From Burkholderiales bacterium (lineage in GTDB: Bacteria > Pseudomonadota > Gammaproteobacteria > Burkholderiales > Burkholderiaceae_C), in assembly GCA_025360385.1 (NCBI GenBank), contig JANYCG010000116.1:1-38593 (forward strand): 38,593 nt of DNA. The letters run 5' to 3'. The notes under the pieces are model-generated. The model ran no database searches and was not told the DNA's origin. It worked only from the letters and a program-made list of their open reading frames with translations. This document shows positions 1 through 38,593 of the stretch, piece after piece. Numbering within the stretch: the stretch's first letter is position 1; each line of letters starts with the position of its first letter. Made by a program: the position numbers and the translations under genes.

Positions 1-2
1 TT

Positions 3-3000
3 GCGCCCGACCAAACCCAGTCAGAGGGCACTTACTACAGTGCGGGTGTGGCTCGGTTCGGACACAATACCGGGGTTCCACTGGGTGCGCCAACCGGCTC
101 TCCGCCTGTGCCGACCGTCAACAACCGTCCGGTCGATACCATCTCAGTGGCCCTGGGAAGCTTGACGCCCAAGATTGAAATCCCGAATCCAGCCGGCGGT
201 GTCGTCACCATCGTGCCAATCTCAAAAAGCGTCAGCGGTGGGGGGGTTGTCAAGACGCCGGGCGTGTACCAGGCTACGGGTGCCATTACAGGCTTTTATT
301 ACGCCAATGCGACGGCCAGTTCAGTTACCGTTGTCGTCAATTTTTCGGACAGCGACCAGGGCACTGACAATGAAACTGACGCTCAGGCTCAATATACTAT
401 TTCGTGGGTTGGCAACGCATTGCAAATTGGTATGACGCAACTTGACCACAATCCAGGCGGTATTCAGTCCAACATGGGTTTCGTTATTTCTGGCACAACC
501 CAAGACGGCATGTATCTTGAAACCAGAACCAGTACAACTGGTTCTGGTGACGTCGTATCGTCCGGCGACGGGTATTACCTTGACACTATGCCGGGCCAGG
601 TTCCCGCACCGACGTTTCCGGCTGTGCGAACCAACGGCGCTGCTTTTTCAAATTCGGCCGGTACGATTGCAGCGGGAACATGCCCTAGCTTTGATGGCAC
701 CCTTGTGGTCAACCGGGCACCACCTTATGGTATTGACGTGACGACACCGACGGGGGGTTCTGCTGCCAACGTAGCCCAAAGAGCCTTTAAGGCCGCCCAA
801 ATTGCGGCGATCACCAATAACTGTCTACCGTCCTGGAACCAAGCAACCAACCGTTCGTTTTTGATGGCCAACACGCCTAGCACGACAGGGTACATACCGC
901 ATGACCCGCTTTGGTATGCGGCCAGATATGGTGGCGCGGGAAACGTTGATATTAACGGCGACCCTACCAACTATTTTAAAGTTACAAACCCGGCGAATCT
1001 TCCGTCGCAAATGGGCAAAGCCTTTCGGTCGGCAGCGGCACTTGCGGCCGTGGCGAGTACCAGCGTGGTGGGGGTGGGTCAGCGAAGTTTGGGTACAGCA
1101 GCTATTTATCAGGCAAATTACGACTCATTGACCTGGTCGTCCCGGCTTTACGCATTTGGTGTGGACGCCTCGGGCGCCGTGTCAAATGCCACCATTTGGG
1201 AGGCATCATCTCTGTTGCCAACACCAACCAGCCGAACAAAACTATTTTTAGGGCGCGGATCGGTGCCGCCCGTGGCTCTGATCTCCGGCGGGTTTTCGAC
1301 TTTGACACCGTCAGAGCAGTCTGATTTCGGCAATGCAAGCATTTACCAATTTTTGCTTGGAGATAAATCGAACGAGGAAAGAAAAGGCGGAACGTTCAGA
1401 AACAGGGGCACCACTGCAGGACCGGATTTTGGCTCTGTTTTGGGCGATATCGTCAATTCCGATCCACAGATTATTTCCAAAAAAGACTATGGGTACACCG
1501 CTTCTGACGCAAGCTACCCGACATTTCTCGCCGGTTTGACGACTGAGTCTCTTGCGGTTGGATCGAACGACGGATTTTTTCATATCTTCAACGCCAATCC
1601 TAGCAATGTTGGCGGAGGCGAACTGATCGGCTTTATGCCGCAGGCGGCCAGGACGAACATCAAGGATCTCTCGTCACCTTCGTATATTCACCGCTACTTT
1701 GTCGACGGCTCTATTGGACAGGGCCACGCCAAAATTGCTGTTCCAGCAGACCCAACGCTGGCGTGGAGGACGATCGTGGTCGGCACAGGCGGAGGTGGTG
1801 CGCAAACTGTGTTTGCACTGAATTCACCGAACAATCAAATCTATTCCGCCAATAGCGTTTTGTGGGAAATCAACAGCAACACCACATTGCCTCTTCCCGG
1901 CACCTTAGGGAATATTGTGGGTCGCCCTGCGATTGGAAAACTCAAGAATGGGACTTGGGTGGCCATTTTTGGCAATGGATATAACAGCGTTGCCGGCTCT
2001 GCCAATTTGTTTGTCGTGGATTTGGCGACGGGTGCTATTCTCAAAGAAATTGCCACCAACAATTTGATTATTGCCAATGGCCTTGGAAGCACCGAGATTG
2101 TCAAATCGACTTCCGGAAACAAAGACACGATTGATTATGTTTATGCTGCGGACTACAAAGGCAATATCTGGCGTTTTGATTTGTCTGCTTCAAATATCAA
2201 CCTTTGGCCATCGAACGCAGCAATGGTCTACTCGACACCTACCGGTCGACCAATCACTGCAGAAATAAAAGTGGGTGATGCGACAGGCAATGCCGCCATT
2301 ACCGGGGGGAAAATGGTCTATTTTGGGACGGGGAGTTATTTGAATACGACGGACGTCAATACAAATAGCCCAAGTCAAGCCCTGTATGGCATCTACGACG
2401 ATTTGTTGTGGACTAATTACTTGACACCGGGTGTTGCTGAATCCGCCTTGGTGCCAATGGCCATCACCATGCCAACGGCCATCAGCGATGTTCGGACAAC
2501 CAGCTCGGTGACCTCTGCTTGGTACCTTCAGTCTGGGAAAAAGGGCTGGGTTGTGCCATTTGCGGGTACGAATGTGGCGGTCGGTGAAAGGGTGATCGCC
2601 CCACCTGTGCGCTACACAGTTGCTGGTAAGGTGGACGCCATTTTGTTCACGTCCATTGTTCCCAGCACGGATGAATGCAATGCTGGACTGGACGCCTGGA
2701 TCACTGGCATTGATGCGATGACCGGCGGCTACACGGTGGCGTTTGACGGACTCGTTCCCAACTCCATCAAAGTGGCGGGTGGCTCGCCTCGCGGCGTGTT
2801 TGTGTTGTCTGACGGTGGCGATCCATCGCTTTTCATCAGCCAGACCATCTTCAATGGCGTGATTACAGCAACGTCGTATGCAACGACAACTGGCGGCCAG
2901 CAATCCGTGACAATCAATGGTACGACTGGCATCACCCGGGTCATTGGCGTCAAATTGGCAAAAGCCACGGCCAGCGCGTTAACGACGCGCCAAGTGTGGC

Positions 3001-3014
3001 GGCAATTAAAATAG
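3..3014 (+). CDS. pilY1: Type IV pilus tip adhesin/biogenesis protein PilY1 (5' end outside window)
   Basis: The frame is open from the left edge (first full codon at 3) to the TAG at 3012-3014, giving about 1003 residues without a start, so the gene begins upstream. PilY1 sits at the pilus tip with the minor pilins and supports pilus extension, adhesion and surface sensing. The C-terminal beta-propeller is recognisable: GSVLGDIVNSDP near 1432-1467, AVGSNDGFFHIFNA near 1555-1596, then TIVVGTGGGG, and DYVYAADYKGNIWRFDL near 2135-2185, which holds the usual Ca-binding region. The N-terminal part visible here (VDTISVALGSLTPKIEIPN) is typical of Burkholderiales PilY1. It lies directly before pilE, as in the fimU-pilVWX-pilY1-pilE operons. 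The DNA is visibly less GC-rich than the genes to its right, which is common for surface-exposed pilus genes. Confidence 0.93.
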   Translation, partial: APDQTQSEGTYYSAGVARFGHNTGVPLGAPTGSPPVPTVNNRPVDTISVALGSLTPKIEIPNPAGGVVTIVPISKSVSGGGVVKTPGVYQATGAITGFYYANATASSVTVVVNFSDSDQGTDNETDAQAQYTISWVGNALQIGMTQLDHNPGGIQSNMGFVISGTTQDGMYLETRTSTTGSGDVVSSGDGYYLDTMPGQVPAPTFPAVRTNGAAFSNSAGTIAAGTCPSFDGTLVVNRAPPYGIDVTTPTGGSAANVAQRAFKAAQIAAITNNCLPSWNQATNRSFLMANTPSTTGYIPHDPLWYAARYGGAGNVDINGDPTNYFKVTNPANLPSQMGKAFRSAAALAAVASTSVVGVGQRSLGTAAIYQANYDSLTWSSRLYAFGVDASGAVSNATIWEASSLLPTPTSRTKLFLGRGSVPPVALISGGFSTLTPSEQSDFGNASIYQFLLGDKSNEERKGGTFRNRGTTAGPDFGSVLGDIVNSDPQIISKKDYGYTASDASYPTFLAGLTTESLAVGSNDGFFHIFNANPSNVGGGELIGFMPQAARTNIKDLSSPSYIHRYFVDGSIGQGHAKIAVPADPTLAWRTIVVGTGGGGAQTVFALNSPNNQIYSANSVLWEINSNTTLPLPGTLGNIVGRPAIGKLKNGTWVAIFGNGYNSVAGSANLFVVDLATGAILKEIATNNLIIANGLGSTEIVKSTSGNKDTIDYVYAADYKGNIWRFDLSASNINLWPSNAAMVYSTPTGRPITAEIKVGDATGNAAITGGKMVYFGTGSYLNTTDVNTNSPSQALYGIYDDLLWTNYLTPGVAESALVPMAITMPTAISDVRTTSSVTSAWYLQSGKKGWVVPFAGTNVAVGERVIAPPVRYTVAGKVDAILFTSIVPSTDECNAGLDAWITGIDAMTGGYTVAFDGLVPNSIKVAGGSPRGVFVLSDGGDPSLFISQTIFNGVITATSYATTTGGQQSVTINGTTGITRVIGVKLAKATASALTTRQVWRQLK

Positions 3015-3035
3015 AAGTGCCAAACCAGGCACTTC
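3014..3035 (+). other. Perfect inverted repeat between pilY1 and pilE
   Basis: GAAGTGCC (3014-3021) and GGCACTTC (3028-3035) form an 8-bp stem with a 6-nt loop, starting on the last base of the pilY1 stop codon and ending 14 nt before the likely pilE start. No T-run follows, so it is not a standard intrinsic terminator. It could be an mRNA processing or stabilising hairpin that sets the pilE:pilY1 ratio. Confidence 0.55.
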
Positions 3036-3049
3036 AATTGGATATATTC

Positions 3050-3502
3050 GTGAAAACTAACACACAAACGACCCGCCACGTATTTGGTTTTACCTTGATT
3101 GAGTTGTTGGTTGTGGTTGCCATTATTGGAATATTAATGGCCGTGGCATTGCCCGCTTATACCAACTACGTGCAACGCGGCTTTCGCGCCAATGCCAAAG
3201 CCGTATTGTTGGAGTCCGCACAATTTATGGAGCGTTATCGCTCCGTTAACTTCAGCTATCCGGATGGGTCTACCGCCGGACAAACCTTACCCACCGCATT
3301 GAGTGTTTCCCCAAGGCAAGGAACCAAAAATTACGACATTGCAATCGACACGACGCCCACGGCCGCTATACGGGCGACATCCTTCACTTTGACTGCAACG
3401 CCCAGTGGCTGGACGGACACAATTTGTGGAAACCTGACGATTACCAATCTCGGCAAAAAAGGCCAATCCTTGGGCACCGCAGCTGACTGCTGGAGTCGTT
3501 GA
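3050..3502 (+). CDS. pilE: Type IV minor pilin PilE
   Basis: From the GTG at 3050 the protein has 150 residues. The prepilin signal is clear: a short basic leader ending in Gly, then FTLIELLVVVAIIGILMAVA, with Glu at +5 and the conserved hydrophobic helix. PilD should cut after the Gly and methylate the Phe. The globular part ends with two cysteines (DTICGN ... ADCWSR), the usual C-terminal disulfide loop. The frame is open further 5' to 2996, but that would overlap pilY1 and give an odd long leader; GTG 3050 gives a 13-residue leader, the normal size. No strong Shine-Dalgarno is visible, so translation may depend on coupling from pilY1. As the last gene of the minor-pilin operon it should join the priming complex with PilY1 rather than form the main fibre. 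Confidence 0.9.
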   Translation: MKTNTQTTRHVFGFTLIELLVVVAIIGILMAVALPAYTNYVQRGFRANAKAVLLESAQFMERYRSVNFSYPDGSTAGQTLPTALSVSPRQGTKNYDIAIDTTPTAAIRATSFTLTATPSGWTDTICGNLTITNLGKKGQSLGTAADCWSR

Positions 3503-3522
3503 TGCGAAGGTGCTGCACACCG

Positions 3523-3972
3523 CTACCTGCGCACCTCATCCACCAGCGCCCGAAACTCGTCAATGTCCTCAAAACTGCGGTAAACGCTGGCAAACCGCAC
3601 GTAGGCGACTTTGTCTAGTTTCTTGAGTTCGCGCATCACCAGCTCGCCGATCCGGGCCGAGGGCACTTCGCGTGCGCCCAGGTTAAGCAGTTTTTCTTCG
3701 ATGCGCTCGATGGCGCTGTCTACCTGCTCAATGCTGACCGGGCGTTTGCGCAGCGCCAGGCTCATCGAAGCCAGCAGCTTGACGCGTTCAAACTCGATGC
3801 GCCGACCGTCTTTTTTGACGATGGCCGGAAAGTTGACATCGGGCCGCTCATAAGTGGTGAACCGCTTGTCGCAAGCCCCGCATTGGCGGCGCCGGCGAAT
3901 GAAATCCCCGTCTTCAGAAACCCGGGTTTCGACGACCTGGGTTTCGGAATGACCGCAAAACGGGCACTTCAT
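3523..3972 (-). CDS. nrdR: Transcriptional repressor NrdR
   Basis: This 149-residue protein has the family's normal length and order. A zinc ribbon with Cys3, Cys6, Cys31 and Cys34 comes first (MKCPFCG ... [13 protein letters not shown]), followed by an ATP-cone from about residue 49 to 139 ([19 protein letters not shown] onward). NrdR binds NrdR boxes before ribonucleotide reductase genes and senses ATP/dATP through the cone, repressing dNTP synthesis when dATP is high. It starts 20 nt after the glyA stop on the same strand, so it is probably translated from the glyA transcript and falls under the ZTP riboswitch in the glyA leader. It converges with pilE with a gap of about 20 nt and no obvious terminator between them. 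Confidence 0.97.
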
Positions 3973-3992
3973 TCAACTGCCTTTGAAAACCG

Positions 3993-5237
3993 TCATTGGT
4001 AGACCGGGAATCGCGTCGTCAAGGCATTCACCTTGGCTCTCACCACCGCGATATTGACGCCATCACGGGGCTTGTCCAGCACATCGGCGATCAGGTTGGC
4101 GGTGGCGCGGGCTTCTTCTTCTTTGAAGCCGCGTGTGGTCATGGCCGGGGTGCCAATGCGCACGCCGCTGGTGATCATGGGTTTTTCGGGGTCATTGGGA
4201 ATGGCATTTTTGTTGATGGTCATGTGGGCTGAACCCAAAACGGCTTCGGCTTCTTTGCCGGTGATGCCCTTGGCCCGCAGGTCGACCAGCATGACATGGC
4301 TTTCGGTGCGGCCGCTCACAATGCGCAGACCACGGGCTGTCAAGGTGTCCGCCACGATCTGGGCATTTTTGACCACTTGCTGCTGGTAAAGCTTGAATTC
4401 AGGCTGAAGCGCTTCTTTAAAGGCGACTGCTTTGGCCGCGATCACGTGCATCAACGGGCCGCCTTGCAGGCCGGGGAAAATGGCGCTGTTGATGGTTTTT
4501 TCGTGCTGGGACTTCATCAATATGAAGCCGCCACGCGGGCCGCGCAGGCTCTTGTGGGTGGTGCTGGTGACGACGTCGGCATGGGGCACCGGGTTGGGGT
4601 AAACACCGGCGGCAATCAGGCCTGCGTAATGGGCCATGTCCACCATGAAAATCGCGCCAACATCTTTGGCCACTTTGGCAAAACGGGCAAAGTCAATGCG
4701 CAATGAATAGGCGGACGCGCCAGCGATGATCAACTTGGGTTTGGCTTCGTGTGCCTTTTTTTCCATCGCGTCGTAGTCGATCTCTTCTTGGGCGTTCAAG
4801 CCGTAAGAGACGACGTTGAACCATTTGCCGCTCATGTTCAGGGGCATGCCGTGGGTCAAATGGCCGCCTTCGGCCAGGCTCATGCCCAAAATCGTATCGC
4901 CGGGCTTTAAAAAAGCCAGAAAAACCGCCTCGTTGGCCGACGCGCCGCAGTGCGCCTGCACGTTGGCGCAATCTGCGCCAAAAATCTGTTTGACGCGGTC
5001 AATGGCCAGTTGTTCAGCCACGTCCACGTGTTCGCAGCCACCGTAATACCGTTTACCGGGGTAACCCTCGGCGTATTTGTTGGTCAGTTGCGTGCCTTGC
5101 GCGGCCATGACGGCCGGGGAGGCGTAGTTTTCGCTGGCGATCAGCTCGATGTGCTGTTCCTGGCGCAGGTTTTCAGCCTGGATGGCGGCAAAAATCTCGG
5201 GGTCGGCTTGTTCGATCAATAGGTCGCGTGAGTACAT
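3993..5237 (-). CDS. glyA: Serine hydroxymethyltransferase
   Basis: GlyA is a PLP enzyme that converts serine and tetrahydrofolate to glycine and 5,10-methylene-THF, the main one-carbon source for purines, thymidylate and methionine. The protein has 414 residues, normal for the family. The PLP lysine is K229 in [13 protein letters not shown], with D200 and H203 (MVDMAHYAG) upstream as expected. [23 protein letters not shown] and GHLTHG are all present. The start at 5237 has AGGA about 8 nt upstream; another ATG pair just upstream is out of frame. It is the first gene of glyA-nrdR, and a ZTP riboswitch lies in its leader. Confidence 0.98.
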
Positions 5238-5312
5238 GGCAGTCCTGACATGAAGGTCATAAGAGACGATGGCTCCTGCGAATTCGCCAAGTTTTCACCA
5301 GCGGATTCAAGG

Positions 5313-5440
5313 GCTGCCCAGGCGAACGGCTGAACACAATGCCCTTGCAGGCATTGCGGTGCGCTTCCCAGTGGTAATCCCACGTCGGCAAGCCACGCCC
5401 TCAGGGGCTGATTGCCTATCGCCAGTTGCGTACGAACTGA
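5313..5440 (-). promoter_or_regulatory. ZTP/ZMP (pfl) riboswitch in the glyA leader
   Basis: Read on the minus strand, the leader carries the conserved pieces of the pfl/ZTP aptamer in order. ACTGGCGATA (about 5426-5417) is followed by ACGTGGGATTACCAC (5385-5371), TGGGAAGCGC, a linker hairpin with CAATGCC/GGCATTG arms (5356-5337), and the 3' signature GCCGTTCGCCTGGGCA (about 5330-5315). GTACGC and GCGCAC can pair as P1 with one mismatch, and GGCAA/TTGCC closes an inner helix. The class senses AICAR phosphates (ZMP/ZTP), which build up when 10-formyl-THF is short, and switches on one-carbon and purine genes; glyA is a fitting target. No T-run follows the aptamer, so control may act on translation or through a weak terminator. 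The match is from memory of the consensus and was not scored with a covariance model. Confidence 0.87.
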
Positions 5441-5490
5441 TTTTAGCCGACGCCCGCGTTATAGGGGGGGCGGGGGCTGGAAGGCCCGGC

Positions 5491-6249
5491 TTACAGCGTC
5501 GCCGATGGTTTATGGCCCAGCGACACCAGTTTCAGGCGTTCGTATTCGGCCATGACCTTGGCGGCATACCCCCCATCAAGCTCATTATTGCCAGCGCCGA
5601 CGTAAAACTTCAGCCCCGCTTCAATCGAGCCGGCGCGGCTGATACATTCCTGCAAAACCTTGACCCCCACCCGCAGATTGGTGACCGGATCAAACGCAGC
5701 CAGTTTGCCGCCAAAACCTTCGTATTTGTCGCTGTGCACCTTGGTCATGACCTGCATCAGGCCTTGGGCCCCCACCGCGCTTTGGGCGAAGGGGTTGAAG
5801 CCCGATTCCACCGCCATCACGGCCAAAATCAGCTTGGGATCCAGTTTGATGCGGCTGCCAATCTCAAATGCCTCCACAACCAAGGCGCTGACGGGCTCAG
5901 GCGCCACGCGGTATTTTTTGCTCAGCCAAAACGCCAGGTCAGCCTGTGACTTGGGCAATTCGCGCGGGTCGGCCGCTGTGGCGCGGTCCGCTGTATCCGT
6001 TTGCCTTGCTGCTGCGTCTTCCAAGGCGTCCATGCCGTCGGCGTTGGCCGCGTGGCGGTCTTGCAACCAGCCCATCAGATGCACCTCACCCAGGCGGCGC
6101 AAGTCGGGCTGGGCTGCCAGCATCATGCCGACAAAAATAACGGCCAGTCCAAGCAGCGCAAAGCTGTTGCTGGTGAATTCATAAGCAGTCTTGGCACATT
6201 GCGTCACAAAGTTACGCACGGCATTCACTGCGGTTCCTGTCGCTGTCAT
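5491..6249 (-). CDS. Membrane-anchored lytic transglycosylase (SLT domain)
   Basis: I chose the ATG at 6249 because GGAAGAG lies just upstream; the frame is open to 6330 but that start has no ribosome site. The result is 252 residues. One hydrophobic segment at about residues 29-47 (FALLGLAVIFVGMMLAA) should anchor it in the inner membrane with the catalytic part in the periplasm. The SLT domain spans about 120-245, with catalytic Glu148 in AVESGFNPFAQSAVGAQGLMQV-type sequence (split: AVESGFNPFAQ, then GAQGLMQV). Such enzymes cut the MurNAc-GlcNAc bond in peptidoglycan to form 1,6-anhydro ends, for wall turnover or for making room for envelope machines. The usual YNAG motif reads YVGAGN here. 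The gene lies upstream of glyA with a 253-bp gap and is probably a separate unit. Confidence 0.9.
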   Translation of the reverse strand: MTATGTAVNAVRNFVTQCAKTAYEFTSNSFALLGLAVIFVGMMLAAQPDLRRLGEVHLMGWLQDRHAANADGMDALEDAAARQTDTADRATAADPRELPKSQADLAFWLSKKYRVAPEPVSALVVEAFEIGSRIKLDPKLILAVMAVESGFNPFAQSAVGAQGLMQVMTKVHSDKYEGFGGKLAAFDPVTNLRVGVKVLQECISRAGSIEAGLKFYVGAGNNELDGGYAAKVMAEYERLKLVSLGHKPSATL

Positions 6250-6626
6250 AGCTCTTCCTTCGTTCGCAAAGACTCCTGTTTCTTGCGCGTGCAAGACTCG
6301 AAGACCTCGTTTGGGTTGGTACGCCATCAAAACCTTTTGCCAGCCGGACTCAGTTGTCCGGGGGCGAGAAGTAATTTTGAGTATGCCGGGGTCGGCAGCG
6401 GATTCGGGTTATCCCTGATTTGTTTGGGATGTCTGCATTTTAAGGGGCTTTATATCCACAAAATAGTCTTATGAATCTAATTGTTATGCATGAAAGTGGA
6501 GCAATAAATTTTCGACCAGTCGGCCAACATTTGGCCTTGCAATCCTGCTCTCTGATGTCTAAACTCAATTTGCCTTTGTGAAAAGGCTTCAAGTCGGCAG
6601 TAGCCAGTCCCTACTGAAAGGTGGTG

Positions 6627-6782
6627 TTGACAAAGCGGCCCCGACCTAAATTGGTGGCAATCTATTGCCGCCAGCACTGCGGGACATCACCCTCTTTCGG
6701 TGCGACATTGACGGCATGGACCTTCGGTCAGCCGCCGAGCCCGAACAAAATGGCTTCGCCAGTTTGTTCGGGCTTTCTATTT
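6627..6782 (+). ncRNA. Candidate small RNA ending at an orphan terminator
   Basis: A TTGACA hexamer lies at 6627-6632, though no good -10 box sits at 17 bp (TAAATT is 14 bp away). Downstream are several small hairpins (GGCAAT/ATTGCC at 6656-6669, a CACC/GGTG pair, GACC-TTC-GGTC) and then a 12-bp terminator stem. No gene precedes the terminator on this strand. A structured transcript of about 100-150 nt is the simplest explanation, but the 5' end is a guess and I recognise no known RNA family. Confidence 0.3.
6738..6782 (+). terminator. Strong rho-independent terminator without an upstream gene
   Basis: AGCCCGAACAAA (6738-6749) and TTTGTTCGGGCT (6763-6774) pair perfectly over 12 bp around a 13-nt loop, followed by TTCTATTT. 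On the opposite strand the stem is not followed by Ts, so it works for plus-strand transcripts. Confidence 0.8.
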
Positions 6783-6885
6783 GATACCGTCATCAATCCA
6801 AAAAAGGAGCGCATGGCGGCCGGGTTGCCGCGCCTCGCGTGGTTTGCGTGTTGCCGCTGGTTGATGCGGCCCCGTGAAGTCTGAG

Positions 6886-6965
6886 GCGTCAGCCCTGAGC
6901 CCTGTCAAAGGTTTTCGATAGACTCAATCTGAACGGCACTTGAGATTTCATCGGTCCGGATCAAT
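6886..6965 (+). repeat. REP-like repeat, copy A
   Basis: The left part (GCCCTGAGCCCTGTCAAAGG from 6892) is an imperfect inverted copy of the next part (TTTTCGATAGACTCAATCTG), and a non-palindromic tail follows: ACTTGAG, TTTC, then CCGGATCAAT at 6956-6965. Copy B at 32613-32692 has the same plan in the same orientation. It lies in the leader of the DUF748 gene. Confidence 0.75.
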
Positions 6966-7026
6966 TGGGAACAAAATTTCCTCGCTTGCCGTTGGCAAGT
7001 GCCATTGCGGGTTGAAAATAAGCGGG

Positions 7027-10000
7027 ATGACATCGACGGTGTTCCAAAACAAATGGCTTCGTGCCCTGGCCTGGGGGGCCGCGGCCATTGTGCTGTTGGT
7101 GGCGTCAAGCTGGGTGTTGGTGCCGCCTCTGCTCAAGAGCCAGCTTGAAAAACGGGCCAGCGAGGCCCTGGGTCGCCGGGTGACGGTGGGGCCTATCGAC
7201 TTCAAGCCTTGGTCGCTGGAATTGGAAATCAAAGGCATCGACATCGCGCATCGGGCCGGGCAGCAGGCAACGCCTGAACCGGGCGCAAAAACGTCCGGCG
7301 AAGGCCCCCAGCTACACGTTGACCGAATCTACGTCGATGCAGCCAACCAGTCCCTTGTCCGCATGGCACCAGTGTTGGATGCTCTCAAAATTGAAGGTCT
7401 GGCGCTGAAAGTCACCCATTTAGGCGCAGGCAAGTACGACTTTGACGACGTTCTGGAACGTCTCAAGCAGGTGCCTGACCCCAAGTCCAACACCAGCGAA
7501 CCCATGCAGTTTGCTCTGTACAACCTGGCCTTGACGGGCGCGAGCCTGGACTTCACCGACCACAGCCCTGGCCAGAACGCGCCGATCACGCGCCCCATCA
7601 TTCACCATTTGCGCGATCTGAACTTGAGCCTGCCGTTTTTGAGCAACCTTCCCTCGCAGCGCGAAGTGCGCACCGAGCCGCGTCTGGCCTTCACGCTCAA
7701 TGGCAGCGCGTTTGACTCCAGGGCTCAAACCACGCCGTTTGCGGCCAGCCACAAGTCGGATGCCAAGCTGCACGTCAAGGCGCTGGATTTGAAGCCCTAT
7801 CTGGCCTATTTGCCCGCCAGCCTGCCGGTTCGCATGACGTCTGCCGTGCTGGACGCCGACCTGACGCTGGCCTTTGAGCAAACCAGCAACGCGAAAGTCA
7901 AACTGACCGGCACGGTGCAGGCCAGCAGCGTCAAACTGTTGGAGGGCGGCACGCGTAACCCTGGCAGCGAGTTGTTGGCGTTTGACGCGCTGAAAGTCGT
8001 CCTGGACGATGTGCGGCCACTTGAGCGCATCGTTAAGTTGTCAGTCCTTGAACTGGTCTCGCCCAACTTGGCCGTGCGGCGCGACAAGGGCGGCCAGTTG
8101 AACCTGATGCAATTAGGCGGCGCAGCACCCGCCAGCCAGGCGCAGCTTATGCCGTCAAATGCTATCAAAAGCATATCTGAAAATCAATCACACAAAGGGA
8201 CTTCAAGCATAAGTGATGTCAATAACTCGGTTTGGAGCGTGGCGGTTGCCAAAATGTCAGTGCAGGGCGGTGCGGTTCACTTCAGCGACGACAGCACCCA
8301 GCCCAACGCCCGTTTGGCCGTCAACGACCTGAGTGTCGAGGTCACGGGCCTGGCGTTGCCGTTTGTACAGGCGGTGCAATTCAATGGGTCTGCCGTGATG
8401 GGCACCCAAGTGGGTGCGGCCGCAGACACGATGACAGGCACAGGCAGCGCACGCCGATCTGTGGCCCGGCCTGATCTGCAGGCCGCAGCAGCCCTGCGTT
8501 TTGAGGGCAACGCCACCAGCAAACAGGGTCAGCTTTCGGCCCACTTGGGCGACGTTCCCTTGGCGCTGGCTGCCCCTTATCTGGCGGCGGTGCTGGAGCC
8601 CCGGCTGGCGGGCAGGCTCAGCGCCGACCTGGTGGTCAACTGGACACCTGCCGAGCTGTGGGTGGCCAGCCCGCGCTTTGCCCTTGCCCAACTGGCCCTG
8701 CTGCCGCAAGGGTCCGGTGCGGCGTTGGCGTCGGTCAAAAAGCTGGAGATCAGCGACGCGCGGGTCGATCTGGCACATCAAACCGTCGCCATCGGCAAGC
8801 TTCTGGTCGAGCAGCCATCGACCCAGGTGGAGCGCTCACGCGACCAGCACTGGATGTTTGAAAAGTGGCTGAAATCGGCTGGAAAAGGTGACGCGCAGGT
8901 GTTTGCCACGCCCGCTGGCAACCCAGCGCAAGTCGCGGCCAATCAAGCGATTGCCTTGGCGACGGGGCAGGGCGGCGCTGCCCCTACGGGCACAGACGCA
9001 GGCATGGGCACAGGCACACCCGCTCGGGCTGCCAAACCTGCGCCAGTCCCGTCAAAATCCGGCTGGCAGTTGTCGGTGGGCGAGGCAAGGGTGGACGGCG
9101 GGGCGTTCGGCTTCCTTGATCACGCCGCGGGCGCCGACGCAGGCCCCGTGGCGCTGGCTCTGTCGGGCGTCAGACTGCACGTCAAAAACTTTGTGCTGGG
9201 CGGCAAAAACCCGATGGCGCTGCTGGCATCGGCCCAGCTCAAAGCGCCCCAGGGCGAACCGGGTCAGGTTGATTACCAGGGTAGCCTCGCCCTGGTTCCG
9301 CTCACGACGCAGGGCCGCTTGACGGCCAGCCAAATTCCCGTGCATGCCCTTGAGCCGTATTTTGGCCAGGCACTGAACGTCAACGTGGTGCGCGCCGACT
9401 TGGGCTTCAAGGGCGATGTTCGTTTTGCCGACTCGGCGGCGGGCCCGCAAGTGCATGCCTCGGGCGACTCGGTGCTGGAAGAGTTGCAAGTCAAGACCTT
9501 GGCCACCTCGGCGGTCGCCAGTGAAGACCTGCTGAGCTGGAGGGCGCTGAGCCTGCGCGGTCTGGACGTGGCGCTGGCGCCAGGTGTAGCCACCACCGTG
9601 CTGGTCAAGGAGACGGCTCTGACTGACTTTTTTGCCCGTGTCCTCGTCCATGAGAATGGCCGCATCAATTTGCAGGATTTGCTGAAGTCTTCCGCGCCTG
9701 CCGATGCTTCAAAAACAATAGCTACATATGCAGCATCTACGGGAACTTCCGGCATAAATACACCTGCAGAGGCGGCGTCAGCTGCAAAAACGCCTGCGGT
9801 AACGGTATCGGCCAACGCCGCCGCGTCAACTTCCGTCCCGGTGGTCTCCAGCACTAACGCCAGCACCAGCACCAGCACCAGCACTTCCACTGCAAGCCCA
9901 ACAACCCCCACAGGACTTGAACCGGTCATCACCATCGGCCCGATTGGCCTGGTCAACGGCAAAGTCGCGTTTTCGGATCATTTCGTCAAACCCAACTATT

Positions 10001-11268
10001 CCGCCAACCTGAGTGAACTGACGGGCAGTCTGGGCGGGTTTTCGTCTGTGCCCACCGGGCCGGCTGGCAGCACCAGCCCGCCGCCCGCCGTCCAGATGGC
10101 CGACCTTGAACTGCGTGGCCGTGCCGAAGGCACCGCGGCGCTGGAGATTCTGGGCAAACTCAACCCACTGGCCAAACCGCTGGCGCTGGACATCAAAGGC
10201 AAAGTGCGCGACCTGGAGCTGGCACCCCTGTCCACCTATGCCGTCAAATACGCCGGATACGGCATTGAACGCGGCAAACTCAGCGTCGACGTGGCCTATG
10301 AGGTTTTGCCCAACGGCCAGTTGAACGCCAGCAACAACATCATCCTGAACCAGCTCAAGTTTGGCGACAAGGTCGAGGGTGCGCCCAACAGCCTGCCGGT
10401 CAAACTGGCGGTGGCGCTGCTGGCCGACCGCAACGGCGTGATCGACATCAACCTGCCCGTGAGCGGCTCGCTGAACGACCCGCAGTTCCGCCTCGGGCCG
10501 ATCATCTTCAAGGTGATTGTGAATTTGATCGTGAAAGCCATCGTCTCGCCCTTCAGCCTGCTGGCCAGCGCGTTTGGCGGTGGCGGCGATGAGCTCAGTC
10601 AAGTCGGTTTTCTGCCCGGCACGGCCATCCTGGCCGCTGATGCGCCCGAGCGGCTAGACAAAGTCGCCAAAGCCATGCTGGACCGCCCGGCGCTGAAGTT
10701 GACGGTGGTGGGAAGCGCCCGGCTCGAAGAAGAGCGTGACGCCTACAAACAGGCGCGTTTCAACGCGCTGCTCTTGGCGGAAAAACGTCGTCTGGCCGTG
10801 GTGGGCGGCGCGGGCACCCCGGTCAGCGCCAACGCCAACGCCAACGCCAACGCCGCTGCAGCGGTGCAAGTGTTGGACGCCGAGCGGTCCATGTTGCTCA
10901 AAGAAGCCTACAAACGCGCCGACCTGCCCAAGCCGCGCAACCTGATTGGCATGGCCAAAGACCTGCCAGACGCTGACATGCAGGGCCTGCTACTGGCCCA
11001 TATCGCGGTGACAGACGATTTGATGCGCGACCTGGCGCTGCAACGTGGTGTGGCCGTGAAAGATTACCTGGCAGGCAAACAATTGCCGGTGGAACGTTTG
11101 TTTTTGGGCAATGCCAAAGCGGGTTCGCAAGACGCTCTGGCCGGCGTTGCGGCAGATGGCAAAGCCGACGCAGCCGCCCTCCCTCAAATCGAGGGAAAAG
11201 CCGGTGGTGCCGCGCCAGTGGCGGCCAAATGGTCGCCCCGCGCTGAACTGAGTCTTCTGATGAATTGA
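7027..11268 (+). CDS. Large DUF748 (AsmA/YhdP-like) envelope protein
   Basis: The ATG at 7027 starts MTSTVFQNKWLRALAW, which leads straight into a transmembrane segment at about residues 10-32; the frame is open to 6940 but that part runs into the REP repeat. The protein has 1413 residues. SQLEKRASEALGRRVTVGPI and DFKPWSLELEIKGIDI are the typical start of DUF748 proteins, a group with AsmA-like repeats. By analogy with AsmA/YhdP/TamB proteins it may sit in the inner membrane and extend through the periplasm to help outer-membrane lipid balance; this is inference. The C-terminal part (GFLPGTAILAADAPERLDKVAKAML onward, split at residue positions about 1195-1220) looks like the OmpA-like end often seen in this family. 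Low-complexity linkers include in-frame hexamer repeats (9861-9884, 10828-10851) and two inserted copies of the 42-bp repeat (8160-8201, 9705-9746). Confidence 0.88.
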   Translation: MTSTVFQNKWLRALAWGAAAIVLLVASSWVLVPPLLKSQLEKRASEALGRRVTVGPIDFKPWSLELEIKGIDIAHRAGQQATPEPGAKTSGEGPQLHVDRIYVDAANQSLVRMAPVLDALKIEGLALKVTHLGAGKYDFDDVLERLKQVPDPKSNTSEPMQFALYNLALTGASLDFTDHSPGQNAPITRPIIHHLRDLNLSLPFLSNLPSQREVRTEPRLAFTLNGSAFDSRAQTTPFAASHKSDAKLHVKALDLKPYLAYLPASLPVRMTSAVLDADLTLAFEQTSNAKVKLTGTVQASSVKLLEGGTRNPGSELLAFDALKVVLDDVRPLERIVKLSVLELVSPNLAVRRDKGGQLNLMQLGGAAPASQAQLMPSNAIKSISENQSHKGTSSISDVNNSVWSVAVAKMSVQGGAVHFSDDSTQPNARLAVNDLSVEVTGLALPFVQAVQFNGSAVMGTQVGAAADTMTGTGSARRSVARPDLQAAAALRFEGNATSKQGQLSAHLGDVPLALAAPYLAAVLEPRLAGRLSADLVVNWTPAELWVASPRFALAQLALLPQGSGAALASVKKLEISDARVDLAHQTVAIGKLLVEQPSTQVERSRDQHWMFEKWLKSAGKGDAQVFATPAGNPAQVAANQAIALATGQGGAAPTGTDAGMGTGTPARAAKPAPVPSKSGWQLSVGEARVDGGAFGFLDHAAGADAGPVALALSGVRLHVKNFVLGGKNPMALLASAQLKAPQGEPGQVDYQGSLALVPLTTQGRLTASQIPVHALEPYFGQALNVNVVRADLGFKGDVRFADSAAGPQVHASGDSVLEELQVKTLATSAVASEDLLSWRALSLRGLDVALAPGVATTVLVKETALTDFFARVLVHENGRINLQDLLKSSAPADASKTIATYAASTGTSGINTPAEAASAAKTPAVTVSANAAASTSVPVVSSTNASTSTSTSTSTASPTTPTGLEPVITIGPIGLVNGKVAFSDHFVKPNYSANLSELTGSLGGFSSVPTGPAGSTSPPPAVQMADLELRGRAEGTAALEILGKLNPLAKPLALDIKGKVRDLELAPLSTYAVKYAGYGIERGKLSVDVAYEVLPNGQLNASNNIILNQLKFGDKVEGAPNSLPVKLAVALLADRNGVIDINLPVSGSLNDPQFRLGPIIFKVIVNLIVKAIVSPFSLLASAFGGGGDELSQVGFLPGTAILAADAPERLDKVAKAMLDRPALKLTVVGSARLEEERDAYKQARFNALLLAEKRRLAVVGGAGTPVSANANANANAAAAVQVLDAERSMLLKEAYKRADLPKPRNLIGMAKDLPDADMQGLLLAHIAVTDDLMRDLALQRGVAVKDYLAGKQLPVERLFLGNAKAGSQDALAGVAADGKADAAALPQIEGKAGGAAPVAAKWSPRAELSLLMN
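8160..8201 (-). repeat. 42-bp dispersed coding repeat, copy 1 (in DUF748 gene)
   Basis: Read on the minus strand it fits the family frame: GTCCC at 8201-8197, then the spacer, with ATAGCA at 8165-8160 as the 3' end. It is among the more divergent copies; the inner palindrome is reduced to ATGC/GCAT-type pairing. The AT-rich island codes for residues about 378-392 and is continued by GTSSI, which matches GTSGI after copy 2. Reading frame and gene stay intact. Confidence 0.65.
9705..9746 (-). repeat. 42-bp dispersed coding repeat, copy 2 (in DUF748 gene)
   Basis: Read on the minus strand it has GTTCCCGTAGATGC (9746-9733), then GTAGCTAT and GAAGCA at the end. By hand it matches copy 6 in rpoS at 29 of 42 positions without gaps. 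It is read in the same codon phase as copy 1, and the encoded peptides align (DASKTIA...GTSGIN against NAIKSIS...GTSSIS). Confidence 0.75.
9861..9884 (+). repeat. In-frame hexamer repeat (CAGCAC)4
   Basis: Four perfect CAGCAC units code for a Ser-Thr linker in the DUF748 protein. Such repeats can gain or lose units by slippage without changing frame. Confidence 0.9.
10828..10851 (+). repeat. In-frame hexamer repeat (GCCAAC)4
   Basis: Four perfect GCCAAC units code for an Ala-Asn run in the C-terminal part of the DUF748 protein, next to an Ala stretch. Frame is kept whatever the unit number. Confidence 0.9.
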
Positions 11269-11282
11269 GGGCCTTGCCGAAC

Positions 11283-11317
11283 GATTCGGCATGATTCCGC
11301 ATGATTCCATGGGATTC
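11283..11317 (+). repeat. Phased GATTC array before the DUF349 gene
   Basis: GATTC occurs at 11283, 11293, 11303 and 11313, an exact 10-bp period, and is followed by the inverse GAATC at 11322. The array lies just after the DUF748 stop (11268) and about 170 bp before the DUF349 start. A 10-bp phase places all copies on one face of the helix, as in operators or bent DNA. A run of nine Ts follows at about 11365-11373, but I see no good hairpin before it. Confidence 0.6.
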
Positions 11318-11487
11318 CAGGCGAATCGACACAAATCGCGGCGAAAATACCTCGGAGCGCCCCTTTTTTTTTAACTGTCCCAAAAAGGCACCCATCAGCA
11401 GACCTTGGCTTGCACGGCAAATGCCGGGCATTGACAATGCTGCTCAAGCCGCCACTCAACCCATTTCATTTTTCCTGTGACCGCCCC

Positions 11488-14382
11488 ATGACCGTGAAGA
11501 CACCTTCAAACCCTGCCGCTGCAACGCCTGCCAAACCCAATGACCTGAAGTTTCTGGACGAATTGACCGGCGGCGCTTTCACCGCGCCCACCTCGGGCGA
11601 ACGCGCCACCCGCGTGCGTGAATGGCTGGCGCGCGGCCCAGGCCAGGAACACCTGCAGGACGTCTTCAAAGAACTCAGCGCACGTGACAAGGGCGCGGCC
11701 AAACCCCTGCGCGAAAAACTTGACGAGATCAAACGTGCCAAAGGCCATGAGGCCGTGGCCGCCGAGTGGGCGGAAAAGGTCAATGCGCTGCTGGCCCTTG
11801 GCAAGCTCAACATTGCCGATGCCATGGCCTGGCAGCGCGACGCCGCACGTGCCGGTGCGCCTTTGTCCAAGGAACCCCTGGCCACCCTCAAAACCCAACT
11901 GGCCGACCGGGTCAAGGTGATTGAAGACCTGCAACACCGGGTGCAGGTCCAGCGTGAAGCGGCGGTGTTGCTGGCCCAGCGCATCGAAGTCTTGTCGATG
12001 AAACCCTGGCGTGACGCGCAGGCGGTGTGGGACGCTTTGCGCGCTGACGTCGGCAACTGGCAGGCCCAGGCCAATGCCTTGCAAGCGGATGGCAACTGGC
12101 CCAGCGTGGACTTGAAGTACCCGCCCCTGCTGGACGCTTCCAAAGCCCAGTTGCTGGTGGTATGGGGCGCGTTTGAAGATGCGTTGACGCAAGCCGTTGC
12201 CGCCAGTGACGACGCGCAAGCGCCGCTGCCGCCTGTGCCCATGTGGGCCGGCGAGCTGCGCAGCGCCCGCGGCCAGGCCAACCCAGCCGAGGCCAAACCG
12301 GTCAAAGCAAAAATTGCCCCAGAACTGCGCAGCCAGGCTGAAGCGGCCGTGACGGAGGCCTTGTCCAAGCTGGAACTGGAAATCTCGCAAGGCCACGGCA
12401 AGGCCAGCGCGGGCGCTGCCGGCGCGTTGCGGGGTGCGCTCAAAGAATTTGGCCGCTTGATTGGCGAAAAACTCGACAACCAGGCCCATTCCGCCCTGGC
12501 GGCGGCTGGCGAGCTCGAAGGCTGGCAGCGTTGGCGGGCCGACCAGCTGCGCGAAGAGCTGGTGGGCCGCGCAGAAGGCCTGCTCAAGCGTGAACCCGGC
12601 CATGAACTGGGTGGCCGAAAAATGCAGGACAACCTGCGCACTTTGCGTGAACAGTGGAAACAGACCGACCAGGGCGGCGTGCCCAATCACGGTTTGTGGA
12701 AGCGTTTTGACGAGGCCTGCAACAATGCCTACAAGGTGGTGGAAGCTTGGCTGGAAAAAGTCAAAACCGAAGCCCTCGAAAACAAGGCGCAGCGCCTGGC
12801 CCTGATCGAAGAAGTCAAGGCCTGGGCCGCAGCCAACCGCACGGCGCTGGACGACGACTGGAAAGGCTTCAACCGCGTGTTGCACCAGTTTGGCGACCGC
12901 TGGCAGGCCGGTGGCCACGTCGGTGAAAAACCGTTTGCCGAACTGCAAGGGCTGTGGCAAGCCGCCATCGCCGATGCCGCCGCCCCGCTCGAAGCCCTGC
13001 AAAAACAAAGCGTTGAACTGCGCCATGCCATGATCGAAGAGGCCAAAGCGCTGGGTGCCGCGCCGGTGCTGCGCATCGACGCGGTGCGCGCCATTCAGCA
13101 GCGCTGGCAGGCGCAAGCCCACGCCGTTCCGCTGGAGCGGCGTTTTGAACAAAAATTGTGGGACGCATTCCGCAAACCGATTGACGACGCCTTCAACCGC
13201 AAAACCGCCGAGCGTGAAAAAGCAGACGCACTTTTGGGCGCGCGGGACCGCTCGGTGCTGGACGCGGCCAAAGCCCTGGAGAAAGCCAATGCCTCGGGCG
13301 ACGCGCAAGCCATCCGCGCCGCCATGGCCGGACTCGATGCCGCCCTGCGCGGCCAGGCGCAGGCCAGGGTCGATGCCACCGCAGCCCAAAAATCGGAAAC
13401 CGACGCCAAAACTGCCGCAGAAACTGGCACCGGGCCAAGTTCTGCTGAAAATGAAGTGAAATCGGCTGAAGTCCTTATCAATACTTCGTATGTTGCTACT
13501 AATAATGTAGCAATTGACGTGCCGGCCAGCGCCGCTGGTGCGGCGTTTGACGGCGCGTTGAACCCAAGCGCGCCTGACACCGAAGCCGCAGTGACTGCCG
13601 CTGAGCCTGCTGCGCCCGCCGCCGCCCCTGTGCCAGCGCCACCGACGCGCAAGCCGGTGGTGGCCATGCGTGGCGACGACCGCCCCGGCATGCGCAAGGA
13701 AGCACCCGCCAGCCCGATGCGCGGCGGCAAATTTGGTGACCGCAAAGATGGCCCTCGCGCCGGTGGGTCGGATCGAGCGGGTCGCGCGGGTCCATCGGGT
13801 CTATCGGGTAGTGGCGCAGACCGCCACGACCGTGGAGATCGGGGTGATCGCGCCGTGGGCCGATTTGGCGAACGCGCTGGCGCCGCCCCGTCACCCGCTT
13901 ATTCCGAGGCGCCGCGCTTGGGTGACGCGGCTTTCCGAGCCCAGCGCGACGCACTTGAAAACGCCCAGTTTGCCCTGAAAAAACTGGCCGCGCAGGCGCA
14001 TGGCGAGTCGATCGTGCAAGTGCTTAGCGCCTGGGAAAAACGCGACGCTGCGTTGATGCCCTCCGTGCAGGATTTGGGCAGCCAGGCCAATGCCGCATTA
14101 CGCAGCGCCTGGGCTCAGGCGGTCGGACAGGCCGCCAAAGAAGCCAAGCCTGGCGACGCGGCCACCGCGCTCTTGCGTTTGGAGATGGCGGCCGAACTGC
14201 CCACACCGGCAGAACATATTGCGGCGCGGCGCATGCTGCAATTGCAAATGCTGACGCGCCGCAACGACCCGCCGCCCGCGCAAACCTGGGGCATTGACGC
14301 GTCCACGGTGCTGGGCAGCACGTTCGCGCCTGACATCGCGCGGCGGGTGCAAAATGCGCTCAAGGCATTGTTGAAAAATTGA
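11488..14382 (+). CDS. DUF349 domain protein
   Basis: From the ATG at 11488 (MTVKTPSNPAAATPAKPNDL) the protein has 964 residues; an alternative ATG at 11437 is possible, and neither has a clear Shine-Dalgarno. The middle shows repeated DUF349 units rich in Trp, such as LREQWKQTDQGG...HGLWKRFDEACN, then WKGFNRVLHQFGDRWQAGG, then IQQRWQAQAHAVPLERRFEQ-type sequence. The long helices are probably coiled-coil. No enzymatic motif is seen and the function is unknown. Residues about 662-675 come from a copy of the 42-bp repeat (13471-13512). A following basic Gly/Arg/Asp-rich linker at about 13670-13850 (for example DRHDRGDRGDR) is disordered and may bind nucleic acid. It is probably cytoplasmic, since no signal peptide is visible. 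Confidence 0.85.
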   Translation: MTVKTPSNPAAATPAKPNDLKFLDELTGGAFTAPTSGERATRVREWLARGPGQEHLQDVFKELSARDKGAAKPLREKLDEIKRAKGHEAVAAEWAEKVNALLALGKLNIADAMAWQRDAARAGAPLSKEPLATLKTQLADRVKVIEDLQHRVQVQREAAVLLAQRIEVLSMKPWRDAQAVWDALRADVGNWQAQANALQADGNWPSVDLKYPPLLDASKAQLLVVWGAFEDALTQAVAASDDAQAPLPPVPMWAGELRSARGQANPAEAKPVKAKIAPELRSQAEAAVTEALSKLELEISQGHGKASAGAAGALRGALKEFGRLIGEKLDNQAHSALAAAGELEGWQRWRADQLREELVGRAEGLLKREPGHELGGRKMQDNLRTLREQWKQTDQGGVPNHGLWKRFDEACNNAYKVVEAWLEKVKTEALENKAQRLALIEEVKAWAAANRTALDDDWKGFNRVLHQFGDRWQAGGHVGEKPFAELQGLWQAAIADAAAPLEALQKQSVELRHAMIEEAKALGAAPVLRIDAVRAIQQRWQAQAHAVPLERRFEQKLWDAFRKPIDDAFNRKTAEREKADALLGARDRSVLDAAKALEKANASGDAQAIRAAMAGLDAALRGQAQARVDATAAQKSETDAKTAAETGTGPSSAENEVKSAEVLINTSYVATNNVAIDVPASAAGAAFDGALNPSAPDTEAAVTAAEPAAPAAAPVPAPPTRKPVVAMRGDDRPGMRKEAPASPMRGGKFGDRKDGPRAGGSDRAGRAGPSGLSGSGADRHDRGDRGDRAVGRFGERAGAAPSPAYSEAPRLGDAAFRAQRDALENAQFALKKLAAQAHGESIVQVLSAWEKRDAALMPSVQDLGSQANAALRSAWAQAVGQAAKEAKPGDAATALLRLEMAAELPTPAEHIAARRMLQLQMLTRRNDPPPAQTWGIDASTVLGSTFAPDIARRVQNALKALLKN
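13471..13512 (+). repeat. 42-bp dispersed coding repeat, copy 3 (in DUF349 gene)
   Basis: GTCCTTATCAAT opens the copy and TTGCTAC-N7-GTAGCA closes it; with the next A the end is a perfect TTGCTAC/GTAGCAA palindrome with a 7-nt loop. It is read as VLINTSYVATNNVA, in the same codon phase as copies 4-7. The preceding AAATCGGC is shared with copy 6. Confidence 0.82.
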
Positions 14383-14409
14383 CGGGCTGCCAATCAATCT
14401 CCGCATTGA

Positions 14410-14431
14410 CATGAAAGAACGAATTTTCATG
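14410..14431. other. Inverted repeat before the HD-GYP gene
   Basis: CATGAAA (14410-14416) and TTTCATG (14425-14431) form a 7-bp stem with an 8-nt loop; CATGAAA occurs again at about 14456. No T-run follows. It could be an operator half-site pair for the downstream gene, or chance. Confidence 0.3.
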
Positions 14432-14487
14432 CGATCGGGGTGCAGGGCGCGCTTGCATGAAAGTTGATGTGTTGTGGGGGAATCAAA

Positions 14488-16122
14488 ATGGACTCAGTTG
14501 ACGACCTGTTGACGCGGCTGGAACAGATCAACACCATCGGTGTTGCGCTGTCCAAAGAGCGCGACATCACCCGCCTGCTGGAGACCATTTTGCTGGCCGC
14601 CAAAACCATCACCAATGCCGATGGCGGCACCTTGTACCGCATGATGGACGACGGCAAGGCGCTGCGGTTCGAGATTATGCGCACAGACTCGCTGAACATC
14701 GCCATGGGTGGCACCTCGGGCGTGCCCATCCGTTTTCCCAACTTGCCCTTGCAGAAAGAACTGGGCCTGCCCAATGACTCGCTGGTGGCCGCTTACGCTG
14801 CCATCCATGGCCAGACGGTGAACATCAACGACGCGTACACCGAACCCAATTTTGATTTTTCCGGTACCCGCCGGTTCGACCAGCGCACAGGCTACCGCTC
14901 CAAGTCCTTTCTGGCGGTGCCGCTGAAAGACCACGAAGGCGAGGTCATTGGCGTGTTGCAGCTGATCAACGCGCAACTGCCTGGCACCCAGCAGGTGGTG
15001 CCGTTTTCAAGTTCGGACCAAAGCCTGGCCGAGTCCATGGCCTCACAGGCCGCGATTGCCTTGACCAACCGCCTGCTGATGACGCAGTTGGAGAGCCTGT
15101 TTGAATCCTTCATCAACCTGATCAACCTTGCGATTGATGAAAAATCGCATTACACCGGTGGCCATTGCCAGCGTGTGCCCGCACTGACCATGATGCTGGC
15201 TGAAGCCGTGAACGCCACCACGGAAGGCCCTTTGGCGGCGTTCAAAATGGATGACCGGGACCGGTACGAACTCAAGATTGCCGGGCTGCTGCATGATTGC
15301 GGCAAAGTCACCACCCCCGTGCATGTGGTGGACAAAGCCACGAAACTTCAAACCCTGTATGACCGTGTGGGCCTGATCGACACCCGGTTCGAGGTGCTCA
15401 AGCGGGACCAGGAAATTGCCGCTTTGCGCCAACAACTGGCCTTGCGCCCGGCGGTCGATGCCGAGGCTGAGGACGCGATTCAAACGGTGTGCCGTGACAA
15501 ACTTGCCAGGCTGGACGCGGATCGCGACTTCATTCGCACGGTCAACCGCGGCGGCGAAAGCATGTCAGACGACGCCATCTGGCGCGTCTGGGCCATTGGC
15601 AAAGACAACAGCTGGCGCACGCCCGATGGCATTGAAAAAGAGTTCCTGTCGGCGGAAGAAATTGAAAACCTCAGCATCCGCGCTGGCACGCTGACGTTGG
15701 CCGAGCGCGCTGTGATCAACCACCACATCGTCGCCACCATCAAGATGCTGGAGCAGTTGCCCTGGCCCAAACACCTGCGCAATGTGCCTGAATACGCGGG
15801 TGGACACCATGAACGCATGGACGGCAAAGGCTACCCCAGGGGCCTGACGCGCGACCAGATGTCGGTGCAGGCCCGCACCATGGGCATTGCCGATATCTTT
15901 GAGGCGCTGACGGCGAGTGACCGGCCTTACAAACCCGGCATGAAACTGTCACAAGCCATGGGCATCATGGACAAGTTTCGCCAGAATGGCCATATCGACC
16001 CGGACCTGTTTGATATTTTCGTCAACCAGCGCGTTTACCTGACGTACGCGCAAAAGTTTTTGGATCCTTGGCAAATTGACGAGGTCAATCCTGCCGACTG
16101 GAATAAGTCCCCGGTGGCCTGA
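14488..16122 (+). CDS. GAF-HD-GYP cyclic-di-GMP phosphodiesterase
   Basis: The ATG at 14488 has GGGGGA about 7 nt upstream; the earlier ATG at 14464 has none. The 544-residue protein has a GAF sensor domain at about 28-195 (SKSFLAVPL, VIGVLQLINAQ) and a catalytic HD-GYP domain after it. The HD dyad is H269-D270 in GLLHDCGKVTTP, and the HHExxDGxGYP signature starts at H440. These metal sites hydrolyse c-di-GMP, lowering it and favouring motility over biofilm. The spacing between the two motifs is about 171 residues, roughly 100 more than in compact HD-GYP proteins, because of a charged helical insert at about 285-400. No membrane segment or receiver domain is seen. Its 3' end overlaps the convergent mtfA by 38 bp. 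Confidence 0.92.
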   Translation: MDSVDDLLTRLEQINTIGVALSKERDITRLLETILLAAKTITNADGGTLYRMMDDGKALRFEIMRTDSLNIAMGGTSGVPIRFPNLPLQKELGLPNDSLVAAYAAIHGQTVNINDAYTEPNFDFSGTRRFDQRTGYRSKSFLAVPLKDHEGEVIGVLQLINAQLPGTQQVVPFSSSDQSLAESMASQAAIALTNRLLMTQLESLFESFINLINLAIDEKSHYTGGHCQRVPALTMMLAEAVNATTEGPLAAFKMDDRDRYELKIAGLLHDCGKVTTPVHVVDKATKLQTLYDRVGLIDTRFEVLKRDQEIAALRQQLALRPAVDAEAEDAIQTVCRDKLARLDADRDFIRTVNRGGESMSDDAIWRVWAIGKDNSWRTPDGIEKEFLSAEEIENLSIRAGTLTLAERAVINHHIVATIKMLEQLPWPKHLRNVPEYAGGHHERMDGKGYPRGLTRDQMSVQARTMGIADIFEALTASDRPYKPGMKLSQAMGIMDKFRQNGHIDPDLFDIFVNQRVYLTYAQKFLDPWQIDEVNPADWNKSPVA

Positions 16123-16876
16123 AGAACGCGTCAAACAGCGGCACCAAGGCTTCGAAATCGCGCGCGAAGAAAACGCGATTGACAAAGTAGGCCTCACAGG
16201 CCACGGCAAAAAACTCAGGGGGCGAGCTGGCTGCATACGCATCCAGCCAAGGGGCGTCGGCGCCAAAACGTTGGTGCAGCGCAAGTTGCTCACAAAACTT
16301 CGAGTATTCAAATTGCATGGCGGTTTGCCAAATCCGGTGACCAACCCCTGCCGTTTTTGCGCCCATGAATCCGCTGGGCAGGGGCGGGCAGCCATTGGCC
16401 ACGCCGTCCCGCATGTCCAGCTTGTGGGCAAACTCATGAATCACCAGATTACTGCCTTGGCGGGCAGACCGGCTGGCATCGGCGACGTCGTGCCAGTTCA
16501 AGGTGATGGGGCCGCCGTGCATGGCTTCCCCGGCGATGACTTCACTGTAGTCGTGGTGAACGCCCAGCGCATCCTGCGTTTGGCGGTGCGCAATCATTTC
16601 GCCGGGGTACACGACGATGCCGATGAAATCGTCGTACCAGGCAAGCGCCTTGATGCCAGTCGCAAGGTGCAACAGAGGCAAGCAGGCCTGCGCTGCAATG
16701 GCCAGCGCCATGGCGTCGGTGATGGCCAGGCCGGCCGCGCCGTGGAACTCTTTTTTGGCAAGGAAGCCCAGCGACAGTTCACGCAGGTGCGCCAAGTCAG
16801 CGTCGCCGAGTTGGGCAAGAAACGGGAAGCTGGCCAAGGTGTGTTGCCAAAGCGGCTCGGGGATTGACTTGGTCAT
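16085..16876 (-). CDS. mtfA: MtfA-type zinc peptidase (M90 family)
   Basis: The 263-residue protein carries the zinc site HEFAHKLD (H147, E148, H151) and the family signatures YPGEMIAHR and AYFVNRVFF. E. coli MtfA binds the Mlc (DgsA) repressor, so affecting glucose PTS control, and has aminopeptidase activity. Whether an Mlc homologue exists here cannot be seen. No signal peptide is present. The last 38 bp overlap the end of the HD-GYP gene on the other strand. Confidence 0.92.
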   Translation of the reverse strand: MTKSIPEPLWQHTLASFPFLAQLGDADLAHLRELSLGFLAKKEFHGAAGLAITDAMALAIAAQACLPLLHLATGIKALAWYDDFIGIVVYPGEMIAHRQTQDALGVHHDYSEVIAGEAMHGGPITLNWHDVADASRSARQGSNLVIHEFAHKLDMRDGVANGCPPLPSGFMGAKTAGVGHRIWQTAMQFEYSKFCEQLALHQRFGADAPWLDAYAASSPPEFFAVACEAYFVNRVFFARDFEALVPLFDAFFRPPGTYSSRQD

Positions 16877-16944
16877 TGGAGGCAGGTCAGGCCAAACGAA
16901 ATAAATTCAAGCGAGGCCCATGCAGGTCCAAACAAGTGTGTGAC

Positions 16945-17733
16945 TCAGGCCCGTTCTGGCGACAGGCGCTGCGTTTGGGTTGCGGGGCTGGCACCTGGCC
17001 CGCCCTGCGCCAGCGACAGCCGCAAAACCTGAGCACGCGGTGGCGTGGCAGACAGGTCCCAATCGCTGAGCACAATGCGGCGCAAGCCCTGGCCCATGCC
17101 GTGGTCGCCAGGCTGGTGCGTATGGCCGTGGATCAGGGTTGTGGCGTCGGCGTCGTGCAAGGCGCCGCAGACGGCATCGGCGTCCAGGTCAACAAAAGAC
17201 GGCACCGTTTTTTTATGCGCCTCGCTTTGGCGGCGCAATGCCACTGCCATGCCGCGCCGTTTTGCCAAAGGTTTTGCGAGGAACTCGTTTTGCCAGGCAG
17301 GCGAGCGGACTTCAGCGCGGAATTTTTGGTAGGGCGCATCTGCCAGGCACATGGCATCGCCATGGGACAGGAGCCAGTTTTGCCCGCCGAATGCCAGCAC
17401 CGTCGGGTCTTGCAACAAGCTTGCGCCACAGGCCGCCATGAGTTTTGGCCCGGCCAAAAAATCTCGGTTGCCGTGCATGAAAAACACGGGCATGCGCTGT
17501 GCGGTGTTGCGCAAAACCTCGACACAACGGGCTTCAAAATCCTCGCCTACGTCGTCGCCGATCCACACTTCAAACAGGTCGCCCAAAATGAACATGGCAT
17601 CGGCCCGGGCGGTTCGCATGTAGCGGCACCAGGCCTCGAAGGTGGCGCCCTCACCCGCCTGCAGGTGCAAGTCAGAGATGAAGTCAAGCACCGCCCATGT
17701 AGGCGGGGCCTGGAGCCGACCCTGAGGACTCAA
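16945..17733 (-). CDS. lpxH: UDP-2,3-diacylglucosamine diphosphatase LpxH
   Basis: LpxH splits UDP-2,3-diacylglucosamine to lipid X and UMP in lipid A synthesis, at the inner membrane surface. The calcineurin-type metal sites are all visible: ISDLHL, LGDLFEVWIGDD, HGNRDF, SHGD and HGHTHQP. The start is uncertain. The frame is open to 17883, but that would run deep into ppiB; the TTG at 17733 lies 16 nt after the ppiB stop, has GGCGGTG upstream and gives 262 residues with FISDLHL about 18 residues in, close to family practice. It follows ppiA-ppiB on the same strand and is likely co-transcribed. Confidence 0.93.
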   Translation of the reverse strand: MSPQGRLQAPPTWAVLDFISDLHLQAGEGATFEAWCRYMRTARADAMFILGDLFEVWIGDDVGEDFEARCVEVLRNTAQRMPVFFMHGNRDFLAGPKLMAACGASLLQDPTVLAFGGQNWLLSHGDAMCLADAPYQKFRAEVRSPAWQNEFLAKPLAKRRGMAVALRRQSEAHKKTVPSFVDLDADAVCGALHDADATTLIHGHTHQPGDHGMGQGLRRIVLSDWDLSATPPRAQVLRLSLAQGGPGASPATQTQRLSPERA

Positions 17734-17749
17734 TCGAACACCGCCGGTG

Positions 17750-18268
17750 TCAGATTGCAACGGCCTTCTCGATGATGACATCGTCATTGGGCACGTCGTC
17801 ATGGTGGCCCTTGCGGCCGGTTTTGACGGCCACGATTTTGTCAACGATGTCGCTGCCCGAGACGACTTTGCCAAACACGGCATATCCCCAGCCTTGCTGC
17901 GAAATGGCGGTGTGGTTCAGGAAGTTGTTGTCAGAGGCGTTGATGAAGAATTGCGCCGTGGCGGAATGCGGGTCACCGGTGCGGGCCATGGCCACTGTGT
18001 ATTTGTTGTTCTTGAGGCCGTTGTTGGCTTCGTTGTTGATGGGCGAGTCACCGCGTTTTTCTTTCATACCGGGTTCCATGCCGCCGCCTTGCACCATGAA
18101 GCCGGGAATCACGCGATGGAAAATGGTGTTGTTGTAGTGGCCCTTGCCGACGTAGCTCAAAAAATTGGCGGTGGACTTGGGCGCTTTGTCCGCGTCAAGT
18201 TCCAGCGTGATGACGCCGAGGGGTTGGCCTTGAGAGGTAATGTGCAGTTCGACTTGTGGTTTGCTCAT
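17750..18268 (-). CDS. ppiB: Cytoplasmic peptidyl-prolyl isomerase (cyclophilin) PpiB
   Basis: This 172-residue cyclophilin has no signal peptide, so it should act in the cytoplasm, catalysing cis-trans isomerisation at Xaa-Pro bonds during folding. The active-site block [13 protein letters not shown] (F50, H51, R52) and the [15 protein letters not shown] block are intact. It begins 3 nt after the stop of a second cyclophilin gene, so the two form a tight operon. Confidence 0.96.
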
Positions 18269-18271
18269 GAT

Positions 18272-18955
18272 TTATTTCACCAGGGTTGCAGAGTTGATAA
18301 GAATGGGTGTTTTGGGAACGTCGCTTGGGAATGGGCCACCCGCGCCCGTCGGTGTGGCCTTGATTTTGTTGACCACGTCCATGCCGCTCACGACCTTGCC
18401 AAACACGGTGTAGCCAAACAGTTGGGGCGCGTTGATGAGGTTGGCGCGCGGCGTGTTTTCGTAGACCTGGCCCTGGTATTCAAACTTGGGCACCGGGTCG
18501 CCCGGCGGGATCAAGGTGGGGTCCAGAAACGCATTGTCCTTCACGTTGATGAAAAACTGCGCCGTCGCGGAATGGGGGTCATTGGTGCGGGCCATGGCCA
18601 AGGTGCCCACCACATTGCGGGGGCCGCCTTTTTCGAGGGCTTCGCGGCCTTCATGCACCACGGGCGCGCGGCCTTTTTTCTCGACGTAGCTGGCATTGAA
18701 GCCGCCGCCTTGCACCATGAAGCTTTCAATCACGCGGTGAAAAATCGTGCCGTCGTAATGCTTGTCGTTGACGTATTGCAAAAAGTTGGCCACGGTTTTC
18801 GGTGCTTTGTCGGGGTAGACCTCGACCACAAAATCGCCAGCACTGGTGCTGAACTTCACCTGCGGCGGATTTTGCGCCCACGATGAGGCGGCGCACAGGC
18901 TCAAGCTGGCAAGCCATAAACAGGCCCTGCGGGTGATGGGGTGGCTCAGTGGCAT
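18272..18955 (-). CDS. ppiA: Periplasmic peptidyl-prolyl isomerase (cyclophilin) PpiA
   Basis: The 227-residue protein starts with a signal peptide (ITRRACLWLASLSLCAASSWAQ-type, with cleavage likely after the SWA at about residue 27), so the mature cyclophilin is periplasmic. The catalytic block reads FHRVIESFMVQGG. A loop of about 20 residues (PTLIPPGDPVPKFEYQGQ) is longer than in the neighbouring cytoplasmic copy. The pair ppiA-ppiB supplies one isomerase on each side of the inner membrane, probably from one transcript that continues to lpxH. Confidence 0.95.
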   Translation of the reverse strand: MPLSHPITRRACLWLASLSLCAASSWAQNPPQVKFSTSAGDFVVEVYPDKAPKTVANFLQYVNDKHYDGTIFHRVIESFMVQGGGFNASYVEKKGRAPVVHEGREALEKGGPRNVVGTLAMARTNDPHSATAQFFINVKDNAFLDPTLIPPGDPVPKFEYQGQVYENTPRANLINAPQLFGYTVFGKVVSGMDVVNKIKATPTGAGGPFPSDVPKTPILINSATLVK

Positions 18956-19019
18956 AAATAGTCCTCAATCAAAAAGCAAGAAGTGGCAAAAAAAAATGGG
19001 GGCAAAAAGCTGAATGCTG

Positions 19020-19628
19020 TCACGGCAATTTTGCGCCGGTTGCACCGCTGGGCGCGACGGCGCCAACGCGCGGGGCAGCGGCAGCAGGCGCTGGTTTGGC
19101 GAGCAGCGCTTCGTTGAGCAAAGCAATTTTCGGCGCCAGCGTGGCGTTACCAGCATCCAGTTGAAGGGCCCTGGCATACGACTGCCCGGCGAGTTTGGCA
19201 TACACATCGCCGAGGTTCTCATGGGCGGTGGCATATTGGGGGTTGATGCGCAAGGCCGCCTCCAGGGCCGCACGGGCCTTGTCCAACTGGTTTTGCAAAG
19301 CGTAAATGACGGCCAGGTTGTTGTAGGGTTCAGGCAGCTCGGGGTAGTCTTCGGTCAAACCTGTGAAGGTGGCCAGAGCCAGTTCTGCCTGGCCAGTTTC
19401 ACGCTCAATGAAGCCTTTGAAAAAACGCATTTGCGGGTCGCGTGGCCGGGTTTGCAGGGCGGCGTCAATTTGAACCAGCGCCCCCGCATATTGCCCGGCG
19501 CGTATCAGTTTGGACACGTCAGAATAGTCGTCGGCCCGGCTTGGTTGTGCCTGCAACAGCAGCATCAACGTGAACGCCAACAGCGGCAAAAGTTGCAGCG
19601 AGTTTGGACGGTAAGCAGGGCGGGACAT
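19020..19628 (-). CDS. Exported TPR-repeat protein
   Basis: The ATG at 19628 gives 202 residues starting with a signal peptide ([20 protein letters not shown]). Three to four TPR units follow between about residues 35 and 160, for example [20 protein letters not shown] and [23 protein letters not shown] proteins are scaffolds for other proteins, and the partner is not visible here. The C-terminus is an Ala/Pro-rich tail. It stands first in the minus-strand run TPR-ppiA-ppiB-lpxH, divergent from cysS, with a 64-bp gap to ppiA. Confidence 0.85.
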
Positions 19629-19817
19629 GAAGCCTTGGCTATTTGGGGCTGGCGTTGCCAACGGATGGGTGCATTGCAGCGAGCTTGCTGCAAGCAAAAG
19701 TCTGCGTTACAGACGGCTTTATACTGCGCTGGATTGTATCAAAGGGCCCAAGCCACAGCGCCCGCCCGATGCCCTTTACAGTCCACCATTTTTCCACTTG
19801 AGCCTGTCCATCCTTCC

Positions 19818-21305
19818 ATGAGTTTGCGCATCTACAACACGCTGTCGCGTGCGACCGAAGACTTTGTTCCCATGGACCCGGCCAAAGTGCGCATGTACCT
19901 GTGCGGCATGACGGTGTACGACCTTTGCCATGTGGGGCACGCGCGCGCCAATATTGCGTTTGACGTGGTGCAGCGTTGGTTGAAAACCTCGGGCTACAGC
20001 GTCACTTTTGTGCGCAACATCACGGACATCGAGGACAAGATCATTCGTCGCGCGGTTGAAAACGGCGAGACGGTGCGCGCCTTGACCGATCGCATGATCG
20101 CCCAGATGTACCGCGACTTCGACGCTCTGGGCATCGAGCGGCCCACGCATGACCCGCGCGCCACCGACTTCGTGCCGCAAATGCTCGACATCGTCAAGCA
20201 GCTTGAAGACAAGGGCCTGGCCTACGCCGTCGAGTCCGGCGACGTCAATTTCTCGGTGCGGAAATTTCCGGGCTACGGCAAACTCTCCGGCAAATCGCTG
20301 GACGAGCTTCATGCCGGTGAACGGGTGGCCGTGCTGGACGGCAAGCAAGACCCGCTGGATTTTGTGCTCTGGAAGTCCGCCAAGGCCAGCGAACCCGACG
20401 ACGCCAAGTGGCCCAGCCCTTACGGCGTGGGCCGGCCAGGCTGGCATATCGAATGCTCCGCCATGGCCTGCGCTTTGCTGGGCGAGACTTTTGACATTCA
20501 TGCTGGCGGCGCCGACTTGCAGTTTCCGCACCACGAGAACGAAATTGCGCAAAGCGAAGGTGCACACGGCAAGCCGCTGGCCAAGCTGTGGATGCACAAC
20601 GGCTTCGTCAACATCGACAACGAAAAAATGTCGAAATCGCTGGGCAATTTTTTCACCATCCGCGATGTCCTGAAAAAATACCATCCCGAGACGATCCGCT
20701 TCTTCATAGTCCGGGCCCACTACCGCAGCCCGCTCAATTACAGCGATGTGCACCTGGACGATGCTCAGGGTGCGCTGAAGCGCTTGTACACGACATTGGG
20801 GACGACCCTAGTCGCGGCCTTGGTTACTGCTGCCTTGGCTCAGGGCAGCTCCCAGAAGCCCGCCATGGTGGACTGGGCAAGCCCGCATGCCGCACGGTTC
20901 AAGGCCGCGATGGACGAAGACTTTGCCACACCGGAAGCTGTTGCGGTCTTGTTTGAACTGGCAACCGAGGTGAACAAGACCAAAGACAAGGCGCTCGCCG
21001 AACTGCTGAAAACGCTGGGCGGGTTTTTGGGCTTGCTGCAATTGCCGCCAGAGGCCTACCTTCAATGGCGCCCTGCGTTAGTGATGGAGGCGGATGCGGG
21101 CCCTGCGCCGACGGCTGGGGCAACTGCACAAATTGTTCAAAACGGTTTGAGTAACGCAGACATTGACGACCTCATTGCCAAGCGCAGCGTCGCCAAAGCC
21201 GCCAAGAATTTTGCCGAGGCCGACCATATTCGCAAAGATTTGCTCGCCGCTGGCATCGTCCTGAAAGATTCCGCGTCGGGCACCACCTGGGAGGCTGCGA
21301 CATGA
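19818..21305 (+). CDS. cysS: Cysteinyl-tRNA synthetase
   Basis: CysS charges tRNA-Cys. The ATG at 19818 ([18 protein letters not shown]) matches the conserved N-terminus; the long open frame upstream is the antisense of the TPR gene. The 495-residue protein has zinc Cys29, the HIGH-type motif HVGH (38-41), [29 protein letters not shown] and KMSKS at 270-274. The anticodon-stem domain and the C-terminal [16 protein letters not shown] helix are present. An Ala/Thr-rich stretch at about 330-350 looks like lineage-specific filler. Confidence 0.98.
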
Positions 21306-21321
21306 GATTTGGTGAAAAAAC

Positions 21322-21999
21322 ATGACTAAAGTCCCCGTCAGTAAAGCAAAGTTAGCTACAAAAAATGTAGTTAATGATTTGGCCACCCCAGACTACTGGA
21401 GCGATGCGTGCAAACATTTGGTCAAAAAAGACCGGGTCATGAAGCGTCTGATTCCGCAGTTTGGCGACGCTTGCCTGCAATCCAGGGGCGACGCGTTTTC
21501 GACACTCGCCCGCAGCATTGTGGGGCAGCAAATTTCCGTCAAGGCGGCCCAAACGGTGTGGGACCGGTTTGCCGTGTTGCCGAAAAAAATGCTGCCCGCC
21601 AGCGTGCTCAAACTCAAGGTGGACGACATGCGCGCGGCGGGCCTGTCGGCGCGCAAGGTCGAATATCTGGTTGATTTGGCGCTGCACTTTGACAGTGGCG
21701 CCTTGCATGTGGACGGCTGGCAAAGCATGGATGACGAGGCCATCATTGCCGAGCTGGTGGCGATCCGCGGCATTGGCCGCTGGACGGCCGAGATGTTCCT
21801 GATCTTCCACATGATGCGGCCTAACGTGCTTCCGCTGGACGACGTCGGGCTGATCAACGGCATCAGCAAAGCTTATTTTTCGGGCGAAGCCGTCAGCCGC
21901 AGCGATGCCCGAGAGGTGGCTGCCGCCTGGGCGCCGTTTTGCAGCGTCGCAACTTGGTATATTTGGCGCTCGTTGGATCCGGCGCCCGTCGCGTATTGA
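21322..21999 (+). CDS. DNA-3-methyladenine glycosylase II family protein (HhH-GPD)
   Basis: This 225-residue base-excision enzyme removes alkylated purines. The helix-hairpin-helix is AIRGIGRWTAEMFL, and the catalytic Asp is D174 in LPLDDVGL. Its 16-nt distance from cysS suggests one transcript. The first 20 residues are unusual: residues 4-17 come from a copy of the 42-bp repeat at 21331-21372, placed three codons after the start. The conserved fold begins near TPDYWSDACKHL, so this tail is probably an added, disordered end. GGTGA lies upstream of the ATG. Confidence 0.92.
   Translation: MTKVPVSKAKLATKNVVNDLATPDYWSDACKHLVKKDRVMKRLIPQFGDACLQSRGDAFSTLARSIVGQQISVKAAQTVWDRFAVLPKKMLPASVLKLKVDDMRAAGLSARKVEYLVDLALHFDSGALHVDGWQSMDDEAIIAELVAIRGIGRWTAEMFLIFHMMRPNVLPLDDVGLINGISKAYFSGEAVSRSDAREVAAAWAPFCSVATWYIWRSLDPAPVAY
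21331..21372 (+). repeat. 42-bp dispersed coding repeat, copy 4 (start of glycosylase gene)
   Basis: GTCCCCGTCAGT opens it, and TTAGCTAC-N7-GTAGTT closes it; with the next two bases the end pairs as an 8-bp stem including one G-T. It is read VPVSKAKLATKNVV, in the same phase as copies 3 and 5-7. By hand it matches copy 5 at 28 of 42 positions. Confidence 0.8.
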
Positions 22000-22086
22000 G
22001 CCGGTTTGGAAACGCCTTCCCTCCATTCATAAACCCAGAGCAACCCACTGGCCATGAATGTTGTTTCACGTTAAGCAGGAGCACCC

Positions 22087-23112
22087 GTGGCTAAAAAAAC
22101 ATTTCTTGATTTCGAGCAGCCGATTGCCGATCTGGAATTAAAAATTGACGAATTGCGTTACGTCCAAACCGAATCGGCGGTGGACATCTCGACCGAGATC
22201 GACCAGTTGGCCAAGAAGAGCCAGCAGCTCACCAAAGACATCTACAGCGACCTCACGCCGTGGCAGATCACCAAGATTGCGCGGCATGCCGAGCGGCCTT
22301 ACACGCTGGATTACGTCAACGACATCTTCACGCACTTTGTCGAGCTGCATGGCGACCGCCACTTTGCCGACGACTTGAGCATTGTGGGCGGCCTGGCCCG
22401 ATTCAATGGCACGCCGTGCATGGTGCTGGGCCAGCAAAAAGGGCGTGACACCAAGGAGCGGGGCCTGCGCAACTTTGGCATGTGCAAGCCCGAGGGTTAC
22501 CGCAAGGCTTTGCGCTTGATGAAAACCGCTGAAAAGTTTGGCCTGCCGGTCTTCACTTTTGTGGACACGCCCGGCGCTTACCCCGGCATTGACGCCGAGG
22601 AGCGGGGCCAGTCAGAGGCCATTGGGCGCAATATTTTCGAGATGGCGCAGCTTGAAGTGCCCATCATCACCACGGTCATCGGCGAAGGTGGCTCTGGCGG
22701 TGCCCTGGCAATTTCGATCGGCGACCAGGTGCTGATGCTGCAATATTCAATTTATTCGGTGATCAGCCCGGAGGGTTGCGCTTCCATCCTGTGGAAGACC
22801 TCAGACAAAGCCCACGAGGCGGCTGATGCCCTGGGCATCACGGCGCTGCGGCTCAAAGCTTTGGGCCTGATCGATAAAATTGTGAATGAACCGGTGGGTG
22901 GCGCACACCGGGATCACGCGCAAATGGCGGTCTTCCTCAAACGCGCGTTGACCGACGCATACCGCCAGGTGAGCGACCTCAAAATCACTGAGTTGCTGGA
23001 CCGGCGCTACAACCGCCTGCAAAGTTATGGCCGGTTCATCGACACCAAGGCCGACCCAAAGGCCGAGCCCAAGGTAGATCGCCGTTCGGCCCCGCGCACT
23101 GCAAGCAAATAA
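22087..23112 (+). CDS. accA: Acetyl-CoA carboxylase carboxyltransferase subunit alpha
   Basis: AccA with AccD moves the carboxyl group from biotin to acetyl-CoA, the first committed step of fatty acid synthesis. The GTG at 22087 is preceded by AGGAG, and [17 protein letters not shown] is the conserved N-terminus. The 341-residue protein has [34 protein letters not shown] and [10 protein letters not shown]. The last 20 or so residues are a Lys/Asp/Pro-rich tail beyond the usual end. It stands alone from accD, as is normal in Proteobacteria. Confidence 0.98.
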
Positions 23113-23145
23113 CCCGATTGAAAACGGGCACTTTGGGACACGCCC

Positions 23146-24216
23146 ATGGGCCAGACTTTGCCGCAGGCCATGGCGGCTTTTGCCCCCGACTTGCCGTTGA
23201 CGGTGGCCCTGAGCGGCGGTGCAGACTCGACCGCGCTGTTGCTGGCCTGTGTGCGGCAGTGGCCAGGGTTGGTCAGCGCCGTGCATGTCAACCACAAGCT
23301 GCAGGCCGCTGCGGCTGATTTTCAGCGCCATTGCCAGGCTCTGTGCGCCCGCTTGGGTGTGCCGTTGACGGTGCAGCAAGTCGACGCCCAGGCCAAACCT
23401 GGCCAAAGCCCCGAAGACGCGGCCAGAATCGCCCGCTATGAGGCGTTTAGGGCGATAGTCCCCGTAAATAATGAATACATAGCTATGCATAGTGTAGCAA
23501 ATGGTGTTCAGGGCCGCATCCGGCTTGCGCTGGCGCAACATGCCGATGACCAGGTGGAAACGATATTTTTGGCGCTGGGCCGGGGGGCCGGACTGGCCGG
23601 CCTGTCGGCCATGCCGGCTGACTGGCAGCGCGACGGTATCCAGTTTTACCGCCCCTTGCTGGGGGTCAGCGCCGCAGACATTCGCAGTTGGCTGGCCGGG
23701 CAGGGCGAGGGGTTTGTGCAAGACCCCAGCAATGCCGATGAACGCTTCACGCGCAACCACATCCGCGCCCGGCTGCTGCCCGCGCTGGGCGACGTGTTCC
23801 CCCAGTACCGCGACACGTTTGCACGCAGCGCCGCCCACGCGGCCCAGGCACAGGCTTTGTTGACGGAAATAGCTGAACAAGACCTGGCCTCGCAGCGTGC
23901 AGAAAGTGGCCATGGCTCCGCCAGTGGCGATGGCTCCGCTGACCCCGTTGGTGAGGGCGAGGCGCGCGACGCTCTGACGCAAAATCTCCGGTTGCAAGGC
24001 CTCACGCCGCCCAGCCGCTTCAGTCGCGCCCGGCAAGCCAACCTGCTGCGCCACTGGCTTAAAACCACGTACAAGGCCATTCCCAGCACCGCCCAGCTCG
24101 ACGAATTATTGGACCAGATCGCCCACTGCACCACGCGGGGCCACCAGATCCACATCAAGATCGGCCGCGGCTTCGTCAAGCGGCAAGGCGCGGTTTTGAC
24201 TTGGTACAATCCCTAG
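23146..24216 (+). CDS. tilS: tRNA(Ile)-lysidine synthase
   Basis: TilS modifies C34 of the CAU-anticodon tRNA-Ile to lysidine, so that it reads AUA; the gene is normally essential. The ATP pyrophosphatase loop is SGGADS (23-28), followed by HVNHKLQ (usually HVHHGLQ) and LALAQHADDQVETIFL. The protein has 356 residues. Residues 105-118, between the helix ARIARYEAFRA and the ADDQVET motif, are encoded by a copy of the 42-bp repeat (23458-23499). In other TilS proteins these two segments are close together, so this is an insertion in a surface loop. A second low-complexity stretch (SGHGSASGDGSADPVGEGEA) lies in the C-terminal half. Confidence 0.94.
   Translation: MGQTLPQAMAAFAPDLPLTVALSGGADSTALLLACVRQWPGLVSAVHVNHKLQAAAADFQRHCQALCARLGVPLTVQQVDAQAKPGQSPEDAARIARYEAFRAIVPVNNEYIAMHSVANGVQGRIRLALAQHADDQVETIFLALGRGAGLAGLSAMPADWQRDGIQFYRPLLGVSAADIRSWLAGQGEGFVQDPSNADERFTRNHIRARLLPALGDVFPQYRDTFARSAAHAAQAQALLTEIAEQDLASQRAESGHGSASGDGSADPVGEGEARDALTQNLRLQGLTPPSRFSRARQANLLRHWLKTTYKAIPSTAQLDELLDQIAHCTTRGHQIHIKIGRGFVKRQGAVLTWYNP
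23458..23499 (+). repeat. 42-bp dispersed coding repeat, copy 5 (in tilS)
   Basis: GTCCCCGTAAAT opens it and ATAGCTAT-N7-GTAGCA closes it. It is read VPVNNEYIAMHSVA, in the shared codon phase. The island is strikingly AT-rich against the GC-rich flanks and lies exactly between two conserved TilS segments. Confidence 0.85.
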
Positions 24217-24345
24217 CGTCAACAGCCCGTCAAACGGCATGTTGCACCCCGCGTCACGATACCCCAAGCCAGCCTGAACAGGGCATCTGCCTGGGCTAAA
24301 CCAAAGACCCGGATTTTCAGCTTTCATTTTTTCCAACCTTTTCCA

Positions 24346-25617
24346 ATGGCCTTGATCGTTCACAAATACGGCGGCACGTCGATGGGCTCGACCGAGCGCA
24401 TCCGCAATGTCGCCAAACGCGTTGCCAAATGGGCGCGCGCTGGCCACCAGATGGTGGTCGTGCCCAGCGCCATGAGCGGCGAAACCAACCGCCTGCTGGC
24501 TCTGGCCAAAGAGCTGGCCCCTTCCAAGCCAACTGAGCATTACGGTCGGGAGCTCGACATGCTGGCCGCCACGGGCGAGCAGGCCTCCAGCGCACTGCTG
24601 GCCATCGCGCTGCAGGCCGAGGGCATGGAGTCGGTCAGCTACGCTGGCTGGCAAGTGCCCATCAAGACCAACAGCGCCTACACCAAGGCCCGCATCGAGT
24701 CGATCGAAGACACCAAGGTGCGCGCTGACCTGGCGCAAGGCAAGGTGGTCATCGTCACCGGCTTCCAGGGCATGGACGAGGCCGGCAACATCACCACGCT
24801 GGGCCGGGGCGGCTCCGACACTTCGGCCGTGGCCGTGGCGGTGGCCATGAAGGCCCATGAGTGCCTGATCTACACCGACGTGGATGGCGTTTATACGACC
24901 GACCCGCGCGTAGTGCCCGAGGCCCGGCGCCTACACACCATCAGTTTTGAAGAAATGCTGGAGATGGCCTCCATGGGCTCCAAGGTGCTGCAAATCCGCT
25001 CGGTCGAATTTGCCGGCAAATACCGCATGCCGCTGCGGGTTTTGAGCAGCTTCACCGCCTGGGACATTGACATTGACGAAGAAGCCGCCTCCGGCACCCT
25101 GATTTCTTTTGAGGAAGACGAACACATGGAACAAGCTATTGTTTCGGGCATTGCATTCAACCGCGACGAAGCCAAGATTTCGATCATCGGCGTGCCCGAC
25201 AAACCCGGCATCGCCTATCAAATTTTGGGCGCGGTGGCCGACGCCAACATCGAGGTCGATGTCATCATCCAGAACATCAGCAAAGACGGCAAAACCGACT
25301 TCAGCTTCACCGTCAATCGGGGCGACTACGCCAAGACGATAGACCTGCTCAAAGACAAAGTGCTGCCCAGCCTGGGCGCGCCGGAGGTGCTGGGCGACAC
25401 CAAAATCTGCAAGGTCTCCATCGTCGGCATTGGCATGCGCAGTCACGTGGGCGTGGCCAGCCGCATGTTCCGCTGCCTGAGCGAAGAGGGCATCAACATC
25501 CAGATGATCACCACCTCAGAGATCAAGACCTCGGTCGTCATCGACGAGAAATACATGGAGCTTGCCGTGCGGGCCCTGCACAAGGCGTTTGACCTGGACC
25601 AGCCGCCATCGGCCTGA
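24346..25617 (+). CDS. lysC: Aspartate kinase
   Basis: LysC phosphorylates aspartate, the entry to lysine, threonine, methionine and diaminopimelate synthesis. KYGGTS is at 7-12, and FQGMDEAGNITTLGRGGSDT marks the kinase core. Two ACT domains follow (ISIIGVPDKPGIAYQILGAV and VSIVGIGMRSHVGVASRMF), the site of feedback inhibition. The 423-residue length is normal for the short homo- or heteromeric type. The 129-bp gap upstream is too short for a lysine riboswitch and shows none of its motifs. Confidence 0.98.
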   Translation: MALIVHKYGGTSMGSTERIRNVAKRVAKWARAGHQMVVVPSAMSGETNRLLALAKELAPSKPTEHYGRELDMLAATGEQASSALLAIALQAEGMESVSYAGWQVPIKTNSAYTKARIESIEDTKVRADLAQGKVVIVTGFQGMDEAGNITTLGRGGSDTSAVAVAVAMKAHECLIYTDVDGVYTTDPRVVPEARRLHTISFEEMLEMASMGSKVLQIRSVEFAGKYRMPLRVLSSFTAWDIDIDEEAASGTLISFEEDEHMEQAIVSGIAFNRDEAKISIIGVPDKPGIAYQILGAVADANIEVDVIIQNISKDGKTDFSFTVNRGDYAKTIDLLKDKVLPSLGAPEVLGDTKICKVSIVGIGMRSHVGVASRMFRCLSEEGINIQMITTSEIKTSVVIDEKYMELAVRALHKAFDLDQPPSA

Positions 25618-25636
25618 TACCAGCGTGATACCAGCG
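25615..25636 (+). repeat. Tandem 11-bp duplication over the lysC stop
   Basis: TGATACCAGCG occurs twice, directly adjacent (25615-25625 and 25626-25636). The first TGA is the lysC stop codon; the second copy lies in the promoter of the tRNA gene and supplies part of its likely -35 box. Confidence 0.9.
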
Positions 25637-25653
25637 CGGACTCGTGAGATAAT
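25625..25653 (+). promoter_or_regulatory. Likely sigma-70 promoter of the tRNA-Ser gene
   Basis: GTGATA (25625-25630) as -35 and GATAAT (25648-25653) as -10 are separated by 17 bp, with the tRNA 5' end 22 bp downstream. The -35 box straddles the 11-bp duplication. Confidence 0.55.
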
Positions 25654-25675
25654 CCGCTTCGATTTGAAAGTTTCA

Positions 25676-25768
25676 GGAAACGTGACCGAGTGGCCGAAGG
25701 TGCTCCCCTGCTAAGGGAGTATGGGGTGTAGAGCCTCATCGAGGGTTCGAATCCCTCCGTTTCCGCCA
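25676..25768 (+). tRNA. tRNA-Ser (anticodon GCU)
   Basis: The 93-nt sequence folds as a class II tRNA. The acceptor arms GGAAACG and CGTTTCC pair fully, G73 and an encoded CCA follow. The anticodon stem CTCCC/GGGAG holds the loop CTGCTAA with anticodon GCT at 25710-25712, reading AGC and AGU. A long variable arm and the T-loop GTTCGAATCC are present, as expected for serine. Confidence 0.97.
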
Positions 25769-25772
25769 AAAC

Positions 25773-25801
25773 AAAAAAGCCACCTTAGCGTGGCTTTTTT
25801 T
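25773..25801 (+). terminator. Rho-independent terminator after tRNA-Ser
   Basis: GCCAC (25779-25783) pairs with GTGGC (25790-25794) around CTTAGC, extended by six A-T pairs, and ends in a T-run. The A-run on the other side makes it able to work in both directions, so it could also end the minus-strand gene that stops at 25873. Confidence 0.92.
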
Positions 25802-25872
25802 ATGCATGTGCTGCAACGGCTGCAGGGGCTTCAACTGCCGCAACGGCTGCGCATGGCGCCTTGCTGATGCGC

Positions 25873-26214
25873 TTACCGGTACGTCACCTCATGCAGGTTG
25901 GTCAGGTTGATCAGCGCGGTCAGCACCTCGGGCTTGAAACCGACGCGGGCTTTTTCAGCGCCGTCGCCACCGCTCAGGATCAGTTTCTGGATGTATTCAA
26001 CGCAATCGCGGTGGCCCCAAAACACGTCGATGGCTTTGGCGATGCGGGCGTGATGCTGGGCAATCACAGCCATCTCACGGTCGATGCGGGCCTGTTTCGG
26101 GATTTCATGCAAGGGCACAGGCCGGGTCGCCTGTTCTTCCTGGAACTCAATGTTTGGAAAACCGCTTTGCGCAGGCTGGTCGGCTTTAGGTGTGTTCATC
26201 GTCATGGCGTGCAT
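25873..26214 (-). CDS. Conserved hypothetical protein
   Basis: The frame codes for up to 113 residues (ATG choices at 26214, 26205 and 26199, none with a good Shine-Dalgarno). The C-terminal half (IAKAIDVFWGHRDCVEYIQKL and the segment ending INLTNLHEVTYR) looks like a folded helical domain, and the first 35 residues look disordered. I recall similar short proteins in Burkholderiales genomes but know no function. There is no signal peptide or membrane segment. A plausible promoter lies about 75 bp upstream. Confidence 0.72.
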   Translation of the reverse strand: MHAMTMNTPKADQPAQSGFPNIEFQEEQATRPVPLHEIPKQARIDREMAVIAQHHARIAKAIDVFWGHRDCVEYIQKLILSGGDGAEKARVGFKPEVLTALINLTNLHEVTYR

Positions 26215-26287
26215 TTGTCGTCAAGATCTATCGGGGTCGCGGCCTGTGGGCTCACGCGCACGGCATTGTTGCGCTTTGCTGGGTAGC

Positions 26288-26316
26288 ATTTTAACGCTAG
26301 CGTAAATATAGCGCAA
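26288..26316 (-). promoter_or_regulatory. Candidate promoter for the hypothetical gene
   Basis: On the minus strand TTGCGC (26316-26311) and TAAAAT (26293-26288) are 17 bp apart in an AT-rich patch; the -10 box matches the sigma-70 consensus at five of six positions, the -35 box at three. Confidence 0.4.
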
Positions 26317-26320
26317 TAAG

Positions 26321-26375
26321 CGCCGCCCAACGGCCACTTAACCGCCACTTGAGCGCCGCTTAACCGTCACGTCAA
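26321..26375. repeat. Five degenerate 11-bp tandem units after the oxidoreductase gene
   Basis: The units are CGCCGCCCAAC, GGCCACTTAAC, CGCCACTTGAG, CGCCGCTTAAC and CGTCACGTCAA, end to end. The last covers the stop codon of the oxidoreductase gene (26372-26374). Confidence 0.7.
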
Positions 26376-27349
26376 TCGTTCACCATCACCAGTTTGCCCA
26401 TGACGCCGCGTGAGCCCATGTGGGCGTAGGCGGCTTTCAGGTCGGCCATGGGCATGGTTCGGTCGATCACGGGTTTGATCTTGCCCTGGGCATACCACTG
26501 CGCCAGTTGCGCCATCATGGCGGCGTTGTTCTTGGGCTCGCGGCGGGAGTAATCGCCCCAGAAGACGCCCACAATCGACGCGCCCTTGAGCAGCGCCAGG
26601 TTGAACGGCAGGGCCGGGATGGGGCCGGCCGCAAAGCCCACCACCAAGTAACGTCCGCGCCAGGCGATGGATCGGAAAGCCGGTTCTGCCAGGTCGCCGC
26701 CCACCGGGTCATAAATGACGTCGGGGCCTTTGCCGCCGGTGAGCGTCTTGAGTTCTTCGCGCAGGTTGCCGGTTTGGTAATTGATCGTGGCGTCCGCGCC
26801 AATCGATTTGCACAGGGCACATTTCTCGTCACTCGAGGCGGCCGCGATGACTTTGGCCCCCATCAGTTTGGCGATCTGGATGGCTGACGTGCCCACTCCG
26901 CCCGCTGCGCCCAGCACCAGGACGGTTTCACCCGCTTTGAGCTGAGCCCGGTCCACCAGGGCGTGGTGCGAGGTGGCGTAAATCATGATGAAGGCGGCTG
27001 CATCGACGAACGAAAAATCGGGTGGCAGCGGCATGCATCTTTCAGCCGGGGCGAGGGTGTGGGTGCCAAAGCCGCCAGTGCCTGAGAGGCAGGCCACCCG
27101 TTGGCCAAGCGCCAGATGGGTGACGCCTTCACCCAAGGCGGCGACAGTGCCGGCATATTCTGATCCGGGCACAAAGGGCAGGGCGGGCTTGAACTGGTAT
27201 TTGTTCTGGACGATGAGAATGTCCGGAAAATTCAGGCTGGCGGCTTTGATCTCCACCAGCACTTCGCCCTTGGCGGGCGCGGGCGTGGGGATTTCTTTCC
27301 AGCTCAGGGCATCGATTCCGGTCGGGTTTTCACAAAGCCAGGCGTGCAT
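26372..27349 (-). CDS. NADPH:quinone oxidoreductase-like zinc-free MDR protein
   Basis: The ATG at 27349 has GGAG 7-8 nt upstream and gives 325 residues beginning MHAWLCENPTGID; the frame is open to 27412. It belongs to the medium-chain dehydrogenase/reductase superfamily, quinone reductase branch. The N-terminal GroES-like part has SLNFPDILIVQNKYQ and PGSEYAGTV, and the NADPH-binding fold has LGAAGGVGTSAIQIAKLMGA. Structural zinc cysteines are missing, as expected for Qor types. The reaction is probably NADPH-dependent reduction of quinones or enoyl/enal compounds; the true substrate cannot be read. It is divergent from surE. Confidence 0.9.
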   Translation of the reverse strand: MHAWLCENPTGIDALSWKEIPTPAPAKGEVLVEIKAASLNFPDILIVQNKYQFKPALPFVPGSEYAGTVAALGEGVTHLALGQRVACLSGTGGFGTHTLAPAERCMPLPPDFSFVDAAAFIMIYATSHHALVDRAQLKAGETVLVLGAAGGVGTSAIQIAKLMGAKVIAAASSDEKCALCKSIGADATINYQTGNLREELKTLTGGKGPDVIYDPVGGDLAEPAFRSIAWRGRYLVVGFAAGPIPALPFNLALLKGASIVGVFWGDYSRREPKNNAAMMAQLAQWYAQGKIKPVIDRTMPMADLKAAYAHMGSRGVMGKLVMVND

Positions 27350-27429
27350 GGGGTACTCCAAAAAAAGATCGTCCAATGATAGGGCCTTGAAGAGGGGGTT
27401 TGGCAGGGGCAACCTACAATCAAAGCACC

Positions 27430-28221
27430 ATGAAAATCCTCATTTCCAACGACGATGGGTACCAGGCGCCCGGCATTGTGGCGCTGTATGAAGCGTTAAA
27501 AGACGTGGCCGACGTTGAGGTGGTGGCACCCGAGCAGAACAACAGCGCCAAATCGAATGCGCTCACGCTGCATTCCCCCCTGCTCGTGACCCGCGCGGCC
27601 AATGGGTTTCGTTACCTCAACGGCACGCCGGCCGACTGCGTGCATGTGGCGCTCACGGGCTTGCTGGGTTACCGCCCTGACCTGGTGGTGTCCGGTATCA
27701 ACAACGGCGCCAACATGGGCGACGACACGATTTATTCCGGCACTGTCGGCGCGGCCATGGAAGGTTATTTGTTTGGCATTCCAGCCATCGCGTTTTCTCA
27801 GGTGGACAAGGGCTGGCAGCACCTTGATGCCGCCGCCGCCAAAGCCCGGGAGCTGGTTTTGCAGATGACGTCACGCCAGTTGGTGGGCAAAGATCTGAGC
27901 CACAGCGCCCCTTGGCTGCTCAACGTCAATATCCCCAATTTACCGCTTTCGCAGCTCAAATCGCTCAAGGTCTGTCGTCTGGGCAAACGGCACGCGGCGG
28001 AAGCGGTGATCACCCAGGTCAACCCCCGGGGCGAGACCATGTACTGGATTGGCGGCGCCGGGCCGGCCAAAGACGACTCGGACGGCACCGACTTCCATGC
28101 CACCCTGCAAGGCCATGTCGCCGTGACCCCGCTCAAGGTGGACTTGACCGACCACGACAGCCTGCGGTTTTGGGCGCAGACAGCGGCCTTGCTGGACGGC
28201 AAAGCTGCGCTTGGCCCATGA
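27430..28221 (+). CDS. surE: 5'/3'-nucleotidase SurE
   Basis: SurE is a metal-dependent phosphatase for nucleoside monophosphates with a role in stationary-phase survival. The ATG at 27430 gives 263 residues beginning [16 protein letters not shown], where D8 and D9 bind the metal. [15 protein letters not shown] and [20 protein letters not shown] are further family signatures. The end overlaps the pcm start by 4 nt (ATGA), a sign of translational coupling, and the order surE-pcm-nlpD-rpoS is the classical proteobacterial one. Confidence 0.97.
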
Positions 28222-29030
28222 AAACGAGGCCTTCTTTCCCGGCCCAGCTGGATTTTGCAAACCCGCCCAAACGTGTCTTTGGCGCTGTCGCAACGCCACC
28301 TGGCGCGCATCAGGCGGCGTCTGCATCCGCCCAAAGCCCCTCTCGCCCGGCAGCCGGCCATGGCCTGGATTCGCAGGCCGTGCGTCAGAACATGGTCAAC
28401 AAACTCGAAGCCCAAGGCATTTCAGACCGTCGCGTGCTGGCCGCCTTTGCGCAGGTTGAGCGCCACCGTTTTGTCGACAGTGCCCTGGTGAACCAGGCCT
28501 ATGAAGACACCAGTCTGCCAATTGGTCTGGGCCAGACCATCTCCAAGCCGGGTGTGGTCTCGCGCATGCTGGAGTTGCTGCTCCAAGGCGCTCAGGCGCG
28601 CTTGGGCCGTGTGCTTGAAATCGGCACGGGCTGCGGCTACCAGGCGGCCTTGCTGAGTGGCCTGGCACAAGAGGTCTATAGCATCGAGCGTTTGCGCGGC
28701 CTGCACGACAAGGCGCGGGCCAATCTGCGCGACTTGCGCCTGGCCAACGTGCATCTGTTGTTTGGCGACGGCATGCTGGGTTATGCCAGAGGCGCGCCCT
28801 ACAGCGCCATCATTGCGGCAGCCGGCGGCGAGGCCGTGCCTCAGGCCTGGCTGGACCAGTTGGCGGTCGGCGGGCGCATCGTGGCACCAGTGGCCCTGCC
28901 CACGAGCGGTTCGGGGAAGACCGGGGCAGTGGCACAGGCCCTGATGGTGATCGACAAAACCGCTGGCGGTTGCTCACAAATGATTCTGGAAGCCGTGCAC
29001 TTTGTCCCTCTAAAATCGGGCATCGCATGA
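28218..29030 (+). CDS. pcm: Protein-L-isoaspartate O-methyltransferase
   Basis: Pcm methylates isoaspartyl residues with S-adenosylmethionine so that damaged proteins can be repaired. The SAM-binding block [16 protein letters not shown] is clear, as are [14 protein letters not shown] and [18 protein letters not shown]. The protein has 270 residues because about 50 residues rich in Pro, Ala and Ser precede the usual start near [14 protein letters not shown]; this extension is common in Burkholderiales. The ATG overlaps the surE stop. Confidence 0.96.
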
Positions 29031-29041
29031 AGGGAAGTCCA

Positions 29042-29965
29042 ATGAACAAATCAGGTGCCAAACTGTGCCTGGCCCGCCCGACTGGCTTGGCGCTTGCGCT
29101 GGCCGTGGTGTTGTCGGCGCTGATCTCCGCCTGTGGCTCCAGCAGCGTCAACCATGCGCCGGTGGAAGACCGTGGCACGCCGCCACCCGTTGGCGCACCC
29201 GTGTCGTCGGCCGGCAGCTCGGCTCCCAAAGACGGGCAAGCAGCGGCTGCCGTCAAGCCGCTGCCCGGTATTGAAAACGCTGGCAAGCCGGGGTACTACA
29301 CCGTCAAGCCGGGTGACACCATGATCCGCATTGGCCTGGACAACGGACAAAACTGGCGCGACATCGTGCGCTGGAACGCCCTGGCCAACCCGAACCAGAT
29401 TGAAGTCGGCCAAGTACTGCGGGTGGTTCCGCCGGATGGCGCCACGCCCGTTGCCGCGCAAGGCGCCGTGGTCACGCGGCCGGTGCCGGCACAAGGTGCG
29501 GCGGCATCGCCCCAACGCCCCGCCAGTGCCCCGGCGCAGGCCGGCGCAGGGCCTGCGCCTGCTGTGGTGGCGGCTGCGCCAGCGGCTGCGGCTGAAGAAG
29601 AAATCCCCTGGATTTGGCCCGCGCCTGGTAGCGTGCTCGCGGGTTTTGACGAGGCCAAAAACAAAGGCCTGGACATTGGCGGCGCGGCCGGGTCGCCCAT
29701 CATGGCGGCGGCCGACGGCCGTGTGGTGTATGTCGGCGCGGGTTTGCGCGGTTATGGCAACCTGATCATCCTCAAACACAACAACACCTACTTGACGGCC
29801 TACGCGCACAACCAGACCTTGTTGGTCAAAGAAGACCAGACCGTGCGCAAGGGTCAAAAAATTGCTGAAATGGGCAACAGCGACGCCGACCGCGTGAAGC
29901 TGCATTTCGAAGTGCGCCGCCAAGGAAAACCGGTCGATCCGGCCAAGTATTTGCCGGCCCGGTAG
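29042..29965 (+). CDS. nlpD: NlpD-type murein hydrolase activator lipoprotein
   Basis: The ATG at 29042 has GGGAAG upstream and gives 307 residues; another ATG at 29027 overlaps the pcm stop. The signal peptide ends in LISAC, a lipobox, so the protein should be an outer-membrane lipoprotein. A LysM domain ([14 protein letters not shown] ... EVGQVLRV) binds peptidoglycan, and an Ala/Pro linker leads to a LytM (M23) domain. The zinc site is degenerate: GLDIG lacks the first His of HxGxD, and KLHFEV replaces HLHFEV. It therefore should not cut peptidoglycan itself but activate amidases such as AmiC during division. The rpoS promoter usually lies inside nlpD. Confidence 0.95.
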
Positions 29966-30021
29966 GCGGTTGTCACGCCGCTTCAAGTCGGGCTTCATCT
30001 TGTCAAACATGGCCCGCTGCG

Positions 30022-31113
30022 ATGAATAAATCTGCCAAATCCAGCGGCCCTGCCGGTTTGGCGGCATCGGAGCATCCAGTTGCCCCTGAAACCCAGGCCT
30101 CAGAGTCAAATCGGCCTAAAGTTCCCGTAAATGCTTCATTTTTTGCTACGTTAGATATAGCAACCGAGCCGGAACTAATCGCCGGCCAAACCTTCGCGCA
30201 AAACGAGTTGGCGGCCAAGGCCCATGACGTCGGCGACGCAGCGGCAGATTCGCTCAGTCACTACCTGCGTGGCATCCGCCGCACCGAACTGTTCACCGCA
30301 GAGCAGGAGCTGGCCGTGGCCACGGCCGTGCGGGCGGGTAATTTTGCCGCCCGGCAAAGCATGATCGAACATAACCTGCGCCTGGTCGTCAGTGTTGCCA
30401 AATCTTATTTGGGCCGGGGCGTGCCGCTGTCGGATTTGATCGAAGAAGGCAATCTGGGCCTGATGCATGCCATCGACAAGTTCGAGCCCGAGCGAGGCTT
30501 CCGGTTTTCAACCTACGCCACCTGGTGGATTCGCCAGGCCATCGACCGTGCGGTGATGAACCAGGGCCGCTCGGTGCGCCTGCCGGTCAACGTGGTGCGC
30601 GAGTTGCAGCAAGTGCTGCGGGCCAGGCGCGCGCTGGAGGGTGACAGCGGTTTTGCCGCCTTGCACCCTGAGGGCGCACGCGCCCAGGACATTGCTGTGT
30701 TCCTGGGCCGGGACAGCGCCGACGTGGCAGATTTGCTGGGCTGGGCCGAGTTACCCAAGTCGCTGGACGCCAGCCTGGATGGCCCGCAGGGCGCGTCGAC
30801 GGCGGCCCAGTCGTCTGGCAGAACCCTGGCCGACAGCCTGATCGACGAACACAGCCCCGAGCCCGACGGCACCACCCAGGCGCACGAGGTGGCCCGACTG
30901 CTGGAGGACTGGCTGGAGACCCTGTCCAAACGCGAGCGCCAGGTGCTGGAGGGCCGGTTTGGTCTGCATGACCAGGAGCCGCAAACGCTGGACGTGCTCA
31001 GCCGCCGCCTGGGCCTCACCCGGGAGCGGGTGCGCCAGGTGCAAAACGAAGCGCTGGCCAAACTCAAGCGGCATTTGGCGCAACGCGGCATCGATGCGCG
31101 GGCGCTGTTTTGA
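30022..31113 (+). CDS. rpoS: RNA polymerase sigma factor RpoS
   Basis: RpoS directs transcription in stationary phase and under general stress. The 363-residue protein has sigma-70 region 1.2/2 ([50 protein letters not shown]), region 3 and region 4 ([31 protein letters not shown]). It follows nlpD by 56 bp, the normal place. The first 80 residues are poorly conserved, and residues 34-47 are encoded by a copy of the 42-bp repeat (30121-30162). The insert lies before the core domains and should not harm promoter binding, but it may change region 1 behaviour or turnover. No clear Shine-Dalgarno is present at 30022. Confidence 0.96.
30121..30162 (+). repeat. 42-bp dispersed coding repeat, copy 6 (in rpoS)
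   Basis: GTTCCCGTAAAT opens it and TTTGCTAC-N7-ATAGCA closes it, so TTGCTA pairs with TAGCAA across the loop. It is read [14 protein letters not shown] in the shared phase. AAATCGGC at 30108-30115, before the core, recurs before copy 3. By hand it matches copy 3 at 27 of 42 and copy 2 at 29 of 42. Confidence 0.85.
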
Positions 31114-31133
31114 TCACCTGAGACAATCAGCGC

Positions 31134-32567
31134 ATGAGTGCTGAAAACAACCAAAAAGCGGATCCCGCTGCGCCCCCCAAAGCCTATCCCGAACCAGAGC
31201 GCTTCAACATCGAATCGCTCGACATCGAAGCCCAGGGCATCGCCCACAAACTGGACGGCAAGGTGGTCTTTATCGAAGGCGCATTGCCGTTTGAAACGGT
31301 CAGCGCCAACGTGCACCGGAAAAAGAACAGCTTTGAGCAAGGCACGGTCACGCACATTCACCGTGAATCCTCGCAACGCGTCGCCCCCGGCTGTCCGCAT
31401 TTTGGCTTGCACGCCGGGGCTTGCGGCGGTTGCAAAATGCAGCACCTGCACGTCGGCGCCCAAGTGGCGGTGAAGCAGCGCGTGCTGGAAGACAACCTGC
31501 GCCACCTGGGCAAAGTCCGGGCCGACAATATTCTGCGCCCCATCGAAGGCCCGGCCTGGGGCTACCGTTACCGGGCGCGGCTGTCGGTGCGCCACGTGCA
31601 TAAAAAAGGCACGGTGCTGATCGGCTTCCACGAGCGCAAAAGCCGTTATGTGGCGGACATGAAGGAATGCCCCGTGTTGCCGCCCCATGTCAGCGCCCTG
31701 TTGCTGCCGCTGAGGGCCTTGATCACCGCGATGGACGCGATTGAAACCTTGCCCCAAATCGAGCTGGCTTGTGGCGACGACGTGACAGCCCTGGTGCTGC
31801 GCCACCTGGCGCCGTTAAGCGACGCCGACCTGGCCCGGCTGCGCCAGTTTGCCGCCGCGCACCCCGGCGTGCAGTGGTGGCTACAGGCCAAGGGGCCGGA
31901 AACCGTCAAGCTGCTGGACGAAGCTTCGCCACAGGTGTTGTCCTATGCGCTGCCCGAATTCGGCATCACCATGCCCTTCAAACCGACCGATTTCACCCAG
32001 GTGAACCCCTGGATCAACCGGGTGCTGGTCAGTCGCGCCCTGCGATTGCTGGACGTGCAAAAACACGAACGCGTGATCGACTGGTTTTGCGGCCTGGGCA
32101 ACTTCACGCTGCCGCTGGCCACCCAGGCGCGGGAAGTGCTGGGCATCGAGGGTTCTGAGGCCCTGATTGCCCGATCCCGCGACAACTACCAGATAAATCG
32201 CGCTAATGTCCCTGTCAACAGGTCATTGTGTGATACGAAATTTGTAGCGCGTGACTTGTTCGGCATGACCTCCGTGGTGCTGCAAAAAGACGGCCAGGCC
32301 GACAAATGGCTGATCGACCCGCCACGTGAGGGCGCGTTTGCGCTGGTCAAGGCGCTGGCGGATTTGCAGGCGCAGGCACCCGAGGGATCAGCCTGGAGCG
32401 GGCCCCAACGCATCGTCTACGTCAGCTGCAACCCGGCTACGCTGGCGCGCGACGCGGACGTGTTGACGCACCTGGCCGGTTACACCTGCACCCAGGCGGG
32501 CGTGGTCAACATGTTCCCGCACACGGCGCATGTGGAGAGCATTGCCGTGTTCGAGCGCACCCAATAG
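31134..32567 (+). CDS. rlmD: 23S rRNA (uracil-5-)-methyltransferase RlmD
   Basis: RlmD methylates U1939 of 23S rRNA (E. coli numbering) with SAM. The 477-residue protein has an N-terminal TRAM domain ([29 protein letters not shown]), a 4Fe-4S cysteine cluster ([19 protein letters not shown]), the SAM motif [15 protein letters not shown], and the catalytic Cys in [14 protein letters not shown] copy of the 42-bp repeat covers residues 359-372, just before ARDLFG, within the methyltransferase fold at a strand-loop region. The gene lies 20 nt after rpoS and probably shares its transcript. Confidence 0.96.
32208..32249 (+). repeat. 42-bp dispersed coding repeat, copy 7 (in rlmD)
   Basis: GTCCCTGTCAAC opens it and GATAC-N7-GTAGCG closes it. 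It is read [14 protein letters not shown] in the shared phase. The palindrome is decayed, and the 3' part (KFVARDL) also fits what RlmD normally has there, so this copy is less certain or has been adapted to the protein. AAATCG at 32195-32200 recalls the flank of copies 3 and 6. Confidence 0.6.
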
Positions 32568-32612
32568 TTGCGACATCGAGCGCCACCCCGGCTGCGGCCC
32601 GGTGCCTTGGCA

Positions 32613-32692
32613 GCCGTTCGCCCTGCGCCTGGCCAAGGGTTTCGACCGGCTCAACCTGACCGCAACTTGAGGTTTCGCAGGGCCGGATCAAT
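32613..32692 (+). repeat. REP-like repeat, copy B
   Basis: GTTCGCCCTGCGCCTGG (from 32616) is an imperfect inverse of TTTCGACCGGCTCAACCTG, followed by the tail ACTTGAG, TTTC and CCGGATCAAT. In the right-hand 47 positions it matches copy A (6886-6965) at 35 by hand count. It lies just after rlmD. Confidence 0.75.
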
Positions 32693-32708
32693 ACGAAGAT
32701 TGGCCAAT

Positions 32709-32737
32709 AAAAAAGGCCTCCGAAGAGGCCTTTTTTT
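32709..32737. terminator. Bidirectional rho-independent terminator
   Basis: GGCCTC and GAGGCC pair around CGAA, flanked by six As and a run of seven Ts (32709-32737). It separates the convergent rlmD (plus) and Bax-inhibitor-1 gene (minus) and should work in both directions. Confidence 0.95.
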
Positions 32738-32750
32738 GGAGCAAAGCGGA

Positions 32751-33449
32751 TCAGTCGCGCTCACCACCCATGATGCCCAGCAGCGCCAGCAGGCTCTGGA
32801 ATACGTTGATGATGTCCAGGTACAGCGCCAGGGTGGCGCTGATGTAGTTGGTTTCGCCGCCGTCCACAATGCGCTTCAGGTCATACAACATGTAGGCGCT
32901 GAACACGGCGATGGACATCATCGAAATCGCCATCATGCCCGCCGTGGAGCCGACAAACACGTTGATAATGCCGCCCACCATGATGGCGATGGCGCCGACG
33001 AACAGCCACTTGCCCATGCCTTCGAGGCTGCGTTTGATGACGCTGCTCAAAGAAGCCATCACGAAGAAGACACCCGCCGTGCCGCCAAAGGCGGTCATGA
33101 TCAGGTCGGGGCCGTTTTTAAAACCCAGCACCATGGCGATCATGCGTGACAGCATCAGGCCCATGAAAAAGGTGAAGCCCAGCAGCACCGGCACGCCAGC
33201 CGCTGAATTTTTGGTTTTTTCTATGGCGTACATAAAGCCAAATGCGCCACCGAGAAACACCACCAGCCCAAGGCCGCCGCCCAGGGATTTGGTGATGCCG
33301 GTGGCCACGCCCAGCCAGGCACCCAGCACGGTGGGCACCAGACTCAGCGCCAGCAGCCAGTAGGTATTGCGCAACACGCGGTTGCGTTGCTCGGCCGAGG
33401 CGACGTCACCGTAGCTGCCTGGGTCAATGGTGTGAACTTGTTCGGTCAT
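32751..33449 (-). CDS. Bax inhibitor-1 (YbhL/YccA) family membrane protein
   Basis: The 232-residue protein has seven predicted membrane segments (for example WLLALSLVPTVLGAWLGVA, GLGLVVFLGGAFGFMYAI, ISMMSIAVFSAYMLYDLKRI). Its end, LALYLDIINVFQSLLALLG, is the family's most conserved part, including the Asp in AYMLYDLKRI. Relatives act as pH-dependent calcium leak channels or interact with the FtsH protease (YccA); the bacterial role is not settled. AAGGAG lies before the ATG. It is convergent with rlmD and divergent from the next gene. Confidence 0.94.
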   Translation of the reverse strand: MTEQVHTIDPGSYGDVASAEQRNRVLRNTYWLLALSLVPTVLGAWLGVATGITKSLGGGLGLVVFLGGAFGFMYAIEKTKNSAAGVPVLLGFTFFMGLMLSRMIAMVLGFKNGPDLIMTAFGGTAGVFFVMASLSSVIKRSLEGMGKWLFVGAIAIMVGGIINVFVGSTAGMMAISMMSIAVFSAYMLYDLKRIVDGGETNYISATLALYLDIINVFQSLLALLGIMGGERD

Positions 33450-33625
33450 GGAAAAACTCCTTGATTGATCTGCACGGTGCAGATGGGGCGGATTCTAATG
33501 GTTTTCAAGCCGTTTTCTCAAAATGCCATGGCGGCTTGTAAGTGTTTAATTTGGCACTGATCAGGGCGTCAAGCTGCGTGTGGCCGCGTTATGCTCGGGG
33601 CTTCGTCAACAGGCCCTGCCAACCC

Positions 33626-34030
33626 ATGAATACCAAATACTTTCTTGAATCTGCCGACATCAAAGCCATCGCCGCCGCCGCCGAAGCTGAGGCGCTGAAA
33701 AACAACTGGGCCGTGGTCATCGCCATTGTCGATGACGGCGGCCAATTGCTGCATTTGCACCGCATGGACAAAGTCGCCCCCATCTCAAGCCAAATTGCGC
33801 CCGCCAAAGCCCAAACCGCCGCGCTTGGCCGGCGCGAGAGCAAAGTCTATGAAGACATGATCAACGGCGGCCGCATGTCGTTTTTAAGCGCCCCAGGCCT
33901 GCAAGGCATGCTCGAAGGTGGCGTGCCCATCCTGAAAGACGGCCAGTGTGTTGGCGCCGTCGGCGTAAGCGGTGTCAAGTCCAGCGAAGACGTGCAAATC
34001 GCCAAGGCGGGGATTGCGGCGCTGGCTTGA
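33626..34030 (+). CDS. GlcG/HbpS-like (DUF336) protein
   Basis: The ATG at 33626 gives 134 residues. VVIAIVDDGGQLLHLHRMD, SSQIAPAKAQTAALGRR and GGVPILKDGQCVGAVGVSG are the standard blocks of the family. Members bind haem or occur near glycolate oxidase genes (GlcG), but most have no known role. No signal peptide is present, unlike the exported HbpS, so it is probably cytoplasmic. It seems to form its own transcription unit; the 143 bp after it hold no clear terminator. Confidence 0.88.
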   Translation: MNTKYFLESADIKAIAAAAEAEALKNNWAVVIAIVDDGGQLLHLHRMDKVAPISSQIAPAKAQTAALGRRESKVYEDMINGGRMSFLSAPGLQGMLEGGVPILKDGQCVGAVGVSGVKSSEDVQIAKAGIAALA

Positions 34031-34173
34031 TCGGGGCGGGGCTGAGTTGCCCTGACCGTTTTGTACCGGCCTGACCAGGCCTGCGCCGCCCGCGCCCTGG
34101 CAAATCAGCGGTGTTATTGGCAGCAAAAAAATCCGCCTTGCAGCCGATCCACGTGTTTGCAAATGAGGCCGAT

Positions 34174-34890
34174 TTAAAAAGACGCCGCCTTGCGTGCCCG
34201 CGCGGTCGCCAGGGCGGCCGCGACCACGGCGCGTTTTTTCTCGAGCTCGGCTGGGTCCTCAATGCGGGAATGGGCGGGCAGGTCGCTCAGTTTGGCCGAA
34301 AGGGCGTCAATCTGGCTGCCAAGGTGTTTGCCTGCGTCTTGCTTCAGCCGCTCGGTGTGGAATTCATATCGGGCGCGGGCTTCGTCCGCTTGGGGCTGGG
34401 ACCAGGCGGCCCAACCGCAGGCCGTGCCGGTGATGTTTTCCATGGCAATGCAATCGACCGGGCAGACCGGTAGGCATAACTCGCAGCCAGTGCAGCAGGG
34501 CTCGATGACTGTGTGCATCAGCTTGTTGCTGCCCAGGATGGCGTCGGTGGGACAGGCGGCGATGCACAGGGTGCAACCGATGCACCAGTTCTCGTCGATG
34601 ACGGCGACGCTTCTGGGGCCCTCTTGGCCGTTGGCGGGGTTCAGGGCGATAACGGGCCGCCCGGAGATGCTGGCGAGCCGCTGAATGCCTTGTGCGCCTC
34701 CTGGAGGGCATTGGTTGATCGCGGCACCTTCGTGGGCCATGGCCCGTGCGTAAGCGGCGCAATCGGGGTAGCCGCAACGGGTGCACTGGGTTTGCGGCAG
34801 CGCCGCCAAAAGGCGTTCAGACAGCCCCTGTTGGTCGGCCAGGCTTGGTGCCTGAGCTGGCCCATTGTCCAAATCCGGCGCGTGTTTCAC
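34174..34890 (-). CDS. rsxB: RsxB/RnfB-type ferredoxin, orphan and without membrane anchor
   Basis: The 238-residue protein starts with a 4Fe-4S domain whose ligands are C36, C39, C44 and C61 (CTRCGYPDC ... INQCPPGG). Two ferredoxin motifs follow (CIGCTLCIAACP, CTGCELCLPVCP). RnfB normally carries a short N-terminal membrane helix and works with RnfACDGE; none of these genes is near, and the helix is missing. This form is common in Burkholderiales and may pass electrons to another partner. The start is a GTG at 34890 without a good Shine-Dalgarno. It follows phaZ on the same strand, with a tandem repeat in the gap. The C-terminus is a basic, Ala-rich helix. Confidence 0.9.
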   Translation of the reverse strand: MKHAPDLDNGPAQAPSLADQQGLSERLLAALPQTQCTRCGYPDCAAYARAMAHEGAAINQCPPGGAQGIQRLASISGRPVIALNPANGQEGPRSVAVIDENWCIGCTLCIAACPTDAILGSNKLMHTVIEPCCTGCELCLPVCPVDCIAMENITGTACGWAAWSQPQADEARARYEFHTERLKQDAGKHLGSQIDALSAKLSDLPAHSRIEDPAELEKKRAVVAAALATARARKAASF

Positions 34891-34961
34891 AGCCCGTGTT
34901 TCAAAAGCCGTGCATCAAAAGCCGTGCATCAAAACCCGTGTTTGAAAGCCGTGTCTAAAAC
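34880..34961. repeat. Six ~14-bp tandem units between phaZ and rsxB
   Basis: Units read CCGTGTTTCAAAAG (34894), CCGTGCATCAAAAG (34908), CCGTGCATCAAAAC (34922), CCGTGTTTGAAAG (34936) and CCGTGTCTAAAAC (34949), with a decayed first unit at 34880-34892. The array fills almost the whole gap and reaches over the rsxB start codon. The 13-14 bp period is not a multiple of three. Confidence 0.9.
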
Positions 34962-34965
34962 TCGA

Positions 34966-36495
34966 CTATTTCGATTTTATCGTCGATTTTTTGGAAACAA
35001 CAGCTTGTTTTGATGATTTATTAGGCAAAAAAGCTGCTTTTTTAATAGCGGAATTCGATTTACTTGCGGGAACATCAGGCAATTTTTTCGACAGTGCAAG
35101 TTTTGAAATAGATTTTTCAGAAATTGTCTTCAAAACTGGTGTCGCTGCAGGTTTTGAAATGGGTTTGGATTCGGCTTGAGGAACTTGGCTCGACCGGCTG
35201 CTGACGGCTTGGCGGGGGGCTTGATCGGCCACCGGCTGGTGGGCCAAAATAAACGCCTTCACTTCTGGGTACACCACCTCGCGCCAGCGTTTGCCCGAGA
35301 AGATGCCGTAGTGGCCTGCGCCTTTGGCCTCCAGGTGTTTTTGCCGCGACGTGGGCACGCCGCTGCAAATCGCGTGCACGGCTTCGGTCTGGCCCGAGCC
35401 GGAGATGTCGTCCAACTCGCCTTCTACAGAGAACAGTGCCGTGGTCTTGATGTCTTGTGGGCGCACATGTTCGATTTGCCCATTGACGCCTTTGACGTCC
35501 CAGCTGTCGTTGACCAGGCAGAAGTCCTGGAACACCACGCGGATCGTGTCCAGGTAATAGTCAGCGTCCATGTCCAGCACGGCGTTGTACTCGTCGTAGA
35601 ACTTTCGGTGGGCTTCGGTGCTGGCGTCGTCGCCTTTGATCAGGTCTTTGAAGTAGTCGTAATGGCTGTTGGCGTGGTTGCTGGGGTTCATGGCCACAAA
35701 ACCGCTGTGCTGCAAAAAGCCGGGGTAGACGCGGCGGCCAGCGCCCGCAAAGTTGGTCGGTACGCGGTAAATGACGTTGTTTTCAAACCAGCTGTAGCTC
35801 TTTTTCATGGCCAGGTTGTTGACGGCCGTGGGGGACTTGCGTGCATCAATCGGGCCGCCCATCATGGTCATGGACAGCGGCGTGACCTCGCCCCGGCTCG
35901 CCATCAGGGAGACAGCAGCCAGCACCGGCACGGTCGGCTGGCAGACGCTGACCACGTGGCAGTTGCCGTAAATACCCTGGAGGTGACGAATGAATTCCTG
36001 CACGTAATTGACGTAGTCGTCCAGGTGGAATTCGCCCTCGCTCAGGGGCACCAGGCGCGCATTCTTCCAGTCGGTGATGTAGACCTTGTGGTCTTTGAGC
36101 ATGGTTTTGACGGTGTCGCGCAACAGCGTGGCGTAATGGCCCGACAGCGGCGCGACGATCAGCACGGCAGGCTGGCCCTTGAGTTTGCCCAAAATCGTCA
36201 CGTCATCGGTGAAGCGCTTGAAGCGGCGCAGTTCGCAAAACGGCTTGTTGACTTCAACACGCTCGTGAATCGCTACTTCGACCCCGTCAACATCGACGGT
36301 GCGCAGACCAAATTCTGGCTTGACGTAATCTTTGCCCAGGCGGTGCATCAGGTCGTAACTGGCCGAAATGCGCTGCGCAAACGGGTTTTGCCCCAACAAG
36401 GACAGCGGGTTGCCGTAAACTTTGGCAGCGGCATGCGCCATGTCAGAAAAGGGCTCCATCAGCGAGCGTTGGGTTTCGTAAATTTGATACAGCAT
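34966..36495 (-). CDS. phaZ: Intracellular poly(3-hydroxybutyrate) depolymerase with basic tail
   Basis: The first ~420 of 509 residues are a typical PhaZa1-type depolymerase, which breaks down stored PHB granules in the cytoplasm. The nucleophile is C185 in SVCQPTVP (family: Cys-Asp-His triad), with D362/D363 in GELDDISGSGQT and H395 in GAGHYGIFSG. MLYQIYETQRSLMEP is the conserved N-terminus, and AAGGG-like AAGGGC lies before the ATG. Residues about 423-509 are an added tail rich in Lys, Ser, Ala and Pro (for example KKLPDVPASKS, KSSKQAVVSKKSTIKSK), encoded by AT-richer DNA (34966-35200). The tail is unusual for PhaZ and recalls the basic tails of PhaF/PhaM-type granule proteins. Two tandem palindromes lie in its promoter region. 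Confidence 0.95.
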   Translation of the reverse strand: MLYQIYETQRSLMEPFSDMAHAAAKVYGNPLSLLGQNPFAQRISASYDLMHRLGKDYVKPEFGLRTVDVDGVEVAIHERVEVNKPFCELRRFKRFTDDVTILGKLKGQPAVLIVAPLSGHYATLLRDTVKTMLKDHKVYITDWKNARLVPLSEGEFHLDDYVNYVQEFIRHLQGIYGNCHVVSVCQPTVPVLAAVSLMASRGEVTPLSMTMMGGPIDARKSPTAVNNLAMKKSYSWFENNVIYRVPTNFAGAGRRVYPGFLQHSGFVAMNPSNHANSHYDYFKDLIKGDDASTEAHRKFYDEYNAVLDMDADYYLDTIRVVFQDFCLVNDSWDVKGVNGQIEHVRPQDIKTTALFSVEGELDDISGSGQTEAVHAICSGVPTSRQKHLEAKGAGHYGIFSGKRWREVVYPEVKAFILAHQPVADQAPRQAVSSRSSQVPQAESKPISKPAATPVLKTISEKSISKLALSKKLPDVPASKSNSAIKKAAFLPNKSSKQAVVSKKSTIKSK

Positions 36496-36510
36496 GGCGA
36501 GCCCTTAATT

Positions 36511-36538
36511 TTGTTGCAGTGCAATTGTTGCAGTGCAA
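36511..36538. promoter_or_regulatory. Tandem palindromic operator-like sites between phaZ and ygiD
   Basis: TTGTTGCAGTGCAA occurs twice without a gap (36511-36524, 36525-36538). Each holds the perfect palindrome TTGCA-G-TGCAA. The sites lie 16-43 bp before the phaZ start and 44-71 bp before the divergent gene. TGC-rich palindromes of this kind resemble sites of PhaR, the PHB-responsive repressor, so PhaR is the most likely ligand; this is inference. Confidence 0.6.
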
Positions 36539-36581
36539 TATTTCCATTGTCGCAGGTTGTTATCGGACGGGAAGACACTAA

Positions 36582-37517
36582 ATGCGACGTAGATCACTAA
36601 TTTTATCGGCTGGTGTGATTTCAGCCACTTTGGGAAACTTTATGACAACGATCGTGAATGCAGCCGGGCCAGACACCTTTGCCGCCCTGAAATCCCTTAA
36701 AAAATCGCCGCGTTTGCCGGTCATGTTCATTGGGCACGGCAGCCCCATGAACGCCATTGAGGACAACGAATACCGGCGCAGTTGGCAGGCCCTGGGGGCA
36801 GAGTTTGGGTCCGCATCAACGGCCAAATACCTCAAACCCCAGTTGATCATTTGCGTTTCAGCCCATTGGCTGACCCGTGGCTGGCATTTCACCGGCATGG
36901 CCAAACCCAAGTCCATCCATGACTTTGGCGGCTTCCCGCCAGCGCTTTTTGCCCAACAGTACCCGGCACCCGGCGCGCCCGAGGCCACGGCTGAGATCAG
37001 CAAATCCGTGATCCAGCCCGCAAGCGTCAAACCGGTGGGACTGGACGCCGAATGGGGCCTGGACCACGGTGCCTGGTCGGTACTCAAGCCGATGTTCCCG
37101 GCGGCTGACATTCCGGTCGTGCAGCTCAGCATGGACTATGACCGCCCCATGGGCGACCACGTGGCGCTGGGTGCGCAGCTGCGGGCGCTGCGCGACCACG
37201 GCGTGTTGATTGTTGGCAGCGGCAACCTGGTGCACAACCTGCGCGCGGCGCAGTTTGGGCTGGCCTCCAACCAGGCCTACGACTGGGCGCGGGAGTTTGA
37301 CCAAACCGTCGCCGGGCAAATTGACAGTGGCAACCTGAAGGCCTTGCAGGATTTCCAAAAACTCGGCGCCGTGGCGCAACAGGCCCACCCGAGTTACGAG
37401 CACTACCTGCCCGTCCTGTACGCCGCCGGTGCCGTGCATGCGGGGGAAGCGGTGCGCAGTTTCAACACGAGTTTTCAGGCAGGGTCGATTGCGATGCGGT
37501 CGGTGGTTTGGGGCTGA
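36582..37517 (+). CDS. ygiD: LigB-type extradiol dioxygenase (YgiD family) with export signal
   Basis: The 311-residue protein belongs to the class III extradiol dioxygenases related to E. coli YgiD (4,5-DOPA dioxygenase). Metal-site candidates are H52 (FIGHGSPMN), H95 (VSAHWLTRG), H162 (LDHGAWSV) and the HPSYEHYLP block (H269, H274). GGAAG-like GGGAAG lies before the ATG. Unlike the cytoplasmic E. coli protein it has about 40 extra N-terminal residues starting MRRRSLILSAGVIS and ending near TIVNAAG, which looks like a signal peptide, perhaps of the Tat type. It would then be periplasmic. It is divergent from phaZ and may share its operators. The true substrate is unknown. Confidence 0.9.
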   Translation: MRRRSLILSAGVISATLGNFMTTIVNAAGPDTFAALKSLKKSPRLPVMFIGHGSPMNAIEDNEYRRSWQALGAEFGSASTAKYLKPQLIICVSAHWLTRGWHFTGMAKPKSIHDFGGFPPALFAQQYPAPGAPEATAEISKSVIQPASVKPVGLDAEWGLDHGAWSVLKPMFPAADIPVVQLSMDYDRPMGDHVALGAQLRALRDHGVLIVGSGNLVHNLRAAQFGLASNQAYDWAREFDQTVAGQIDSGNLKALQDFQKLGAVAQQAHPSYEHYLPVLYAAGAVHAGEAVRSFNTSFQAGSIAMRSVVWG

Positions 37518-37602
37518 TGGTTCAGCACTTCTCTGGCGGCGGCTCCTCGGAAAATTTGCGCTTTTCGTTTGAAACGCCGTTGCTGCGGAAAAAGTGCCAA
37601 AT

Positions 37603-37644
37603 CTCCCCTTGTATGCTGAATAGTTAGCTATCTGAATAATAGTA
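37603..37644 (+). repeat. 42-bp dispersed repeat, copy 8 (intergenic)
   Basis: CTCCCCTTGTAT opens it and TTAGCTAT-N7-ATAGTA closes it, followed by ACTAA, so that TAGTTA-GCTAT and ATAG-TAACTA pair with one bulge. It is the only copy outside a gene, between the convergent ygiD and phospholipase-like genes. By hand it matches copy 4 at 24 of 42 positions, without gaps. Confidence 0.7.
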
Positions 37645-37668
37645 ACTAAAACGTCCAAAACGGGCCGG

Positions 37669-38592
37669 TCATTGGCCAGCCGCTTTCAGTATGCCGCGCA
37701 CCGCGTTCCTGCTGTGGGCACCAAAGTGCGTCAGCAACAACGCCAGAGACGCATCCAGTTCGGCGCGTTTGACGGGGTCGATTTTGGCCAGATCGGCCAC
37801 CCAATCCACGCCTGATTCATGGGCGCCAAAGTCAAACGACGGGTCATCCACGTACTTCGCCGGAAAACTCGCCATGATGGCCTTGGCAAGTTGGGGCGCG
37901 TAGGCGTAGGCCTCTTTGGCGACCACGTCACGCAGGTACAGCTCGCTCCACGCGGGGTATTGGGTGTCGAAGGCCGGGTTGCCCAAAGCTTTCACCACGG
38001 TCTGGTTCTGGCCCCCTGTTGCCGCAGACGCCAGAATTTGGGACTGGTAATGTTCCAGCACCAGGTGCCGGTTGGACAACAGCGTCACGGTGTTGTCTTT
38101 CATCCTCGGAAACCCAGCCATCGCCAGAATATTTGTGCCCAGCAGCGCCAGCGTGCCCGAGCCGGGCGAGACATTGGCGTGGTAGGGCTGGCTCAAGTCC
38201 TGCACGTAATGCAAGGCCAGCCCCGTAAAGCGCCAGCCCCAGTAAGCATGTCCACTTTTGTGCGCCAACGCCGCCAGGCTGGCGTATTGGTTGACCCGCA
38301 TCAGCGGCAGGGTGCGTTTCAAAAAACCGGCCGCCAGAAAAAGAATTTTGTCCTCATGGTAGAAGCCCATGTGGAACGGGGCCTGGGTTGAAAAGCTCAG
38401 TTTCGGGTTGCCAAATGGCTGGCTGCCAAACCCATAGGATTTGCCCCACTCTGAGGGGGTGTCGGCAAACAGGTTGATGTCCAGCCCAAAATCCGGCTCA
38501 TAGGCCGCCGACGCCAGTACGTTCAGGGCGCTGGTGGTGTCGCCCGCCCGGAGCGCCACGTATTTGTCGATCCCCTCTTTGGGGGCCGGCAG
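37669..38592 (-). CDS. Zinc-dependent phospholipase C/P1-nuclease-like protein (5' end outside window)
   Basis: The frame is open from the right edge to the stop at 37669, at least 307 residues, so the start and any signal peptide lie outside. The segment SGHAYWGWRFTGLALHYVQD followed by LSQPYHANV resembles the metal-binding core of zinc phospholipase C/P1 nuclease proteins, where His and Asp residues hold three zincs (HYVQD and PYH here). Other likely ligands are in FYHEDKILF and VLEHYQSQI. Relatives hydrolyse phospholipids or nucleic acids outside the cytoplasm. The assignment rests on this motif only. It converges with ygiD, and copy 8 of the repeat lies in the gap. Confidence 0.7.
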   Translation of the reverse strand: MPAPKEGIDKYVALRAGDTTSALNVLASAAYEPDFGLDINLFADTPSEWGKSYGFGSQPFGNPKLSFSTQAPFHMGFYHEDKILFLAAGFLKRTLPLMRVNQYASLAALAHKSGHAYWGWRFTGLALHYVQDLSQPYHANVSPGSGTLALLGTNILAMAGFPRMKDNTVTLLSNRHLVLEHYQSQILASAATGGQNQTVVKALGNPAFDTQYPAWSELYLRDVVAKEAYAYAPQLAKAIMASFPAKYVDDPSFDFGAHESGVDWVADLAKIDPVKRAELDASLALLLTHFGAHSRNAVRGILKAAGQ

Positions 38593-38593
38593 G

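Follow-up and report, generated by a model that had tools for sequence, protein, structure and literature searches.

A ZTP riboswitch before glyA in a Burkholderiales bacterium, with the glyA ribosome-binding site as the likely partner of its P3 strand

The stretch of DNA analysed here, called the window below, comprises the 38,593 nucleotides of contig JANYCG010000116.1 from a Burkholderiales bacterium (assembly GCA_025360385.1). Three features lie close together on its minus strand: a ZMP/ZTP aptamer of Rfam family RF01750 (5309–5439), an open reading frame of 414 aa (3993–5237), and a second frame of 149 aa (3523–3972) with an SD-like AAAGG of its own. From family features, we take the first frame to be glyA, encoding serine hydroxymethyltransferase, and the second to be nrdR, encoding the ribonucleotide reductase repressor. 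Matches were obtained in 145 of 150 genomes of the order for the former and in 143 of 150 for the latter. An earlier note on this DNA had placed the start of nrdR 20 nt past the glyA stop codon on the same strand, and the coordinates bear this out (glyA 5237–3993, nrdR 3972–3523).

The same note, which gave no strand, had claimed a ZTP riboswitch in the glyA leader on the basis of four aptamer signatures in the right order, and had asked for a score with the Rfam pfl/ZTP model. When the whole window was run against 4227 families with cmscan, RF01750 matched positions 5439–5309 of the minus strand with 47.6 bits, above the gathering cut-off of 39 (E = 6.8e-5), and the alignment spanned the full model, 1–86. 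This was the single RF01750 match found in the 4.12-Mb assembly (E = 1.7e-6 in the genome scan). The four signatures are found in the claimed order on the minus strand, at the coordinates claimed for them. The 3′ end of the aptamer lies 71 nt from the glyA start at 5237. On the strength of the Rfam match and of its place in the leader of a folate/purine gene, we identify the element as a ZTP riboswitch, with ligand binding presumed.

The Rfam alignment and the sequence together place J1/2, GGCG, at 5420–5423 and the P3 hairpin at 5316–5330, formed by GCC (5330–5328) and GGC (5318–5316) around a loop containing CGCC (5324–5321). Pairing of J1/2 in a pseudoknot is an established property of ZTP riboswitches; here J1/2 and the P3 loop, the 5′ and 3′ halves of the pseudoknot, are complementary, and the predicted fold joins them in a helix, GGCGA/UCGCC. 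The fold also contains a linker hairpin within the aptamer (5358–5335) and a stable extra hairpin of about 30 nt inserted in J1/2 (5416–5387). Such an inserted hairpin was present in 63 of 64 aptamers measured from the same family and in five of seven measured from other families, 22 of 86 leaders having been left out of this count as the pattern was not found in them; the Rfam consensus, as aligned to the window, is without it. A downstream segment, UUGGCGAA (5290–5283), was considered as a competitor of J1/2 for the P3 loop and was rejected: it occurs between P3 and the AUG in one of 86 family leaders, that of the window alone.

A −10-like hexamer, TAAAAT, adjoins the aptamer at 5440–5445 on the minus strand, and according to this prediction transcription would begin at or close to the foot of P1. 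Among leaders of the same family, 37 of 75 could be used for a count of such elements, 38 being dropped because the J1/2 position was unusable or too little upstream DNA was available. A match of at least four of six positions was found in 31 of these 37, in all cases 20–23 nt before J1/2, and the mean of the best scores upstream of J1/2 was 3.54 of 6, compared with 1.16 in control stretches. No −35 element of the leader promoter was recognised. A strict promoter scan of 3400–5600 returned no promoter for either the leader or nrdR; that it found no separate nrdR promoter says little, because the same scan missed the likely promoter of the leader.

ZTP riboswitches before glyA have already been published, and the window presents one more case. 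The gene is among those given for pfl RNAs in 2010, and the window resembles that motif (RF01750) in its full-length covariance match over the cut-off and in its glyA target (PMC2864571); it differs in the J1/2 hairpin of about 30 nt and in that a minus-strand terminator was not found. A survey of Herbaspirillum placed a ZTP riboswitch, Hsnc029, before glyA in Herbaspirillum seropedicae, the likeness to the window being the same riboswitch family and the same target; the available text of that paper contains neither the word nrdR nor an expression platform (PMC7011215).

Within the family of the window, a ZTP match at E ≤ 0.001 was obtained in 158 of 200 genomes, in 131 of them over the cut-off. 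A sample of the order yielded matches in 30 of 300 genomes, spread over this family and four others, and a sample of the class in two of 229, namely the genome that contains the window and one more from the same family. A glyA frame was present at 97 of 99 ZTP loci, and the remaining two were cut by a contig end. The 42 family genomes without a ZTP match are in part false negatives. Of 21 that were searched, 19 gave a glyA match; 11 of the 18 glyA loci with a placeable start carry CGCCTGGGC in the leader, and four of 16 scanned loci had a sub-threshold RF01750 match of 30–33 bits before glyA. ZTP-like aptamers with long inserts, scoring 30–33 bits, stand upstream of glyA at loci L100, L102, L103 and L109. 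As aptamers of this kind score below the Rfam cut-off, counts made by the cut-off understate the family.

The expression platform had been left open by the earlier note. The leader reads GGGCAGCCCUU right after the P3 loop and AGGACUGCC right before the glyA AUG. The sequence GGCAG-C-CCU (5310–5318), which comprises the P3 3′ strand and its continuation, is complementary to 5246–5238, that is, to the glyA ribosome-binding site (5238–5246), which consists of the SD sequence AGGA and of CUGCC directly before the AUG. GGCAG (5318–5314) and CC (5312–5311) face GG-A-CUGCC (5245–5238), so that the pairing runs from GGCAG:CUGCC through one C·A mismatch to CCU, which is able to pair with AGG. This pairing uses the GGC of P3 and reaches the SD sequence; it and P3 are mutually exclusive. 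The duplex GGCAG-C-CCU/AGG-A-CUGCC has a calculated energy of −11.8 kcal/mol, equalled or bettered by 4 of 100 shuffles. In the unconstrained ensemble of the window, pair probabilities were 0.63–0.90 for GGCAG:CUGCC and 0.44 for CC:GG, and the last U of the masking strand preferred a different partner.

The likely platform is therefore masking of the ribosome-binding site by the P3 3′ strand, with CUGCC as the proposed invader of P3, and we consider it probable that the riboswitch acts in this way as a translational ON switch. Ligand binding, switching and the ON direction are what we infer. Without ligand, the P3 3′ strand and the following bases would pair with the SD sequence and spacer of the glyA ribosome-binding site, which would break P3 and hide the start of glyA. 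During a shortage of 10-formyl-THF, bound ZTP or ZMP would hold P3 and the pseudoknot together and free the ribosome-binding site; glyA would then be translated and one-carbon supply would rise.

To see whether the pairing recurs, leaders of relatives were compared. Loci L043 and L061 (contig ends) and L118 (a chance P3 match of a loose pattern) were left out before counting, and L086 and L087 (variant P3) were omitted from the leader table. No other five-base word is as common as CUGCC before the glyA start in the family. Of the 86 same-family leaders bearing P3, 62 have it within 20 nt of the start, compared with about three expected from shuffles, and in 35 of the 62 it lies directly against the AUG. 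Its presence goes with the flank of P3. Where this reads GGGCAG, CUGCC occurs in 62 of 75 leaders; where it reads otherwise, in none of 11 (Fisher test, 1e-7, phylogeny ignored). In 20 glyA leaders of the order chosen for having no ZTP match, the word does not occur within 16 nt of the start; one of the 20 has CUGCC within 20 nt, and one has a chance P3-like word. Nor does it occur within 16 nt of the start in six family leaders without a detected P3, one of them (L119) belonging to a second, more distant glyA copy. Another of the six (L114) is truncated 36 nt from the start, too short for its P3 to be judged.

These counts bear on the alternative that CUGCC is merely an inherited feature of the glyA ribosome-binding site in this lineage, with no pairing to P3 and with some other platform in charge. 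We regard this as unlikely; against it stand the absence of the word from the last 16 nt of all 26 control leaders and from the leaders in which GGGCAG is lost. It draws support from a test on the glyA tree, which was not significant: among 84 leaders (two of the 86 were left out for a short glyA) there were seven independent pairs, about three in the same direction and none in the opposite one (p = 0.25); the test is underpowered. Leaders with a changed P3 flank also speak for it in part. In 18 of these, one being a chance P3 match, the leader's own strand paired with its ribosome-binding site better than the consensus strand in seven cases, equally well in two and worse in nine. Compensation is suggested by individual leaders: in L039, GGGCAC goes together with GUGCC, although the modelled pairing probability there is only 0.03, and in L023 the mismatch is turned into a pair, giving −21.7 kcal/mol.

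Thermodynamic support for masking of the ribosome-binding site, as judged from folding models, is mixed. The duplex energy averaged −10.7 in 87 leaders, L118 still being among them, compared with −6.1 in the 26 controls; individually, just 49% of the 87 beat their own shuffles at the 5% level. A pairing probability above 0.5 was reached in just 18 of the 62 leaders with CUGCC. In a modelled ligand-like state, the ribosome-binding site opened in 41 of the 62 and closed in three, and it opened also in 13 of the 24 leaders without CUGCC. Two such models were used, one in which P3 alone was forced and the pseudoknot bases were kept unpaired, and one in which the downstream part was folded alone; neither kind of model can hold a pseudoknot. 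For the window itself, the unpaired fraction of the ribosome-binding site went from 0.30 in the free to 0.21 in the ligand-like state with P3 forced, and from 0.36 to 0.38 with the downstream part alone; neither model makes the site clearly more accessible. As 24 of 86 leaders are without CUGCC, the platform is not universal even within the family.

Masking of the glyA ribosome-binding site has to be weighed against a transcriptional platform, in which transcription would end prematurely in the unbound state, either by Rho or at a non-canonical terminator. Many pfl RNAs are overlapped by predicted terminators, and one invader studied in detail gives rise to a terminator (PMC2864571, PMC10085676); Rho could, moreover, add polarity to a translational switch. 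In the window, the terminator scan of 3400–5600 found two terminator-like sites, with 3.1 expected by chance, both on the plus strand and none on the minus strand, in agreement with the earlier statement that no clear terminator follows the aptamer. The conserved partner of P3 is, besides, the ribosome-binding site itself, lying directly against the AUG as often as noted above. A transcriptional platform thus seems improbable here.

The masking platform would use the same P3 strand as a terminator-type switch elsewhere. When no ligand is bound to the pfl switch of Clostridium beijerinckii, its invader starts pairing at the 3′ bases of P3; there the invader leads to a terminator, whereas the invader proposed for the window is the ribosome-binding site (PMC10085676). 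For the glyA ZTP switches of a single bacterial family, the pairing described here provides a translational platform that can be tested. For the ZTP riboswitch of Pectobacterium carotovorum, the downstream gene is reportedly rhtB and so differs from the window's glyA. A reporter of that riboswitch, a translational lacZ fusion, was raised by trimethoprim (PMC10117056).

Outside the family of the window but within the order, the complement of P3 mostly stands 62–129 nt ahead of the AUG or cannot be placed clearly; seven of 22 loci have one that beats shuffles at p ≤ 0.05. The platform is not to be generalised to these families. A complement at 62–129 nt, with no obvious U-run, was observed at L072, L074, L076–L078, L081, L082 and L084–L087; this suggests a different platform at such loci, not all of which beat shuffles. 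At L095, in another family, GGGCAU occurs with AUGCCC directly against the AUG (p = 0.185 compared with shuffles), possibly a variant of the pairing between P3 and the ribosome-binding site in the window.

The riboswitch had been said to govern glyA and probably nrdR as well, and if nrdR does follow glyA, an alarmone of folate shortage would be linked directly to how dNTP synthesis is controlled. The evidence supports the riboswitch and glyA as its target; the step to nrdR fares less well. The gene follows glyA at 67 of 75 ZTP loci of the family, and the eight misses comprise two loci that stop at the end of glyA or within it, five that reach 164–228 nt past glyA, and one (L049) that extends 615 nt with no nrdR. 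At loci of other families it follows glyA in eight of 22, the misses covering at most 211 nt past glyA. Of the 75 gaps measured between the two genes, 73 are 3–113 nt long, and the other two 322 and 385 nt. The arrangement is, however, also common where no switch is detected. With adjacency defined as one strand and less than 700 nt apart, and with six of the 143 nrdR genomes left out for having no glyA among the matches listed, the two genes were adjacent in 109 of the 137 order genomes with both among the matches listed. By ZTP status, taken from a filtered search that loses weak matches, these were 10 of the 11 genomes in which an aptamer was detected and 99 of the 126 in which it was not (again among the matches listed). 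As adjacency is usual without the switch, the pair does not depend on the riboswitch, and its distribution suggests that it is older.

The gene nrdR probably shares a transcript with glyA. Because the platform acts on glyA translation, it has no direct reach to nrdR, which has its own SD-like sequence and could be affected only via translational coupling or transcriptional polarity; that nrdR follows glyA indirectly is conjecture. We therefore hold it possible but doubtful that ZTP sets the level of NrdR through a glyA–nrdR transcript, such that folate shortage would raise one-carbon supply together with NrdR and restrain ribonucleotide reductase. Searches for the ZTP riboswitch with glyA or nrdR, for glyA with nrdR, and for NrdR with serine hydroxymethyltransferase returned no title or abstract about a link from ZTP to dNTPs, and those for glyA and nrdR none about shared regulation. 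A comparative study never found NrdR under autoregulation (PMC5343134).

Besides the 20-nt gap and the frequency of the pair at ZTP loci, joint control is favoured by the region upstream of nrdA in the window's own genome. The gene itself was found by PF02867 at L140 403–3381, and the frame after it is, from its features, presumably nrdB. A tandem NrdR-box-like pair, 32 nt apart, lies at L140 271–318 (G000:C7:44668-44715), 84 nt before the nrdA start. If joint control were true, a ZTP–NrdR circuit would match dNTP synthesis to thymidylate supply. Scored against the box consensus, the pair reaches 38 of 44, whereas the highest score within the 38.6-kb window is 30, and its position before nrdAB makes a path from ZTP through NrdR to nrdAB anatomically possible.
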